This document shows, one piece after another, positions 1-64,000 of a stretch of DNA of 64,000 nucleotides. Each line of letters starts with the position of its first letter. Within the stretch, counting starts at the first letter, position 1. The notes under the pieces were generated by a model. That model did no database searches and had not been told where the DNA came from. It worked only from the letters and a program-made list of their open reading frames with translations. Made by a program: the position numbers and the translations under genes. Origin of the DNA: Lachnospiraceae bacterium (GTDB lineage Bacteria > Bacillota > Clostridia > Lachnospirales > Lachnospiraceae); NCBI GenBank assembly GCA_021203205.1, contig JAJQBQ010000046.1, positions 1 through 64,000 of the forward strand, read 5' to 3'.

Positions 1-1
1 A

Positions 2-721
2 TACCAAGGCACGTACAACGATGCCCAGCAAAACGAAGCCCAGGAAAACGAAGAGCAGGGATGCGAAGGCCAGGGAGCCGAGGAACAGGAAAGCGAAGAA
101 CGGGACAGCGAAGGCCAGGAAAACGAAGAGCAGGAAAACGAGGAACAGGACAGCGAAGGGCAGAAAAACGAAAGGCAGGAAAGCGAAGAGCAGGAGGCCG
201 AAAACACAGTCATCCGCCTGTATAAGATTGAAAATATTTCTGTCATCTGTGCCGTGGCGGTTCAGCAGGAAGGAAGCGACAGCTGGTATCCGGCCGTCAA
301 CACCGGCTACTGTCCGGAAACGCTTGGCCAATTTGTTGAGGATCTTGATCTGACAAACACGCTTCCCATCGATTGGTTCTATTATCATCAGGAAACCGAT
401 ACCGAAAGTTGGAGCTATATAGGCCCTGCGGATGAGGAAGAAGCAGAAAAAGTAAAGGAAGTGATTACTTCGCGTCCGAGAGCGAAAAATGAGCCTGGAC
501 TTGAGCATGAGCGGACCACTGCGTTCGTTAGCGTGTCGACCAGTCTTCCATTGCTCGGCTATGAGAATGAAAATGCGCGCGGCTATGTTAAGATCGAAGT
601 TTATGAGGATGGATACCTGATGATCAGTTTCGAGGAGCTGGGAGAGTACTATTTCTATATCGGGGAAAGTAAAGCACAAAAATTTATTCGATATATGGGG
701 CAGAGCGTGGATGAGGCGTAG
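2..721 (+). CDS. Partial Q/E/N/S-rich protein, 5' end outside window
   Basis: The reading frame is open from the first bases of the window and ends at the TAG at 719-721, leaving 239 residues of a protein whose start lies upstream. The first ~75 visible residues are a degenerate low-complexity tract made almost only of Gln, Glu, Asn, Ser and Gly in blocks such as QENEEQ. It is followed by a compact ~155-residue domain starting at about VIRLYKIENIS that I do not recognise. The domain has alternating hydrophobic strands and ends with GESKAQKFIRYMGQSVDEA. The tract probably links an unseen N-terminal segment (perhaps a membrane anchor) to this domain. No function is proposed. The serpin gene follows after 59 nt, so they could share a transcript. 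Confidence 0.75.
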   Translation, partial: YQGTYNDAQQNEAQENEEQGCEGQGAEEQESEERDSEGQENEEQENEEQDSEGQKNERQESEEQEAENTVIRLYKIENISVICAVAVQQEGSDSWYPAVNTGYCPETLGQFVEDLDLTNTLPIDWFYYHQETDTESWSYIGPADEEEAEKVKEVITSRPRAKNEPGLEHERTTAFVSVSTSLPLLGYENENARGYVKIEVYEDGYLMISFEELGEYYFYIGESKAQKFIRYMGQSVDEA

Positions 722-733
722 TGTCAGAGGTTT

Positions 734-747
734 TGACTCCGATATGA
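734..747. repeat. Intergenic TGAC-N6-GTCA-type palindrome, degenerate site
   Basis: TGACTCCGATATGA is a degenerate member of a 14-bp palindromic motif (consensus TGACNCCGGNGTCA) seen at five other intergenic sites. It lies 13 nt after the stop of the first gene and ahead of the serpin gene. Confidence 0.35.
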
Positions 748-780
748 CTTAGAGGAACAGAAAGCAGAACAGGGATTATT

Positions 781-2406
781 ATGGAAGAGAATAAGATTTT
801 GGAAAAAATTAAGACCGCTTTCAGCCATGCGGCTGCCCCGTCCGCCGACGGGAAAGAGGTGGGTGAGGTGCTGGACACCTGCAGAGCGTATGAGAGTGAG
901 AAGAAAAAGCTGCGCTTCCGGCACGCTTTCCGGGTTGTGGCAGCGGTGTTCGCAGTATTTGTCGGGTTTAGCGTGGGCTTTGGTCTTGTCTGGCTCCATA
1001 TTTCGACCAGATATAGCGGCGTTGCAGGACTTTCATCGTCCGGGGAAGATGAGGTGACGTTTGCTAACACGGGGGAAGATGAAGAGGATGAAACCACGGG
1101 CACAGAGGAACGCGCGGAGGAGGCATATGTGGTGGCCGCGGCAAAGTACCCGACCATGGCCTCCTACGAGAGCGCGTACAATACCTGGACCATCCAGGCG
1201 GATCGGCGCAGGGAGGAGCAGGAAAATTATCCTGACGGTTACAGCGATTACGTGATCTCCACCATGCGTCAGGTTCTGGCACAGGAAACGGAAAACGGCA
1301 CGGAAAATCCGGTCTATTCCCCGCTCTCCATTTACATGGCCCTCACGCTGCTGGCGGAAGCCACGGACGGAAACAGTCGTGCGCAGATCCTGGACGCGAT
1401 GGGGGTGGCGGATATCGATGCGCTTCGCACCGGATCATCGGCCCTCTGGACGGGAAACTATTACGACACGGGCAGCATCAACAGCATCCTGGCTGGCTCC
1501 CTGTGGCTGAATGAAAGCATTTCCTTCCACCAGGATACGCTGAATTCCCTGGCGAAGAATTACGGGATATCCACCTATCAGGGAAGCATGGCTTCCGACG
1601 ATTTCCAGGATGCCATGGTGAGCTGGCTGAACCTGTTTACCGGGAATATGCTTTCCTCTTTAAACGGTTCCGCGGAAGCCGCAAGGCGGGAACTTGACAT
1701 TTCGGACAGCACGGCCTGCGCGATCTTTTCCACCATCTACTACGAGGTAAAGTGGGAGGAGGAATTTGAGGAGGAGGACACGTCGGTGGGCACCTTCCAC
1801 GCAGCGGACGGCGATATCACCTGCGAGTTTATGAACCAGAAAACGGCATACGAAAGTTATTACCGGGGGGCGCATTACGGAGCCGTGTTTAAGAACTTTG
1901 AGGGTGGCGGCGGCATGTGGCTGATTCTGCCGGATGAGGACAGCTCGGTGGATGAACTGCTGCAGGATGAGGAAGCGGCTGCCATGCTTGCCGATGGCCT
2001 GACCTGGTCTTCCTCTTCCGGTTATGCGGAGGCGAACTGGGAGGATTACACGCGGGTTTCCATCAATCTGTCCATACCGAAGTTTGATGTGGAGACGGCC
2101 TTTGATCTGGCCGACACCTTGCGGTCCTTTGGCATCACGGATATATATGATGCCTCTGTCGCAGATTTCTCGCCGCTCACAGACACTACAGGGCTGACGC
2201 TCTCAAAAGCCCGCCACGCGGTGCGCGTGGCCGTGGATGAGGAGGGGGTGACGGCAGCGGCCTATACGGAAACGGTGATCAAGCTTGCCGGCAAGGATTA
2301 TCCGCAGGGCGATGCCATTGACTTTGTTCTGGATCGGCCGTTCCTGTTCGCGGTGGTCAGTGACACCGGGACCATATCATTCGTGGGTGTTGTGAATCGA
2401 CCGTAA
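781..2406 (+). CDS. Membrane-anchored serpin (serine protease inhibitor)
   Basis: The 541-residue protein has a short cytoplasmic N-terminus, one membrane segment at about residues 52-73, an acidic E/D/T-rich linker to about residue 150, and a serpin domain over the remainder. Serpin hallmarks seen are NPVYSPLSIYMALTLL near residue 178, the breach/hinge text VDEEGVTAAAYTET near 486-499 and the C-terminal DRPFLFAV...GVVNRP. The hinge keeps Gly at P15 and small residues at P12-P10, as in inhibitory serpins. Counting from the hinge puts P1 near Ala503, which would suit an elastase- or subtilisin-like target; this is inference. Bacterial serpins are known from gut Firmicutes and bifidobacteria. 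The anchor would place the inhibitor on the outer face of the membrane. The ATG at 781 follows a weak AGGG motif. Confidence 0.9.
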   Translation: MEENKILEKIKTAFSHAAAPSADGKEVGEVLDTCRAYESEKKKLRFRHAFRVVAAVFAVFVGFSVGFGLVWLHISTRYSGVAGLSSSGEDEVTFANTGEDEEDETTGTEERAEEAYVVAAAKYPTMASYESAYNTWTIQADRRREEQENYPDGYSDYVISTMRQVLAQETENGTENPVYSPLSIYMALTLLAEATDGNSRAQILDAMGVADIDALRTGSSALWTGNYYDTGSINSILAGSLWLNESISFHQDTLNSLAKNYGISTYQGSMASDDFQDAMVSWLNLFTGNMLSSLNGSAEAARRELDISDSTACAIFSTIYYEVKWEEEFEEEDTSVGTFHAADGDITCEFMNQKTAYESYYRGAHYGAVFKNFEGGGGMWLILPDEDSSVDELLQDEEAAAMLADGLTWSSSSGYAEANWEDYTRVSINLSIPKFDVETAFDLADTLRSFGITDIYDASVADFSPLTDTTGLTLSKARHAVRVAVDEEGVTAAAYTETVIKLAGKDYPQGDAIDFVLDRPFLFAVVSDTGTISFVGVVNRP

Positions 2407-2421
2407 GGAGTAAACGGGGAA

Positions 2422-2531
2422 GATTGTTCAGAAACTCAAAACAATCTCTCTGAACTTACAACATATGGTAACCAGAAAGAGTGCGAAACATCACATGTTG
2501 TGTCCGAAGTCAAACGAGGTTTCGGACAGTC
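2422..2531 (+). repeat. Three-hairpin structured repeat, copy A
   Basis: Three successive inverted repeats are visible: GATTGTT (2422-2428) with AACAATC (2440-2446), ACAACAT (2458-2464) with ATGTTGT (2495-2501), and GTCCGAA (2502-2508) with TTCGGAC (2521-2527). A diverged copy with the same three hairpins lies at 43061-43175. This copy occupies the gap between the serpin gene and the gene at 2723. The remainder of that gap (about 2532-2715) shows nothing recognisable. Confidence 0.7.
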
Positions 2532-2722
2532 TGGGTGCAAGGATGAAAGATTCGTTTCGGGCACGGAGAGAAGAATTTTAAGGGCATCAGAAATTTCGAA
2601 AGTTGAAGTGATTGTTTCCCATTACGGAAGAAAAGGCTATGTATTTTCTTCGGAGAAATCTGTTGTGTCAGGCAATAATTTCGGTAACATTTTCAGACGT
2701 CCGGGGAAGGGAGAGAGCAGCT

Positions 2723-3775
2723 ATGAGAGAAAAAATAACCGATTTATTAAAGGCGGGAACGGATCACGTCCGCTCTCTTTTAAGCCAAAGCCGCGTGGCC
2801 CGCTGCATTGGCATCGCGGTGCTGGTGCTGGCGGTGCTGATCTCCGGCATCCCGCATTATGTGGCGGCGGTAGGACTGGAATTGGTGTGCGGAGTTTACA
2901 CCGGGGGAGTTTCTGACGGACTGACACCGGCGTCGGGCAATCGGATCAACAGCAGGATCAAACATCTGCACCGAACCAGATACTATGCGTCATACGACAG
3001 AGAAACCCTGACTGAGACGGCGAACAGCCTGTCGGCGGATTACAGGAACGCGAGTTATGCCGGATATTATGTCAAATCTTTTACCTGGGAGGGAAACACC
3101 TACTATGTGAATGGACTCATGGAAAAAACGACATACCTGTCAGCGGAAGAAATCGGAGGTGTGCCGGAGGCGGAACTGATTCGGTGTGAGGAGGGATTTG
3201 GAGAGAACACCACAGCGGACACCGGAATAACATTGCACCTGTACCAGGTGGGGGACATCGACCCGGAGCTTGCGCTGGCGGCCTGGTTTGAGGAAGGGGA
3301 CGGTTTCTATTATTTTATGAATTCCAGGTATGCCATGGAAGGATGGACACTGACGGAAATCCTGAAAGCCTGCGGATTCACGGAAGATTCGGACATATAT
3401 GTCTGGCTGTACCCGCACAGCCGCGCATTTAACATTTATTATGTCGATGTGCCAGGGAAATATCTGTGGGATGAAGTGATTTCGGAGGCAAACACGACCT
3501 GCAGCGAATATACCGGCGACAAAACCGGGATGGTGGTTTATCTGACATCCGAAATCACGGGGGCATCCGTATGGCTGCGTTTTCTGGAGGGCGGCAGCAT
3601 TGTCCTGTGTGACGTTTTCTCCGGCTTTTGGAGTGATTACACCTGCGGAGTTCCGGAAGTGTGCCAGAACCTGACATTTGACATGGGGGATGAAGAACTT
3701 AAGGTGGGCCTGGGGCTGCTGGATTATCTCGCGAAGAACTGTGAGGGGATGATCAGCTACGAATGGTGGTGGTGA
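2723..3775 (+). CDS. Unrecognised single-pass membrane protein
   Basis: A 350-residue protein that I do not recognise. It has a basic N-terminus, one hydrophobic segment at about residues 26-50 (IGIAVLVLAVLISGIPHYV) and an extracytoplasmic region rich in Tyr and Trp ending in YEWWW. The outer region has many short beta-strand-like stretches but no motif I can name. The start at ATG 2723 is preferred over an upstream ATG at 2612 because GGAAGGGAGAG lies just before it and the upstream 37 codons look like leader. It shares the layout of its neighbours: short inside part, one membrane span, large outside part. Confidence 0.8.
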   Translation: MREKITDLLKAGTDHVRSLLSQSRVARCIGIAVLVLAVLISGIPHYVAAVGLELVCGVYTGGVSDGLTPASGNRINSRIKHLHRTRYYASYDRETLTETANSLSADYRNASYAGYYVKSFTWEGNTYYVNGLMEKTTYLSAEEIGGVPEAELIRCEEGFGENTTADTGITLHLYQVGDIDPELALAAWFEEGDGFYYFMNSRYAMEGWTLTEILKACGFTEDSDIYVWLYPHSRAFNIYYVDVPGKYLWDEVISEANTTCSEYTGDKTGMVVYLTSEITGASVWLRFLEGGSIVLCDVFSGFWSDYTCGVPEVCQNLTFDMGDEELKVGLGLLDYLAKNCEGMISYEWWW

Positions 3776-3866
3776 GTTTTCATGGCCTGCGTTTCGTGCA
3801 TCAGGCGGTGCAAGATGCATAAGTTGTTTTTTAACAGAACCTTAGCTGCGGCAGAATGGAGATAAA

Positions 3867-5033
3867 ATGAAAAAGAGAGTCTTAGTGGAGATGTTTTCCG
3901 GCAGATCGGCACGGATACAGTGGTCGAAATTCGGTAAAATGAAAAAGAAGATTTTAATGGGAATATTGTCGGCAGCCCTGCTCGTCGCTGCGGTTTGCCT
4001 GTTCTGTGCCTGCGGTGCCTCAGGAAACAGCAAGAAAAGTCCTCTGGCCGCAGATGAAAACCTGCTGATGTCAGGCGCGAAGCAAAGCGAGTACGTGTCC
4101 ACGGAAAGGGTCAGCGTACTCGCAAATGAGAACGGCCCCGTGCGCTCCGACGTGTACAGCATCACATTTCTGGACAGCCTTGCGGATGCGCCCGAAGATG
4201 CCTGGGATGTCTCCGATGCCGGAGATGGGCGGGTCTTAGCGTGGTTTGAGGATTCGGAAGAAAAGTGGATGTATGACCTGTACATCGCGGGTGAAAACGG
4301 TGTGAACGCGAACCCGGACAGTTCCGAGCTGTTTCTCGGATACACAAATTTGAAAGAAATCAACTTTAACGGCTGCTTCTACACGGATCAGGTGACGGAC
4401 ATGTACCGGATGTTTGCGACCTGCCTTTCGCTGGAAGAACTGGATGTCAGTTCCTTTGACACGAAAAACGTGCAGGACATGTGGGGGATGTTTGAAATCT
4501 GCGAATCCTTAAAAGAACTGGATTTAAGTTCCTTTGATACGTCATGCGTGGAGGATATGGCGAGCATGTTCTGTGACTGCGCATCCCTCGAGAAGGTGAA
4601 TCTGGACAGCTTTGACACATCTTCGGTTACAAAAATGTATTTCATGTTTTCAGATTGCAGTTCGCTGAAATCTCTGGATGTCGGCGGCTTCGACACGTCT
4701 TCGGTGACGGACATGTCCGACATGTTTTCCGGCTGCAGTTCACTGAAATCTCTGGATGTCGGCAGTTTTGACACGTCCTCGGTGACGGACATGTCTTACA
4801 TGTTCGCCGACTGCACTTCCTTAAAATCCTTAAATATCAGTAACTTTGACCTGACAGGTGCCGACACGACCGGGATGTTTGACGGGACAGATCTGGAAGA
4901 ACACCTGAATCAGGTGTGGACCGCCGGAAGGATCGCGGTGGTGGCTGTGATTACGTTGGTGGCAATGGGAATTGTGGTATATCTGATTGCTCTAAGGAAA
5001 AAGAAAGCTGCAGGAAATAAATTGAAAGGGTGA
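3867..5033 (+). CDS. BspA-like leucine-rich-repeat surface lipoprotein (DUF285)
   Basis: The protein carries at least six 24-25-residue repeats of the type SLKSLDVGSFDTSSVTDMS, the BspA/DUF285 signature of surface proteins in gut and oral bacteria. A signal-like segment begins at an internal Met (residue 25, MKKKILMGILSAALL) and ends with a Cys in a loose lipobox context (CLFCAC). A C-terminal membrane segment (VAVITLVAMGIVVYLIAL) is followed by a Lys-rich tail, so both ends may touch the membrane. The GGAG at 3855-3858 supports ATG 3867. The internal ATG at 3939 would give a cleaner signal peptide but has a poor ribosome site. Repeats at 4660-4810 are nearly identical at DNA level. Such proteins bind host or surface ligands in some species; the ligand here is unknown. 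Confidence 0.88.
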   Translation: MKKRVLVEMFSGRSARIQWSKFGKMKKKILMGILSAALLVAAVCLFCACGASGNSKKSPLAADENLLMSGAKQSEYVSTERVSVLANENGPVRSDVYSITFLDSLADAPEDAWDVSDAGDGRVLAWFEDSEEKWMYDLYIAGENGVNANPDSSELFLGYTNLKEINFNGCFYTDQVTDMYRMFATCLSLEELDVSSFDTKNVQDMWGMFEICESLKELDLSSFDTSCVEDMASMFCDCASLEKVNLDSFDTSSVTKMYFMFSDCSSLKSLDVGGFDTSSVTDMSDMFSGCSSLKSLDVGSFDTSSVTDMSYMFADCTSLKSLNISNFDLTGADTTGMFDGTDLEEHLNQVWTAGRIAVVAVITLVAMGIVVYLIALRKKKAAGNKLKG

Positions 5034-5081
5034 CGTTACTCACGGCCACCTTCGCCGTATTCTTTTAGGCGGTATTGGGGC

Positions 5082-5110
5082 TTGACATCGTTTTAGAGAA
5101 GATATACACT
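5082..5110 (+). promoter_or_regulatory. Sigma-A promoter of a short transcript
   Basis: TTGACA (5082-5087) and TACACT (5105-5110) are separated by 17 nt. Only ~78 nt separate it from the terminator ending at 5188, so it seems to drive a very short RNA. Confidence 0.6.
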
Positions 5111-5116
5111 TTGAAA

Positions 5117-5188
5117 ACAAAAACAGATTAATTAAATTCAGATTTAATTAATCTGCATTTAATTGCGGAAAACGCTTTCCGCTTTTTT
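5117..5188 (+). ncRNA. Candidate ~72-nt small RNA
   Basis: Between a good promoter and an intrinsic terminator lies a perfect 13-bp inverted repeat, AGATTAATTAAAT (5125-5137) and ATTTAATTAATCT (5142-5154), with a TCAG loop. No open reading frame fits. The start is estimated at 7 nt after the -10 box. It could alternatively be a leftover of a mobile element end. Confidence 0.4.
5165..5188 (+). terminator. Intrinsic terminator
   Basis: GCGGAAA (5165-5171) pairs with TTTCCGC (5176-5182) and is followed by TTTTTT. It would end both the BspA-type gene transcript and the short transcript from 5117. Confidence 0.8.
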
Positions 5189-5210
5189 AGAAAATTTATC
5201 TTTTGTTCGA

Positions 5211-5239
5211 TTGTCTAATCAGCCATTTTCATGTATACT
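5211..5239 (+). promoter_or_regulatory. Promoter of the protease-Panacea islet
   Basis: TTGTCT (5211-5216) and TATACT (5234-5239) are 17 nt apart. The first gene of the islet starts ~100 nt downstream. Confidence 0.7.
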
Positions 5240-5341
5240 CTGTTGATATTGGAATGAGCGAACAGCAGCACTGGCAGATATGGCGGCGTAACAGCGAGCG
5301 TATTTTTAAAGCAAAACAGTAGTATACGGAGGGGCGTGGAA

Positions 5342-6382
5342 ATGTACAGGGAGAGAATCCATTTATATCAGGAGCTGGAACAGGAATTTGACAGCAAAGT
5401 TCTTGCTTATGTCACAAGTGACAGACCAAATATGAGTGCACAGATTGCTTCGGATGTGATAGATTATTTTATTGACCATCTGGACACACTTGGACCATGT
5501 CATAAAATCTCTCTGTATTTATATACCCGTGGCGGAGATACTTCGGCAGCCAGAAATATTGTGAATCTGCTTCGCATGTATTGTGATGAACTTCAGGTAA
5601 TTGTGCCGCATAAAGCACACAGCTCCGGGACGATTATCAGTTTGGGCGCGAATGAAATTGTCATGACGAAGCAGGCGACACTGGGTTCCATAGATCCAGG
5701 TTTGCATACAGCATTAAACCCGAAAGTCGATGGGGAATATCTTCCTGTGAGTGTTGAGGCAGTAAAAGGATATCTGGAGTTTGCAAAAAAAGAACTGGAT
5801 ATCAAAGATGAGGCGTCTCTTGCAGGTATTTTCGAAAAACTGACAGATTTTGTGCATCCACTTGTGCTGGGCGAAGTATACCGTTCGCGGGCGCAGATTC
5901 AGATGATGACAGAAAAGCTTCTCCAAAATCAGGTTACAGACGCAGAGAAGATAAAAAAGATTATAGATTTTCTTTGCAGCGAGTCCGGAAGCCATGATTA
6001 TACGATCAACAGAAGAGAGGCAAAGGACGAACTTGGATTAAATATCCGAAAACCATCGGCGGAGCAATATCGTTTGATTAAAGAGATTTATGATGATATC
6101 AGTGAAGAATTACATTTGGGGAAACCGTTTTCGTATGCGGATGTAAATGGCGCTTACGCAGCACGCCGCTGCCTGCTTGAAAGCGTAGCAGGAGGCGCAC
6201 ACTATTACCTGACGGAAGGCACGGTTGTGAGAGGAAAGACCCCCGATGGTAAGATCGCATTGCAAAATCGCGTAACCTTCGATGGGTGGAGACATGATGC
6301 GGCTGCTGGGAACAAGGAGTTGAAGGTAAAGGAAGGAGAGGGGGAAATCATCTATGAGAGTGGATCAGAATATCAGACGTGA
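5342..6382 (+). CDS. SDH-family (ClpP/crotonase-fold) serine protease
   Basis: A 346-residue protein of the serine dehydrogenase proteinase (SDH, PF01972) type, a ClpP/crotonase-like fold. The family's landmarks are present: the strand-loop LYLYTRGGDTSAARNI at about 58-73, the nucleophile region KAHSSGTIISLGANEI with Ser94 in an S-x-G-T context, and ATLGSIDPGL at about 112-121. No signal peptide or membrane segment is seen, so it should act in the cytoplasm. The ATG at 5342 is chosen because GGAGG (5328-5332) is correctly spaced from it and too close to the in-frame GTG at 5336. The 3' end overlaps the Panacea gene by 29 nt. Base composition is much lower in GC than in flanking genes, suggesting transfer. 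The link to the next gene suggests proteolysis of a partner toxin; this is inference. Confidence 0.85.
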   Translation: MYRERIHLYQELEQEFDSKVLAYVTSDRPNMSAQIASDVIDYFIDHLDTLGPCHKISLYLYTRGGDTSAARNIVNLLRMYCDELQVIVPHKAHSSGTIISLGANEIVMTKQATLGSIDPGLHTALNPKVDGEYLPVSVEAVKGYLEFAKKELDIKDEASLAGIFEKLTDFVHPLVLGEVYRSRAQIQMMTEKLLQNQVTDAEKIKKIIDFLCSESGSHDYTINRREAKDELGLNIRKPSAEQYRLIKEIYDDISEELHLGKPFSYADVNGAYAARRCLLESVAGGAHYYLTEGTVVRGKTPDGKIALQNRVTFDGWRHDAAAGNKELKVKEGEGEIIYESGSEYQT

Positions 6383-6950
6383 TATTATAACAACAGCTTA
6401 TTATGGTGGCTTTGATTCCTATACGACATCGGCAATTCCGACAGACACGGAAAGGTATATTTATGTGGATCCGGATGAATCTGAAGCAATTGTGGCGGAT
6501 GACGAGGGAAAATATTCTGTCTTTGACATTGCAAACTGGTTCCTTAAAAAGGGTGAAATGACGCACAAAAAATTACAGAAGCTTTGCTACTATGCGCAGG
6601 CGTGGTGTTTTGCCTTAAAAGGATATCGGCTTGAAAATACGGATTTTCAGGCATGGATACATGGGCCTGTCTCTCCGGCACTGTGGGAAAGATTTAAAAC
6701 CTTTGGCTATAACCCAATTCGTATACGAGGGAATTTTAGTGTCAGAATATCGCCTGAGGATGAAGCTTTGCTCGAAGACGTATGGGATACCTATGGTGAA
6801 AATACCGGAAACGCACTGGAGGCATTATCGCACAGAGAATTGCCCTGGATCGAGGCACGCAGAGGATACGAGCCTGATGAAAGGTGTTCAGTGACGATAT
6901 CGCCTGTGACGATGGCGTCTTACTACAATTCTATTTACTGCGGAGAATAA
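6354..6950 (+). CDS. Panacea-domain (SocA/GepA-like, DUF4065) antitoxin-type protein
   Basis: The 198-residue protein has a ~50-residue N-terminal extension rich in Asp/Tyr, then a Panacea domain. The domain is recognised by the LQKLCYYAQAWCFAL helix at about 77-91 and AWIHGPVSPALWERFK at about 101-116. Panacea proteins serve as antitoxins to many unrelated toxins, and Caulobacter SocA works as an adaptor that delivers the SocB toxin to ClpXP. The ATG at 6354 has a strong upstream GGAAGGAGAGGGGG and lies inside the end of the protease gene. Two bases separate its stop from the next ATG. The chain protease-Panacea-small protein suggests one translationally coupled operon. Function as antitoxin or proteolytic adaptor is inferred. 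Confidence 0.85.
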   Translation: MRVDQNIRRDIITTAYYGGFDSYTTSAIPTDTERYIYVDPDESEAIVADDEGKYSVFDIANWFLKKGEMTHKKLQKLCYYAQAWCFALKGYRLENTDFQAWIHGPVSPALWERFKTFGYNPIRIRGNFSVRISPEDEALLEDVWDTYGENTGNALEALSHRELPWIEARRGYEPDERCSVTISPVTMASYYNSIYCGE

Positions 6951-6952
6951 TT

Positions 6953-7276
6953 ATGGCAAAGCTGACACAGAAGCAGAATCGGGAAGTTCCCTTCGAATTG
7001 TGCTTTAAGTATCCGTTGGTGAATGGATATACGTTAAAAGAACTGACGCCTGAAAATGTAAGACAGTTACAGGCTTTTTTAAATAAAGTGTCGCAAATGA
7101 CCGTGACGCAGGTAGATAAATCTTATGCCAGAAAGCCGGATGCAAACGATACTTACAGGGGAATGCAGGTCTACCATTATGAAGTGACAGAGGCGTTTCG
7201 TATTCATGTGGTAATGGAAGCCGGATATTATAAAATTATCCGTCTGGATCCGAGGCACAGGGTTCATCGGGGATAG
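6953..7276 (+). CDS. Small toxin-like protein paired with the Panacea protein
   Basis: A 107-residue basic protein starting at ATG 6953, with GGAG of the preceding gene's last codons as ribosome site. I do not recognise the family firmly. The C-terminal part YHYEVTEAFRIHVV-EAGYYKIIRLDPRHRVH has the strand pattern and terminal basic H-R-x-H-R tail seen in RelE/HigB/ParE-like toxins. The N-terminal part is helical (PENVRQLQAFLNKVSQ). Position directly after a Panacea gene is the usual place of the toxin in Panacea toxin-antitoxin pairs. Target and activity are not visible from the sequence. Confidence 0.65.
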   Translation: MAKLTQKQNREVPFELCFKYPLVNGYTLKELTPENVRQLQAFLNKVSQMTVTQVDKSYARKPDANDTYRGMQVYHYEVTEAFRIHVVMEAGYYKIIRLDPRHRVHRG

Positions 7277-7305
7277 GGTTTATTAAGGCCCAGAACAGGA
7301 AAAAT

Positions 7306-7515
7306 ATGAAAACTTCTAACAACAAAAAAGTCTCCGTACACGATCCGGTGCAGGAGCAGAAAGAATTTCAGAAACGCATGCTGATTTTCGCAGTCTGTGT
7401 CGTGATACTCTCAGCGGCGATGGGCTTTCTTTACTGGAAAACTACTATGTCGGAAGCGGTAGATGCGGGAGAAGTTGAAACAGAGAGCACGCTCGAGGGA
7501 AACTCTGCAGAGTGA
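7306..7515 (+). CDS. Small single-pass membrane protein
   Basis: Sixty-nine residues: a polar N-terminus with many Lys and Asn, one membrane helix at about 25-44 (MLIFAVCVVILSAAMGFLYW) and an acidic C-terminal tail. It starts 29 nt after the toxin-like gene and might be the last gene of that islet, although its codon use looks closer to the GC-richer neighbours. A weak GGAAAA precedes the ATG. No family is recognised. Confidence 0.6.
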   Translation: MKTSNNKKVSVHDPVQEQKEFQKRMLIFAVCVVILSAAMGFLYWKTTMSEAVDAGEVETESTLEGNSAE

Positions 7516-7543
7516 TGTTTTTGAAATAAGTCGACTCCCTTGC

Positions 7544-7571
7544 TTGACAAAGAAATACTTTGGTTTATAAT
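7544..7571 (+). promoter_or_regulatory. Promoter of the gene at 7632
   Basis: TTGACA (7544-7549) and TATAAT (7566-7571) with 16-nt spacing lie 60 nt upstream of the ATG at 7632. Confidence 0.75.
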
Positions 7572-7631
7572 GTTAGAAATTTAACGGAAGCAAATGGGGG
7601 TATCCCCAAATAAAAAGAAAGAGGTACAAAC

Positions 7632-7883
7632 ATGCTGGAATTTAAGTACGACACGCAGCTGCTGATCGAGGGCGAGGACCTGGATGAGGATGAGATCAGC
7701 GAGTATTTCACGGAGAACTTCAAGGGCGACTGCCTTCTGGCCGTGGGCGACGAGGAACTGATCAAGATTCATTTCCACACGAACGAGCCCTGGAAGGTGC
7801 TGGAGTATTGCTCGACGCTCGGCGAGATCTATGATATTGTGGTGGAGGATATGGATCGGCAGTCGAGAGGATTGCACGGATGA
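7632..7883 (+). CDS. Stand-alone FakA/DAK C-terminal-domain protein
   Basis: The 83-residue protein matches the C-terminal domain of DhaK-related fatty acid kinase FakA (annotated in many clostridia as kinase to dihydroxyacetone kinase). Diagnostic text is LLIEGEDLDEDEISEYF near 10-26, LLAVGDEELIKIHFHTNEPWKVLEY near 35-59 (two pieces of this, GDEELIKIHFHTN and EPWKVLEY) and DIVVEDM near the end. The ATP-binding DhaL part is absent, so it cannot be a kinase by itself. It has its own promoter and terminator, and a clear AGAGG site, so it is an independent gene and not a broken FakA. A short in-frame reading stretch (7884-7952, 22 codons) follows at once and may be chance. Confidence 0.8.
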   Translation: MLEFKYDTQLLIEGEDLDEDEISEYFTENFKGDCLLAVGDEELIKIHFHTNEPWKVLEYCSTLGEIYDIVVEDMDRQSRGLHG

Positions 7884-7968
7884 ATGCGTGAGTATCATCG
7901 CGATGACGCTTCCATCATGAAATGGTATGATGAATTTCTGACGCAGGTATAAAACAAAACAGCACGCG

Positions 7969-7999
7969 AAAAAATCTGCCTGACGCGGGCAGATTTTTT
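7969..7999 (+). terminator. Intrinsic terminator after the FakA-C gene
   Basis: AAAAAATCTGCC (7969-7980) pairs with GGCAGATTTTTT (7988-7999), with a 7-nt loop and a U-run within the stem's 3' arm. Confidence 0.85.
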
Positions 8000-8003
8000 C
8001 GGC

Positions 8004-8032
8004 TTGACAGAGACTCATCGTTTTGATAGCAT
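8004..8032 (+). promoter_or_regulatory. Probable promoter of the gene at 8201
   Basis: TTGACA (8004-8009) and TAGCAT (8027-8032) with 17-nt spacing. The ~170-nt leader that follows holds the palindromes at 8076-8089 and 8137-8152. Confidence 0.5.
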
Positions 8033-8075
8033 ACACAAAAGTTAATGATACCACGGATCGCTTCGCGTTGACTTT

Positions 8076-8089
8076 TGACCCTAGTGTCA
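8076..8089. repeat. Intergenic palindrome TGACNCCGGNGTCA, degenerate site
   Basis: TGACCCTAGTGTCA, followed by CAAAATATGATTT. It is one of six related intergenic sites in the window and lies in the leader of the gene at 8201. Confidence 0.45.
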
Positions 8090-8136
8090 CAAAATATGAT
8101 TTCGCACGAACAGCGGAGGAGTTTGCAACATAGTGT

Positions 8137-8152
8137 CTATTCACGTGAATAG
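8137..8152. repeat. Perfect 16-bp palindrome CTATTCACGTGAATAG
   Basis: The half-site CTATTCAC also forms the left end of the large folded repeat at 23481 and of its short relative at 53153. It lies ~50 nt before the ATG at 8201 and could be an operator or a minimal repeat remnant. Confidence 0.5.
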
Positions 8153-8200
8153 TATCTGCAAATGGGAGGAGAAACGGAAGATTTCGGAGGTGGATGTACT

Positions 8201-8680
8201 ATGAATTCTGAAAGCAAGTGGAGTAAGTTTCGGAGAGTGGCGGTACGCATTTTTGACACGGTGGCGCACGCTGTGCTGATCACGGCGGGCTTCTGGATGT
8301 TTACCCTGTTTTTGTCGAGACATGTGGGGGAGTTCATCAGCCTGACGGCGGTGGTGGCGCTGTGGATCCTGCTGGCGGTGTGTTTCGCGGCGCTGGTATA
8401 CCTGTTTTACAGCATCTACGACCCGAAGGATAAACACAGAACGTATATTGTCCGACCTCTTTGCACGGCGGGAACCGGTGTGCTGATGGAGGTACTTGTG
8501 TTTATCCTGATCATGATCGTCGGGAAGTTTACGTGGAATATTATCGTGGTCATGGTGGTGATCGCCATCTATTTCCTCACGGAATTTCTTTCGATCTTCG
8601 GACACATGGGAAAGAAGGAAAAGAAGAAGGAGCAGCCGAAAAAGAAGAAGAGCAGCGTTTACGTGAGGCGGAAGAGGTAA
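8201..8680 (+). CDS. Four-helix membrane protein, unrecognised
   Basis: The 159-residue protein has a short basic N-terminus, four hydrophobic segments (about 20-38, 45-66, 86-105 and 107-126) and a strongly basic Lys-rich tail (KKEKKKEQPKKKKSS). The tail should be cytoplasmic. ATG 8201 is preferred over an in-frame ATG at 8162 because GGAGG lies 10 nt before it. I do not recognise a family. It stands alone between two intergenic regions. Confidence 0.75.
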   Translation: MNSESKWSKFRRVAVRIFDTVAHAVLITAGFWMFTLFLSRHVGEFISLTAVVALWILLAVCFAALVYLFYSIYDPKDKHRTYIVRPLCTAGTGVLMEVLVFILIMIVGKFTWNIIVVMVVIAIYFLTEFLSIFGHMGKKEKKKEQPKKKKSSVYVRRKR

Positions 8681-8914
8681 ATTTGAATTCTGAAATATTC
8701 GGATTCCGCTCATTATGACCACTATATTTGTCATTATGACCGCATCCACGTGTTCTGTGGATCATAAAAACCATAGGATTCTGACAACGTCGTGGGTTTG
8801 GAAAATGAAGGAAGGTCTTGCTAAAGAAACGTGAGGCAGGCCTTATGAAGTTGGCGCAGAAGTTTTGCAGATAAGAGAACTGTAACAGTATATGGGAGAG
8901 ACCAGAATCAAGCT

Positions 8915-10663
8915 ATGTGGAAATTACTGAAATATCTGAAAAGTTACCGGAAGGAGAGCATTCTCGCGCCGCTGTTTAAGATGCTGGAGGCGACGTTCGA
9001 ACTGCTGATTCCGATCGTTATGAAAAATATGGTGGACACCGGCATCGCGAACCGGGACACCGGCTATATTGTGAAGATGTGCCTGCTGATGGTGCTGCTG
9101 GGCCTGATCGGCTTCGCGTGCTCCATCACGGCGCAGTATTTTGCTGCGCGGGCGGCCACCGGTTTCGCGGCGAAGCTCAGGCAGGAGCTGTACCGCCACA
9201 TCCAGTCGCTCTCCTACCGGGAGTTCGACCGCATCGGCACATCCACCATGATCACGCGAATGACCAGCGACATCAACCAGATCCAGACCGGCGTGAACCT
9301 TGTTCTGCGCCTCTTTTTGCGCTCCCCGTTCATCGTGTTCGGCGCCATGATCATGGCGTTTACGTTGGATGTGAAGAGTGCGCTGATCTTTGTGGTGACG
9401 ATCCCGCTGCTGTCTGTTGTGGTGTTCGGCGTGATGCTGGCCAGCATTCCGCTCTACAGAAAGGTACAGGAAGCGCTGGATAAGGTGGTGACCCTCACCC
9501 GCTGGAATTTAAACGGTGTGCGCGTGATCCGCGCGTTTTGCCGGGAGGAAGCGGAGCAGAAGGAGTTTGAAAAAGAAAACGGTGCCCTGAATCATCTTCA
9601 GATCGTGGCGGGGCGCGTCACGGCGGTCATGAATCCGCTCACCTGCGTTATTGTTAACGGCGCTATCGCCGCGATCCTGTGGTTCGGGGGCACGCAGGTA
9701 AATATCGGTGTTTACGAGACCGGCACGGTCATCGCGCTGGTGAATTATATGTCGCAGATCCTGACCGAGCTGGTGAAGCTGGCGAATCTGATCATCACCG
9801 TCACGAAGGCGGTGGCCTGCGGCAACCGTGTGCAGGCGATTTTCGAGATGGAGAACGGGTTGGCGGAAGCAGAGTATATTTCGGAAAGCGAAGCGGAAAA
9901 CAGGTCAGAATCGCCTGCCGTGCAGTTCCGCCATGTCACTCTGACCTACCAGAACGCCGGCATGCCATCGCTCTACGATATCGATTTTACCGCGAAGCGC
10001 GGGCAGACCATCGGCATTATCGGAGGCACCGGATCCGGGAAAACCTCTGTGGTGAATCTAATCCCGCGGTTTTACGATGCCACGGAAGGCGAAGTGCTGG
10101 TGGACGGGAAGAATGTAAAAGAAAATAATCCCCTCCGCGATCTCCGCGCCAAAATCGGCGTGGTGCCCCAGAAGGCCGTACTCTTCGCCGGAACCATCCG
10201 CGACAACATGTGCTGGGGAAAGAAAGATGCCACGGACGAGGAGATCTGGCAGGCGCTCCGCCTGGCGCAGGCAGCGGAATTTGTCGAAAAGAAGGAAGGC
10301 GGGCTGGATTTCGCCATCACCCAGGGCGGTCGGAACCTGTCCGGCGGACAGCGTCAGCGCCTTACCATCGCCAGAGCGCTGGTAAAGCAGCTGGAAATTC
10401 TGATCCTGGACGACAGCGCGTCGGCGCTGGATTACGCCACGGATGCCGCGCTGCGCGAGAGCTTAAAGCATCTGCCCGGAAACCCGACGGTGTTCATCGT
10501 ATCCCAGCGCACATCCTCCCTGCAGAGTGCGGACTGCATTCTTGTGATGGAGGACGGACACATGGTGGGGAAAGGAACTCATGAAGAGCTGCTTAAATCC
10601 TGCGATATTTACCGGGAAATTCACCATGCGCAGTTTCCGGAGGAGGGAGTGAAGGTTTCATGA
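8915..10663 (+). CDS. ABC exporter half-transporter, degenerate-site subunit
   Basis: A 582-residue type IV ABC exporter half: six-helix membrane domain (about 1-310) then an ATPase domain. Walker A GGTGSGKTS is at about 370-378, the signature LSGGQRQR near 475 and Walker B LEILILDDSASALD near 494-507. The catalytic Glu after Walker B is replaced by Asp (LDDS), the mark of the degenerate site in heterodimeric exporters such as TM287/288. The next gene overlaps by 4 nt (ATGA) and encodes the partner. A GGGAGAG motif lies about 15 nt upstream of the ATG, rather far. Substrate unknown; drugs, peptides or lipids are all possible. Confidence 0.93.
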   Translation: MWKLLKYLKSYRKESILAPLFKMLEATFELLIPIVMKNMVDTGIANRDTGYIVKMCLLMVLLGLIGFACSITAQYFAARAATGFAAKLRQELYRHIQSLSYREFDRIGTSTMITRMTSDINQIQTGVNLVLRLFLRSPFIVFGAMIMAFTLDVKSALIFVVTIPLLSVVVFGVMLASIPLYRKVQEALDKVVTLTRWNLNGVRVIRAFCREEAEQKEFEKENGALNHLQIVAGRVTAVMNPLTCVIVNGAIAAILWFGGTQVNIGVYETGTVIALVNYMSQILTELVKLANLIITVTKAVACGNRVQAIFEMENGLAEAEYISESEAENRSESPAVQFRHVTLTYQNAGMPSLYDIDFTAKRGQTIGIIGGTGSGKTSVVNLIPRFYDATEGEVLVDGKNVKENNPLRDLRAKIGVVPQKAVLFAGTIRDNMCWGKKDATDEEIWQALRLAQAAEFVEKKEGGLDFAITQGGRNLSGGQRQRLTIARALVKQLEILILDDSASALDYATDAALRESLKHLPGNPTVFIVSQRTSSLQSADCILVMEDGHMVGKGTHEELLKSCDIYREIHHAQFPEEGVKVS

Positions 10664-12585
10664 ACGGTAAAAAAGAGAAAAAAAACGGCCAGGCGGCCGT
10701 CATGAAGAAAATTCTGCACTCCATCGCGCCGTACCGTCTCACGGTCATCGTCTCCATTATCATGGCGGCGGCCAGCGTGCTTTTTACGCTGTATTTGCCG
10801 ATCCTCTCCGGCCAGGCCATCGATTATATTATAGGCTACAACGATGTGGATTTTGACGCGATCCTTCGGATCATACGAAACATGATCTTTGCCATTGCCG
10901 GCGCGGCGCTGTCTCAGTGGATCATGAACATTGCCAACAACCGCATCACCTACCGGGTGATCCGCGACATGCGTGAGGCGGCGTTTCGAAAAATCGAGGT
11001 TCTGCCGTTAGGGTATCTGGACAGCAATTCCACCGGAAATATCGTGAGCCGCGTGGTGGCGGATGTGGACCAGTTTGCGGACGGCCTGCTGATGGGCTTT
11101 TCCCAGCTGTTCACGGGTGTGATCACCATCGCAGGGACCTTATTTTTCCTGTTTCGCGCGGATGTGGGCATTGCGCTGGTGGTAGTGCTCATCACACCGG
11201 TGTCGCTGTTCGCGGCGGCGTTTGTGGCGAAGCGCACCTACAGCATGTTTTTGCAGCAGTCCGCGACCCGCGGGGAGCAGACCGCGCTGATCGATGAGAT
11301 GATCGGCAACCAGAAGGTGGTGCAGGCCTTCGGCTATGAAGATGAATCGCTGAGCCGTTTCACGGAGATCAACGAGCGGCTGCGGGACTGCTCGCTGAAA
11401 GCCACGTTCTTTTCCTCCATCACCAACCCCACGACCCGCTTCGTCAACAGCCTGGTGTACACAGGCGTCGGCCTGACCGGCGCACTCACCGTCATCAGCG
11501 GGGGCATCACCGTCGGCACGCTGACCTGCCTCTTGAGTTACGCAAACCAGTATACAAAGCCCTTCAACGAGATCAGCGGCGTGGTCACGGAGCTGCAGAA
11601 CGCCATCGCCTGCGCGGAGCGTATCTACAAGCTTATCGATGAGGTGCCGGAGGTGCCGGACGCGGAGGATGCGGTGGAACTGGGGAAAACATCAACTGCG
11701 GAGAATATGTCTGAGTCAGGGAAAACTACCGTAGCGGAAGGAGCAAAAAAGGCCAACAAAACAGTTGCGGTACAGAAAGTAACGAACATGAGAAAGAATT
11801 CCTCTGCGGAATACGAGAAAAATGAAGTGGAAGCTATCGGCAAAAATGCTACCACCGGCGAAGTTGTGCTGGATCACGTAGCCTTCTCTTACGTCCCGGA
11901 AAAGCCGCTGATCGAGAACCTGAATCTTTCCGTGCGCCCGGGGCAGCGTATCGCCATCGTCGGGCCTACCGGCTGCGGCAAGACCACCATGATCAACCTG
12001 CTGATGCGTTTTTACGATGTAAATGCGGGCAGTATCCGGGTGGACGGGGAGGACATTCGCCACATCGCCAGGCACAGTCTGCGGAGCAATTACGGCATGG
12101 TGCTGCAGGACACCTGGCTGAAGCCGGGGACCGTTCGCGAAAATATCAAGCTTGGGAAACCGGATGCCACGGATGAAGAGATGATCGCGGCAGCGAAGGC
12201 GGCCCACGCCCACAGCTTTATTGAGCGACTGCCCGAGGGCTACGACACAGTGGTCACCGAGGACGGCGACGGCCTGTCCCAGGGACAGAAACAGCTGCTG
12301 TGCATCACCCGCGTTATGCTGGATCTTCCGCCGATGCTGATCCTGGACGAGGCCACATCCTCCATCGACACCCGCACGGAGCAGCGTATCCAGCGCGCCT
12401 TCGCGAAGATGATGGCCGGGCGCACCAGCTTCATCATCGCCCACCGGCTCTCCACCATCCGGGATGCAGATGTCATTCTGGTGATGCGTGACGGCCACAT
12501 TATAGAGCAGGGACGTCATGAAGAACTGCTCGAAAAAGGCGGATTCTACGCCGAACTTTATATGAGCCAGCTGAGGCGGGCGTGA
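10660..12585 (+). CDS. ABC exporter half-transporter, catalytic partner
   Basis: A 641-residue exporter half with its start overlapping the stop of the partner gene. The membrane domain covers about 1-330 and the ATPase about 403-641. Walker A GPTGCGKTT is at about 436, signature LSQGQKQL near 539, and Walker B MLILDEATSS has the intact catalytic Glu near 564. Between the two domains sits a ~68-residue low-complexity linker (about 335-402, rich in Lys, Ala, Glu, Thr) not usual for this family and resembling insertions in other genes here. Together the two genes should make a heterodimeric exporter with one active and one degenerate ATP site. Confidence 0.94.
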   Translation: MNGKKEKKNGQAAVMKKILHSIAPYRLTVIVSIIMAAASVLFTLYLPILSGQAIDYIIGYNDVDFDAILRIIRNMIFAIAGAALSQWIMNIANNRITYRVIRDMREAAFRKIEVLPLGYLDSNSTGNIVSRVVADVDQFADGLLMGFSQLFTGVITIAGTLFFLFRADVGIALVVVLITPVSLFAAAFVAKRTYSMFLQQSATRGEQTALIDEMIGNQKVVQAFGYEDESLSRFTEINERLRDCSLKATFFSSITNPTTRFVNSLVYTGVGLTGALTVISGGITVGTLTCLLSYANQYTKPFNEISGVVTELQNAIACAERIYKLIDEVPEVPDAEDAVELGKTSTAENMSESGKTTVAEGAKKANKTVAVQKVTNMRKNSSAEYEKNEVEAIGKNATTGEVVLDHVAFSYVPEKPLIENLNLSVRPGQRIAIVGPTGCGKTTMINLLMRFYDVNAGSIRVDGEDIRHIARHSLRSNYGMVLQDTWLKPGTVRENIKLGKPDATDEEMIAAAKAAHAHSFIERLPEGYDTVVTEDGDGLSQGQKQLLCITRVMLDLPPMLILDEATSSIDTRTEQRIQRAFAKMMAGRTSFIIAHRLSTIRDADVILVMRDGHIIEQGRHEELLEKGGFYAELYMSQLRRA

Positions 12586-12592
12586 GAAAATT

Positions 12593-12665
12593 GGTTCACG
12601 AGTCAAAAGCTTTCTCCTGCGACATGTTTGCATGTCAGTGGGAGGAAGAATTGCCCAGACGGACC
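12593..12665. repeat. 73-nt hairpin repeat, copy 1
   Basis: A long imperfect hairpin with core GACATG-TTTG-CATGTC and outer arms GGTTC and GGACC, beginning 7 nt after the ABC exporter stop. A 73-nt relative lies in reverse orientation at 53263-53335 and shares GGTTCA, CAAAAG, TTCTCC, CGACAT and GCATGTCAGTGG blocks. Confidence 0.65.
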
Positions 12666-12688
12666 GGAAAATGGCAGGCAAGATGATA

Positions 12689-12717
12689 TAAAAAACCGCA
12701 TGATGAAAATCATGCGG
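12689..12717 (-). terminator. Terminator of tRNA-Pro
   Basis: On the minus strand CCGCATGAT pairs with ATCATGCGG around a TTTC loop and is followed by seven T (A at 12689-12695 on plus). It lies 9 nt past the tRNA 3' end. The plus strand has only a short T-run, so it may also stop the exporter transcript weakly. Confidence 0.85.
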
Positions 12718-12725
12718 CATTTTAA

Positions 12726-12799
12726 TCGGGGTGACGTGACTTGAACACGCGGCCTCATCGTCCCGAACGATGCGCTCTACCAAACTGAGCCACACCCCG
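12726..12799 (-). tRNA. tRNA-Pro (anticodon CGG)
   Basis: The reverse complement folds into a full cloverleaf: acceptor CGGGGTG/CACCCCG with discriminator A, D-stem GCTC/GAGC, anticodon stem CATCG/CGATG with loop TTCGGGA giving anticodon CGG, and T-arm GCGTG-TTCAAGT-CACGT. The CCA end is not encoded. Confidence 0.95.
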
Positions 12800-12841
12800 A
12801 AAGCGAAGTGTATGATAATCCATTTCTCAGAATTTGTCAAC

Positions 12842-12932
12842 CGATTTTTATAAAAATTTTACTGGCCCGATTTTTATAAAAATTTTACTGGCCCCGATTT
12901 TTATAAAAATTTTACTGGCCAAATTTTACTGG
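12842..12932. repeat. Tandem 26-bp repeat (three copies plus a part)
   Basis: Units CGATTTTTATAAAAATTTTA followed by CTGGCC occur at 12842-12867, 12868-12893 and 12895-12920, then a partial AAATTTTACTGG to 12932. Each unit contains the palindrome TTTTTATAAAAA. They lie between the tRNA 5' end and the pyk promoter. Confidence 0.85.
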
Positions 12933-12951
12933 TAAATTATAAAAAAACCGC

Positions 12952-12980
12952 TTCATTCTTTTCAAACTGTGTGGTATACT
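12952..12980 (+). promoter_or_regulatory. Probable pyk promoter
   Basis: A poor -35 TTCATT (12952-12957) and a good -10 TATACT (12975-12980) are 17 nt apart. The resulting leader would be about 165 nt. Confidence 0.55.
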
Positions 12981-13010
12981 AACCACAATTTCGGTTTTAC
13001 AACCAACCCG

Positions 13011-13105
13011 ACGGGCAGGATCGTGTCACCCGCAGGGAAGCGGGAAGGGTCTGCCGCGAAATAACCCGGTGAGTTTGCGCCGCGTTATATCATGTCAGCT
13101 TCTTA
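13011..13105 (+). promoter_or_regulatory. Structured pyk leader, possible cis-regulatory RNA
   Basis: CCCGC and GCGGG around AGGGAA form a hairpin at about 13029-13044, enclosed by GGCAG (about 13015) and CTGCC (about 13051). A further GC-rich segment follows before the ribosome site. I cannot match it to a known riboswitch. Confidence 0.3.
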
Positions 13106-13150
13106 AGAAACGCCGCGTCGAATTACATGTATTCGGGAGGTATCCATACC

Positions 13151-14581
13151 ATGAGAAAAACGAAAATTGTATGTACACTTGGGCCGTCGACGGATGACGA
13201 AAATGTCCTGCGCGAGATGATACGGGAAGGCATGGATGTCGCCCGGTTCAACTTCTCCCACGGCACCCACAAGGAGCAGCTGAAAAGACTGAAGGTATTA
13301 AGAAGGCTCCGCGATGAGGAGGACAGGCCCATCGCCGCACTGCTCGACACGAAGGGGCCGGAGATCCGCCTGAAGACCTTCGTGGATAACAAGGTTCACC
13401 TGGATGAAGGCCAGACCTTCACGCTGACCTCCCGTGAGGTCGAGGGGACAAAGGACATCGTCTCCATTTCCTACAAGGATCTTCCGTCGGATGTTTCCGT
13501 GGGAACGCGGATTCTGATCGATGACGGCCTGATTGAAATGTTTGTCGAGGATATCGTGGACGGCACGGACATTGTCTGTAAGGTGGTAAACGGCGGCTAT
13601 GTCTCCAACAAAAAGGGCGTGAATGTGCCGGGCGTGGATCTTTCGATGCCGTTTATCAGCGAGCAGGACCGGGAAGACATTCTCTTCGGCATCGAGGAAG
13701 AGTTTGACTTTATTGCCGCTTCCTTCGTGCGCAATGCCGGAGATATTTTAAAGATTCGCCGTATTCTGGAGGAACAGAACAATTACCGTATCAAGATCAT
13801 CGCCAAGATTGAGAACATGCAGGGTGTAGAGAATATTGACGACATTATTCAGGTGTCGGACGGCATCATGGTAGCCCGCGGCGACATGGGTGTGGAGATT
13901 CCCAGCGAGGAAGTTCCGATCATCCAGAAGATGATCATCCAAAAGGTATACAACGCCGGCAAGCAGGTCATCACCGCCACGCAGATGCTCGACTCCATGA
14001 TCAAGAACCCCAGACCTACGAGAGCCGAGACGGCCGACGTGGCCAACGCCATCTATGACGGCACCAGCGCTATCATGCTTTCCGGCGAGACGGCGGCAGG
14101 CCTGTATCCGATCGAATCGCTGAAGATGATGGCGAAGATCGCGGAGCGTACCGAGCGCGCCATCGACTACACGAAGATCTTCTTCCAGCGGGAGCGCAAG
14201 GCAAACCCAAACGTGACGGACGCCATCTGCCACGCCACCTGCACGACAGCCCACGACCTGAAGGCCCGCGCCATCCTCACGGTGACGAAGTCCGGCGGCT
14301 CTGCCCGCATGATCAGCAAGTATCGCCCCCAGTGCGACATTATCGCCGGTGCGACTTACCCGTATGTTTGCCGCCAGATGAACATGAGCTGGGGCGTGAA
14401 GCCTATCCTTATCGACGAGGAGCAGGACGTGTTCGAACTGTTCGACCACTCCATCAACCAGTGTGTGGATCGCGGATACTTAAAGAGAGACGACCTGGTG
14501 GTCATGACGGCCGGCGTGCCGCTGGGCATGAGCGGCACCACAAACATGCTGAAAGTGCAGGTTGTGGGGCGTAAGTACTGA
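13151..14581 (+). CDS. pyk: Pyruvate kinase
   Basis: Catalyses phosphoenolpyruvate + ADP to pyruvate + ATP, the last step of glycolysis, in the cytoplasm. The 476 residues match the standard core enzyme: MRKTKIVCTLGPSTDDENVL at the N-terminus, ARFNFSHGTHKEQ (about 33-45), the active-site region KIIAKIENMQGVENIDDI, MVARGDMGVEIP, and TAETADVANAIYDGTSAIMLSGETAAGLYP in pieces around 300. The extra PEP-utiliser C-terminal domain of Bacillus enzymes is absent. ATG 13151 follows GGGAGGT; the upstream in-frame ATG at 13127 has no ribosome site. It is monocistronic, between its own promoter and terminator. Confidence 0.98.
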   Translation: MRKTKIVCTLGPSTDDENVLREMIREGMDVARFNFSHGTHKEQLKRLKVLRRLRDEEDRPIAALLDTKGPEIRLKTFVDNKVHLDEGQTFTLTSREVEGTKDIVSISYKDLPSDVSVGTRILIDDGLIEMFVEDIVDGTDIVCKVVNGGYVSNKKGVNVPGVDLSMPFISEQDREDILFGIEEEFDFIAASFVRNAGDILKIRRILEEQNNYRIKIIAKIENMQGVENIDDIIQVSDGIMVARGDMGVEIPSEEVPIIQKMIIQKVYNAGKQVITATQMLDSMIKNPRPTRAETADVANAIYDGTSAIMLSGETAAGLYPIESLKMMAKIAERTERAIDYTKIFFQRERKANPNVTDAICHATCTTAHDLKARAILTVTKSGGSARMISKYRPQCDIIAGATYPYVCRQMNMSWGVKPILIDEEQDVFELFDHSINQCVDRGYLKRDDLVVMTAGVPLGMSGTTNMLKVQVVGRKY

Positions 14582-14609
14582 TGGCGAAATAATGTAGAAA
14601 ATTTTATCC

Positions 14610-14639
14610 CCCGGCAGGTACGAAAGCCTGCCGGGTTTT
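14610..14639 (+). terminator. pyk terminator
   Basis: CCCGGCAGG (14610-14618) pairs with CCTGCCGGG (14627-14635), followed by TTTT. Confidence 0.85.
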
Positions 14640-14738
14640 CATGTGCGCAGGGGTGAGCGGGAAAGATTTACGGTTCATCTTACGCTGCACCCTGAGAGTT
14701 TCATGTGCGCAGGGGTGGGCGGGAAAGATTTACGGTCA
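14637..14738. repeat. Direct repeat of ~38 bp, two copies
   Basis: TTTCATGTGCGCAGGGGTG is followed by (A/G)GCGGGAAAGATTTACGGT at about 14637-14674 and again at about 14699-14736, 62 nt apart. The rest of the 14582-15012 gap shows no gene; an A/T-rich segment near 14830-14870 may hold the promoter of the next gene. Confidence 0.75.
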
Positions 14739-15012
14739 GCCTTCCGCTGTCACACTGCCCGATTTTATGCACACAAGGTCATACAGGAATGTCCGGGAGC
14801 GATCCCTATTTTGAAATTTGTGTGAACTTACAAAAAAAACTGTAGTTTTTCGGCGAAACGTGTTATCATAGCCGGAGTTTTTTGAAGGTATGCCGGATGG
14901 CGGCCGAGATGGAAAGCTCGTGCGAATCGCTCATTTTCATATAAAAATGGGCGGACATTTGACAGACTCCGGAAATGAAAATTTTTGCGGACGCATGAAA
15001 ATGGGGAACAAT

Positions 15013-16215
15013 ATGAAAAAATCAACAAAACTTGCCTACGCTCTGGTACTGATTTTGGCTGCCGTACTCTGTATCGGCCTGCCGGTACTGACTTTTTTTG
15101 ATTCTGCAGACGGAGAAGAGACCACGACGGTTTCTGCCTCCGGCACAACGGAGACCGTGACAACATCCTCTGACGATGCATCGGGGGAGGATGAGACAAC
15201 CCTGTCGGATTCGGACGCGTCGACTGTCAGTACGGTGAATGAGGTGGAGCTGGCCGATTACACAAACATCACGGTGGATGCGGCGGACGTTGAAGTGACG
15301 GACGACGAGATACAGGAAAATATCGATGCGGCGTTGCTTGCTTACGCGGAAACCGTTACCTTTGACGAGGACGGCACTGCAGTGGAGAACGGAGACACGG
15401 TAAATATCGACTTTACCGGCTCGATCGATGAGGGCGAATTCGACGGCGGCAGCGCCACGGATTATGACCTGGAAATCGGCAGCGGTACGCTGATCGACGG
15501 CTTTGAGGATGCTCTCATCGGCGCGGAGGTGGGAGAGACGCTGACCATTAAAGTGACCTTCCCGGACAGCACCACCCAGACAACCACCGTGGACGGAAGC
15601 GATGAGGAGATCGAGCTTGCCGGGCGGGAGGCCACCTTCGTGGTGACTGTCAATTATTTCACGAGGCCCGATCTGCCAGACTATGACGATGACTTTGTCA
15701 CGACATACTACAGTGACAAGGGTCTTTCAACGACGGAAGAGTTTGAGGATTACCTTTACGAGCAGCTCCGCCAGGACAAGATCATCGATGCTGCCTGGGA
15801 GGATTACGTGGATGCCTGCACGCTCATCTCTTTGGACGAGACGGAGGTGGAAGACCTGCTTGACCAGCTGCTTTCCTACTACGTGCTTTATTATGAGGAG
15901 GAGGGCTCAAGCTTCGAGGAGATGGTGGAATATTATTACGACATGTCTCTGACCGAGTATACGGAGGCTTATCTGCAGCCGGCCATCGAGGAGACGGTTA
16001 AGGAAGAAACGGTCATCTATGCACTGGCGGAAGCGGTGGGCATCGAGATCACCGACGAACTCTACGACGAGATGACGGCGGATTACATGGCGACCTACGG
16101 CTATGATACGCTGGAAGATCTTCTGGACTACTATTCGGAGGATGACATCGAATTTTCCATTTATTACCAGCAGGTCACGCTGTGGTTTGTGGATCATGTG
16201 CAGGTGGTGGAGTAG
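15013..16215 (+). CDS. Extracytoplasmic trigger-factor-like foldase, paralog 1
   Basis: A 400-residue protein with an N-terminal membrane/signal segment (about 7-28), a Thr/Ser/Asp/Glu-rich linker to about 80, an FKBP-type prolyl isomerase domain (NGDTVNIDFTGSIDEGEFDGG then IGSGTLIDGFEDALIGAEVGE) and a helical C-terminal part like the chaperone arms of trigger factor. Ribosome-associated trigger factor is cytoplasmic; the signal segment places this one outside, where it may help fold secreted proteins. ATG 15013 follows GGGG; nearer in-frame starts upstream lack a good site. It heads a row of three related genes. No lipobox Cys is seen, so it is probably anchored by the uncleaved helix. Confidence 0.85.
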   Translation: MKKSTKLAYALVLILAAVLCIGLPVLTFFDSADGEETTTVSASGTTETVTTSSDDASGEDETTLSDSDASTVSTVNEVELADYTNITVDAADVEVTDDEIQENIDAALLAYAETVTFDEDGTAVENGDTVNIDFTGSIDEGEFDGGSATDYDLEIGSGTLIDGFEDALIGAEVGETLTIKVTFPDSTTQTTTVDGSDEEIELAGREATFVVTVNYFTRPDLPDYDDDFVTTYYSDKGLSTTEEFEDYLYEQLRQDKIIDAAWEDYVDACTLISLDETEVEDLLDQLLSYYVLYYEEEGSSFEEMVEYYYDMSLTEYTEAYLQPAIEETVKEETVIYALAEAVGIEITDELYDEMTADYMATYGYDTLEDLLDYYSEDDIEFSIYYQQVTLWFVDHVQVVE

Positions 16216-16502
16216 ATATTGTCTGTTTGTTACTTTCCATGAAATCTCGCTCGAATTTTTTGCGAACTTCGCAGGCCATGAAAAACTACGATTCACAGAT
16301 AATTTCAGAAAATGAAAAAAGTGCTTTTCGTTTGCGTGAAAGTGTGCTATTCTTTTCAAATCTGTGCACAAAAGTTACCGGGGTCAGGAACGGAAAGAAC
16401 GAATCAGGCAATTTGTGTGTGACGGAATAAATTTTATGGGATGAAAACCGAAATTTTTAAGAAAACCGGTTTTTAAATTCCCAAAGATATTTGGAGGAGA
16501 AA

Positions 16503-17723
16503 ATGAACAGGAAAAATTCCATACTGCTTGGCGTACTCTTAGGCGTCTGTGCGATTGCCCTGTGCGTCGTTCTGGTATTTTTTGCCATGAACAGCGAAAG
16601 CAGCGATTCGGAGACGGAGACAACAACGGCGGCGGATGCCGAGGGCACTGCGACCGACAGTACATCTGACGATGGAAGCGCAGTCAGTACCGATGACACG
16701 GTTTACGGCGACGGCGAGGTGACGCTTGCGGAGTATATCGGTCTGGAGGTGGGCGCATCCGAGGTGGTTGTCTCGGAGGATGATGTCCAGGAAAACATCG
16801 ATGCGTGCCTGGAAGACTACGCGACTTACGACACCTACACGGAGGGCGTAACCGTGCAGGAGGATGATATCGTGAATATCGACTATGTCGGTTCGGTGGA
16901 CGAGGGCGAGTTCGACGGCGGCAGCTACGAGGGCTACGACCTGCAGATCGGCAGCGGCAGCTTTATCGACGGGTTCGAGGACGGCCTCATCGGCGCGGAG
17001 GTCGGCACGACCGTCACCGTCACCGCAACTTTTTATGACGGCTACGGCACGACAACACTCACGGAAACGGGAGAAGAAGTGGATCTGTCCAACCGCGAGG
17101 CGACCTTTGTGGTGACAATCAATTCCCTGCAGCGCCCGACGTATCCGGAATACAACGATGAATTTGTGACAACCTATTTCTCGGCCTATGATCTTTCTAC
17201 TACGGAGGAGTTCGAGGACTATATCGAGGAAATGCTTTATTACAATCTTGTCCTGACTGCGGTGTGGGATGAGTTTGTGGAGGCCTGTGAGGTGGTATCC
17301 TATGACGAGGACGAGGTAAATGACCTCCTCGATCAGACGGTGGAGTATTATGTTTCTTACTACGCATATTATGGATATGATTTTGAGGAGCTGGTTTCCG
17401 AGTACGGCTATACGCTGGACGAGTATGCCGAGCTGTATATGCTTGATTCGGTAAAGGAGACCGTGAAGGAGAAGATGATTATCCGGGCGATCGCCGAGGC
17501 GGAGGGCATTGAGGTGACCGATGAGGTTTACGAGTCGGAGGCAGAGCTCTACCGGATTTCCTATGGTTACGATACCGTTGAGGAGCTGGAAGAGGCTTAC
17601 ACGAAGTCGGAGATCGAGTTCAGTATTCTCTACGACCTTGTGACGGAGTTTGTGGCGCAGAACGCGACGGTTTACGATGATTCTGCCGAGACCGAGACAA
17701 CCACGACAACGGTGACGGAGTAA
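16503..17723 (+). CDS. Extracytoplasmic trigger-factor-like foldase, paralog 2
   Basis: The 406 residues repeat the layout of paralog 1: membrane segment (about 8-29), acidic Ser/Thr linker, FKBP domain with VNIDYVGSVDEGEFDGGSYE and SFIDGFEDGLIGAEVG, and a trigger-factor-type helical C-terminus. GGAGGAG stands directly before ATG 16503. The C-terminus ends in a Thr-rich TETTTTTVTE tail not seen in the other two. A 287-nt gap without gene precedes it; a possible -10 TATTCT lies near 16347. Likely role: isomerase/chaperone for exported proteins, inferred from the signal segment. Confidence 0.85.
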   Translation: MNRKNSILLGVLLGVCAIALCVVLVFFAMNSESSDSETETTTAADAEGTATDSTSDDGSAVSTDDTVYGDGEVTLAEYIGLEVGASEVVVSEDDVQENIDACLEDYATYDTYTEGVTVQEDDIVNIDYVGSVDEGEFDGGSYEGYDLQIGSGSFIDGFEDGLIGAEVGTTVTVTATFYDGYGTTTLTETGEEVDLSNREATFVVTINSLQRPTYPEYNDEFVTTYFSAYDLSTTEEFEDYIEEMLYYNLVLTAVWDEFVEACEVVSYDEDEVNDLLDQTVEYYVSYYAYYGYDFEELVSEYGYTLDEYAELYMLDSVKETVKEKMIIRAIAEAEGIEVTDEVYESEAELYRISYGYDTVEELEEAYTKSEIEFSILYDLVTEFVAQNATVYDDSAETETTTTTVTE

Positions 17724-17728
17724 TTCTA

Positions 17729-17742
17729 TGACACCGGGATCA
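17729..17742. repeat. Intergenic palindrome, one of six
   Basis: TGACACCGGGATCA starts 6 nt after the stop of the second foldase gene; it matches TGACNCCGGNGTCA except at one arm position. Confidence 0.45.
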
Positions 17743-17846
17743 CACCTCTTTCCCGAAAGTCCGGGGCGGAGCAGACAGTGTGGTTCATGAGCATCGGGGA
17801 ACGAAGATACAGTTAGAGAAGGCGAGAGGAAACAGGAGGATTGTAA

Positions 17847-18938
17847 ATGAAGAAAAGATTAGTGGCTTTGGCCTGCTGTGCTGTGCTCGCCATGTCTGCA
17901 TTTGCGGGCTGCGGCTCCGGGAGTACGAACAAGTACGCAGGTGCCGATTACGAGGGTGAGATAGAGCTGGCCGATTACGAAGGAATCGAGGTGGCGGCTT
18001 CTGTCGCGGCGGTGGATGAGGACGATGTGCAGGCTCAGGTCGAGGATTGTCTGGCGAATTACGCGTCTGATTTAAAGTATTCCGAGGGGACGACCGTTCA
18101 GGACGGCGATCAGGTTAATTTTGACTGCAGGGGCTACCTTGAGGAGGGCGAAATTGAAGATGCAGCCGGCACGGCAATCAGCCTGACCATCGGCGAGGGT
18201 ACCTACGATGACATCGAGGGATTTGAGGAAGGCCTGATCGGCGCCGAGGTCGGCGAAACGCTTACCATCGAGGTGACGTTCGCAGACGATTACGGCCAGG
18301 AGGCCACCATCACGGGTTACGATGAGGAAGTCGACTTAAGCGGGCTGGATGCCACCTTTGAGGTTACCGTCAATTATATTATCCGCTCGGTTCCGCCTGA
18401 ATATAACGATGAATTTGTGGAGACTTATTACAGTGAGTGGGATCTCTACACGACAGAAGACCTGGAGGAATACCTGCGCAGCATGATTTCCTACAACCAG
18501 ATTCTGGACGAAATCTGGGAGGATTTTGTCGACGAGTGCGAGGTCGTTAAGTACGATCAGGACGAGATCGACAGCTACGAGACGCAGATTGTCGAGTATT
18601 ATACGGAATATTTCGAGGAACTCGGATATGACCTGGAGGAGTATATCGCGTATTACTACAGCATGACGCTGGCGGAGTTTACGACTCAGTATATTACGCC
18701 GCAGGCGGAGAGCTACACTAAGGAGAGCATGATCGTCTATGCAATTGCGGACGAGCAGGACATCGAAGTGACGGATGAAATCTATGAGCGCGAGGCTCAG
18801 TCCTACGCGGGTTCCGAGGGCTTTGATTCGGTGGAAGAGCTGGAAGAAGAGTACGGCGAGGATGCGGTCGCGTACAGTATCCTGTACAATCTAGTAACCC
18901 AGTGGGTGGCGGAGCACTGTGAGATCGTGGACGACTGA
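17847..18938 (+). CDS. Trigger-factor-like foldase lipoprotein, paralog 3
   Basis: The third family member (363 residues) starts with a lipoprotein signal MKKRLVALACCAVLAMSAF ending in the lipobox AFAGC, so Cys21 or its neighbour should carry the lipid anchor. The FKBP domain covers about 85-180 (VQDGDQVNFDCRGYLEEGEI, then DDIEGFEEGLIGAEVGE) and the helical part follows. GAGGA (17836-17840 region, ACAGGAGG) precedes the ATG. The Tyr in the usual FKBP V-x-Y/F-x-G strand is Cys-Arg here, so isomerase activity may differ. Lipid anchoring versus membrane helix in the other two suggests division of labour at the outer membrane surface. Confidence 0.87.
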   Translation: MKKRLVALACCAVLAMSAFAGCGSGSTNKYAGADYEGEIELADYEGIEVAASVAAVDEDDVQAQVEDCLANYASDLKYSEGTTVQDGDQVNFDCRGYLEEGEIEDAAGTAISLTIGEGTYDDIEGFEEGLIGAEVGETLTIEVTFADDYGQEATITGYDEEVDLSGLDATFEVTVNYIIRSVPPEYNDEFVETYYSEWDLYTTEDLEEYLRSMISYNQILDEIWEDFVDECEVVKYDQDEIDSYETQIVEYYTEYFEELGYDLEEYIAYYYSMTLAEFTTQYITPQAESYTKESMIVYAIADEQDIEVTDEIYEREAQSYAGSEGFDSVEELEEEYGEDAVAYSILYNLVTQWVAEHCEIVDD

Positions 18939-19172
18939 GAAAAAGCGGGATTGGGATCGAAACCGTGTGATTGGACGTGAGAATGTCACGGTCAGATATC
19001 GCGTGAATTGATAGAATGGCACATGGGACAAGAAGGTTTAAAGTAAACGTTCTTCGTTAACTTTCTGAATGAAATGTTTGTGATTCCTTTAGAGATTCAG
19101 GTATCATGATTTATGATTATTTGTCGCCTGAATCCCGGGATAAGAAGAATATGTGGAAGAGAGGGAAACATT

Positions 19173-20012
19173 ATGAGTCAGAGAGAATGTTCCGATGAAA
19201 GCTGCGGCAGGTCAAGCTGTGAGGGCTGTGAAAAGCGCCAGCAGGAACAGCAGAGCATGCAGGAACCGTTAAACAGCAAAAGTGCAATTTTAAAGAAGAC
19301 CATCGGCGTGGTCAGCGGAAAGGGAGGCGTCGGCAAATCTTTCGTGACCGCATCTCTGGCGACAGCGCTGGCGAAGAAGGGTTACCGTGTTGGCATCCTC
19401 GATGCCGACATCACCGGACCGTCCATCCCGAAAATGTTCGGACTGGACGAGCATGCCGTGGCGGATGAAGATGGCGTTTACCCGGTGGAGACGAAGGAAG
19501 GCATCCGCGTGATGTCCATCAATCTGCTGTTGGAAAATGCCGATGACCCGGTCATCTGGCGCGGCCCGATTATTTCGGGTGTGGTAAAGCAGTTCTGGAA
19601 CGAGGTTATCTGGGGCGAGCTGGATTATATGCTGATCGACATGCCGCCGGGAACCGGCGATGTGCCGCTGACCGTTTTCCAGTCCATCGCCGTGGACGGC
19701 ATCGTGCTGGTCACCTCCCCGCAGGATCTGGTGAGCATGATCGTAAAGAAGGCCTACAACATGGCCCGCACCATGGGTATCCCGATGGTGGGCGTGGTGG
19801 AAAACTTCAGCTATATGGAGTGCCCGGACTGCGGAAAGAAGCTCTATCCTTTCGGCGAGAGTCATCTGGAGGAGATCGCTTCCCCGCTGGGACTGCGCAT
19901 TCTGGGGCGCGTGCCGATCATGCCGGAAGCTTCAAGACAGGCGGACGCCGGAACCGTGGAAGATCTGGTGAACGATTATTTCGAGGAAGCGGTACGGGTA
20001 ATTACCGAATGA
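19173..20012 (+). CDS. mrp: Mrp/NBP35-family Fe-S carrier ATPase
   Basis: A 279-residue P-loop ATPase of the Mrp/ApbC family, which binds and transfers iron-sulfur clusters. The deviant Walker A GKGGVGKSFVT lies near residues 49-59, followed by LDADITGPSIPKMFG and LIDMPPGTGDVPLTVFQS, which are diagnostic. The CPDCGKKLYPFGES region supplies the C-terminal CxxC for cluster binding. The N-terminus adds a Cys-rich stretch CSDESCGRSSCEGCEKR, as in many clostridial members. ATG 19173 follows GAGAGGG; the in-frame ATG at 19113 lacks a site. It stands alone, with no partner Fe-S genes beside it. Confidence 0.93.
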   Translation: MSQRECSDESCGRSSCEGCEKRQQEQQSMQEPLNSKSAILKKTIGVVSGKGGVGKSFVTASLATALAKKGYRVGILDADITGPSIPKMFGLDEHAVADEDGVYPVETKEGIRVMSINLLLENADDPVIWRGPIISGVVKQFWNEVIWGELDYMLIDMPPGTGDVPLTVFQSIAVDGIVLVTSPQDLVSMIVKKAYNMARTMGIPMVGVVENFSYMECPDCGKKLYPFGESHLEEIASPLGLRILGRVPIMPEASRQADAGTVEDLVNDYFEEAVRVITE

Positions 20013-20222
20013 AGCCCCAACGGATCAGGGGTGGTGAAAAATCGTGTGAATGATAAAAACCCGGCATCAAACGGACCGGAATAAGAAAATGAATTGTGAG
20101 AGCATTTCATAAGACCGCTTCCGGAAAAGGGATATATGGTTAAATTGCGGTGTATATAGAGGGGCGATGCAGATGCTGCGGATGCTGCAGATGTTGCATC
20201 AGTTCCCGGAGCGGAGAAAAAT

Positions 20223-23200
20223 GTGAATTTACAGGGCGATTGCCGGATCCATATCTCGGTGCGGAATCTGGTGGAATTTATCTTCCGGTCGGGCGACCTG
20301 GACAGCCGCAGGAGAACTGCGGCCGACCAGGAAGCCATGCTCGAAGGCAGCCGAATCCACAGAAAAATACAGAAATCCATGGGCGGTACCTACCAGGCGG
20401 AGGTGCCGCTCAAATTAAATTTGTCCCTGAACTGCGGCGGCATCCCCTGCGAGCTGCTCATCGACGGGCGTGCGGACGGCGTGATGGAGTCGGAGGACGG
20501 AGAAGGCGTGCTGATCGATGAGATCAAGGGCATGTACCGGGATGTCATGAAGATGGAGAAGCCCATCTACGTCCACGAGGCGCAGGCCATGTGCTACGCG
20601 TATATGTACCTGGCGAGGGAAGGAGAGCTGGAGGAGGAGCTTGCGGACGAATTAACTTCGTGGCTGGAGAATAATGAGGGAGAGAAGTTCGATAATCAGG
20701 GTGGAGTTTCTGAGAAGTCTGAGGAGAATTCTGAAAAGTCAGGTGATTTTTCCCTAAGACCGAATAAAATTTTCGAAAAACCGGAGGGAAATCCTGAAAG
20801 ACATGACGGAATTTCAGAGAGATCGGAGGTAAATCCTGAAAGGTCGGAGGAAGAGACCAGTGAGACGAATAAGGATTCTGAAGAACCTGACGGGATCCCC
20901 GGAGATTTGAATGAGACTGTAGAAAAGAAGAACGGAACGTCAGGTAAATCGGGAGAATCAGATGAAATTTCAGAAGATTACGGAAAGAAAATCGTGGTTC
21001 AGATGACTTATGTAAGCCTCGACCGGGGCGATGTGAAGCGCTTCCGCCATGGTTACACCTCCAGAGAAATCTCCGACTGGTTCTGCGGCATGCTGTTATC
21101 CTTTAAAAAGTGGGTGGATTTCGTTGTTATCCACCGGAACGAGCGCAACGAATCCCTGCGCCCGCTGCAGTTCCCTTATCCCTACCGGGAGGGGCAGCGG
21201 GACATGGTGGTATCCGTCTACCGCGCCATCTCCCGGAACAAAAACCTCTACGTGCAGGCGCCCACCGGCATCGGTAAGACCATGTCCGCCGTGTTTCCGG
21301 CGGCGAAGGCCATGGGCGAGGGCCGTGCGGAGAAAATCTTCTACCTCACCGCGAAGACCATCACCCGCACGGTGGCGGAGGAGGCGTTTTCCATCCTAAG
21401 CGAACAGGGCGCAAAGCTGAAAACCGTGTCTGTCACGGCGAAGGAAAAGCTCTGCGTCTGTGACTCGCCATCCTGCAATCCGGTGGACTGCCCGCGGGCA
21501 AAGGGGCATTTTGACCGGGTAAACTACGCGGTTTACGACATCATCCGGGCAAAAAATATCATTCGCCGGGAGGATATTCTGGCTTACAGCGAAAAGTATC
21601 AGGTGTGCCCCTTCGAATTCTGTCTGGACATCACTGACTGGATGGACGGCATCCTCTGTGATTACAATTATGTGTTCGACCCGGACGTGAAGCTGAAGCG
21701 CTACTTCTCCGGCGGCAACAACGGCGGCTATATTTTTCTGGTGGATGAGGCCCACAACCTCATTGACCGGGGCCGGGAGATGTACAGCGCAAAGCTGCGC
21801 AAGGAAGATTTTCTGGCGGTGAAAAAAATCGAGCGGGACATGACGCCGGATCTGAAAAAGAAGCTGGAGAAGTGCAATAAGGTGATGCTTAGCTTTCGGA
21901 AAGAGCTGGAGGCGGGTGTGAACGGAGAAACATCAGCGGATGAATGTGAAAATGCAATCGGATCATTTTTCGTGAAAGAAACTGAAACGAAAGCGGGATT
22001 CCCGACAGAAAGAAAACGGACGACGGAAAACGTGGCGAAAGAGGAGAGTGGAGTTGGGACAGGAAACGCATCCGCAACAAGAATCGGAACCAGGGCAGGA
22101 AAAGCAGACGGAACAGGGGCTGGAACTGTGACAGGAACGAGGAACGGCTGGGAAGCCCCGAAAAAAAACTGGATGCTTCGAACTGAGATATCGGAACTGA
22201 CATCCTCCCTGAATTCCGTGCAGGAAACCATGAACCGACAGCTGGAAGACCGTCTGACACACACCTTCGACGACGCCTGGATGGATCTGTATTTCGCTAT
22301 CCGCGAATTCCTGATGGTGGCGGCGCTCCTGGACGACCACTACCGCATCTATGTGGAAAAATGTTCCGACGGTTTTTATGTGAACCTGTTCTGCGTGAAT
22401 CCGTCAAAAAACTTAAAGGAATGCATGGACGCTGGGATCGCTACCGTCCTCTACTCGGCCACATTTCTGCCGATCACTTACTACAAGGAGCTGTTAAGCG
22501 GACAAAAGGACGATTACGCCATCTACCTGCCGTCGCCCTTCCCGCAGGAAAACCGTGCACTCCTCGCGGTGAACGATGTGAGTACAAAATACACCGCCCG
22601 CAGTGAGGCGCAGTACCGGAAAATGGCGCAGACCATCGCTGAGGTCGTGGCAAAGCATACGGGAAATTACATGGTATTTTTGCCTTCTTATAAAATGCTT
22701 GCGGCGGTGGCGGAAGAGTTTGAGAAGATCACGGATGTCTGCGGGGTGGAGATAAATCAGGAGGAGAAAGAAACCGGGCAGACAAAAAGCAGAGATGGGG
22801 AAAGCGAACTGACTCTGGAAAATTGGCAGAAGATGTTGTCGAAGGCGGAAGAGGATTCATCAGAAGAACTGCAGACAGCGGAAAAACTGACAGAGGAAAA
22901 ATCGGCAGCGGAAAAACCGGCAGAGGAATCATGTGCGATGAAAAAAAGGACAACAGATGAGACATCAGAATATGCTGCGGAGAAAAAAATGCGCTGCCGA
23001 ATACTTCTCCAGAAAAACCGCATGACTGAACAGGAAAGAGAAGCGTTTCTGCGCTGTTTTACAGATGAGCAGACAATTACGAAAGAGAAGACATCTCTTG
23101 TCGCCTTCTGCGTTCTCGGCGGCATCTTCTCGGAAGGCATCGACTTAAAACACGAAAGCCTGATCGGCGTTTTCGTGGTGGGAACCGGCATCCCGCAGAT

Positions 23201-23480
23201 CTGCACGGAGCGGGAGATCCTGCGGCAGTATTTTGAGGAAAACGACAAAAACGGCTTCGACTATGCCTACCGCTTTCCGGGCATGAACAAGGTCATGCAG
23301 GCGGCGGGGCGTGTCATCCGAACCCACGAGGATACCGGCATTATTTGTCTCATGGACGGAAGGTTCCGGGAACCGGCGAACAGCAGTCTGTTCCCGGCAG
23401 AGTGGGAGGACGTGCGGTACCTGCGGTCAGGGCAGGCCGGGGAGGCGGCGGAGATGTTCTGGAGGCGGATAGAGATATAG
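20223..23480 (+). CDS. Rad3/DinG-like helicase with nuclease-like N-terminus
   Basis: A 1085-residue superfamily 2 helicase of the XPD/DinG type. The N-terminal ~140 residues have a RecB/Cas4-like PD-(D/E)XK pattern: GRADGV, VLIDEIKG and a later EAQAMCYAY. The helicase has Walker A APTGIGKTMS near 348, four Cys of a 4Fe-4S cluster (CVCDSPSCNPVDC) near 420-435, the DEAH box FLVDEAHNL near 508 and motif VI GRVIRTHED near the end. Two or three long low-complexity blocks (about 145-250, 565-645 and 845-920) interrupt the folds and explain the excess length. The start is GTG 20223 behind GGAG. Likely role: DNA repair or replication intermediate processing. A folded repeat acting as terminator follows. 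Confidence 0.85.
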   Translation: MNLQGDCRIHISVRNLVEFIFRSGDLDSRRRTAADQEAMLEGSRIHRKIQKSMGGTYQAEVPLKLNLSLNCGGIPCELLIDGRADGVMESEDGEGVLIDEIKGMYRDVMKMEKPIYVHEAQAMCYAYMYLAREGELEEELADELTSWLENNEGEKFDNQGGVSEKSEENSEKSGDFSLRPNKIFEKPEGNPERHDGISERSEVNPERSEEETSETNKDSEEPDGIPGDLNETVEKKNGTSGKSGESDEISEDYGKKIVVQMTYVSLDRGDVKRFRHGYTSREISDWFCGMLLSFKKWVDFVVIHRNERNESLRPLQFPYPYREGQRDMVVSVYRAISRNKNLYVQAPTGIGKTMSAVFPAAKAMGEGRAEKIFYLTAKTITRTVAEEAFSILSEQGAKLKTVSVTAKEKLCVCDSPSCNPVDCPRAKGHFDRVNYAVYDIIRAKNIIRREDILAYSEKYQVCPFEFCLDITDWMDGILCDYNYVFDPDVKLKRYFSGGNNGGYIFLVDEAHNLIDRGREMYSAKLRKEDFLAVKKIERDMTPDLKKKLEKCNKVMLSFRKELEAGVNGETSADECENAIGSFFVKETETKAGFPTERKRTTENVAKEESGVGTGNASATRIGTRAGKADGTGAGTVTGTRNGWEAPKKNWMLRTEISELTSSLNSVQETMNRQLEDRLTHTFDDAWMDLYFAIREFLMVAALLDDHYRIYVEKCSDGFYVNLFCVNPSKNLKECMDAGIATVLYSATFLPITYYKELLSGQKDDYAIYLPSPFPQENRALLAVNDVSTKYTARSEAQYRKMAQTIAEVVAKHTGNYMVFLPSYKMLAAVAEEFEKITDVCGVEINQEEKETGQTKSRDGESELTLENWQKMLSKAEEDSSEELQTAEKLTEEKSAAEKPAEESCAMKKRTTDETSEYAAEKKMRCRILLQKNRMTEQEREAFLRCFTDEQTITKEKTSLVAFCVLGGIFSEGIDLKHESLIGVFVVGTGIPQICTEREILRQYFEENDKNGFDYAYRFPGMNKVMQAAGRVIRTHEDTGIICLMDGRFREPANSSLFPAEWEDVRYLRSGQAGEAAEMFWRRIEI

Positions 23481-23717
23481 AAAAAAGCGTTCCTATTCAC
23501 GGTCGCCTCCAGAAGTTTCGCGAAGCGACACTTCTGCATTCGCAGCAGTTGCGTCCAGGGTCTTCTTGCTAATTGAAATTATGGCGCAACTGCTGCTCAT
23601 GTGGGGAGGTGACTGTTACACAGTCATTCTCTTCAAACCGGTAAGTTCCCGAACGAACAAGTCCGACGAGAGCTTACCAGCTTGAAGAGACCGACCGCGA
23701 ATAGTAACGCTTTTTTT
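23481..23717. repeat. 237-nt multi-hairpin palindromic element
   Basis: The ends are inverted copies: AAAAAAGCGTTCCTATTCAC + GGTCG (23481-23505) and CGACCGCGAATAGTAACGC + TTTTTTT (23692-23717), with two mismatches. Inside are AGAAGT/ACTTCT (23511-23536), GCAGCAGTTGCG/CGCAACTGCTGC (23542-23553, 23585-23596), TGACTG/CAGTCA (23610-23625) and CTTCAA...GGTAAG/CTTACC...TTGAAG (23631-23645, 23673-23687). The T-run on the right end could terminate the helicase transcript. Shortened relatives are at 44988-45010 and 53151-53184. Confidence 0.75.
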
Positions 23718-23718
23718 C

Positions 23719-23785
23719 AAAAAGAACTTGTCTAAATGTGCGTAAGATGGTAAACTCTGCGGAGCAATTAGAAAGTTCTTTTTTT
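23719..23785 (+). terminator. Terminator-like long hairpin
   Basis: AAAAAGAACTT (23719-23729) pairs with AAGTTCTTTTT (23773-23783) and runs into further T. A 20-bp direct repeat TTTTTGCTTTCCGACCGGGA follows at 23781-23800 and about 23805-23824. The remaining ~150 nt before purL show no clear signal. Confidence 0.55.
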
Positions 23786-23982
23786 GCTTTCCGACCGGGA
23801 CGCTTTTTTGCTTTCCGACCGGGAGCTAACGTGCCGGTTGTTCACGGCATTGGTTTTTAGCTGCAGGATAACACAGTTTTTTAGGGATTTACAGGGAAAA
23901 CTGAGGTTATGAAGCAGCGCGCATGAGAGTTCACGCATGTACGTGAGCCGCTTTGAATCTGCCGGCACCGGAAAGAGAGGAA

Positions 23983-26900
23983 ATGACCAAATTGAGCAAA
24001 GTTAAAAGAGTTTATGTGGAGAAAAAAGCCCCCTATGCGGTAAAAGCGAAGGAGCTGTACGATGAGATTGTAGATTACCTGGGGATCCGCACCGTGACGG
24101 AGGTTCGTGTGCTGGTCCGCTATGACGTGGAGAATCTGTCGGAGGAAACCTACCGCCAGGCGCTGACCTGCGTGTTCTCCGAGCCGCCGGTGGATCACTG
24201 CTACGAGGAAGATTTTCCGAAGAAAGATGCCGACCGGGTTTTCACGGTGGAGTACCTGCCAGGCCAGTTTGACCAGCGGGCAGATTCCGCCATGCAGTGT
24301 GTCCGCTTTTTAAATGAAGAGGAGCAGCCGCTCATCCGCACGGCTACCACCTACGTGCTCTCCGGCGAGATCACAGATGAGCAGTTCGCGGCGGTGAAGT
24401 CCTTCTGCATCAACCCGGTGGATTCCAGAGAAGCGGCGGCCGAAAAGCCGGAGACTCTGGTGACGGTGTACCCGGAGCCGGAGGATGTGAAGACCTTTGA
24501 CGGCTTTATTTCCATGCCGGAGGAGGAGTTCAAGGCGCTGTATGAGAGCCTGAATCTGGCCATGACCTACCGGGATTTCAAGCACATCCGCCATTATTTC
24601 GCGGGCGAGGAGCACCGTGACCCAACGGTGACGGAGATCCGCATGCTTGACACCTACTGGTCGGATCACTGCCGTCATACCACGTTTTTGACGGAGTTAA
24701 AAAATGTGACCTTTGAGGAGGGCTACTGCAACGGTCCCATCAAGGAAACTTTTGAGAGATATAAGGAAAACCACAAGGCACTTTACGGTGACCGGGAGGA
24801 TAAGTACATCTCCCTCATGGATCTGGCCACCATCGCCATGAAGATGCTGAAAAAGGAAGGCCGGCTCACCGATCAGGAGGAGACCGACGAGATCAATGCC
24901 TGCAGCATCGTGGTGCCGGTGGAGATTGACGGGGAGACCGAGGAATGGCTGGTGAACTTTAAGAATGAGACTCACAATCACCCGACGGAGATCGAGCCCT
25001 TCGGCGGCGCGGCTACCTGCCTGGGCGGCGCCATCCGCGACCCGTTAAGCGGCAGAACCTACGTGTATCAGGCCATGCGCGTGACCGGTGCGGCAGACCC
25101 CACGAGACCGGTGGAGGAGACCTTAAAGGGCAAGCTGCCCCAGAAAAAGCTGGTGCGCAGCGCGGCGGACGGCTACAGCTCCTACGGCAACCAGATCGGT
25201 CTGGCTACCGGGCTGGTGAAGGAGATTTATCATCCGAACTACGTGGCGAAGCGCATGGAGATCGGCGCGGTCATGGGCGCGGCGCCGAGAAAAGATGTAA
25301 TGCGTCTGAATTCTGACCCGGGGGATGTGATCATTCTGCTGGGCGGCGAGACCGGCCGCGACGGCATCGGCGGGGCCACCGGTTCCTCCAAGGTACATAC
25401 CACGGCCTCCATCGAGACCTGCGGTGCCGAGGTGCAGAAGGGTAATGCGCCTACTGAGCGCAAGCTCCAGCGCCTGTTCCGCAGACCGGAGGTGAGCCGT
25501 CTCATCAAGAAGTGCAACGACTTCGGCGCCGGCGGTGTGTCGGTGGCCATCGGCGAGCTGGCGGACGGCCTGTATATCGACCTGGACAAGGTTCCGAAGA
25601 AGTATGCTGGGCTGGACGGCACCGAGATCGCCATCTCCGAATCTCAGGAGCGCATGGCTGTGGTGGTGGATCCGAAGGACGAGGCAGAATTCATGAAATA
25701 CGCGGCCGAGGAGAATCTGGAAGCCACTAACGTGGCGGTGGTGACCGAGGATCCGAGGCTGGTGATGACCTGGCGGGGCCAGGAGATCGTGAATATTTCC
25801 CGCGCGTTCTTAAATACCAACGGCGCACACCAGGAGACGGATGCCTGCGTGGAGATGCCGGATCCGAATAGAAATTATTTCTCCGACCGGGTCATCCCGG
25901 ACGTGAAGAAGGAGTGGCTGGATACCCTGGCGGACCTGAATGTCTGCTGCCAGAAGGGCCTGGTGGAGAAGTTCGACGGCTCCATCGGCGCGGGCAGCGT
26001 GTTCATGCCTCACGGCGGCAAGTATCAGCTGACCGAGACTCAGGCCATGGTGGCAAAGCTGCCGGTATTACGGGGCGACTGCGACACGGTTACCATGATG
26101 AGCTACGGCTTCGACCCGTATCTGTCCAGCTGGAGTCCGTACCACGGTTCTGTTTACGCGGCGCTGGAGTCCGTCTCCAAGATCGTGGCCACCGGCGGTG
26201 ACTTCCGCAAGGTACACTTTACCTTCCAGGAATACTTCCGCCGCATGACGGAGGACCCGAAGCGCTGGAGTGAGCCTATCGCGAGTCTCTTAGGTGCCCT
26301 CACGGTGCAGGGGATCCTTGGCCTGGCTTCCATCGGCGGCAAGGACAGCATGTCCGGTACCTTCAACGATATCGACGTGCCGCCGACCCTGGTATCCTTC
26401 GCAGTGGATGTGGCGAAGGAAGGCGATATCATCACGCCGGAATTCAAGCGCCCTGGCAGTTACATCGTGCAGTTTGCCATTGAAAAGGACACCTGCGATC
26501 TGCCGGATTACGCCCAGGTCATGACCATGTACGACACCGTGCACGAGTTGATTCAGAAGGGCGATATCATCTCCGCCTACACGCTGGACGGCAAGGGCCT
26601 GGCGGCGGCAGTCAGCAAGATGGCCTTCGGTAACAAGCTTGGCGTGCACATGGCGGATTCCTTGAGCAAGCACGAGCTCTTCTTCCCGGCGAACGGCGAC
26701 ATCATCGCCGAGGTGCCGGAGGACAAGATCGACGAGCTGCGGGATTATGCGGACGAAAAGGGAACCTCCTGTGCCATGGTAGGTCTGGTGACGGACGAGC
26801 AGGTATTCACCTTCCGCGACACCGTCATCACCATGGACGAGGCCATCGAGACCTGGATGGGTACGCTGGATAAGGTGTTCCCGAATACCAGCACGGATGA

Positions 26901-27765
26901 CAAAACGCCGGTGGAAATCCCGGTTTATGAAGCGAAAAATATTTATGTATGTGAGCACAAGGTGGCGAAGCCGACGGTCTTCATCCCGGTATTCCCGGGC
27001 ACGAACTGCGAGTACGACACGGCCAAAGCCTTCGAGCAGGCCGGTGCGAACGTGGTGACGAAGGTCTTCCGCAACCTGTCCGCGGCGGACATCCGCGACT
27101 CGGTGGACGAGTTTTCGGCTGCCATCTCCCAGGCGCAGATCATCATGTTCCCGGGCGGCTTCTCGGCCGGCGACGAGCCGGACGGATCGGCGAAGTTCTT
27201 CGCCACCGCTTTCCGGGACGCGAAGATCGCGGACGCGGTGCACGATTTGCTCGACTACAGGGACGGTCTTGCCCTCGGCATCTGCAACGGCTTCCAGGCC
27301 ATGATCAAGTTAGGGCTCGTGCCCAACGGCCGCATCACCGGGCAGGACGAGGGTTCGCCGACCCTGACCTTCAACACCATCAACCGGCACGTGTCGAAGA
27401 TGGTTTACACGAAGGTCGTTTCCAACAAGTCTCCATGGCTCATGGGCGCGGAGCTGGGCAAGACCTACGTCACTCCGGCATCCCACGGCGAGGGCCGCTT
27501 CGTTGCCAACGACGCGTGGCTGAAGAAACTGGTGGAGAACGGCCAGGTGGCCACCCAGTACGCGGACGCGGACGGCAACGTCAGCATGGATGAGATCTGG
27601 AACGTGAACGGGTCTTACCTCTCCATCGAGGGCATCACCAGCCCGGATGGGCGCTGCTTCGGCAAGATGGCCCATGTGGAGCGCACGGGACGCAGCGTGG
27701 CGAAGAACATTTACGGAGATCAGGATCTGCATATCTTTGAGAGTGGTGTGAAATACTTCTTATAA
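23983..27765 (+). CDS. purL: Phosphoribosylformylglycinamidine synthase, single-chain
   Basis: Converts formylglycinamide ribotide, glutamine and ATP to the amidine in purine synthesis. At 1260 residues it is the large fused form with N-terminal, two AIRS-like synthetase and C-terminal glutaminase parts. Diagnostic texts are SDHCRHTTF near 226, ETHNHPTEIEPFGGAATC near 338 and GLASIGGKDSMSGTF near 785. The glutaminase carries PGTNCEYDTAKAFE, the nucleophile in LALGICNGFQ and the His in SHGEGRF. ATG 23983 behind GAGAGG is preferred to the in-frame TTG at 23953. No other purine genes lie nearby, and a terminator follows. Confidence 0.97.
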   Translation: MTKLSKVKRVYVEKKAPYAVKAKELYDEIVDYLGIRTVTEVRVLVRYDVENLSEETYRQALTCVFSEPPVDHCYEEDFPKKDADRVFTVEYLPGQFDQRADSAMQCVRFLNEEEQPLIRTATTYVLSGEITDEQFAAVKSFCINPVDSREAAAEKPETLVTVYPEPEDVKTFDGFISMPEEEFKALYESLNLAMTYRDFKHIRHYFAGEEHRDPTVTEIRMLDTYWSDHCRHTTFLTELKNVTFEEGYCNGPIKETFERYKENHKALYGDREDKYISLMDLATIAMKMLKKEGRLTDQEETDEINACSIVVPVEIDGETEEWLVNFKNETHNHPTEIEPFGGAATCLGGAIRDPLSGRTYVYQAMRVTGAADPTRPVEETLKGKLPQKKLVRSAADGYSSYGNQIGLATGLVKEIYHPNYVAKRMEIGAVMGAAPRKDVMRLNSDPGDVIILLGGETGRDGIGGATGSSKVHTTASIETCGAEVQKGNAPTERKLQRLFRRPEVSRLIKKCNDFGAGGVSVAIGELADGLYIDLDKVPKKYAGLDGTEIAISESQERMAVVVDPKDEAEFMKYAAEENLEATNVAVVTEDPRLVMTWRGQEIVNISRAFLNTNGAHQETDACVEMPDPNRNYFSDRVIPDVKKEWLDTLADLNVCCQKGLVEKFDGSIGAGSVFMPHGGKYQLTETQAMVAKLPVLRGDCDTVTMMSYGFDPYLSSWSPYHGSVYAALESVSKIVATGGDFRKVHFTFQEYFRRMTEDPKRWSEPIASLLGALTVQGILGLASIGGKDSMSGTFNDIDVPPTLVSFAVDVAKEGDIITPEFKRPGSYIVQFAIEKDTCDLPDYAQVMTMYDTVHELIQKGDIISAYTLDGKGLAAAVSKMAFGNKLGVHMADSLSKHELFFPANGDIIAEVPEDKIDELRDYADEKGTSCAMVGLVTDEQVFTFRDTVITMDEAIETWMGTLDKVFPNTSTDDKTPVEIPVYEAKNIYVCEHKVAKPTVFIPVFPGTNCEYDTAKAFEQAGANVVTKVFRNLSAADIRDSVDEFSAAISQAQIIMFPGGFSAGDEPDGSAKFFATAFRDAKIADAVHDLLDYRDGLALGICNGFQAMIKLGLVPNGRITGQDEGSPTLTFNTINRHVSKMVYTKVVSNKSPWLMGAELGKTYVTPASHGEGRFVANDAWLKKLVENGQVATQYADADGNVSMDEIWNVNGSYLSIEGITSPDGRCFGKMAHVERTGRSVAKNIYGDQDLHIFESGVKYFL

Positions 27766-27813
27766 ATAGTGTTATTGATTTGCGGGAGCGAATGCGAATC
27801 TTATGTGAAAATC

Positions 27814-27843
27814 CCCTGCGGTGCGAACCGCAGGGAGATTTTT
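27814..27843 (+). terminator. purL terminator
   Basis: CCCTGCGG (27814-27821) and CCGCAGGG (27828-27835) enclose TGCGAA, followed by AGATTTTTTT. Confidence 0.85.
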
Positions 27844-27950
27844 TTAAATATATCGGTTTCAAAATAAAGAAAATTAGAAATGATTTCTTCAAACTTGTTA
27901 TCAATAATTTTGCATAGTATCAGGTAAAGTACGCTGGAATTCATCAACAT

Positions 27951-28784
27951 TTAACTTAGCAGCTCCGTCATAAATTCAATCACGATATCCCGGTTAATCG
28001 AATCAGAGGCCGCATCCTGCGCGTCGTAAAATCTCGCCTCATAAATGACATCCCCCACCTGAAACGCCGCATAATAATCGTAATCCTGTTCATCCTCCTC
28101 CGGATAAACGACGCAGGATACATAAACCGACATATCGGAAATCTGCACGGTTTCCGTTGTATCCTCCGGAAAAGAAACTTCCATGGTGTCCACGTAATTC
28201 GCCACGGTTTCCAGCGGGCTTTCCAACAGGCAGGTGATAACGGCGCATATGTCAGTCTCGCCGACGTTTTTTTCTGCCTCAACGATGAAAGAATGGCAGT
28301 CCTCTGTTTCCAGGCCGGACGGAACACCCCCGGTAAATGCGTCACTGTAAATGACTTCACAGGATTTTATGGTAAAACCGTTGTCTTCGAGATCGGTCAG
28401 AGGCGTGTCCTCCGGCATAAGTTCCTTAAAGACATCGTAACTGATGGACTGGCTTAAGTATCCGTAACTGCCACTGCCGTTAAGGTGATGCAGAACGGCC
28501 GGGCCAACCAGAAGCGTTAAGGCAGCCAGCAGGCAGGCTGCGAGGGCGAGTCGCCGCAGACCTTTCACTTTTGAAGAGACTGCTTTTGTCGGCTTTCCTT
28601 CCGCGAAGGTTGTCTCAGCAGAAGCTTCTTTTAAAGAGGTGAAATTTGCGAAAGCTGTTTTTCCGGGAATTTCGGGAGATGTTTTCACACATCTGCCGGA
28701 ATGTGCGCTTTTCTGTGCCTGATATTCTGCCACATAGCGCTCGTCAATGGTACCTAATGTATCTAAAATCTGCGCGCTGATCAT
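27951..28784 (-). CDS. Probable anti-sigma factor, membrane-bound
   Basis: The 277-residue product starts 4 nt inside the sigma gene's end (ATGA overlap), so it is translationally coupled to it. It has a ~75-residue cytoplasmic part beginning MISAQILDTLGTIDERYVAEY, one membrane segment (about 79-103, LALAACLLAALTLLVGPAVL) and an extracytoplasmic C-terminal domain of about 170 residues. This is the usual topology of clostridial ECF anti-sigma factors, though no named anti-sigma motif such as the zinc ZAS site is visible. The outer domain would sense the signal. Function rests mainly on position and topology. Confidence 0.75.
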   Translation of the reverse strand: MISAQILDTLGTIDERYVAEYQAQKSAHSGRCVKTSPEIPGKTAFANFTSLKEASAETTFAEGKPTKAVSSKVKGLRRLALAACLLAALTLLVGPAVLHHLNGSGSYGYLSQSISYDVFKELMPEDTPLTDLEDNGFTIKSCEVIYSDAFTGGVPSGLETEDCHSFIVEAEKNVGETDICAVITCLLESPLETVANYVDTMEVSFPEDTTETVQISDMSVYVSCVVYPEEDEQDYDYYAAFQVGDVIYEARFYDAQDAASDSINRDIVIEFMTELLS

Positions 28785-29341
28785 AAAAACACACCTTCCT
28801 TCCTTAAATATTCCTTCAGGTCATTTCGTGCCCTGAGCAACAGCATTTTTGTTTTGCTGACCGAGAAGCCTGTCGCGGCGGCAATGTCCTTTATGGAGTC
28901 AAAGTGCCAGTATCTTCCGATGAAGACCAGGCGACTGTCTTCCGGAAGCTGTTCCAGAAAGGTGTTCAGCAGATCCCGCAGGAATAGTTCATCCACCGGA
29001 TCTGCAGACATTTTCTCATCTGCCAGAACGGCATCCAGTTCGTCCAGCGCTACGTAATATGTGCTTCCGCCGCGCTTTTTCGTCTGCAGAAACTTCAGTC
29101 GGTTGAGCGAAAGGTTGCGGACGATTTTGGAGAGAAATGCAGACAGACATGAGGGCTGTTCCGGAGGTATTGTGTTCCAGGCGCGAAGCCAGGTGTCGCT
29201 GACACATTCCTCGGCATCCTCCCGGCGCTTTAAAATATTGTGGGCGATACTTGTGCACATTCGACCGTATTTTAAATCAGTTTCACGGATGGCGTCTTCG
29301 GAACGTTCATTGTATAGAGCGATGATGCGGGTGTCTTCCAT
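28781..29341 (-). CDS. ECF-type RNA polymerase sigma factor
   Basis: A 186-residue sigma-70 family protein with only regions 2 and 4. Region 2 spans about 10-90, with DAEECVSDTWLRAWNTIP typical of sigma 2.2-2.3. Region 4 spans about 125-180, with the helix-turn-helix SIKDIAAATGFSVSKTKMLL (20 residues) for -35 recognition. AAGGAGG precedes ATG 29341 on the minus strand. The coupled downstream membrane protein is its likely regulator. Targets cannot be told. The ~240-nt gap upstream, up to hicB, shows no certain promoter. Confidence 0.93.
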   Translation of the reverse strand: MEDTRIIALYNERSEDAIRETDLKYGRMCTSIAHNILKRREDAEECVSDTWLRAWNTIPPEQPSCLSAFLSKIVRNLSLNRLKFLQTKKRGGSTYYVALDELDAVLADEKMSADPVDELFLRDLLNTFLEQLPEDSRLVFIGRYWHFDSIKDIAAATGFSVSKTKMLLLRARNDLKEYLRKEGVFL

Positions 29342-29579
29342 GGGGAGGATCCTCCTTTCGTTTGATTTTATCTGGTGACGGTGTCCGACCTCAGTGATTC
29401 CATAGGCCTTTCACTTATATAGACAACAAAAAATGAGCTGCGGTCACAGCTGCGGCAAAAATTTTAGAAAAATATTAGAATCCTGAAAGCAAATGTAAGT
29501 ATAGAGAATTATAAGCAAAAGAAAAGCCATGCTTCATGATTAGAGAACCAGAAAAGCCATGGCCTTTGCACCGGTGTTT

Positions 29580-30017
29580 TCAATTGCTTTGTATCTTTAA
29601 CTTCGCCATAAGAGCCTCCTTTAAGGTCTGTGAGAAGTTAATACCGGCTTCCAGCGCAGCGGTGTTGAGCCATGACGGAATCGTCAGTGTTTTTTTGACA
29701 GATTTGTCGAAGTGTTCTTTTGCATAGGCTTCGACATCTACGGATACCATGTTTACAAAAGCCTCACAACTGGTGTCATCCGGATCAATTTCTTTTGCAA
29801 TAGCAATGGGATCAATAGTTGAAAGAGGAGATGGTTCCGGAACAGGTGTACCATCTTCCGAACACCACTTAAGATAACCGGCCAGACAGTCAATGGCCAT
29901 TGCCATGGCCTCTCCAAGATTTGATCCGCATGTGGAAAGATTATCCAAATCAGGGAAAATGACGGAATACTGTCCATCAGCCTCTTTATAAAAACATGCC
30001 GGATAAATTGATAACAT
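29580..30017 (-). CDS. hicB: HicB-type antitoxin with ribbon-helix-helix tail
   Basis: The 145-residue protein has the HicB partial RNase H-like fold at the N-terminus (YPACFYKEADGQYSVIFPDL, then GSNLGEAMAMAIDCLAGYL) and a DNA-binding tail KKTLTIPSWLNTAALEAGIN...TLKEALMAKL that fits a ribbon-helix-helix. HicB neutralises the HicA mRNA interferase and represses the operon. AAGGAGG precedes ATG 30017. The gene follows hicA by 29 nt on the minus strand. The perfect palindrome at 30262-30290 is the likely operator. Confidence 0.9.
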   Translation of the reverse strand: MLSIYPACFYKEADGQYSVIFPDLDNLSTCGSNLGEAMAMAIDCLAGYLKWCSEDGTPVPEPSPLSTIDPIAIAKEIDPDDTSCEAFVNMVSVDVEAYAKEHFDKSVKKTLTIPSWLNTAALEAGINFSQTLKEALMAKLKIQSN

Positions 30018-30046
30018 ATCGCACCTCCTTAGATTGCCTTCTGAGT

Positions 30047-30232
30047 TTAAAGACCTGCCTGTTTGCGAATTGTTAATTCAGTCTTTCGAGGAAGGTCTTT
30101 GGAGTGAAATGGAATGGTTACTTTTCCGGGCTTTGAAGGATGAACGTAATGTCTGTGCGATCCGGTCTGATTTTTAAAAACCCAGCCGTCAGCCAGAATT
30201 TCACGTTCCATTTCGATTGGTCTCTTTGGCAT
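30047..30232 (-). CDS. hicA: HicA-type mRNA interferase toxin
   Basis: A 61-residue HicA toxin of the double-stranded RNA-binding-like fold. It has the typical order: REILADGWVFKNQTGSHRHY, with the catalytic His in the GSHRHYVHP loop, and KVTIPFHSKDLPRKTELTIRKQAG. It cleaves mRNA and is held inactive by HicB. AAGGAGGG lies before ATG 30232; the in-frame ATG at 30268 would add 12 residues across the promoter and is unlikely. Length equals the family norm, and the catalytic residue is present, so the toxin seems intact. Confidence 0.92.
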   Translation of the reverse strand: MPKRPIEMEREILADGWVFKNQTGSHRHYVHPSKPGKVTIPFHSKDLPRKTELTIRKQAGL

Positions 30233-30251
30233 GGAATCCCTCCTTTTGTAC

Positions 30252-30290
30252 TTTATAGCATAGAACACGTATTATGTCAATACGTGTTCT
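30252..30290 (-). promoter_or_regulatory. hicAB promoter with overlapping operator palindrome
   Basis: On the minus strand TTGACA (plus 30275-30280) and TATAAA (plus 30252-30257) are 17 nt apart. The perfect inverted repeat AGAACACGTATT (30262-30273) and AATACGTGTTCT (30279-30290) covers the -35 box, so a bound repressor would block polymerase. Confidence 0.85.
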
Positions 30291-30364
30291 GTGAGAAAAA
30301 CTAATTTATTTGAATTAACTGGTATATCTGTAAATAGCATGGGAGCTTGAGGGAATGTCGTTTC

Positions 30365-31741
30365 TTATACATTTTCAAGATAATTCTTATACCGTGCAAT
30401 GACCACCTGCATGGCCTCACTTCCCGGCGCACCCATGGTGACGCGCTTCTCCACGCAGGTCTTTAAAGAAACCGCCGCGTAGATATCCGCTTCAAACACC
30501 GGGCAGATTTCCTTGTATGCGTCCAGCGGCAGGTCGTCCAGCGCGATGCCCTGCTTGATGCACTTTAACACCAGCTGTCCCACGATGCCGTGGGCATCCC
30601 GGAAGGGCACGCCCCGGTTTACCAGGTAGTCGGCTGCATCTGTGGCGTTGGTGAAGCCGCGCTTTGCGCTGGCTTCCATCACATCCTTGCGGAACTTCAT
30701 GGTGTCCAGCATGTCCGCGAAGAGCTTCAGGCAGTCTTTCGTGGTGTCGATGGCGTCGAAGGAGAGTTCTTTATCCTCCTGCATATCCTTGTCATAGGCC
30801 AGAGGGAGCCCCTTCATGGTGGTAAGGAGCGACATCAGCGCTCCGTACACGCGCCCGGTCTTGCCGCGGACAAGCTCCGCGATATCCGGGTTTTTCTTCT
30901 GAGGCATGATGCTGGAGCCGGTGCTGTAGGCATCGTCCAGCTCCACGAAGCGGTACTCGTTGGAATTCCAGAGGATGACCTCCTCGGAAAAGCGGCTTAA
31001 GTGCATCATGATGATGGACAGCGCGTCCAGATATTCGATCAGATAGTCCCGGTCGGACACGGAATCCATGCTGTTTAAGGTGGCTCCGTAGAAGCCCAAC
31101 AGCCTTGCCGTGTAATTGCGGTCCAGCGGGTAGGTGGTGCCTGCCAGGGCCCCGGAGCCCAGCGGGCAGTAGTTCAGGCGCTCGTACACATCGTGCAGGC
31201 GGCCCCGATCCCGCTTAAACATCTCAAAATAAGCCCCCAGATGGTGGGCCAGCGTTGTTGGCTGGGCCTTCTGCAGGTGGGTGAAGCCGGGCATGTAGGT
31301 CTCCGTGTGCTCTTCCATGAGCTTTAACAGCACTTCAAGCAGGTGCTTTAAAAGCTCGTCTGTCTCCAGGATCTCATCCCGCACGTACATCTTCATGTCC
31401 AGCGCCACCTGGTCGTTGCGGCTGCGCCCGGTGTGCAGACGCTTCCCGGCCTCGCCGATGCGCTCCGTGAGGTTGCTCTCCACGAAGCTGTGGATATCCT
31501 CGTAATCCCCCTCGATGGCAAGGGTGCCGTTTTCAATATCGTCTTTGATCCCGTTTAACCCTGCGATGATCGCGTCCCGGTCTTCCTCACTCAAAATCTT
31601 CTGCTTCGCCAGCATCGTCACATGAGCGATGCTCCCGGCGATGTCCTGCTTATAAAGTCTGCGGTCAAAAGACAGGGATTCGTTAAAATCCTGCACGGCC
31701 TGGTCTGTATTTGCGGTAAAACGTCCGCCCCATAATTTCAT
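30365..31741 (-). CDS. argH: Argininosuccinate lyase
   Basis: Splits argininosuccinate into arginine and fumarate, the last step of arginine synthesis. The 458 residues match the family: MKLWGGRFTANTDQAVQDFN start, HTGRSRNDQVALDMKMYVRD near 111, and the catalytic signature GSSIMPQKKNPDIAELVRGK near 278. ATG 31741 follows AAGAGGT on the minus strand, while the open frame upstream to 31861 has no ribosome site. No argG is adjacent, so the arginine genes are dispersed. It reads toward the HicAB promoter. Confidence 0.97.
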   Translation of the reverse strand: MKLWGGRFTANTDQAVQDFNESLSFDRRLYKQDIAGSIAHVTMLAKQKILSEEDRDAIIAGLNGIKDDIENGTLAIEGDYEDIHSFVESNLTERIGEAGKRLHTGRSRNDQVALDMKMYVRDEILETDELLKHLLEVLLKLMEEHTETYMPGFTHLQKAQPTTLAHHLGAYFEMFKRDRGRLHDVYERLNYCPLGSGALAGTTYPLDRNYTARLLGFYGATLNSMDSVSDRDYLIEYLDALSIIMMHLSRFSEEVILWNSNEYRFVELDDAYSTGSSIMPQKKNPDIAELVRGKTGRVYGALMSLLTTMKGLPLAYDKDMQEDKELSFDAIDTTKDCLKLFADMLDTMKFRKDVMEASAKRGFTNATDAADYLVNRGVPFRDAHGIVGQLVLKCIKQGIALDDLPLDAYKEICPVFEADIYAAVSLKTCVEKRVTMGAPGSEAMQVVIARYKNYLENV

Positions 31742-31965
31742 AGTAAACCTCTTTTCCGGAGTGGGACTCCTTATATCTGAAATGAATTTTGTTTGCTTTG
31801 CCTGCAATGTCGCATAGTGTACCATGGAACGGGCTGGAAATCCAGCAGATTTTAAATCCATTATCTATCGCAGCCAACACCTTTGCTTAAATCAATATCT
31901 GATCGTTTCCTTTTAACATGCAGACTTCGCTGATCGCGTACGGAAATTGTCAATCTTCTATCATA

Positions 31966-32030
31966 TGTAACATGTTACACGCGATGCAACCCGCTAAATC
32001 TCTTATTGTGGCGCGACCATGTTGCATCGC
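31966..32030. repeat. Palindrome plus long inverted repeat in the argH-uma2 gap
   Basis: TGTAACATGTTACA (31966-31979) is a perfect 14-bp palindrome. GCGATGCAAC (31981-31990) and GTTGCATCGC (32021-32030) are perfect inverted copies with further pairing outside. They sit in a 636-nt gap between divergent genes. Confidence 0.65.
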
Positions 32031-32071
32031 ATGTGACCACTATAAAATGTTTATAAAATCGCATAAAACGA

Positions 32072-32101
32072 TTGACAGACGGCTTTCGGATGTGGTAACC
32101 T
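32072..32101 (+). promoter_or_regulatory. Possible promoter for the Uma2 gene
   Basis: TTGACA (32072-32077) and TAACCT (32096-32101) with 18-nt spacing; the -10 is weak and the leader would be ~270 nt. Confidence 0.35.
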
Positions 32102-32209
32102 GACATCAGAGCCGGAAATTCCTGCGATGAAAGCGCTTTGCAAAAAGCCACTGCCGGTTTGCGGCCGGCGTCCTGTAAGTCTGCAAAGTGAACTTCGTCC
32201 ATCGCAGGT

Positions 32210-32270
32210 AGTCGCGATAGTTGCGCTGAAATGGACGATGGAAGGCAGTCGTGATAGTTGCGCTGAAATG
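32210..32270. repeat. Direct repeat of 24 bp in the Uma2 leader
   Basis: AGTCGCGATAGTTGCGCTGA(AATG) at 32210-32233 recurs with one change at 32247-32270. The spacer also contains related CATCG/CGATG pieces. Confidence 0.6.
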
Positions 32271-32377
32271 AACTATGAAAAATGATGTTATGATTATGAT
32301 ACGGAAATAATCCACATGCGATGATGCATCGGGATCGAAAAATAATTGCGAATATGCCAACATGAAGGGAGAAAGGA

Positions 32378-33070
32378 ATGAAGTTAAATGAACATTTGTC
32401 AGACACAAAACAGGAATCGCAAGAGGCCCAAAATAAGCATTCGGAGAGAAGGGTTTATCCTGACTATGAGGACATAGGACCCGACAGGCTAAAGGAAGCA
32501 GAGGTTGCCTATGGGCGGGGAAAGAGACAGGGAGAGTATACGCTCGAAGATTATTATGCGCTTCCTGACAACATTCGCGCGGAGCTGATTGACGGGGAAA
32601 TGTATCTCATGTCATGCCCGTCATGGAAGCACCAGCGGATTGTAACGCGCCTGAGCAGTCTGCTATATCAATATGTAGACAGCAAAAACGGAGATTGCGA
32701 GGTCTCATCTGCTCCATTTGACGTACAGCTGGACTGCAACATGTGGACCATGGTACAGCCGGATATCATGATTATCTGCAATCCGGACAGAATCATGGAT
32801 AACAGGATTTGCGGTGCGCCGGATTTCGTCGTGGAGGTACTCTCTCCATCGACGCGTAAAAAGGATCAGACAATAAAACTGCGGAAATACAGAGAAGCAG
32901 GCGTGCGGGAATATTGGATGATCGACCCGGAAAAGGAGCAGATCGAAGTTTATCTGTTTCGAACCAGGGATCTGGCCGTATTGCCGCGGGTATATTCTTT
33001 CGATGACATTGTTCCGGTGGGGATCTATGATGGCGACTGCAAAGTGGATTTTTCAAAGTTCCGCCGGTAG
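32378..33070 (+). CDS. Uma2-family (DUF820) PD-(D/E)XK nuclease-like protein
   Basis: A 230-residue protein whose last ~170 residues are a Uma2 domain, predicted to have a PD-(D/E)XK nuclease fold. Visible markers are AELIDGEMYLMSCPSWKHQR, VQPDIMII for the conserved Asp, PDFVVEVLSPSTRKKDQTIK for the catalytic Glu and Lys, and GVREYWMIDPEKEQIEVYLF (20 residues). The N-terminal ~60 residues are polar and probably a linker. Biological roles of Uma2 proteins are not settled; many are found near mobile elements. A close paralog is fused to TrmK at 45.8-46.6 kb, including the leader text EYT-EDYY. The ATG follows GGGAGAAAGG. Confidence 0.88.
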   Translation: MKLNEHLSDTKQESQEAQNKHSERRVYPDYEDIGPDRLKEAEVAYGRGKRQGEYTLEDYYALPDNIRAELIDGEMYLMSCPSWKHQRIVTRLSSLLYQYVDSKNGDCEVSSAPFDVQLDCNMWTMVQPDIMIICNPDRIMDNRICGAPDFVVEVLSPSTRKKDQTIKLRKYREAGVREYWMIDPEKEQIEVYLFRTRDLAVLPRVYSFDDIVPVGIYDGDCKVDFSKFRR

Positions 33071-33181
33071 CGCGGACTGTAAATAAAGAGTGTCTGAAGG
33101 AAGCGTCGAAGTTTTTGCGGATGCCGAAGTCCTTTGCGCGAACTTCCGGAGGCAGACCGTGACAAACAGCAACAAAAAGAA

Positions 33182-33290
33182 TTGAAGAAAATTAAAAAAG
33201 TGCATGAACCAGAAGGACTTGAAGAAAAATTAAAAAAAGTGCTTGAAGAAAAATTTTAAAAAGTGCTTGAAGAAAAATTTTAAAAAGTGC
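33182..33290. repeat. Tandem ~24-bp repeats running into the rpmE promoter
   Basis: Units of the form TTGAAGAAAAATTTTAAAAA + GTGC are seen at 33182-33203 (short), 33219-33242, 33243-33266 and 33267-33290, the last two identical. The real -35 box of rpmE (TTGTCA) takes the place of the next unit's TTGAAG. The rest of this 401-nt gap has no gene. Confidence 0.85.
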
Positions 33291-33319
33291 TTGTCATCCT
33301 TTTTCACCTGTGCTATACT
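33291..33319 (+). promoter_or_regulatory. rpmE promoter
   Basis: TTGTCA (33291-33296) and TATACT (33314-33319) with 17-nt spacing; the leader is ~145 nt. Confidence 0.8.
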
Positions 33320-33471
33320 TCCAAAGCTGTTGCAAAAAAGTCGGTCTCGGTAAATACCTTGCATTTGCTCAGGACATTTCGCTCCGCGAAAGTCAGCATG
33401 AATATTGTTTTACGCAAGGGAGTTTCAGGCAGACCGATTGAAATAAGAAAAAGATATGAGGTGAAAGCAAG

Positions 33472-33675
33472 ATGAAAGAGGGTATCCATCCGAATTATTA
33501 CCAGGCAACCGTTACCTGCAACTGCGGAAATACATTCGTAACCGGTTCTACAAAGAAGAATATCCACGTGGAGATCTGCTCCAAGTGCCATTCTTTTTAC
33601 ACCGGTCAGCAGAAGAGTGCGGCGGCACGCGGACGTATTGACAAGTTCAACAAGAAGTACGGTCTCGCAAACTAG
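33472..33675 (+). CDS. rpmE: 50S ribosomal protein L31, zinc type
   Basis: The 67-residue protein is the full L31: [20 protein letters not shown] start, CNCGN and [12 protein letters not shown] giving the CxC and CxxC zinc ligands, and the basic tail [18 protein letters not shown] lies before the ATG. The presence of all four Cys marks the zinc-containing form, as opposed to the zinc-independent YkgM/RpmE2 form used in zinc starvation. A terminator-like hairpin follows. Confidence 0.97.
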
Positions 33676-33685
33676 TGAATCATGG

Positions 33686-33769
33686 AAGAGCTGAGGTTAT
33701 GGCGCATCAGAGAAATAGTCGACAGAAATGCTGGCTGTTTCTTTTTGGTGTACAGTCTCAGCTCTTTTT
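33686..33769 (+). terminator. rpmE terminator (long loop)
   Basis: AAGAGCTGAG (33686-33695) pairs with CTCAGCTCTT (33757-33766) and is followed by TTT, with a ~61-nt loop. Confidence 0.6.
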
Positions 33770-33847
33770 GCATGCAGGAAAAGGGAATCCCCTGTGGTAA
33801 CTCTTCTCCTGCATTTGCTTTATAGAAAGGTTTTATAAGGAGAACAA

Positions 33848-35056
33848 TTGGAAAAAACAAAATATCGCTCTTCCGGTATCGGCGGGCAGTCCGTGCTGGA
33901 AGGCATTATGATGAAAAATAAGGATCAGTATGCGGTGGCGGTGCGAAAACCGAACCAGGAAATCGAGGTGTGCGTGAAGGAATACCACAGCATGACGCAG
34001 AGGCATAAGCTGTTCCGCCTGCCGTTTATTCGCGGAATCTTCAGCTTTGTCGACAGCATGGTGCTCGGCATCCAGACGCTGACGTACTCGGCGGACTTCT
34101 TCCTGGAGGAAACGCCGGAGGAGATCGCGAAAGAAGAGGAGCGGAAGGCAAAAAAGGCTGCGAAGAAGGCAGAGCGTGAAGAAAAGCGGAAGGGGAAAAC
34201 CCCGCAGTCTGCAGCGACCGCTGAAGCGGGGAAGGAAAAAGCATCGACCGTGGCAGTTGCCGAAGCCGGACCGGAACAGTCATCGACAGGGATGAATGTC
34301 GAAGCGGGGACGGAAAATTCTTCACCCCTGACAGCCGCTGAAGAGGAAGTGAAAAAAAACGGAACCGGAGCTGAGACAAAATATGCCGAAGAGGACAAAA
34401 AGAAGGACAAGGATTCTGATACCGACCTGCTCATGATCGGCACGGTGATTGTCTCGGTGGTTATTTGCGTTGCCCTGTTTATGATGCTGCCGCTGTTTAT
34501 CGCCGAGACATGTGTGCGCTACATACCCTTTGTCACGAGCGGCTGGATGCCGGTGATCGAGGGTGTGGTGAAGATGCTTCTCTTTTTGGGGTATCTGCTC
34601 ATTATTTCCAGAATGGAAGACATACAGAGAACCTTCATGTACCACGGTGCGGAGCACAAGTGTATCAACTGCATCGAGCACGGCATGGAATTGAACGTGG
34701 AAAATGTGCGAAAAAGTTCCAGACTTCACAAGCGCTGCGGGACCAGCTTTCTGCTGTTTGTGATGGTCATCAGCATTATCGTGTTCATTTTCCTGAATTT
34801 TGAGAGCCGGATTTTGCGCTATGTGGTGAGACTTCTGTGTGTGCCGCTGATTGCGGGTATTTCTTATGAATTTATCCGCCTGGCAGGCAATACGGAAAAT
34901 AAGGTAATCGGCCTTTTAAGCAAGCCGGGACTTGCCATGCAGCTCATCACGACGAGTGAGCCCACCGATGACATGATCGAGGTGGCAATTGCGGCCGTGG
35001 AGGCTGTGTTCGACTGGCGGGCATATCTGGAAGAGATCAAACCGGAAGAAGGATAA
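33848..35056 (+). CDS. DUF1385 (YqhQ-like) membrane protein
   Basis: A 402-residue protein of the YqhQ/DUF1385 family, common in Firmicutes and of unclear function. The family start GGQSVLEGIMMKNKDQYAVA is seen at about 10-29, HSMTQRHKLFRLPFIRGIFS near 44, and later HGAEHKCINCIEHG and RLHKRCGTSFLLFVM, with candidate metal ligands His, Cys. Several membrane helices occupy about 195-330. A ~90-residue low-complexity insertion (about 95-190, KAKKAAKKAEREEKRK then T/A/E-rich) is not typical. Translation seems to start at TTG 33848, since AAGGAG (33837-33842) precedes it. PrmC and RF1 follow, a frequent order in Firmicutes. Confidence 0.88.
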   Translation: MEKTKYRSSGIGGQSVLEGIMMKNKDQYAVAVRKPNQEIEVCVKEYHSMTQRHKLFRLPFIRGIFSFVDSMVLGIQTLTYSADFFLEETPEEIAKEEERKAKKAAKKAEREEKRKGKTPQSAATAEAGKEKASTVAVAEAGPEQSSTGMNVEAGTENSSPLTAAEEEVKKNGTGAETKYAEEDKKKDKDSDTDLLMIGTVIVSVVICVALFMMLPLFIAETCVRYIPFVTSGWMPVIEGVVKMLLFLGYLLIISRMEDIQRTFMYHGAEHKCINCIEHGMELNVENVRKSSRLHKRCGTSFLLFVMVISIIVFIFLNFESRILRYVVRLLCVPLIAGISYEFIRLAGNTENKVIGLLSKPGLAMQLITTSEPTDDMIEVAIAAVEAVFDWRAYLEEIKPEEG

Positions 35057-35162
35057 CGGAAAAAGAAAGAAAAAGACGAGCCGATGTCTGAATCCTGGCC
35101 GATAAGTAAATTCGAACCTTTTACGTGTGTGGAAGCAGGGAGCTGTGAACAGGTGCGAAATA

Positions 35163-35176
35163 TGACATCAGGGTCA
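35163..35176. repeat. Intergenic palindrome, one of six
   Basis: TGACATCAGGGTCA, a degenerate match to TGACNCCGGNGTCA, in the gap before prmC. Confidence 0.4.
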
Positions 35177-35265
35177 AATACAAGTGCAGATGGTCGACAG
35201 CCGGGCATGACTTGAAAAACCGGACAGGTTGGCACCGGGGCAGACGAAGGGAAAGGCCGGACGAT

Positions 35266-36447
35266 ATGAATTTAAGAGAAGCCCTGGGACGGGCCGAAGA
35301 GCGCCTCACACGCGCGGATATCACCGATGCGAAAACGGATGCCTGGCTGCTTTTACAGCATGTGACCGGCATCACGCGAGCGGCATATTTCATGTCGCCG
35401 GAGACAGAGCTGCCTTATGAAACGGAGAAAAGGTTCTTTCGGCTGGTGGAAGAGCGGGCGACCCGCCGGCCTCTGCAGTATATCACCGGAACGCAGGATT
35501 TCATGGGTCTCACATTTTGGGTAAATGAGCATGTCCTGATTCCCAGACAGGATACGGAAATCCTCGTGGAGAAAGCGATCGGGATTCTGAAGGAAGCATT
35601 TTCGGGCGAAGAAAGACATATGTCGGGGACTTCGGGAAAAGAATCGGAATGCGGAGGAAAAAAGCTGACGAAAATTTTGTCGGAAGAATCTTTGAGTGGC
35701 GGGAGCAGGGCGGCAGAGAAAACAAATTTTCAAATACTGGATCTTGGCACCGGATCCGGCTGCATCGCGGTGAGTCTTGCGGCCTGGTGCGTGAGAAATT
35801 CCTGGCCCGCAGAGGTCATGGCGACGGACATTTCGGCCGAGGCGCTTCTGGTTGCGAGGGCGAACGCCGAAACGATTCTGGCGAAAGAACTGTGTGAAAA
35901 AAGCAGAAAGTCAGAAGACAAGGCAGGGATGATCGTTACCGAAACCGGTGATGAGGCGGAAGCGGGGACGAAAGCTGCCGAAACCGGTGATGAGGCGGAA
36001 GCGGGGACGGCGGCTGTCAAAATGGGTGACAGCGCAGAAGCTGAGACGGTGACGGAAAGTCTGAAAAATATCATCCGCTTCGGACAGGGCGATCTTTTTG
36101 AGGCGACGGGCCGGGAGAAGTTCTCCCTGATCCTCTCCAATCCGCCGTACATTCGCTCGGAAGACATTGAAACGCTTATGCCGGAGGTGCGGGATTTTGA
36201 GCCGCGACTGGCGCTGGACGGTGCGGGGGACGGGCTTGCTCTGTATCGGCGGATCGCGGCGGAAGCACCGGCACACCTGGAGCAGGGCGGCAGATTGCTC
36301 CTTGAAATCGGCTGTGATGAGGCGGACGCGGTGCGCGAATTGCTTGCGGAGAACGGATTTTGTGACATTCAGGTTCTGAAAGACTACGCCGGGCTGGACA
36401 GAGTTGTGTATGGAATATATGAGATGAGGCTCGTTGAGGGAATGTGA
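35266..36447 (+). CDS. prmC: Release factor glutamine N5-methyltransferase
   Basis: PrmC (HemK) methylates the Gln of the GGQ motif in release factors; its substrate RF1 is the next gene. The N-terminal helical domain spans about 1-80, and the SAM-binding domain begins with LDLGTGSGCIAVSLA near 161. The catalytic NPPYIRSEDIETL is near 291. The protein has 393 residues, against ~285 usual, because of low-complexity insertions at about 120-155 and 210-265. The second contains a 39-nt tandem duplication (35941-35979 and 35980-36009 onward) coding ETGDEAEAGT twice. The inserts lie between strands of the methyltransferase fold, so activity may be kept. The ATG at 35266 has only a distant GGGAAAGG. 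Confidence 0.93.
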   Translation: MNLREALGRAEERLTRADITDAKTDAWLLLQHVTGITRAAYFMSPETELPYETEKRFFRLVEERATRRPLQYITGTQDFMGLTFWVNEHVLIPRQDTEILVEKAIGILKEAFSGEERHMSGTSGKESECGGKKLTKILSEESLSGGSRAAEKTNFQILDLGTGSGCIAVSLAAWCVRNSWPAEVMATDISAEALLVARANAETILAKELCEKSRKSEDKAGMIVTETGDEAEAGTKAAETGDEAEAGTAAVKMGDSAEAETVTESLKNIIRFGQGDLFEATGREKFSLILSNPPYIRSEDIETLMPEVRDFEPRLALDGAGDGLALYRRIAAEAPAHLEQGGRLLLEIGCDEADAVRELLAENGFCDIQVLKDYAGLDRVVYGIYEMRLVEGM

Positions 36448-36674
36448 CTGCCGAACAGCCGACCTCCGGAAATCAGCAATTCCCGTAATGAGCAGGCTCA
36501 GCGTGGAAACGGTAATTCTCAGATTCCGGAGAAAAGCTTAGTGCCATTTCACTTCGCGAAAGTCAGAATCCGAGTGTTTTTAGAGTTTCGGGATCCGGAG
36601 GAAACGCTTCGAGTTGCCTTCTTAGCGCAGAGAAAACCCTGGCATCATAATATTTAGAAAATAGAGGGATTATC

Positions 36675-37742
36675 ATGTTTGACCGATTAGAAGATATCGT
36701 GGCGAGGCTGGATGAGATCATGAGGGAGCTGGCCGAGCCCGAAACAGCGCAGGATTCTGCGCGTTTTCGAAAACTCATGAAGGAACAGAGCGATCTGACG
36801 CCTCTGGCGGAGGCGTACGAAGCGTACAAGCAGAACAAACAGACGGTGGAGGACAGTCTTGCGCTCCTGGAGGAGGAATCCGACCCGGAGATGCGGGAGC
36901 TGGCGAAGGAGGAGCTGGCGGAGGCGAGACGCCATGTGGAGGAGCTGGAGCATCAGTTGAAGATTCTGCTGTTACCGAAGGATGAAAATGATGACCGCAA
37001 CGTCTTTGTCGAGATTCGCGGCGGCGCGGGCGGCGATGAGGCGGCGCTGTTTGCGGCAGACCTGTATCGCATGTACACCCGCTACGCCGAGCGAAACCGC
37101 TGGAAGACGGAGCTGATCTCCTTCAGCGAGAGCGGGCTCGGCGGATTCAAGGAAGTGGTGTTCTCCATCAGCGGGCAGGGCGCTTACTCAAAACTGAAAT
37201 ATGAGAGCGGCGTACACCGCGTGCAGCGCATCCCGGTCACGGAGTCGGGCGGGCGCATCCATACCTCGACGGCGACGGTTGCCATCATGCCCGAGGCGGA
37301 GGAAGTGGATGTGGAGATTGATATGAACGATTGCCGCTTCGATGTGTTCCGGGCTTCCGGAAACGGCGGTCAGTGCGTCAATACAACGGACTCGGCAGTG
37401 CGTTTAACGCACATTCCGACCGGTATTGTCATCTCCTGTCAGGACGAGAAGAGCCAGCTGAAAAACCGTGATAAGGCTTTAAAGGTGCTCCGCGCGAAGC
37501 TCTATGAACTGGAGCAGCAGAAGCAGCACGATGAGCAGAGCGAAGCCCGCCGCAGCCAGATCGGCACCGGCGACCGTTCCGAGAAAATCCGCACCTACAA
37601 TTTTCCGCAGAGCCGCGTGACGGATCATCGAATCCACCTTACGCTCTACCGGCTGGACGCGATCATGGACGGAGATCTGTTTGAACTGATCGACAATCTT
37701 ATTACGGCCGATCAGACGGCGAAACTGGCGAAGATGGAATAA
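36675..37742 (+). CDS. prfA: Peptide chain release factor 1
   Basis: RF1 ends translation at UAA and UAG. The 355 residues have the family's normal length and order: helical domain to ~100, stop-codon-reading domain with the PVT tripeptide in [10 protein letters not shown] near 187 (the P-x-T that marks RF1, against SPF of RF2), and the catalytic loop [20 protein letters not shown] near 228-247. The Gln of GGQ is the PrmC target. AGAGGG precedes the ATG. The 227-nt gap from prmC makes separate transcription possible. Confidence 0.97.
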
Positions 37743-37979
37743 AAACGTGCAACGGTCACATTCCCTCCGATGAGCTGAAATGTTTTGATTGTTCTTATGA
37801 AATTTAGAACCGAAGTTTCTGAGAATGAGGAGAGCACCTGCGAATCAGTAACATAGAAACGGCTGTAATGTATCCGCGAAAGGCAGAATATCTATGATTT
37901 TTACAGGAAATCATGGAAAAACGCGCAGCGTAAGCGCATGGAAGTACAGGCTGATTGCCGAGGGAGAGAAAGGAAAAAT

Positions 37980-38861
37980 ATGAACACACAGAATATAGAA
38001 TACAATATCACCGGCCACACGGTCTTAACCGGCCTGCTGGGGTCACCGGTCTCACACAGCGTTTCGCCGGCGATGCACAATCTGGCGTTCCGGATGCTGG
38101 GACTGGATTATGTGTACCTGTGCTTTGACGTGGGAACCGACCACTTAAAGGAAGTGACGGATGCCATGAAACTCATGGGAGTGCGCGGGTTCAACTGCAC
38201 GATGCCGGACAAGAACCTGATGTGCGAGCTCTGCGATGAGCTCTCGCCGGCGGCACAGCTCATCGGCGCGGTGAACACTGTTCTCGTGGAGGACGGACGG
38301 CTGATCGGGCACAACACGGACGGTATCGGCTACATGCAGGCCGTGAAGGACGCCGGGTTTGACATTATCGGAAAGTCCATGACTCTCCTGGGCGCGGGCG
38401 GCGCAGCTACATCCATCGCGGTGCAGGCTGCCCTGGACGGCGTAAAAAGCATCAACATTTTCAGCATTCGCGATCAGTTTTTCGGGCGTGCGGAGCGTCT
38501 CGCGGAAAGCCTGACTGCAACCACCGGCTGCCGGGTCATGCTGTATGATATGGCGGATCAGGAAGCTTTGAAAAAAAGCATCGCCGAAAGTGAAATCCTG
38601 ACAAACGCCACTTCGGTCGGCATGGCGCCGAACACGGATCGCTGCCTGATCCCGGAAGCTTCCTGGCTGCGAAAAGATCTTATCGTCTCGGATGTGATCT
38701 ATAATCCGCGGGAGACAAAGCTCCTTTCGCTCGCAAAAAGCGCGGGATGCCGAACCTGCAACGGCATGTATATGCTCCTGTATCAGGGAGCGGCTGCCTT
38801 TAAGATCTGGACGGGCAGGGATATGCCGACAGAGGCGGTAAAGGAAAAATACTTTGTATAA
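37980..38861 (+). CDS. aroE: Shikimate dehydrogenase
   Basis: Reduces 3-dehydroshikimate with NADPH in aromatic amino acid synthesis. The 293-residue protein begins its substrate domain with LTGLLGSPVSHSVSPAMHNL, keeps the catalytic Lys region in NCTMPDKNLMCEL, where the common VTxPxK reads CTMPDK, and has VNTVLVEDGRLIGHNTDGIG. The nucleotide loop is LLGAGGAATSIAVQAA, and it ends DVIYNPRETKLL...NGMYMLLYQGAAAFKIWTG. ATG 37980 follows GAAAGG; the upstream in-frame ATG lacks a site. The QGAxxFxxWTG ending resembles AroE/YdiB types, so quinate activity cannot be excluded. Confidence 0.93.
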   Translation: MNTQNIEYNITGHTVLTGLLGSPVSHSVSPAMHNLAFRMLGLDYVYLCFDVGTDHLKEVTDAMKLMGVRGFNCTMPDKNLMCELCDELSPAAQLIGAVNTVLVEDGRLIGHNTDGIGYMQAVKDAGFDIIGKSMTLLGAGGAATSIAVQAALDGVKSINIFSIRDQFFGRAERLAESLTATTGCRVMLYDMADQEALKKSIAESEILTNATSVGMAPNTDRCLIPEASWLRKDLIVSDVIYNPRETKLLSLAKSAGCRTCNGMYMLLYQGAAAFKIWTGRDMPTEAVKEKYFV

Positions 38862-38866
38862 CAATA

Positions 38867-38880
38867 TGACTCCGGTGTCA
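38867..38880. repeat. Intergenic palindrome, one of six
   Basis: TGACTCCGGTGTCA, the best match in the window, starts 6 nt past the aroE stop and is followed by AAAATATAATTTAGAG. Confidence 0.5.
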
Positions 38881-38905
38881 AAATATAATTTAGAGTAATA
38901 TCAAG

Positions 38906-38934
38906 AGGTGTCTGGAAACAGACACCTTTTTTTA
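38906..38934 (+). terminator. aroE terminator
   Basis: AGGTGTCTG (38906-38914) and CAGACACCT (38919-38927) around a GAAA loop, followed by a T-run to 38933. Confidence 0.9.
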
Positions 38935-39101
38935 CTGTTTCCAGGAACAGTAACGCTGGATCTACCAAAAAGTCAGACTATTCAGTCTGCTTGACGTTTT
39001 TGACGGAGTTTCTGTCATTTTTGACCATTTTCGTGTATTTTTTCGACATTTTTGGACATGCCATATTGTATGTATGTAACATCTTAGCCAATAAAATTTG
39101 A

Positions 39102-39130
39102 TTGACAAACAGAAAGAAAAGACTTATCCT
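39102..39130 (+). promoter_or_regulatory. Probable promoter of the DUF5688 gene
   Basis: TTGACA (39102-39107) and TATCCT (39125-39130), 17 nt apart. The leader to 39378 is ~240 nt and purine-rich. Confidence 0.55.
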
Positions 39131-39139
39131 TTCGAAACC

Positions 39140-39350
39140 GCGGGAAAAAACAGTCGAAAACTGTCGATGAGAATCGGGAAAATCGGTGAGGCCGAAAAAC
39201 GAGGAAAATCGAAGAAATCAATGAGACCGGAAAACGATGAGAACCTGGAAATCGGGAATCAAAACGATAAGAACCCGGGAAATCGGGGGAATCGAAACGA
39301 CAAGAACCGAGAGGAATCGGAGAACCGGGCAGAATCGGGGAAAAACTGAA
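39140..39350 (+). repeat. Purine-rich degenerate repeat in the DUF5688 leader
   Basis: The plus strand is built from variations of GGAAAATCG, GAATCGGAG and AACGA(T/G)AAGAACC, with almost no pyrimidine runs. It resembles the low-complexity coding inserts elsewhere in the window but lies ahead of the start codon. An in-frame stretch of 83 codons crosses it; I regard it as non-coding. Confidence 0.55.
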
Positions 39351-39377
39351 AAATGAATAATCGGAGGAATGAATGAA

Positions 39378-40349
39378 ATGAGTTATCAGATGTTTTTGAA
39401 GCACATAGCGGCGTTGGTGGACCAGAGAATGCCGGACAGGACGGTGGAAATTCACCAGGTTCAGAAGAATAACAGTGTAGTTCTGGATGGGCTGACGATC
39501 CGAAAGCCCGGGAGCAGAATTTCTCCTACGATTTACCTGAACTCCTATTATGATGAATATGACGCAGGAAGAGATCTGGACGATATTGTGGACGAGATTT
39601 CCATGATATATGAACAGAATCAGAACGATGAGATGATCGAGGAGGATTTCTTTCAGGACTTTTCCAAGGTGAGGCGAAAGATTGTATATAAACTGGTCAA
39701 TACTGCGCTGAATCGTGGAATGCTTCGAAACGTTCCGAGTGTGCCGGTTCTGGATCTTTCGATGGTCTTTTACTATATTTTCGATATGGGGGATGACGTT
39801 TGCGGAACCGTGCTGATTCAGAACCACCATCTGGAAAGCTGGGGCGTGGACGAGACGGTGATCTGCCGGTACGCGAAAAGAAATACGCCGCTGGTGCTTC
39901 CGCCGACGATGATCAGTATGGATTCTGTGATGAAAGATTTTCTGGAATCGGCCTTTTACCGGCAGATGATGGATGCGGATGTCTTAAGGGAGAGCGGGGA
40001 TAACGATCAGGAGAAGCTGGAGCAGATGATCAGCCTTCTGGTAGAGCGAATTCCGCTGGAAGCGGATCACGAGATGTTTGTTCTGACGAATCAGCGAAAG
40101 TATTTCGGCGCAGCCGTCCTTCTGTACCCGGAATTGCTAAAGAGAATCGCCGAGCGCTTGGACAGAGATCTCTACATTCTGCCGTCGAGTGTGCACGAGG
40201 CCATTCTCGTGCCGGACACCGGGGAATTTATGCTGGAAGACCTGAGCAGGTTCGTGCGCAGGGTCAATCTCACCGAAGTGGAAAAGGAAGAACGGCTCTC
40301 AAACCACGCGTATCTCTTCCGCAGAAAGGACGGGTGTATCAGTTTTTGA
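39378..40349 (+). CDS. DUF5688 family protein
   Basis: A 323-residue soluble protein that matches the DUF5688 family common in Lachnospiraceae. Typical features are a short N-terminal SYQMFLKHIAALVDQ, the strand-rich YLNSYYDEYDAGRDLDDIVD near 58-77, and a C-terminal half with LPSSVHEAILVPDTGE near 274-289. Function is unknown. No signal peptide or membrane segment is seen. ATG 39378 lies 10 nt after GGAGG, while ATG 39369 is too close to it. Confidence 0.85.
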   Translation: MSYQMFLKHIAALVDQRMPDRTVEIHQVQKNNSVVLDGLTIRKPGSRISPTIYLNSYYDEYDAGRDLDDIVDEISMIYEQNQNDEMIEEDFFQDFSKVRRKIVYKLVNTALNRGMLRNVPSVPVLDLSMVFYYIFDMGDDVCGTVLIQNHHLESWGVDETVICRYAKRNTPLVLPPTMISMDSVMKDFLESAFYRQMMDADVLRESGDNDQEKLEQMISLLVERIPLEADHEMFVLTNQRKYFGAAVLLYPELLKRIAERLDRDLYILPSSVHEAILVPDTGEFMLEDLSRFVRRVNLTEVEKEERLSNHAYLFRRKDGCISF

Positions 40350-40424
40350 AAAGCAAAAATGTCCCCGCTCGCGGCCGACGAAACGTGCCTGAACGGGGAC
40401 GGGGCGGAAGACCTGGCCGCCTGA

Positions 40425-41780
40425 TTAGTTTTTGATATCCGGTACTTTTTTCCCCCAGACGCAGATGCCGTGTTCATCTTTTCCGGTGAACGCGAGCGTA
40501 GGCCGCCACAGCTGATAATCCCACACGGGAATTACCTTCAGGGTTTCGGTCGTGTTTGCGTAGGTGAGGCGGATGGTGGAATCATTCACAATGCTCCAGC
40601 GTCCGGGGACGGAGCAGAGCTCCAGCTTTCCGTGGGGACGAAGCTTTAACGGAACCGAGTGGGTGATGCCCTGCGGAACCGACGGCGCAAGTTTCAGACG
40701 CTCATAGCTGCCGATCAGCGTATGCTCCGGAAGCGGCTGAGAATACTCTCCGGAATATTGTTCCGGGACAACGAGCGGCCAGCCATCCTCTGACCAGAGC
40801 ATCTGGTGACAGTGCATGATCGAGATTTCCGGGCCTTTGAAGTTATGCTCCCGGATATGGCAGATGAGGTACCAGCGGCCGTCTTCATCCCGGAGTACGG
40901 AGTTGTGGCCGGGGCCCATGTAGCCGACGCCGTCTTCAAACTTATAGCCGCACATCACCATGTAGCCGACGGTATTGTCGTAGTCTTCGAGATCGCGCAT
41001 GTCGCGACCGTTGATATCGAAATACGGGCCGGTGACTTTCCGGCTTCGGCCGACGCGGATGTTGTAGTCGCTCTTTAAGGAGCCGTAGGAAACGAACAGG
41101 TAGTAATATCCGGTATCCGGGTTATAGCGAACGTAAGGCCCCTCGATCGCACAGTCCGCCCAGCGCGGACGGCGGGCCAGACAGGTGCCGATGCCTTCTT
41201 CCGCGGCAAGACCGGTTTCGGGATCAAGCTTTAAAATATGGCAGCCGCCCCAGAAGGAACCGTAAACCATATACTGCTCGCCCGTCTCTTCGTCGGAGAC
41301 GATGTTTGCATCAATCGCGTTGCAGGGCGAATCCGGTTCGGAGGTCTTTAAGACGCATCCGCGCGGGACGAATGGGCCTTCCGGATTATCCGCGACAGCC
41401 AGAAAGATGCAGGACTGACGCACACCCCAGGAGGAATTAGAGCAGTAAAGGCGATATTCGCTGCCGACTTTTACGATGTCCGGTGCCCAGATTCCCTTGT
41501 CCCCAACCCACTCCAGAGACTCTTTCGGCGGGGATTCGACCACGCGTCCCAGGCGCTCCCAGCGGATGAGGTCATCCGAACGGAAACAATTTGCCCCGGT
41601 ACAGTAGATATAGTACCGATGGGATACGGGATCCCGGTAGATCGCCGGGTCATGGGCACCCCAGAGGCTGTTTTTCGGCGGCGGGGGCGGCGGAGAGGAA
41701 GGCTTCTTTCGGCCTTTCGGAAACTTTGGTTTTGGCAGGGGCTTCGGCGGCTCTGCCGGAAATACAGGGGAACAGTTCAT
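40425..41780 (-). CDS. GH43 glycoside hydrolase, arabinanase-like
   Basis: A 451-residue five-bladed beta-propeller hydrolase of family GH43, which acts on arabinan or related pectic/xylan side chains. The three catalytic acids are visible: the general base Asp in GAHDPAIYRDP near 42, the pKa-tuning Asp in NAIDANIVSDEET near 155, and the general acid Glu in DCAIEGPYVRYNPDTGYYYL (20 residues) near 208. The C-terminal part (about 330-451) is a GH43-associated beta-sandwich. There is no signal peptide, so it probably works on imported oligosaccharides. The N-terminus is Pro/Lys-rich (PPKPLPKPKFPKGRKKPSS). It lies 13 nt downstream of the related gene at 42819, in one operon. Confidence 0.92.
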   Translation of the reverse strand: MNCSPVFPAEPPKPLPKPKFPKGRKKPSSPPPPPPKNSLWGAHDPAIYRDPVSHRYYIYCTGANCFRSDDLIRWERLGRVVESPPKESLEWVGDKGIWAPDIVKVGSEYRLYCSNSSWGVRQSCIFLAVADNPEGPFVPRGCVLKTSEPDSPCNAIDANIVSDEETGEQYMVYGSFWGGCHILKLDPETGLAAEEGIGTCLARRPRWADCAIEGPYVRYNPDTGYYYLFVSYGSLKSDYNIRVGRSRKVTGPYFDINGRDMRDLEDYDNTVGYMVMCGYKFEDGVGYMGPGHNSVLRDEDGRWYLICHIREHNFKGPEISIMHCHQMLWSEDGWPLVVPEQYSGEYSQPLPEHTLIGSYERLKLAPSVPQGITHSVPLKLRPHGKLELCSVPGRWSIVNDSTIRLTYANTTETLKVIPVWDYQLWRPTLAFTGKDEHGICVWGKKVPDIKN

Positions 41781-41793
41781 TGGTATGTATCCT

Positions 41794-42819
41794 CTACTTT
41801 CTGTTATAGTGATTTGGCTGAGGCAGGGTGATCTTCTTCAGCATATAGGCTATGCCGCTGTCGCTCATGCCTGTCAGAAATATCGTTGGAAATCCGTTGC
41901 TCGCATCGGTGGCCGTGCACATGCACAGGGAAACCCTGTCATGGGCGAAGGCCAGATGAAGCACCCTGCCGTCTAAGCGGTAGCTTCCCCGGATGCTTCC
42001 GCCGAGTTCCACCCGGCCGTCCGCATCCTCGGAGATCGGGCAGGCCCATTCCCGGCTCTGCATGCTCATGATGCCCTGCACATTGTTCGGCAGCAATGCC
42101 GCAAAGTTGGAAGAGTAGGGCACCTGCGGAACTGAGGGAACGAATGTGACACATTCGTAGAAGCCCTGTAATTCCTTTAAGGTATAAGAAGCTCTGATCA
42201 CCCGCTCGCCTTCCGGCGCCTCGCCGGGGCAGATGAGCGGCCAGCCGTCGTCCGAGAAAAGTACCGGGAAAATCACTTTGGCATTATTGCTCTTGTGAAA
42301 CGTGAAGAAGCAGTCCCAGCCGGCGGGAACAGTGATGAAATCTTCGCAGTCGGTCTTGCCGCAGGCTTCCTGCTCCGGCCCGGCAGCAGAATCCGTCTCC
42401 TTAACAGGTGCTGCATCGGAGTTTTCATCCACGCCTGAAACAGGCGATTCGCCGGAAATTTCGGATGGATTTCTGCCTGTGAGCTGTCCGCCGTAAGGCC
42501 CGCGGATTCCGTCCTCATCGTCAAACAGAAATGAGGAGAGGAACAGGAAACCGGTGGGATGCTCCGCGTCATCCCAGTCATTTAAACTGCGGCCCTGCGG
42601 GTCGAGGTAAGGGCCCTTCGCGTCCCGGCTCCTGCCGACCCGCACGTGGGAATCCACGCCCTCGTCACCCCAGGTGATGAATAAATAGTAATATGCGGTA
42701 TCTTCCACATATGTCAAACTTGCGTCTGTAATCCTGCCTGAAAGCCAGGATGGGCACGCTGCAATCGGTTCGCCCTCAAAAAAAATGCGAGAGCGATCGT
42801 CGGTAAAAGTTATGGACAT
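41794..42819 (-). CDS. Truncated GH43-like protein lacking catalytic residues
   Basis: The 341-residue protein aligns to the second half of its GH43 neighbour. SLTYVEDTAYYYLFITWGDE near 35-55 matches the neighbour's third blade, and SHVRVGRSRDAKGPYLDPQG matches its RVGRSR segment. The first two blades, with both catalytic Asp residues, are missing, and at the place of the acid Glu it reads ITDAS, with Thr for Glu. The C-terminal beta-sandwich is kept. A low-complexity block (about 125-165) splits the propeller part. It is probably not a hydrolase; binding or a partner role is possible. ATG 42819 follows GGGAGGT on the minus strand. It precedes the full enzyme in the operon. Confidence 0.8.
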   Translation of the reverse strand: MSITFTDDRSRIFFEGEPIAACPSWLSGRITDASLTYVEDTAYYYLFITWGDEGVDSHVRVGRSRDAKGPYLDPQGRSLNDWDDAEHPTGFLFLSSFLFDDEDGIRGPYGGQLTGRNPSEISGESPVSGVDENSDAAPVKETDSAAGPEQEACGKTDCEDFITVPAGWDCFFTFHKSNNAKVIFPVLFSDDGWPLICPGEAPEGERVIRASYTLKELQGFYECVTFVPSVPQVPYSSNFAALLPNNVQGIMSMQSREWACPISEDADGRVELGGSIRGSYRLDGRVLHLAFAHDRVSLCMCTATDASNGFPTIFLTGMSDSGIAYMLKKITLPQPNHYNRK

Positions 42820-42870
42820 TTGCGCACCTCCCATGTATAATGATTGCTATCTTTAATTTTGACCGACTGC

Positions 42871-42899
42871 ATTATAGGGATGAATGCGGGAAAAGTCAA
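42871..42899 (-). promoter_or_regulatory. Promoter of the GH43 operon
   Basis: On the minus strand TTGACT (plus 42894-42899) and TATAAT (plus 42871-42876) have 17-nt spacing, ~50 nt ahead of the ATG at 42819. Confidence 0.8.
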
Positions 42900-42932
42900 T
42901 CGGTTTTTAAAAGTTACCGTTTGCGACCGGCC

Positions 42933-43022
42933 TTTAAGTGAGTCAGTAAATCCACGTCGGAAGACAAAGCGCGAAGCGATTTCTCTTCATTAACTCGGTC
43001 AGGGGATTTATTGACTCACTTA
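42933..43022. repeat. 20-bp inverted repeat
   Basis: TTAAGTGAGTCAGTAAATCC (about 42936-42955) and GGATTTATTGACTCACTTAA (about 43003-43022) pair with one G-T. The ~47-nt loop contains CGAAGCG. It lies between divergent promoters. Confidence 0.7.
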
Positions 43023-43060
43023 AGGGTGATTGTGCAACAGTCGGCCAGACACGCAGGGGA

Positions 43061-43175
43061 GGCTGTCCGGAAAATCAAAACAGTCTCTCTGACTCCACAA
43101 CATATGGGTGCCGGAAGTGTTTGGAATACTACATGTTGTACCGAAAGAGGCAGAATGGTTTTTTCGGACAGTCTG
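43061..43175 (+). repeat. Three-hairpin structured repeat, copy B, in the dnaG leader
   Basis: GGCTGT (43061-43066) with ACAGTC (43080-43085), ACAACAT (43097-43103) with ATGTTGT (43133-43139), and CCGAAA (43141-43146) with TTTCGG (43162-43167). The order and the loop text TCAAAACA and CTCTCTGA agree with copy A at 2422-2531. It ends 12 nt before the dnaG start codon. Confidence 0.7.
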
Positions 43176-43187
43176 AGGGGGAGGTCT

Positions 43188-44957
43188 ATGTATTATCAGG
43201 AAGATCTGATCGAGGAAGTGCGCGAAAAAAATGATATCGTGAAACTGATTTCCGGCTATGTGCGGCTCCAGAGAAAGGGCAGCAATTACTTTGGTCTGTG
43301 CCCGTTCCACAATGAGAAGTCGCCGTCCTTTTCCGTGTCGCCGCAGAAACAGATGTACCATTGCTTTGGCTGCGGAGAAAGCGGGACTGTCTTTACGTTT
43401 CTGATGAAATATGAAAATCTGACATTCCCCGAATCCGTGAAGCGTCTGGCGGATCGTGCCGGCATGGCTCTGCCCGAGGTGGAATATACGGGGGAGCAGA
43501 AGCGCATGGCGGATAAAAGGACAGCACTTCTCGCTATCAATAAAGAGGCGGCGATCTGGTTTGTCAGGCAGCTCTCCCGGGAACGGGGAGAGGCGGCCAG
43601 GGCATATCTGCAGAAAAGGGAACTGAGCGCCGAGACGATCCGACAGTTTGGCCTGGGATACGCGGGCATGAATTCGAACGATCTCTACCGGAGGCTGAAA
43701 CAGAAATATTCGGACGAGCTTCTGCGGGAGAGCGGCCTTTTTTCTTTCAGCGAAAAAGGGGTTTACGGGAAGTTTTTTAACCGTGTCATGTTTCCGATTA
43801 TGGATGTGAACAGCCGTGTCATCGGTTTCGGCGGCCGTGTGATGGGGGACGGGCAGCCGAAATACCTGAATTCGCCGGAGACACCGGTGTTTGACAAGAG
43901 CCGAAACCTGTACGGACTGCATGCGGCCAGACGCTCCAGGGCCGATTATATGATCCTCTGTGAGGGCTATATGGATGTGATCGCCATGCATCAGGCAGGG
44001 TTCTCCATGGCGGTGGCTTCTCTCGGCACCTCGCTGACATCAGGGCAGGCATCCCTGCTGAAAAGGTACGCAAAGGAAGTGCGCCTGATTTACGACAGCG
44101 ACGCCGCGGGTGTGAAGGCTGCGCTACGCGCGATCCCTATTTTAAAGGAAGCGGGGCTGTCCGCGCGGGTGGTAAACCTGAAGCCCCACAAGGATCCGGA
44201 CGAATTTATTAAGGCCCAGGGGGCGGAAGCATTCCGCGAACGCCTGGATCAGGCCAGGAACAGCTTCTTCTTTGAGATTGATGTTATAAAGCAGAATTAC
44301 CGTCTCGAGGATCCGGAACAGAAGACGGCATTTTATCAGGAGGTATGCCGCAGGCTGGTGGATGAATTTGACGACGAGCTGGAGCGGAACAACTATACGG
44401 AGGCTGTGTGCAGAGAATTTATGCTGCCGTTAGAGGGCATAAAAAGGCAGGTCAATCAGCTGCGACTGATCTCCGGCGGCAGGAAGGAGCCGGTTCGCAC
44501 ACAGCCGGAGGTCCGGGAACAGAGGCGAAAAAAGCAGGAGGAGGCAAAAGAACTGCCACAGCAGCTGCTCTTAACCTGGCTGATCGAGGATCCGGGGCTC
44601 TACCGCGAGGTCTCCCGCTACATCCGACCGGATGACTTTCTGAATCCGGTGTACCGCAGGGCGGCGGAGCTGCTTTTCGGGCAGCTGGCAGCGGGAAAAC
44701 CGAATCCGGCGGGGATCGTGGATCAGTTTGAGACGGAAGAAGAGCAGAAAGAGGCGGCGAAGCTGTTCAACGCTTCCTTATTAAAAGAAGAACTTTCCGG
44801 CAAAGAAAAGGAACAGGCGGTGAATGATATTGTGTACCGCGTGAAGAAAGACAGTCTTGACGCGAAGCTTCGCACGGCAACCACAGCGGCCGAGATGCGG
44901 GATATTCTCGGGGAGCAGAAAGAGCTGAAGAACATACGGGTGCGGGTGGTGATTTAG
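43188..44957 (+). CDS. dnaG: DNA primase
   Basis: Makes RNA primers for DNA replication. The 589 residues show the CHC2 zinc finger (Cys38, His41, Cys59, Cys62 in CPFHNEKSP and CFGCGESG), the primase core motif GFGGRVMGDGQPKYLNS near 212, the TOPRIM Glu and Asp in ILCEGYMDVIAMHQ near 257 and YDSDAAGVKAA near 302, and a C-terminal helicase-binding domain. ATG 43188 is set by GGGGGAGGT; the open frame upstream runs through the hairpin repeat and is not coding. In most clostridia rpoD follows; here the next gene is TrmK-like. Confidence 0.97.
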   Translation: MYYQEDLIEEVREKNDIVKLISGYVRLQRKGSNYFGLCPFHNEKSPSFSVSPQKQMYHCFGCGESGTVFTFLMKYENLTFPESVKRLADRAGMALPEVEYTGEQKRMADKRTALLAINKEAAIWFVRQLSRERGEAARAYLQKRELSAETIRQFGLGYAGMNSNDLYRRLKQKYSDELLRESGLFSFSEKGVYGKFFNRVMFPIMDVNSRVIGFGGRVMGDGQPKYLNSPETPVFDKSRNLYGLHAARRSRADYMILCEGYMDVIAMHQAGFSMAVASLGTSLTSGQASLLKRYAKEVRLIYDSDAAGVKAALRAIPILKEAGLSARVVNLKPHKDPDEFIKAQGAEAFRERLDQARNSFFFEIDVIKQNYRLEDPEQKTAFYQEVCRRLVDEFDDELERNNYTEAVCREFMLPLEGIKRQVNQLRLISGGRKEPVRTQPEVREQRRKKQEEAKELPQQLLLTWLIEDPGLYREVSRYIRPDDFLNPVYRRAAELLFGQLAAGKPNPAGIVDQFETEEEQKEAAKLFNASLLKEELSGKEKEQAVNDIVYRVKKDSLDAKLRTATTAAEMRDILGEQKELKNIRVRVVI

Positions 44958-44987
44958 AGCATACAAAGCGTCGCCGTTCGGAGTCGG

Positions 44988-45010
44988 GTGACTGTTACAC
45001 AGTCATCCTC
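44988..45010. repeat. Short relative of the folded repeat (hairpin)
   Basis: TGACTGTTACACAGTCA with flanks GG and TCCTC agrees in 22-23 of 24 positions with the hairpin inside the large element at 23608-23631. It lies in the dnaG-trmK gap. Confidence 0.7.
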
Positions 45011-45059
45011 TGTGAGATCGAAAATCTGAAAATTTATAGAAATAGGATTTACAAAAAAG

Positions 45060-46583
45060 ATGGGACATAAATTAAACCTGAGTGTTCGCCTTCGTGCGGT
45101 GGCTTCTTATGCCGTGTCGGGTCTGCCGCTGGCCGATATCGGAACCGACCACGGCTACGTGCCGATTTATCTCGTTGACCGGGGGGTTATTCCGTCCGCG
45201 ATCGCGGCGGACGTGCGCACCGGACCGCTGGAGAGGGCGGCGGAACACATTCGTGAATATGGACTGGAAGAAAAAATCAAAGTAAGACTTTCGGACGGAC
45301 TGAAAAACATCAGGCCCGGAGAAGTATCCCAGGTACTGATCGCCGGCATGGGCGGAGGCCTTATGGCACGCATTCTGGCGGAAGGACAGAATGTCCTGCA
45401 CGAGGACGGCTTCTGCCGACTGATACTTTCTCCGCAGTCGGAAGTCCGCCTGGTACGGGAAGAGCTGGCAAAGAGCGGGTTTCAGATTACCGAAGAGCAT
45501 ATGGTAAAGGATGAGGGGAAATTTTACTTCATTATTATAGGAGAGCCTGGGGACTGCGACTACAGCACGGAGGAAGATTTTCTCTTTGGAAAACGGCTGG
45601 TGGAGAATCGGGATGAAGTATTTCTGGAGTATCTGGAAGAAAAACGCAGGAAGGATGAGGAAATCCTGACCGTGTTAAGGAAAAGGCTGGAGACAGGAGA
45701 GGAAGATGAGAAAATCTTAAGCAGAATCGCAGAGATAGAAGAGGAAAAGAGACGGATTTTAGTTTTGTACAGTCTGGCGGGAGGAGAAAAAGAAACTATG
45801 GTGAAAAGAATTTCATTTACGGACGAAGACAGAAGAATGACATCTGTGGAAGTGGTCGTGGAAGACTTCGAAGATGATGATATGGGGAATACGGATGGCG
45901 GTGAAGCCGAAAGGCTATACAGAGATTTTTTCGTGAGCGAAGAAGAAACCGGGATTTATGCGGAACATCCTGTTCTGAAAGAACCTGAGGTGGCATATGG
46001 GCACAGAAAAGTATCCGGAGAGTATACGATCGAGGATTATTACCGGCTGCCGGAAGGTGTCCGCATAGAGCTGATTGACGGGGTTTTCTACTATATGGGA
46101 GCGCCGATTGCAACGCACCAGATTATAGCACATAAACTGGCAATGGCATTCTCGTTGTATTTAGAAAAGAAGAATGGCAAATGTGAAGTCCTGCCCGGCG
46201 CCGATGTGCAGCTTGACCGTGATGACTGGACCATGCTCCAACCGGATATCGTGGTTGTTTACGACCGCGATAAAATAAGAAACCAGATATACGGGAATCC
46301 GGATCTGGTGGTGGAAGTCCTTTCACGGTCAACCAGAAAGAGAGACCGTACCATTAAACTGCACAAATACCAGAAGGCGGGGGTGCGGGAATACTGGATG
46401 GTCGACCCGAAGAAGAAAATGGTGGAGGTGTATATTTTTCCTGATCTGGAAATGGCAACGCTTCCGCGAGTGTATAAGTTTGAAGACAGAATCCCGGTCG
46501 GCATCTTTGACGGAGAGTGTGAGGTGGATTTTGGGAAAATCTACCATAGTATTGAGGATCTGATGGAAAGAGAAAACAATTGA
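45060..46583 (+). CDS. trmK: TrmK tRNA methyltransferase fused to a Uma2 domain
   Basis: One uninterrupted frame of 507 codons joins two families. Residues 1-~235 are TrmK, which makes m1A22 in tRNA: ADIGTDHGYVPIYLVDRGV near 25-43, VRLSDGLKNIRPGEV, IAGMGGGLMARIL near 96-108, and LILSPQSEVRLVREEL. Residues ~310-500 are a Uma2 PD-(D/E)XK domain with RIELIDGVFYYMGAP, MLQPDIVVVYDRD, LVVEVLSRSTRKRDRTIK and GVREYWMVDPKK. Met247 (ATG 45798) has its own GGGAGGAG 11 nt upstream, so the Uma2 part may also be made alone. TrmK normally ends near 230 residues, so a lost stop between two genes is the simplest origin. The start codon has only a distant AGGA. Confidence 0.85.
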   Translation: MGHKLNLSVRLRAVASYAVSGLPLADIGTDHGYVPIYLVDRGVIPSAIAADVRTGPLERAAEHIREYGLEEKIKVRLSDGLKNIRPGEVSQVLIAGMGGGLMARILAEGQNVLHEDGFCRLILSPQSEVRLVREELAKSGFQITEEHMVKDEGKFYFIIIGEPGDCDYSTEEDFLFGKRLVENRDEVFLEYLEEKRRKDEEILTVLRKRLETGEEDEKILSRIAEIEEEKRRILVLYSLAGGEKETMVKRISFTDEDRRMTSVEVVVEDFEDDDMGNTDGGEAERLYRDFFVSEEETGIYAEHPVLKEPEVAYGHRKVSGEYTIEDYYRLPEGVRIELIDGVFYYMGAPIATHQIIAHKLAMAFSLYLEKKNGKCEVLPGADVQLDRDDWTMLQPDIVVVYDRDKIRNQIYGNPDLVVEVLSRSTRKRDRTIKLHKYQKAGVREYWMVDPKKKMVEVYIFPDLEMATLPRVYKFEDRIPVGIFDGECEVDFGKIYHSIEDLMERENN

Positions 46584-46662
46584 ATGCGGATCATTTTGTG
46601 AAAACAGGTATCTTGAAAAAGCTGGAAGATAGAAACAGGAATATGAAACGGAGGTGGTCTTG

Positions 46663-48351
46663 ATGGAGTTATATCGCGGAATCATACAGGGAAAAGACAG
46701 AACTTATCCGAAAGGAACCACATTATATCAGCTGGCCGCAGAGGCGCAGCCGGGAGAGCCGTACCCGATTGTACTCGGTGTGCGCAATGGGCGAATCTGT
46801 GAGCTCTACCACCGCGCAACCGACGGAAACCGTATCGAATTTCTGACGACCAAAAACCGCTACGGTATGGATGCCTACCGCAGAAGTGTGGTGTTTCTGA
46901 TGCTGAAAGCCTTCTATGCGGTCTGCGGTGAGGACAGAATCGGGAGGATTGAAATAAAACACTCGCTTGGGGGAAATCTGTACTGTGAGATCTCATGGAA
47001 GAATTATGTTACATCGGAAGAAAAAGGCAGCTTTCTTAATCAGACGCTTATCGACCGGGTTCTTGAGAAAATGCGGGATCTGGTTGCGCAGAAAAAAGAG
47101 ATTCGCAAGCGCTATATCGACATTGAGGAGGCCAGAGATCTGTTTCGTACGCACCACATGAGCGACAAGGAGAAGCTCTTCCGCTTCCGGAAAAACGAGC
47201 GTGTGCCGATTTATGAACTGGACGGCTACCGGGACTACTTCTACGGATATATGGTTCATAATACAGAGTGTCTCACTGTTTTTGACCTTAAGCCTTACGA
47301 TCAGGGCTTTCTGCTGTGTCTGCCAACGGTAAAGAATCCGGAGCAGCCGTCGCCCGCAAAAATTCCGACCCAGCTGTTTGCAACGCTGGCGGAGGCGGAT
47401 GACTGGATATCAAAGCTGGGCTCCGGCACGGTCGGTGAGCTGAATGAACAGATTATCAACGGAAATTTCAACCAGATCATGCTGGTTCAGGAAGCATTGC
47501 AGGAGCGAAAAATTGCGGAGATCGCGAAACGTATCGCCTCCGACCGCACGAAGAAATTCGTGCTGATTGCGGGCCCGTCGTCCTCCGGAAAGACGACCTT
47601 TTCAAAGCGCCTCAGTATTCAGCTCCTGGCTTTCGGCATGAAGCCGCACCCGGTGGAGGTGGACGACTACTTTGTAGACCGGGAACGCACACCGCGCGAT
47701 GAAAACGGAAACTATAACTTTGAAGCCCTTGAGGCGATCGATATCGACCGCTTTCAGAGTGACCTCCTGGCCCTCTCGGCGGGGGAAGAAATCGAACTCC
47801 CGCGCTTCAATTTCCAGAAGGGCTTAAGTGAACACTCCGGCAGGCGGCTAAAGCTTGAAGAGGATGATATTTTGATTTTGGAGGGCATCCACTGCATGAA
47901 TGACCGCCTCACGAACCTCATCCCGGAGGAGAAAAAGTTCAAAATATACCTGAGTGCACTCACACAGCTGAACGTGGACGATCACAACTACATTTCCACC
48001 TCGGACTGCCGCATGATTCGCCGCATGGTGCGGGACGCCCGCACCCGGGGCAACGACGCCAGAGCCACCATCACCATGTGGCCGTCGGTGCGACGGGGCG
48101 AGGAGGAAAACATCTTCCCCTATCAGGAAGAGGCCGATGTGATGTTTAACTCCACGCTCGTCTACGAGCTGCCGATTCTGAAACAGTTCGCGGAGCCCCT
48201 GCTCTTTACCATTCGCCCGGACGATGTCTGCTATCCGGAGGCGAAACGGCTGCTGGACTTTCTCGACCATTTTCTCGGAGTGACCAGCGAGAACGTGCCG
48301 ACAAACTCGCTGCTGCGGGAGTTTATCGGGCACAGCTGTTTTGAACAGTAA
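46663..48351 (+). CDS. Nucleoside (uridine) kinase with TGS/ThrRS-like N-terminus
   Basis: A 562-residue protein with a TGS-like and threonyl-tRNA-synthetase-like N-terminal half (about 1-260) joined to a P-loop kinase of the uridine kinase/phosphoribulokinase type. The kinase has Walker A IAGPSSSGKTTFSKRLS near 305, VEVDDYFVDRERTP near 331 and ILEGIHCMNDRL near 405. This domain pair is well known in Firmicutes, where it is annotated as nucleoside kinase; the role of the tRNA-synthetase-like half is unknown. GGAGGT at 46650-46655 supports ATG 46663. RNase P RNA follows ~65 nt downstream. Confidence 0.88.
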   Translation: MELYRGIIQGKDRTYPKGTTLYQLAAEAQPGEPYPIVLGVRNGRICELYHRATDGNRIEFLTTKNRYGMDAYRRSVVFLMLKAFYAVCGEDRIGRIEIKHSLGGNLYCEISWKNYVTSEEKGSFLNQTLIDRVLEKMRDLVAQKKEIRKRYIDIEEARDLFRTHHMSDKEKLFRFRKNERVPIYELDGYRDYFYGYMVHNTECLTVFDLKPYDQGFLLCLPTVKNPEQPSPAKIPTQLFATLAEADDWISKLGSGTVGELNEQIINGNFNQIMLVQEALQERKIAEIAKRIASDRTKKFVLIAGPSSSGKTTFSKRLSIQLLAFGMKPHPVEVDDYFVDRERTPRDENGNYNFEALEAIDIDRFQSDLLALSAGEEIELPRFNFQKGLSEHSGRRLKLEEDDILILEGIHCMNDRLTNLIPEEKKFKIYLSALTQLNVDDHNYISTSDCRMIRRMVRDARTRGNDARATITMWPSVRRGEEENIFPYQEEADVMFNSTLVYELPILKQFAEPLLFTIRPDDVCYPEAKRLLDFLDHFLGVTSENVPTNSLLREFIGHSCFEQ

Positions 48352-48380
48352 CCAGGACAGACTTTTCCGATAAAAACCGC

Positions 48381-48409
48381 TTGAATTTTCACCATGCATC
48401 GTATATAAT
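48381..48409 (+). promoter_or_regulatory. rnpB promoter
   Basis: TTGAAT (48381-48386) and TATAAT (48404-48409), 17 nt apart; RNA start expected at about 48417. Confidence 0.85.
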
Positions 48410-48417
48410 CCCGCGTT

Positions 48418-48976
48418 AAGGCGAGCCGGATAAATGATCGCGGCTGGCTATGATGTGCGCGGGGGCTGTCGCAAGCCTGATGAAGTGTCGAATTCGGATT
48501 TTGGGCGCGATCCCCGCAGCCGACGCAGCGGACAGGGTGGGAGAAATCCCTCTGTCCGATTGCTGCCGGTATTTTTGTGCGTCGGCCAGGTGAGGAAAGT
48601 CCGGGCTTCACAGGGCAGGATGCCGGATAACGTCCGGTGGAGGTGACTCCCAGGAAAGTGCAACAGAAAGGATACCGCGTCAGCAATAAGCCATGCACGT
48701 GTGATGGCAGTCTGATACAGATGCGAGATTGCTCACAGATGAATCAGACAGCTGTCATCCGTATACGGCGGCTGACGTAAGGGTGGAATGGCAGTGTAAG
48801 AGACTACCGCCTGGCTGGTAACAGGCAGGGCGATGTAAACCCCATCCGAAGCAAGACCAACAGAAAGCATAAGGCGGCCCGTCTGCTTTCGGGTAGGTCG
48901 CTTGAGCCTGGTGGTGACATCAGGCCTAGATAGATGATCATTCACGACATAACCCGGCTTATCGTCCGACTCGCTT
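48418..48976 (+). ncRNA. rnpB: RNase P RNA, type A, with enlarged 5' region
   Basis: The catalytic RNA that trims tRNA 5' leaders. Conserved blocks are present: GAGGAAAGTCCGGGCT (from 48592), GTGCAACAGAAAG, AAGGGTGGAATGGCAGTGTAA, GGGCGATGTAAACCCCAT and the 3' block AACCCGGCTTATCGTCCGAC. Helix P1 pairs GCGAGCCGG (48421-48429) with CCGACTCGC (48966-48974). About 174 nt precede the first conserved block, against about 60 in E. coli, so the P3 region has grown by more than 100 nt. Total ~559 nt is long for the class. Ends are estimates. Confidence 0.93.
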
Positions 48977-49009
48977 TAAAACTTACGGTTTTTTATTCGA
49001 AAGGAATAT

Positions 49010-50413
49010 ATGGACACTTCTGACATAGTACAGCTATGTGTTTTAGTCATTCTTCTGGCATTATCTTCTTTTTTCTCCTCGGCGGAGACGGCCCTTACCA
49101 CGGTGGGAAAGGTGCGCGTGCGCACATTGGTGGATGAAGGGGTGAAGAACGCAGCGACTCTGGAAAAAGTATGCGCGAACTCCGACAAGATGCTCAGCGC
49201 CATCCTGATCGGCAACAATATCGTAAATCTGACAGCGTCCGCACTGACAACGATGCTGGCCCAGAAATTATTTAACAGCTATGCGGTCAGCGTTGCAACC
49301 GGTATTCTGACCATATTAATTCTTATTTTCGGGGAGATCACGCCGAAGCGGCTGGCGACGGCCCACGCGGAGAAGGTCTCGCTTGCCTATGCCCCGATCA
49401 TCTACGCGCTGATGTGGCTGATGACGCCGTTTATCTATATTATCAATGCCATGGCGAACGGCGCGATGCGCCTGATGGGCTGGAGGCCGGATCAGCAGAA
49501 AAAGACGCTGACGGAGAGCGACCTGCGCACCATCGTGGACGTGAGCCACGAGGAGGGCATCATCGAGACCGAGGAAAAGAAGCTCATAAAGAACGTGTTC
49601 GATCTGGGCGACGCGCAGGCAAAGGACATCATGATTCCGCGAATCGACATGACCGTGCTGGACGTGGAATCTGCATATGAGGAGATCCTCGAGGTGTTTG
49701 AGCGGGATAAGTACACCCGCTTCCCGGTGTACGAGGATCAGCCGGATAATATTATCGGTATTCTGAACGTGAAGGATCTGCTTCTGTATGACAAGACGAC
49801 GGAATTCTCCGCCCGCGACTTCTTAAGGGAGCCGAATTTCACCTATGAATATAAACATCTGGACGACCTGCTTCTGGAAATGAAACAGGGGATGTTCAGC
49901 TGCTGCATTGTGCTGGACGAGTACGGTATCCCGGCCGGGTTGATTACCCTGGAGGACATTCTGGAGGAGATTGTCGGCGATATCCGTGACGAGTATGATT
50001 CCGATGAGGAGGATATCATCTCCCCGGTAAATCCGAACGAATACATCGTCTCCGGTCAGGCACGCATCGACGACATCAACGACGAGCTGAACCTGAACCT
50101 TGTCTCTGAGGAATACGAATCCCTTGCCGGTATCGTGATGGAAGTGCTCGACAAGCTGCCAGAAGTGGGCGACAGAGTGGAACTGAAAAACTGTTCCCTC
50201 GAAGTGCTTGCGCTGGACAAAAAGCGTGTGGACAAGATTCTCATCCGAAAAAATGAAGATGAGGATGCGGATGAGAAAACTTCGGATTCGTCGGAAGATG
50301 AGAAAGACGGAAAAAACAGCATAGACGGGAAAACAGATAAAAATACCAAAACCGACAAAGGCGGAAAAAACAGTAAAGACGGAAAAAACGACAAAAGCGA
50401 AAAAACAGCATAG
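49010..50413 (+). CDS. HlyC/CorC-family (CNNM) transporter-like protein
   Basis: A 467-residue membrane protein with a DUF21/CNNM transmembrane domain (about 1-190; SSFFSSAETALTTVGKVRVR near 20-39 and GEITPKRLATAHAEK near 105), a CBS pair (about 200-330; KDIMIPRIDMTVLDVES and VLDEYGIPAGLITLEDILEE in its second half) and a CorC/HlyC transporter-associated domain (about 345-425). Members affect magnesium or cobalt efflux in several bacteria. After about 430 comes a Lys/Asp/Asn low-complexity tail not found in usual members. GAAAGGA precedes the ATG. It follows rnpB closely and might be read through from it. Confidence 0.92.
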   Translation: MDTSDIVQLCVLVILLALSSFFSSAETALTTVGKVRVRTLVDEGVKNAATLEKVCANSDKMLSAILIGNNIVNLTASALTTMLAQKLFNSYAVSVATGILTILILIFGEITPKRLATAHAEKVSLAYAPIIYALMWLMTPFIYIINAMANGAMRLMGWRPDQQKKTLTESDLRTIVDVSHEEGIIETEEKKLIKNVFDLGDAQAKDIMIPRIDMTVLDVESAYEEILEVFERDKYTRFPVYEDQPDNIIGILNVKDLLLYDKTTEFSARDFLREPNFTYEYKHLDDLLLEMKQGMFSCCIVLDEYGIPAGLITLEDILEEIVGDIRDEYDSDEEDIISPVNPNEYIVSGQARIDDINDELNLNLVSEEYESLAGIVMEVLDKLPEVGDRVELKNCSLEVLALDKKRVDKILIRKNEDEDADEKTSDSSEDEKDGKNSIDGKTDKNTKTDKGGKNSKDGKNDKSEKTA

Positions 50414-50560
50414 CCGGGAAAAGATAAAGATAAAAAACGGCATAGACGCGAAAACAGACAAAGAAAAAATAACATGGACGGAAAAACCGGAACAGAAATA
50501 ACACGAAAGAGAGCAAAAAGAGAAAAGCAGTGATAGAGCAAAAGATAAGAAATAAGACAA
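50270..50560 (+). repeat. Purine-rich low-complexity DNA crossing the stop codon
   Basis: Units like GACGGAAAAAACAGC, GACAAAG and GGAAAAAC code for the tail of the CorC-type protein up to 50413 and go on with the same composition for about 130 nt past the stop. The similarity on both sides of the TAG suggests a DNA-level process, not selection on the tail. Confidence 0.6.
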
Positions 50561-50649
50561 TAACTTTGACTGGACAGGCGGTTCGAAAAAGTGAAGCTTT
50601 ATCGAATTGACTATATGATGTGAACCACAGGGAGACACGTGTGGAAAAT

Positions 50650-50755
50650 CAGCCGACAGGTTGGTTTTTCAAAACAAACCTGTTTGTTTCCGGCTGTTTG
50701 TGCGGGAGCGTCGCAGACAGCCGGAACTACTGTCAACCTGGTGAATACGCTCCGG
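50650..50755 (+). promoter_or_regulatory. pyrB leader with mutually exclusive stems
   Basis: CGGCTG (50691-50696) can pair with CAGCCG upstream (50650-50655, enclosing the CAGGTT/AACCTG hairpin 50657-50682) or, as CCGGCTGT (50690-50697), with ACAGCCGG (50717-50724). GGAGCGT (50705-50711) can pair with ACGCTCC (50747-50753), which ends just before the GGGG ribosome site. The first 230 nt of this gap are the purine-rich tract and unrecognised sequence. Confidence 0.5.
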
Positions 50756-50768
50756 AATGGGGAATAAT

Positions 50769-51701
50769 ATGAGACACCTGATTAGTCCGTTGGATTTCAA
50801 CACGGAAGAGACCAACCGATTACTGGATCTGGCCGAGGACATCCGCACACACAGGGACAGATATTCCGATATTTGTCGGGGAAAAAAGATCGCCACCTTA
50901 TTTTATGAGCCCAGTACACGTACCCGTTTAAGCTTTGAAGCAGCGATGCTCAATCTCGGGGGAAGTGTATTAGGCTTTTCTTCTGTTGACTCGAGTTCGG
51001 TCTCGAAGGGCGAGAGCGTGGCCGACACGGTGCGCGTGATCTCCTGCTATGCGGACATCGTCGCCATGCGGCATCCGAAGGAGGGCGCACCGCTGGTTGC
51101 TTCCATCTATTCGGACGTACCGGTCATCAACGCGGGCGACGGCGGACACCAGCACCCGACGCAGACGCTGACCGACCTCATGACCATCCGCTCCCTTAAG
51201 GGCCGGCTTGACCATCTGACGATCGGCCTGTGCGGTGACCTGAAATTCGGCCGCACGGTGCACTCGCTGATCAACGCGCTGGTGCGCTATGAGAATATCT
51301 CTTTTGTGCTGATTTCACCGCCGGAACTGGCGCTGCCGGACTATATCCGGGAGGATGTGCTGGTGGCGAATAACATCCCATTCCGGGAAGTGAACCGCAT
51401 GGAGGACGTGCTCGGCAAGCTGGACGTGCTCTATATGACCAGAGTACAGCGCGAACGCTTCTTCAACGAGCAGGATTACATTCGCCTGAAGGACGTATAC
51501 ATTTTGACAAAGGAAAAGATGGCTCTCGCTCCGGCAGACATGATCGTCATGCACCCGCTGCCGCGTGTTAATGAGATTTCGGTGGAGGTGGATAAGGATC
51601 CGCGGGCTGTCTACTTTAAACAGGCGCAGTTCGGCGTCTATGTGCGCATGGCGCTGATTCTGACGTTATTAGAGATGGTGCCGGAGGCTGAGCATGCGTA
51701 A
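50769..51701 (+). CDS. pyrB: Aspartate carbamoyltransferase catalytic chain
   Basis: Joins carbamoyl phosphate and aspartate, the first committed step of pyrimidine synthesis. The 310 residues contain the carbamoyl phosphate motif [13 protein letters not shown] near 45-57, [17 protein letters not shown] near 76-92, the [14 protein letters not shown] block near 130 and the aspartate-binding HPLPRVNEI near 264. ATG 50769 follows GGGG; the in-frame ATG at 50757 is less well placed. PyrI follows after a ~96-nt gap, so the enzyme is of the allosteric E. coli-like class with regulatory chains, as in other clostridia. Confidence 0.97.
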
Positions 51702-51742
51702 GGCTTTTCAGGACGAGAGGATTTTGCATGTAATAAGGAAGA

Positions 51743-51756
51743 TGACACCGGGGTCA
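51743..51756. repeat. Intergenic palindrome, one of six
   Basis: TGACACCGGGGTCA in the pyrB-pyrI gap, one mismatch from the perfect palindrome. Confidence 0.5.
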
Positions 51757-51797
51757 TAAGAAAACCTGACAGCGATGTTCTAAAGAAGGGAATTCAT

Positions 51798-52232
51798 ATG
51801 TTAAATGTAGGGAAATTAAATAACGGCTTCGTGCTGGATCATATTAAAGCCGGGAAATCCATGTCCATCTACCGTTATCTGGGGCTCGACCGGCTGGACT
51901 GCCAGGTGGCGATCATCAAAAACGCGGTGAGCAAAAAAATGGGGCGCAAGGATATCATCAAGATCGAGGCGCCGCTGGACATCATCAATCTGGATGTGCT
52001 GGGCTATATCGACGACAGCATTACGGTGAATATCATTGAGGGCGGGGAGATTACCGAGAAGCGGGCGCTCATGCTCCCGAAGGAAATCCGCAACGTGGTG
52101 CGCTGCCGGAACCCGCGCTGCATCACCTCGGAGGAGAGGGAGCTGGAGCAGGTCTTCGTGCTGGCCGACCGGGAGAAGAAAATCTACCGCTGCAAGTATT
52201 GCGATGAACAGTACGGGCATCTGATGCCGTAA
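51798..52232 (+). CDS. pyrI: Aspartate carbamoyltransferase regulatory chain
   Basis: The 144-residue allosteric subunit. The nucleotide-binding part occupies about 1-95 (MLNVGKLNNGFVLDHIKAGK, KIEAPLDIINLDVLGY), and the zinc domain about 100-144 has four Cys in CRNPRC and CKYCDEQYGHLMP. The zinc domain contacts PyrB. AAGAAGGG lies before the ATG. With pyrB it forms a two-gene operon regulated probably by the leader upstream of pyrB. Confidence 0.95.
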   Translation: MLNVGKLNNGFVLDHIKAGKSMSIYRYLGLDRLDCQVAIIKNAVSKKMGRKDIIKIEAPLDIINLDVLGYIDDSITVNIIEGGEITEKRALMLPKEIRNVVRCRNPRCITSEERELEQVFVLADREKKIYRCKYCDEQYGHLMP

Positions 52233-52296
52233 AGTGTGAAGGAATGTTTCGTCTCACCGCTTCATAGAATGGTACAAAATTGCAGGGTAACATTGT

Positions 52297-52665
52297 ATGA
52301 ATATGAAGAAAGCGGGACTGCGGATACTTTTGATTCTGGCTGTCGAGCTGATACTTACATTCCTTTTTGTGCTGGCACTTGCAGGCCTTGCATACAAAAT
52401 GAGCTGGGAAGACACCCCGGTCGGCATCGGCGTGGCGGTCATCTGTGTTCTGACAACCTTTGTGGGAGGAATCCTTGCGGGTACGGCCGCAAAGACCAGA
52501 CGGTTCCTGTGGGGTGCACTGGAGGGGATTCTTTATTTTGCGGCCCTTTCGGCTCTCGCATGGCTGATCACACATGAATTCTATGGCGATTGGGCCTCCA
52601 TGCTGTTGCGCGCCGCACTCTGCACGGTTGGCGGTACGGCGGGTGGAATGATGAGCCGGGGGTGA
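52297..52665 (+). CDS. TIGR04086-family membrane protein
   Basis: A 122-residue protein with four hydrophobic segments (about 7-29, 40-60, 68-90, 98-118), Gly-rich in the last. It fits the TIGR04086 family, which was defined by its frequent place next to the SCIFF peptide gene in clostridia, as it is here (294 nt upstream). A role in export or protection of the SCIFF product is often suggested but not shown. The ribosome site is weak (AGGGTAAC). Confidence 0.8.
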   Translation: MNMKKAGLRILLILAVELILTFLFVLALAGLAYKMSWEDTPVGIGVAVICVLTTFVGGILAGTAAKTRRFLWGALEGILYFAALSALAWLITHEFYGDWASMLLRAALCTVGGTAGGMMSRG

Positions 52666-52818
52666 CGGTGAATCGCCATGTGTGGATGATGTAAAAGAAC
52701 GAAGCCGGGAAAAACATGTGTCAGACATCGAAACAGAATCCTGAATATAAAACAAGGAAGAACCATTGAGAAGAAAAACAATCACAGGTGAAAAAAGCGA
52801 TCACAGGTGAAAAACAAG

Positions 52819-52846
52819 TTGAATTATCGGGGAATTGTGTTATACT
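52819..52846 (+). promoter_or_regulatory. Promoter of the SCIFF peptide gene
   Basis: TTGAAT (52819-52824) and TATACT (52841-52846) with 16-nt spacing; the leader is about 105 nt. Confidence 0.65.
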
Positions 52847-52958
52847 GAACCGTTGTATGCTGCCGTTTGCTGTGGAGCAGGGAACGGCACAGAAGAATCA
52901 GTCGGCACTTTCTGTCCGTAAGCTGAAAGCTTTAAAATTTATTATCTGGAGGTACAGT

Positions 52959-53102
52959 ATGAAACACGTAAAGACTTTAAATGAGAAGACACTGAAAGAG
53001 ACCATGAAGAAGGGCGGCTGCGGCGAGTGCCAGACATCCTGCCAGTCCGCATGCAAGACTTCCTGCACGGTCGGCAATCAGACCTGCGAAAATACGAAGT
53101 AA
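52959..53102 (+). CDS. scfA: SCIFF ranthipeptide precursor
   Basis: A 47-residue peptide with the leader MKHVKTLNEKTLKETMKKG and six Cys (21, 24, 28, 32, 36, 43) in the spacing of the six-Cys-in-forty-five (SCIFF) family. The radical SAM maturase encoded downstream joins Cys sulfurs to nearby residues as thioethers in relatives (CteA/CteB of Clostridium thermocellum); Thr residues after Cys (CQT, CKT, CTV) are candidate acceptors. GGAGGT precedes the ATG. The peptide is among the most conserved of clostridial RiPPs; its job is not established. Confidence 0.95.
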   Translation: MKHVKTLNEKTLKETMKKGGCGECQTSCQSACKTSCTVGNQTCENTK

Positions 53103-53150
53103 AAAACAGCAGGCGACATATGCGACAGGGTACCATAACGGGACGGGAGG

Positions 53151-53184
53151 TACTATTCACAGAGGCCGACCGTGAATGGAAACG
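53151..53184. repeat. Internally deleted relative of the folded repeat
   Basis: TACTATTCAC (matching the left end at 23491) is joined directly to AGAGGCCGACCGTGAATGG (matching the right end near 23686-23704). CTATTCAC and GTGAAT still form a hairpin. Confidence 0.65.
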
Positions 53185-53262
53185 AACGGGAAAACATAAT
53201 TTCGGTCGTATCGGCGTGAATCTGTCGCAGTCGGAGGAAAACGGATTAAAGTATTAAAAGCC

Positions 53263-53335
53263 GGTTCAAGGTCATAAAGACTCCCTGCCACTGACATGCA
53301 GGTATGTCGTGGGAGAAGACTTTTGCACCTGAACC
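53263..53335. repeat. 73-nt hairpin repeat, copy 2 (reverse of copy 1)
   Basis: GGTTCAAGGT (53263 on) pairs with ACCTGAACC (53327-53335), with an inner stem CTCCC...GACAT/ATGTC...GGGAG. Its reverse complement aligns over the full length to 12593-12665. It lies between the SCIFF precursor and the maturase gene; apart from this and the repeat at 53151, the 403-nt gap shows nothing clear. Confidence 0.65.
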
Positions 53336-53505
53336 AAAAAAGATGAAAAGTACCGCCGCATATCGGTGAAGAAGGAGAATGACACGGAGTACGGTTGCCG
53401 GGGCTGCAGGCAGCGGCTGCGGAAGAATCGGTCAGAGCTGGATCGGATTTTCGTATTCGTGGCGGTCTCCCAAAATGCGGCGGTTTCTTTATGAGAAGGA
53501 TAGCC

Positions 53506-54864
53506 ATGATACACCAGTACCAAAATAACGGATATAATATTGTCCTCGATGTCAACAGCGGCTGTGTCCATGTGACGGATGACCTGATGTACCGGATGAT
53601 CGCGCTCTATGAGGATCATGCGGCGGATGAGATTGTCCGTCAGCTGGAGAAGGAATACAGCAAGGAAGAGATTCTTGAGACCCTGGGAGAAATCGAGGAG
53701 CTGAAAGCCGCGGGACAGCTGTTCTCGCCGGATATCTACGAGCCTTATATTGCGAAGATGGACAGTCGGCCCACCGTGGTGAAGGCCCTGTGCCTGCACA
53801 TCGCCCACGACTGCAATCTGGCCTGCCGCTACTGCTTTGCCGGTGAGGGGGAATACCACGGCAGGCGTGCGCTGATGAGCCTGGAGGTCGGAAAAAAGGC
53901 GCTGGATTTTCTGATCGCGAATTCCGGCCACAGAAGAAATCTGGAGGTGGATTTCTTCGGCGGTGAACCCCTCATGAACTGGGAGGTGGTAAAGGAGCTG
54001 GTGCATTACGGCCGCTCCCGCGAGGAAGAGACCGGCAAGAAGTTTCGCTTTACACTCACCACGAACGGCGTGCTGTTGGACGACGAGGTTCTGGAGTTCG
54101 CGAACCGCGAATTTGCCAACGTTGTCTTAAGTCTGGACGGCCGCAAAGAGGTGCACGACAAAATGCGCCCGTTCCGAAAGGGCGCGGGCAGTTACGATCT
54201 CATTGTGCCGAAGTATAAAAAGTTTGTGGAGGGGCGCGGCGACCGTTCTTATTACATAAGGGGCACTTTTACGCGGAATAATCTGGATTTTGCCGAGGAT
54301 GTGAAGCATTTCGCGGACCTCGGGTTCAAACAGCTTTCCATCGAGCCGGTGGTGGCGGATCCGTCGGAGCCTTACGCGCTCCGGGAGGAGGATCTGCCCG
54401 TGATCATGGAGCAGTACGACATCCTGGCAAAGGAATACATTAAGCGGCAGAAGGAAGGGAACGGATTCAATTTCTTCCATTTCATGATCGACTTAAATCA
54501 GGGACCCTGCGTGGCGAAGCGCCTGAGCGGCTGCGGCTCGGGGACAGAATACCTGGCCGTGACGCCCTGGGGCGACCTGTATCCGTGCCATCAGTTTGTG
54601 GGAATGCCCGAATTTTGCCTCGGAAATGTGGATGACGGCATCGTCAACACGGAGGTTGTGAAAGAGTTTAAGTGCTGCAACGTCTACGCGAAGGAAGAAT
54701 GCAGGAATTGCTTTGCGCGCTACTATTGCAGCGGCGGGTGCGCGGCAAACGCGTACAACGCGCAGGGGAGCATCCTGGGCAATTATAAGATCGGCTGCGA
54801 GATGGAGCGCAAGCGCGTGGAGTGCGCGATCATGATCAAGGCAGCTTTGGCGGATTGTGAATAG
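53506..54864 (+). CDS. scfB: SCIFF radical SAM maturase
   Basis: A 452-residue radical SAM enzyme that should install thioether crosslinks in the SCIFF peptide. The N-terminal ~80 residues form the peptide-binding (RRE-like) part, starting MIHQYQNNGYNIVLDVNSG. The radical SAM cluster is held by Cys103, Cys107 and Cys110 in CNLACRYCFAGEG. A C-terminal SPASM region carries the Cys for two auxiliary clusters (GPCVAKRLSGCGSG, LYPCHQF, CCNVYAKEECRNCFARYYC, GCEMERKRVEC). ATG 53506 is chosen since the family starts MIHQY and AAGGA precedes it. SecDF follows after 33 nt. Confidence 0.95.
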   Translation: MIHQYQNNGYNIVLDVNSGCVHVTDDLMYRMIALYEDHAADEIVRQLEKEYSKEEILETLGEIEELKAAGQLFSPDIYEPYIAKMDSRPTVVKALCLHIAHDCNLACRYCFAGEGEYHGRRALMSLEVGKKALDFLIANSGHRRNLEVDFFGGEPLMNWEVVKELVHYGRSREEETGKKFRFTLTTNGVLLDDEVLEFANREFANVVLSLDGRKEVHDKMRPFRKGAGSYDLIVPKYKKFVEGRGDRSYYIRGTFTRNNLDFAEDVKHFADLGFKQLSIEPVVADPSEPYALREEDLPVIMEQYDILAKEYIKRQKEGNGFNFFHFMIDLNQGPCVAKRLSGCGSGTEYLAVTPWGDLYPCHQFVGMPEFCLGNVDDGIVNTEVVKEFKCCNVYAKEECRNCFARYYCSGGCAANAYNAQGSILGNYKIGCEMERKRVECAIMIKAALADCE

Positions 54865-54897
54865 TAACGAAGAAACATATTTTGGAGGTCTATTTCC

Positions 54898-57195
54898 ATG
54901 AAAAGAACACCCAGCAGAATCCTGTTTGTGTTATCTCTCGCCCTGATCGTGGCGCTGGCTTCGATCACTTATTTCGGCGTCGGGGAGGACAACACGGGAA
55001 GTGCGAAAAACATCAAGCTCGGGCTCGATTTAAAGGGCGGCGTGAGCATCACCTACCAGGTCGTGGACGAAGAGTACACGACAGAGGAGTTTGAGGACAC
55101 GCTGGCAAAGCTCGAGAAGCGTGTGCAGAGCTACAGTCTGGAGGCGCAGGCCTACACCGTGGGCGATGACCGCATCACGGTGGACATCCCCGGTGAGTAC
55201 GACGATGCCGAGGTGGCGGAAGAAATCGGCAAGCCCGGTTCCATTCAGTTCGTCTCCGACAGCGGTGAGGTGGACGACGCGAACACCGAGGAAGATGAAT
55301 CCCTCACCATCTGGCTGACCGGCGAGGATATCGAGGATGCACAGCCGGATACGCAGACGAGCTCCACATCCAGCGGCATCTCTACCGGCGGCGTTTCCTA
55401 TGTGGTAACGCTGACTATGACGGACGAGGGAGCCGAGAAACTCAAGGAGGCGACGACCGAGCTTTACGGGGAAGAGCTGTCCATCGTCTATGATGGTGAG
55501 ACCATCAGTTCTCCGACCGTGTCGGCGGTCATCTCCGACGGCAAGGCCATCATCTCCGGTATGGAGACTTATGAGGAAGCGGAGCAGCTTGCCACGACCA
55601 TCCGCATCGGTTCCCTGAGCCTGGAACTGGAGCAGATCAGCTCCTCCGTGGTGGGCGCGAAGCTGGGAAATGACGCGGTCTCCACCAGTCTGTTCGCCGG
55701 TCTGATCGGCATCCTGCTGGTTATCATTTTCATGATTATTGTTTACCGGGTGCCGGGCGTGGTGGCAGGTATTGCACTGGTTTTATATACCGCGGTGGAA
55801 CTGCTGGTGATGGAGGCGTTCAATGTGACGCTGACCGTCGCCGGTATTGCCGGTATCATCCTCTCCATCGGTATGGCGGTGGATGCGAACGTCATCATTT
55901 ACAGCCGTATCCGCGAGGAGATCGCGGCGGGCGAGCGCGTGGAAAATGCCATCAAGGTGGGCTTTAACAAATCCACGAGCGCTATTCTGGACGGAAACAT
56001 TACCACGCTGATCGCTTCGGCCATCCTTATGTGGCGCGGCTCGGGTACCATCCAGAGCTTCGCGCAGACGCTGGCCATCGGTATCGTCACATCCATGTTT
56101 ACGGCTCTGGTCATTTCCAGAGGGCTGATGTATCTGGTGTACCACATGGGTGTACAGGAGAAAAAATATTACGGCGCGGATCACCACAGAAAGCAGTTCA
56201 ATTTCTTAAAGCCCCGAAATATTTTCGCGGCCGCATCGGGTGCGGTGGCTGCGCTCGGCCTGATTGTCATGGCGGTTTACTTTATCAATGACGAGGGCAT
56301 TCTGAACTGGTCGGTAGAGTTCCGGGGCGGAACCTCCATCACGGCCGAGTACGAGGAAAATTACGATATTGAATACTTCAACGACAATATCAAGCCGGTC
56401 ATTGAGGATATCATCAACAGCACGGATGTGCAGGGGCAGTGTTACACCAACACGTCGCAGATCGTGATCCGCATGCCGGAGCTCTCAAACGCGGTGACAT
56501 CGGATGACGATTCTACTGCCACATCGGCTTCCACGGACAGCGGGGACGACGAGGATGCGGCGGAGGACGCCGCCACCTTAAATGAGGTAAAGGCGGTTCT
56601 GGTCGAGCAGTTCGGTGCCATCGAGGACACCTTCGAGATCGACACCATCAGCTCCACGGTCAGCGCATCCATGCGGCAGGACGCGATCACATCCGTGGTA
56701 CTCGCGATCATCTGCATGCTGCTCTACATCTGGATTCGCTTTAAGGACGTGAAGTTCGCCACCAGTGCCATCATCGCTCTGGTGCACGATGTGCTGATTG
56801 TCTTCGTGTTCTACGGTGTCACGCGCATCTCCGTGGATAACACCTTCATCGCCTGCATGCTCACCATCCTCGGCTACTCCATCAACGCGACGATCGTCAT
56901 TTTCGACCGTATCCGCGAAAATCTGGCGGTAAAGAGCCGGGAGGAGAGCTATGAGGAGCTGGTAAATAAGAGCATCTCCCAGACGCTCACCCGAAGCATG
57001 TACACGACGCTGACGACGTTTATCACCATTTTCATGGTGTTCCTGCTGGGCGTGAGCTCCATCCGCACCTTTGCGGCGCCGCTGATGGTCGGCGTCCTGG
57101 TCGGCGGCTACTCGTCCGTGTGCATCACCGGTGCGCTGTGGTACCGCATGAAGATGAGCTCCGAAAAACGGAAAGCGAAGAAAGACAACGAATAA
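54898..57195 (+). CDS. secDF: Fused protein translocase subunit SecDF
   Basis: A 765-residue fusion of SecD and SecF that uses the proton gradient to help SecYEG export. The SecD half shows IKLGLDLKGGVSITYQV near 38, a large outer domain, and the helices GIAGIILSIGMAVDANVIIY (20 residues) near 318-337. The SecF half begins near 425, with SVEFRGGTSITAEYE and later GYSINATIVIFDRIREN. Between the outer parts are acidic Ser/Thr/Asp stretches (about 135-155 and 535-560). GGAGGT precedes the ATG. Its place right behind the SCIFF maturase is common in clostridia. Confidence 0.96.
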   Translation: MKRTPSRILFVLSLALIVALASITYFGVGEDNTGSAKNIKLGLDLKGGVSITYQVVDEEYTTEEFEDTLAKLEKRVQSYSLEAQAYTVGDDRITVDIPGEYDDAEVAEEIGKPGSIQFVSDSGEVDDANTEEDESLTIWLTGEDIEDAQPDTQTSSTSSGISTGGVSYVVTLTMTDEGAEKLKEATTELYGEELSIVYDGETISSPTVSAVISDGKAIISGMETYEEAEQLATTIRIGSLSLELEQISSSVVGAKLGNDAVSTSLFAGLIGILLVIIFMIIVYRVPGVVAGIALVLYTAVELLVMEAFNVTLTVAGIAGIILSIGMAVDANVIIYSRIREEIAAGERVENAIKVGFNKSTSAILDGNITTLIASAILMWRGSGTIQSFAQTLAIGIVTSMFTALVISRGLMYLVYHMGVQEKKYYGADHHRKQFNFLKPRNIFAAASGAVAALGLIVMAVYFINDEGILNWSVEFRGGTSITAEYEENYDIEYFNDNIKPVIEDIINSTDVQGQCYTNTSQIVIRMPELSNAVTSDDDSTATSASTDSGDDEDAAEDAATLNEVKAVLVEQFGAIEDTFEIDTISSTVSASMRQDAITSVVLAIICMLLYIWIRFKDVKFATSAIIALVHDVLIVFVFYGVTRISVDNTFIACMLTILGYSINATIVIFDRIRENLAVKSREESYEELVNKSISQTLTRSMYTTLTTFITIFMVFLLGVSSIRTFAAPLMVGVLVGGYSSVCITGALWYRMKMSSEKRKAKKDNE

Positions 57196-57423
57196 AAATC
57201 TTTGAACAAATATCAGAAGCGGAAGGCCGCACATGGTCTCCCGCTTCTTTTCTAAAAATAACGGAAATCCATGAAGGCTGCTGGGTGGTGAAGCGGACGG
57301 CGGGAGTGCAGTGATGAGCCGGGAGTACAGGGAGACGTCGAAAGAGCCATTGCCGGACGAGGTTTTCCGGAAGATCAGGACAGTCTGTATGCCGGATAAT
57401 TCTGACAGGAAGAAGATGAACGA

Positions 57424-59232
57424 ATGGAAAAAAAGAAAGAAAAGTGGATGATCTACAACAAAAAGGCGGATTTCGAGGCGATCGGACGCGAGCTTGGCGT
57501 GAGCCCGGTTCTGGTGCGTATCTTGAGAAACCGCGGTCTCACGGAGCCGGAAGAGTTTCGCAGTTTTTTCTATGACACGCCGGAGGACATGCATGACCCC
57601 TGGCTCATGAAGGATATGGCGCGCGCGGTCAACCTGATTTTCGGGTTTATCTCGGCCAAAAAGAAAATCCGGGTGATAGCCGATTACGATATCGACGGCG
57701 TGTGTTCCGGCACCATTCTCGTGCGGGGATTAAGGTCGCTCGGCGCGGATGTGGATCTGGCCATCCCGGACCGGGTGCGCGACGGCTATGGAATCAACCA
57801 GCGCCTGATCGATGAGGCCCATGCGGCCGGCGTAAGCCTCATCGTCACCTGCGATAACGGTATCGCAGCCGTCGGCGCGGTGGCCCACGCGAAAGAACTG
57901 GGTATGACCGTGATCGTGACCGACCACCACGACATCCCCTTCGAGGAAGACGAAACGGGGCGGCGCGAAATTCTGCCGCCGGCGGACGCCATCCTGAACC
58001 CGAAGCAGGCGGACTGCGGCTATCCCTTTAAAGAGCTCTGCGGCGCAGGTGTTGCATACAAACTGATCGACGCGCTTTACCGCCAGGCGGGCAGGGGTGT
58101 GCAGGCCGTGCGACCGTTTCTGGAGCTGGCCGGCATCGCCACCATCGGCGATATCGTAGCTCTGCAGGGTGAAAACCATATTATCGCCAAATATGGCCTG
58201 AAAGACGCCAGACAGTCGCACTACGTGGGGCTGCGCTGCCTGGCCGAAGCCAGCGGCATCTCGCCGGAAGAGATCGACGCCTACCGGGTGGGCTTTGTCC
58301 TGGGGCCCTGCCTGAACGCCGGCGGCCGCCTGGAAAGCGCCATGCTGGCGGCCGAACTGCTGCTTTACGATGAGGACGAGCAGCCGAAGGCCGAAGCCTG
58401 TGCCCGGAAACTGAAAGAACTGAACGATCAGCGCAAAGGCATGACTGAGGACGGCGTCCGGGAAGCCATGGAAGAAGCAGAGCGTTTCCCTGATGACCAG
58501 GTGCTGGTGCTGTACCTGAAAAACTGCAGTGAGAGCGTCGCCGGTATCGTTGCCGGACGCATCCGCGAGTACTTTTACCGGCCTGTGATCATCCTCACGA
58601 ACGCTTCTGAGGGTGTTAAGGGCTCGGGGCGCTCTGTCGAAGGCTATTCCATGTTCGAAAAAATATCCGCCTGCAAAGACCTGCTGACCAAATTCGGGGG
58701 TCACCCGATGGCTGCCGGTCTTTCTCTCCCGGAAGAAAATATTGACGAATTCCGAATCAGGCTGAACCGGGACGCGGGCCTCACGCCGGAAGACCTTACC
58801 CCGAAGGTACATATTGATTTAAAGCTTCCCTTCTACGCCATAAACGAGCGCCTGATCGAAGAACTGAAGCTGCTGGAGCCCACCGGCAAGGCCAACGAAC
58901 GGGCCGTCTTCGCCCAAACCGGCGTGCGTGTCGAGCAGATCCGCATCCTGGGCGCAGGCCGCAACGTCGCCCGCCTCACCCTCACAGATTCTGCCGGAAC
59001 CCGCCTCCCCGGCATCCTGTTCTTAAATGAAGGCGAAGAAGAATTCCTCAACCGCGCCCGCGCGGAAGGCGGCCGTCGCAACACAGACGCCGCTCTCCTG
59101 GGCCGCCCATCCGCCCTGCAGGCCCGAATCCTCTTCACCCCCGAATTAAATGAATACCGCGGAATGCGCAGCATCCAGTTAAGGATCCGCGGCATCGAAT
59201 TCTACACCGCCGCAATCGGAACTCCCGCTTGA
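57424..59232 (+). CDS. recJ: Single-stranded-DNA exonuclease RecJ
   Basis: A 5'-3' single-strand exonuclease for recombination and mismatch repair. The 602 residues contain the DHH-family metal motifs: ADYDIDGVCSGTI near 86-98, CDNGIAAV near 143, TDHHDIPFE near 165-173, then AGIATIGDIVALQGEN near 236 and the DHHA1 part GGRLESAMLAAEL and KFGGHPMAAGLSLPEENI. A C-terminal OB-like domain follows. An AGGAAGAAG lies before ATG 57424. The gene is ~230 nt behind secDF. Confidence 0.96.
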   Translation: MEKKKEKWMIYNKKADFEAIGRELGVSPVLVRILRNRGLTEPEEFRSFFYDTPEDMHDPWLMKDMARAVNLIFGFISAKKKIRVIADYDIDGVCSGTILVRGLRSLGADVDLAIPDRVRDGYGINQRLIDEAHAAGVSLIVTCDNGIAAVGAVAHAKELGMTVIVTDHHDIPFEEDETGRREILPPADAILNPKQADCGYPFKELCGAGVAYKLIDALYRQAGRGVQAVRPFLELAGIATIGDIVALQGENHIIAKYGLKDARQSHYVGLRCLAEASGISPEEIDAYRVGFVLGPCLNAGGRLESAMLAAELLLYDEDEQPKAEACARKLKELNDQRKGMTEDGVREAMEEAERFPDDQVLVLYLKNCSESVAGIVAGRIREYFYRPVIILTNASEGVKGSGRSVEGYSMFEKISACKDLLTKFGGHPMAAGLSLPEENIDEFRIRLNRDAGLTPEDLTPKVHIDLKLPFYAINERLIEELKLLEPTGKANERAVFAQTGVRVEQIRILGAGRNVARLTLTDSAGTRLPGILFLNEGEEEFLNRARAEGGRRNTDAALLGRPSALQARILFTPELNEYRGMRSIQLRIRGIEFYTAAIGTPA

Positions 59233-59256
59233 CAAAACGAAACGGAATGGTACAAT
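59229..59256 (+). promoter_or_regulatory. rel promoter
   Basis: TTGACA (59229-59234) overlaps the recJ stop codon region; TACAAT (59251-59256) follows with 16-nt spacing. Confidence 0.7.
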
Positions 59257-59343
59257 ACCCGTTACAAAAATCACAAAAATAACATAAGTTTAAAAAGACA
59301 CGTACCGGCCGGAAGAGCCAACAAAAGTAAAGGGGTGTGTGTG

Positions 59344-61875
59344 ATGGGAGAAAGACAGAAACAAAATCATGCCGAAGAAACGATTCCAAAAGAAGACATC
59401 CGCGTGGAAGATGTTCCCGATGAGAAGGACGATTCTGCAAAAGACAGTACAGAACGCACCGAAGACATCCCGATGGAAGAAGTGACGGTTCAGGCGGAGG
59501 AAACAGAAAAGGAAGCGGCGGCTCCGATAGGGGAGGAGATTTCTTCAAACCCGGCAGATTCGCCGAAAAAACTGCCTGCAAACCGGAATCCGGAGACGGA
59601 CGGCCTCATTCAGAGTGAGGAGTCGATTGCAGAGATCAACGAGTCGGATCCTGAGGCACTCTACCGTCAGCTGATCGCAACCCTGCGCAGATACCGGCCC
59701 AACACTGACTTAAGCATGATCGAGCGCGCCTACGAGGTGGCATCGAAAGCCCATGAGGGTCAGAAACGCAAATCCGGGGAGCCGTATATCATCCACCCGA
59801 TCTGCACGGCCATCATTCTGGCGGAGCTGGAACTCGACAAGGAGACTATCGCGGCGGGCCTGCTGCACGATGTGGTTGAGGATACGGCCGTCACCAAAGA
59901 GCAGATTGTAGAGTGGTTCGGGCAGGATGTGGCAGATCTGGTCGACGGCGTCACAAAGCTGACCAGGCTCTCCTACGATGTGGATAAGGTCGAGGAGCAG
60001 GCCGAAAACCTTCGAAAAATGTTCCTGGCCATGGCAAAGGATATCCGCGTGATCCTCATCAAGCTGGCTGACCGCCTGCACAATATGCGCACACTTGAAT
60101 ACCAGACCCCGGCAAAACGCCGCGAAAAAGCCCGGGAGACCATGGACATCTACGCGCCCATCGCCAGCCGGCTCGGTATATCAAAAGTAAAGATCGAACT
60201 TGACGACCTGTCTCTCTCCTACCTGGAGCCGGAGAAATATCAGAATCTGGTGGAGCAGGTCAATAAAAAGATGATGTATAACGACGACTACATCCGCAAC
60301 CTGATCGCGGAAGTCGCCGGTATTATGGAAGAAGCGCAGATCAAGGCCACGGTCAACGGCCGTGTGAAGCATTATTTCAGCATCTACAAGAAGATGGTGA
60401 ATCAGAACAAGACGCTGGATCAGATCTACGATATTTTCGCGGTGCGCATTATCGTGGACTCCGTGCGCGACTGCTACGCCGCCCTCGGCGTGATCCACGA
60501 GAAATATATTCCGGTTCCCGGCCGGTTCAAAGATTATATCGCCATGCCGAAGCCGAATATGTACCAGTCGCTGCATACGACGCTGATGGGCAAAAACGGC
60601 CAGCCTTTCGAGATTCAGATCCGCACGGTGGAGATGCACCGTACGGCCGAGTACGGTATCGCGGCCCACTGGAAGTACAAGGAAAACCCCAACGGCGCCG
60701 GTGTGAGCGGGGAGGAAGAAAAGCTGAGCTGGCTGCGCCAGATTCTGGAGTGGCAGCGGGACATGGACGACAACCACGAGTTCATGTCGCTGCTAAAGAG
60801 CGATCTTGACCTGTTTTCCGAGAATGTCTACTGTTTCACGCCGAAGGGCGATGTCAAAACGCTGCCGAAGGGCTCAACACCCATTGATTTTGCCTACAGC
60901 ATTCACAGTGCAGTCGGAAATAAGATGGTTGGCGCCAGGGTCAACGGCCGTATGGTGACCATCGATTACACGATTCACAACGGCGACCGCATTGAGATCA
61001 TCACGTCCCAGAACTCGACGGGCCCAAGCCGTGACTGGCTGAAGATTGTCAAGAGCTCGCAGGCGAAGACGAAGATCAACCAGTGGTTCCGCGAACAGAT
61101 GAAGGAGGACAACATCATCCGCGGGAAAGAGCTGGTGGATCGTTACTGCAAAGCGCGGGGAATCAATCAGAGCGAAGTGATACGCCCGCCTTATGTGGAA
61201 AAGATTCTCAGAAGATACAGCTTCCGCGACTGGGAATCCATCCTGGCCGCCATCGGCCACGGGGGCCTGAAGGAAAGCCAGGTGGTAGACCGGCTGGTCG
61301 CGGAGTACAATAAGGAACATGCCGTTCCGCTCTCCGACGAGGAAGCACAGGCACAGATCGAGGAGAACATTGCCAGAGGACAGAACCGTCAGAAGATGAC
61401 TCACGGGAAAGGCGGCATTCTGGTGAAAGGCATGGACAACGTGGCCGTGCATACATCCCGCTGCTGCGGCCCGGTTCCCGGCGATGAGATCATCGGCTTT
61501 ATCACACGCGGGCGCGGCGTCACCGTGCACCGCACGGACTGCGTCAATATCATCAACCTGCCGGAGATCGAGCGGGCGCGCCTGATCGAGGTAGAGTGGG
61601 AGACGGATGCGGTACAGTCCGGCGGAGAGGGCGAGAAGTACACGGCGGAAATCAATATCTACTGTGACAACCGCACCGGGCTGCTGGCCGATATCTCCAA
61701 GATCTTCAATGAGAGAAATATTGATGTCAGCTCCATCAACAGCCGCACCAGCAAAACGGGCGATGCCACCATCTCCATGAGCTTCCAGGTGCGCGGCAAG
61801 GAAGAACTCGACGGGCTGATCACGAAGATCCGCGGCGTGCCGAATGTGGTGGATGTGGTGAGAACGACGGGGTGA
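59344..61875 (+). CDS. rel: Bifunctional (p)ppGpp synthetase/hydrolase
   Basis: Makes and breaks the alarmone (p)ppGpp. The 843-residue protein has an unusual ~95-residue acidic low-complexity N-terminal extension, then the HD hydrolase domain with LLHDVVEDTAV near 174, the synthetase with PGRFKDYIAMPKPNMYQSLH near 390, TGS (FTPKGDVKTLPKGSTPIDFA, near 499), a helical/Zn-finger region (VHTSRCCGPVPGDEIIGF) and a C-terminal ACT domain. The RFKD charge motif in the synthetase is the R-x-K-D form of bifunctional Rel, against E-x-D-D in RelA-only enzymes. ATG 59344 lies behind GGGG. It may form an operon with the metallo-hydrolase. Confidence 0.96.
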   Translation: MGERQKQNHAEETIPKEDIRVEDVPDEKDDSAKDSTERTEDIPMEEVTVQAEETEKEAAAPIGEEISSNPADSPKKLPANRNPETDGLIQSEESIAEINESDPEALYRQLIATLRRYRPNTDLSMIERAYEVASKAHEGQKRKSGEPYIIHPICTAIILAELELDKETIAAGLLHDVVEDTAVTKEQIVEWFGQDVADLVDGVTKLTRLSYDVDKVEEQAENLRKMFLAMAKDIRVILIKLADRLHNMRTLEYQTPAKRREKARETMDIYAPIASRLGISKVKIELDDLSLSYLEPEKYQNLVEQVNKKMMYNDDYIRNLIAEVAGIMEEAQIKATVNGRVKHYFSIYKKMVNQNKTLDQIYDIFAVRIIVDSVRDCYAALGVIHEKYIPVPGRFKDYIAMPKPNMYQSLHTTLMGKNGQPFEIQIRTVEMHRTAEYGIAAHWKYKENPNGAGVSGEEEKLSWLRQILEWQRDMDDNHEFMSLLKSDLDLFSENVYCFTPKGDVKTLPKGSTPIDFAYSIHSAVGNKMVGARVNGRMVTIDYTIHNGDRIEIITSQNSTGPSRDWLKIVKSSQAKTKINQWFREQMKEDNIIRGKELVDRYCKARGINQSEVIRPPYVEKILRRYSFRDWESILAAIGHGGLKESQVVDRLVAEYNKEHAVPLSDEEAQAQIEENIARGQNRQKMTHGKGGILVKGMDNVAVHTSRCCGPVPGDEIIGFITRGRGVTVHRTDCVNIINLPEIERARLIEVEWETDAVQSGGEGEKYTAEINIYCDNRTGLLADISKIFNERNIDVSSINSRTSKTGDATISMSFQVRGKEELDGLITKIRGVPNVVDVVRTTG

Positions 61876-61879
61876 TGGC

Positions 61880-61945
61880 AGTGATTAGTGGATAGTGGAG
61901 AGTGAGCAGTGATTTGCGAAGAATATTGACTAACCACTAATCACT
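61880..61945. repeat. 17-bp inverted repeat between rel and the hydrolase gene
   Basis: AGTGATTAGTGGATAGT (61880-61896) and ACTAACCACTAATCACT (61929-61945) pair with one mismatch. The loop repeats GTGAGCAGTGATT-type text and the 3' side CTAACCGCTAAC. Confidence 0.75.
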
Positions 61946-61974
61946 AACCGCTAACAACTAAGAAGGTGCATGCA

Positions 61975-62610
61975 ATGAAATTGTTATATTTTTCCGTAGG
62001 CGATTTCGCCACGAACTGTTATATTTATTATCAGGAAGAATCAAAGGAAGCTCTGATCATCGATCCGGGGGATGAGGCGGGGGTGATCCGCGCCCGGGTG
62101 GATTATTACGGTTTAAAACCGGTGGCGATCCTGCTGACGCACGGGCATTATGATCATATAGGTGCCGTGAAGCAGCTGCAGGAGTTCTTTGGATGCCCGG
62201 TTTGCGCCCAGAAGGCGGAGGAAGAGCTCCTGCTGTCGCCGGAAAAGAATCTTTCCCAAATGTTCGGCCATTCCATGATTCTTGAGGCGGATACGTTTCT
62301 GGAAGACCGCCTGGAAACAGAGCAGGCGGGCTGTACGCTCACGGTACTTCACACGCCCGGGCACACAGGCGGCAGCTGCTGCTATTATGATCGGGAAAAC
62401 GGCATTCTGTTTTCCGGGGACACGCTGTTTCAGTATTCTTACGGCCGGGTGGATTTTCCGACCGGCGATATGGCGAAGATGCAGCAGAGCATCGCCATGC
62501 TGCTGGGGGAGCTTCCACCGAAGACAAAAGTATATCCGGGGCACGGCGCTTCCACGACAATCGAGCGCGAAAGAAGGTATAACCCGCTTTCGCCATATAC
62601 CGCAGAGTAA
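61975..62610 (+). CDS. Metallo-beta-lactamase-fold hydrolase (glyoxalase II-like)
   Basis: A 211-residue MBL-fold protein. Zinc ligands are in THGHYDHIGAVKQL near 54-67, HTPGHTGGSCCYYD near 126-139 (His), FSGDTLFQYSYGRVDFPTGD (Asp, near 149) and YPGHGASTTIERER (His). The pattern fits the YcbL/glyoxalase II-like group, commonly found behind rel in Firmicutes; the true substrate is uncertain. AGAAGG (61961-61966) suits ATG 61975; an in-frame GTG at 61966 overlaps the site. Confidence 0.92.
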   Translation: MKLLYFSVGDFATNCYIYYQEESKEALIIDPGDEAGVIRARVDYYGLKPVAILLTHGHYDHIGAVKQLQEFFGCPVCAQKAEEELLLSPEKNLSQMFGHSMILEADTFLEDRLETEQAGCTLTVLHTPGHTGGSCCYYDRENGILFSGDTLFQYSYGRVDFPTGDMAKMQQSIAMLLGELPPKTKVYPGHGASTTIERERRYNPLSPYTAE

Positions 62611-62892
62611 AACGGACAAACCTTCAGATACAGCAAATATATGAAACCGGAATTGCGGAATCAGAAGTTTATGTGAGATATGAGCTTCTGCAGTGCAGAG
62701 CAATTTCGGGGATCATGACTTTTGAACTTAACAGCATATGTGTGGAACCATGATGAAACAGAACGGGGAGCGGTGATGTTTTGCGAGATCCGAAGTCCGA
62801 TTCCTGAAGGAAACGCTTTGCGCTATTTCGACTTTTAACTCTGATGTTAGCTTATAAATATGATGGAAAATGTCATTAATATATGAAATAAT

Positions 62893-64000
62893 ATGATAAT
62901 ACTTAGATTAAACCGAAAAGAATTTGAATATGATATCCAGGCGCTGGTGAAGTCCTTTTATCCGGAGCACGACATGAAAACCGTGATATCCGAGGCGGAC
63001 GATGCGGAGAGCGGCGACATCATTGTGAACGTGACTTATATGGACACGCAGATTCACCTTTCCCTCTGCAGAAACGGCAGACAGACGATGATCGATCAGG
63101 TGGAGGTGGATTTTGCCGACCACGCCGAGGCCAAAAACCGTTTAAAGCGCACGCTCTACCGCATGCTCTGCGAGTGGGAGGGAAAGAGTCTGCCCTGGGG
63201 CAGTCTGACGGGCATACGCCCGACAAAGCTGGTGGTTTCCATGCTGGAAAACGGCGCGTCCGACGGGGAAGTGCACACTCATATGAGGGAAACCTACGGT
63301 ACTTCGGACGACAAGATCCGCCTGGCGCTGGAGATCGCAAAGCGCGAGATGGAGGTGCTTTCCGATCTGGATTACGAGAACGGTTACAGCCTTTATATCG
63401 GCATTCCCTTCTGCCCGACCACCTGCGCTTACTGTTCGTTTACCTCCTACCCTCTTGCAAAATACGGAAAACTTGCCGACGCGTACGTGGACGCGCTGCT
63501 TATGGAGATGGACTACGTGGCCAGAGTTTACCGTGGCCGCCCCTGCAATTCCATTTATATCGGCGGCGGCACGCCGACGGCGCTGACTGTGGCGCAGCTG
63601 GAGCGTGTGCTGAAGGCTGTGAGATGCCGCTTTGATTTCTCAAATGTTCTGGAATTTACGGTGGAGGCGGGGCGCCCGGACACGATCACTCTGGAGAAGC
63701 TGGAGATCTTAAAAAAATACGGCGTCACGCGCATCTGCATCAATCCCCAGACCATGAACCAGAAAACGCTGGATCTGATCGGCAGGCGTCACACAGTCGA
63801 GCAGACAAAGACCGCGTTTTTCATGGCCCGCATGATGGGGTTTGACAACATTAACATGGATATGATCGTCGGTCTTCCGGGGGAGACGGCGGATGACGTG
63901 CGTCACACGCTGGAAGAACTCTGCGCCTTAAAGCCCGACGGGCTGACGGTGCATTCCCTTGCGATCAAACGCGCCGCCAGGCTGAATACCATGCGTGAGG
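62893..64000 (+). CDS. hemZ: Coproporphyrinogen dehydrogenase-like radical SAM HemZ, 3' end outside window
   Basis: The frame is open from ATG 62893 to the window end (369 codons). After a ~165-residue N-terminal domain special to HemZ (start MIILRLNRKEFEYDIQALVK), the radical SAM core appears with Cys174, Cys178 and Cys181 in GIPFCPTTCAYCSFTSYP, then NSIYIGGGTPTALTVAQLE and INMDMIVGLPGETADDVRH. HemZ is the second type of oxygen-independent coproporphyrinogen III oxidase-like protein in clostridia and bacilli; whether it acts on heme precursors here is open. No ribosome site is clear. The 282-nt gap before it shows no firm signal. Confidence 0.9.
   Translation, partial: MIILRLNRKEFEYDIQALVKSFYPEHDMKTVISEADDAESGDIIVNVTYMDTQIHLSLCRNGRQTMIDQVEVDFADHAEAKNRLKRTLYRMLCEWEGKSLPWGSLTGIRPTKLVVSMLENGASDGEVHTHMRETYGTSDDKIRLALEIAKREMEVLSDLDYENGYSLYIGIPFCPTTCAYCSFTSYPLAKYGKLADAYVDALLMEMDYVARVYRGRPCNSIYIGGGTPTALTVAQLERVLKAVRCRFDFSNVLEFTVEAGRPDTITLEKLEILKKYGVTRICINPQTMNQKTLDLIGRRHTVEQTKTAFFMARMMGFDNINMDMIVGLPGETADDVRHTLEELCALKPDGLTVHSLAIKRAARLNTMRE

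Follow-up and report, generated by a model that had tools for sequence, protein, structure and literature searches.

An Open Reading Frame Joining a Whole TrmK Methyltransferase and a Uma2 Domain in a Lachnospiraceae Genome

Results

Domain Organization of the Fused Frame

The window, which is the whole 64,000-nucleotide stretch that was analyzed (G000:C32), harbors at positions 45060–46583 of the forward strand a single open frame running from ATG 45060 to TGA 46583 without an internal stop and encoding 507 amino acids, and this fused reading frame is real in the present assembly. The features of the locus are listed in Table 1. The first-pass annotation had described complete motifs of a TrmK tRNA methyltransferase and of a Uma2 nuclease-like protein in this one stop-free frame, with which both the Pfam matches and the residue alignments agree. 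The TrmK (m1A22 tRNA methyltransferase) domain, PF04816, occupies residues 24–227 with an E value of 4e-48 and covers positions 1–204 of the 205-position profile, representing a whole-domain match, and the core of the Uma2 domain (PF05685) occupies residues 325–461 with an E value of 1e-30, covering positions 2–142 of 172. A search of the fused protein against NCBIfam returned no match.

Table 1. Features of the fused locus and its surroundings in the window.
Feature	Position	Strand	Basis
dnaG (DNA primase), upstream neighbor	43011..44957	+	ORF; same order in congener (L057)
TrmK part, residues 1–243	45060..45788	+	Rossmann SAM domain and complete C-terminal helical/coiled-coil domain; Pfam, PDB, AlphaFold2
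GGGAGGAG, Shine-Dalgarno-like site within the TrmK tail	45779..45786	+	anti-SD duplex -10.3 kcal/mol
Joint and linker, residues 244–317	45789..46010	+	predicted disordered, acidic; pLDDT, composition
Uma2 gene read from Met247, 261 aa	45798..46583	+	D396/E419/K433; PF05685, PDC-S03, paralog-like length
Nucleoside-kinase-like gene, ATG 46663, strong Shine-Dalgarno	46663..48351	+	adjoins trmK directly in congener
Standalone Uma2 paralog (locus L005)	32378..33070	+	57% identity to fused Uma2

The TrmK part matches the PDB entries 3kr9, 6q56 and 7o4m, and in the alignment to 7o4m the residues Arg7, Asp22 and Asp26 of the S. aureus enzyme, whose roles are described in PMC9190014, correspond to R10, D26 and D30 of the fusion. 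Compared with the TrmK proteins of B. subtilis (6q56) and S. aureus (7o4m), both assigned to PF04816 and COG2384, the fusion retains the same whole domain with the SAM-site and proposed catalytic residues, the helical C-terminal domain and the adjacency to dnaG, but differs in having no stop at the end of TrmK and in carrying about 260 extra residues. The Uma2 part (PF05685, DUF820, COG4636) matches the PADLOC profile PDC-S03 with an E value of 5e-40 and shares the whole PD-(D/E)XK-like domain and the habit of multiplied paralogs with known Uma2 proteins; its D396, E419 and K433 align with the solved Uma2-type chains 6okh and 9y1l and, by superfamily analogy, may form the acidic pair and lysine of a putative active site. 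It differs from these proteins in being attached behind TrmK and in reading EVLSR, whereas its paralogs read E(V/I)(L/M)SP. This EVLSR was considered as a sign of decay and rejected, as the solved Uma2 chains carry ILSE there and the site varies.

The Joint, the Linker and the Possible Internal Start

The TrmK proteins of about 46 relatives, with fused, cut and extended cases left out, end 137–160 residues past the GMGG motif, and Met247 of the fusion sits 151 residues past it; as this falls within the normal range, the TrmK part is whole and ends about where a second gene would start. The linker contains 21 D/E versus 10 K/R residues and, from Met247 onward, constitutes the N-terminal tail of Uma2, similar hydrophilic tails being present in the paralogs of the fused Uma2. 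Read from Met247, the protein comprises a Uma2 domain preceded by a hydrophilic tail, and its build and size lie in the range of the standalone Uma2 genes of the genome.

The internal ATG (45798) preceded by GGGAGGAG, which had been proposed as a possible start of the Uma2 part alone, was recovered, and its anti-SD duplex is the best among the 37 in-frame start codons, 1.5% of background positions equaling its energy. The spacing of 13 nt between the GGAGG and the ATG is above the ideal, and separate production of Uma2 from Met247 is uncertain because of this long spacing.

An AlphaFold2 model gave a confident TrmK domain (to about residue 243, with C-terminal helices 184–211 and 217–239 at high confidence) and a confident Uma2 domain (from about residue 318), with a pTM of 0.49, and the 74 residues of the linker between them had pLDDT values below 50, as expected of disorder. 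The model was built on a 38-row alignment in which the TrmK tails are poorly placed, so it informs little on contacts between the domains; as far as such a few-sequence model can tell, the two would be separate domains, like beads on a string.

Genomic Neighborhood and the Congener

In the congener, which is the sole other genome of the genus in the comparison, the corresponding locus (L057) carries, in this order, dnaG, trmK, the kinase gene, a CNNM-type gene and a pyrB-type gene; 5 nt separate the end of trmK from the start of the kinase gene, and no Uma2 match was found in that genome. In many family members trmK is flanked by rpoD and nif3, and both genomes of the genus lack these two genes at this position (window 44957–45060; L057). 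Mobile-element ends were looked for at the Uma2 insertion and not found: no inverted repeats were detected at the site, nor were flanking repeats or flanks common to the other Uma2 loci that would point to a carrier, and similarity to those loci is confined to the coding part.

The Uma2 Family in the Genome

Twelve Uma2 loci were identified in the genome, the fused one and 11 others, among them the paralog at 32378 from which a multiplication of the family had earlier been read, and that reading is borne out. In a tree with the Uma2 proteins of other family members, the genome's own copies form one clade with support of 97/99, comprising 13 tree rows, one of which is a cut copy of another locus. 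Comparisons of the fused Uma2 with L003 and L004 gave dN of 0.33–0.43 and dS of 1.2–2.8, although for most pairs dS was either saturated or could not be computed; these paralog comparisons show purifying constraint on the Uma2 part in general rather than for the time after joining. Expansion of Uma2 has been described in Thermus and cyanobacteria (PMC1274311), and Uma2 has been proposed to be a solo toxin mostly forming cassettes of paralogs (PMC2701414). Tandem Uma2 cassettes also occur in this genome, with three paralogs on contig C8 (58138–60550) and two on C15 (65310–66632). One further paralog match, L006 (G000:C48:116666–117304), contains an in-frame TAG and may be a decaying copy.

Search for the Fusion in Other Genomes

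A search for the same fusion in related genomes, suggested by the first-pass annotation, yielded no second case: with the 507-aa query, no other TrmK-Uma2 fusion was seen among the matches listed for the 397 family genomes, nor was there one at E below 1e-62 in 392 genomes of the order or at E below 1e-60 in 398 genomes of the phylum, the three samples overlapping and the strict cut-offs for the order and phylum being such that very divergent fusions could be missed. A second species with this architecture, by which a conserved TrmK-Uma2 composite family would be recognized, was thus not found in these samples (for the family, among the matches listed). Several candidates were rejected: L044 matches residues 217–494 of the query, yet the protein there lacks TrmK and is a Uma2 of its own whose N-terminus is HTH-like; in G271 and G412 the TrmK frames owe their length to extension upstream; and G217, tabulated at 622 aa in the search output, has in its DNA a TrmK stopping at TAG. 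The protein at L044 (positions 4076–4855), from Lachnospiraceae bacterium UBA4348, represents a Uma2 with an N-terminal HTH-like segment.

Genome G205 carries a TrmK in frame with a downstream nucleoside-kinase-like gene (L061:1840–4200, 787 aa), where trmK has independently run on into its neighbor. As in the window, TrmK there runs in frame into the next gene, but its partner is an old operon neighbor, whereas the Uma2 gene in the window appears to have arrived. A published fusion of TrmK (COG2384) with DUF34 (PMC8469502), that of Ruminococcus flavefaciens, likewise joins TrmK to a common operon neighbor, there DUF34/NIF3; the partner is different, and the comparison follows the description in that paper. 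In several relatives the gene after trmK lies in the same frame shortly past the trmK stop, so that one lost stop suffices for such a joining.

Discussion

The fusion is probably best explained by two whole genes having been joined tail to head in this lineage, giving two independent domains on a flexible linker, and it has the look of intact genes that became linked by chance in one species, not of a new kind of enzyme. A Uma2 gene of the lineage-multiplied set would have landed between trmK and the kinase, as the dnaG-trmK-kinase order of the congener suggests, and the TrmK stop codon would have been lost at the insertion or later, after which translation would run from TrmK through the N-terminal tail of Uma2 into Uma2 itself. 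Arrival of Uma2 at this position in the window's lineage is most likely, given that the congener is without Uma2 and has trmK 5 nt from the kinase; Uma2 may instead have been lost in the congener. Of the two readings raised in the first-pass annotation, the recent fusion of neighbors is favored, because the joint lies at the usual end of TrmK, the Uma2 is whole with a strong Shine-Dalgarno site of its own, the congener lacks Uma2 and no relative sampled shares the fusion; it would be more than a stop lost between neighbors of long standing, as Uma2 appears new at the site.

The product most likely consists of two domains that fold and work independently. Partial removal of the C-terminal domain abolishes the activity of B. 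subtilis TrmK (reported in PMC9190014); since this domain is complete in the fusion, TrmK is probably active, and with its motifs intact it would still methylate tRNA A22. Uma2 would retain whatever nuclease-like role its paralogs have, and internal initiation at Met247 may additionally yield Uma2 alone.

It is unlikely that the joint is a base error of the assembly and that trmK and Uma2 are really adjacent genes split by a stop. The genome is a 61-contig draft, at several codons near the joint a single base change would give a stop, and Met247 carries its own strong Shine-Dalgarno site, as a separate gene would; yet no positive sign of an error was seen, there being no gap, with both domains in one frame and the tail open in this frame only, and a comparable fusion is present in G205.

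A selected composite enzyme, in which TrmK recruits the nuclease to tRNA or the nuclease works where the methyl mark is missing, is very improbable. Both domains look intact, PADLOC lists Uma2 as a defense candidate (PDC-S03), on which a literature search found nothing, and the solo-toxin proposal in PMC2701414 would fit; but the fusion occurs in one species only among the samples (for the family, among the matches listed), the linker is predicted to be disordered, the joint coincides with the native ends of the two genes, the genome's remaining Uma2 copies stand on their own, and the literature searched yielded no RNA target for Uma2. The idea of tRNA modification and cleavage advanced earlier has no support besides the shared frame, and the fuller version, in which the fusion is expressed and selected and TrmK delivers Uma2 to tRNA so that one protein checks and cleaves it, perhaps as an anti-phage device, is slightly more improbable still.

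No more probable than the composite enzyme is a retained parasitic coupling, by which Uma2 is welded to a housekeeping gene so that its loss would cost TrmK expression or stability: the multiplication of Uma2 in the lineage and its tandem cassettes as described in PMC2701414 would suit it, but only one of the 12 Uma2 copies is fused, and neither mobile-element ends nor flanking repeats nor shared flanks were found at the site.

The chance joining of two intact genes, as preferred here, carries a warning that the co-occurrence of domains in one species is no evidence of joint function. Together with the TrmK-kinase and TrmK-DUF34 proteins, it is a sign that the C-terminus of TrmK tolerates run-on into whatever follows, and the case shows an amplified gene family of unsettled function becoming welded to a housekeeping gene.
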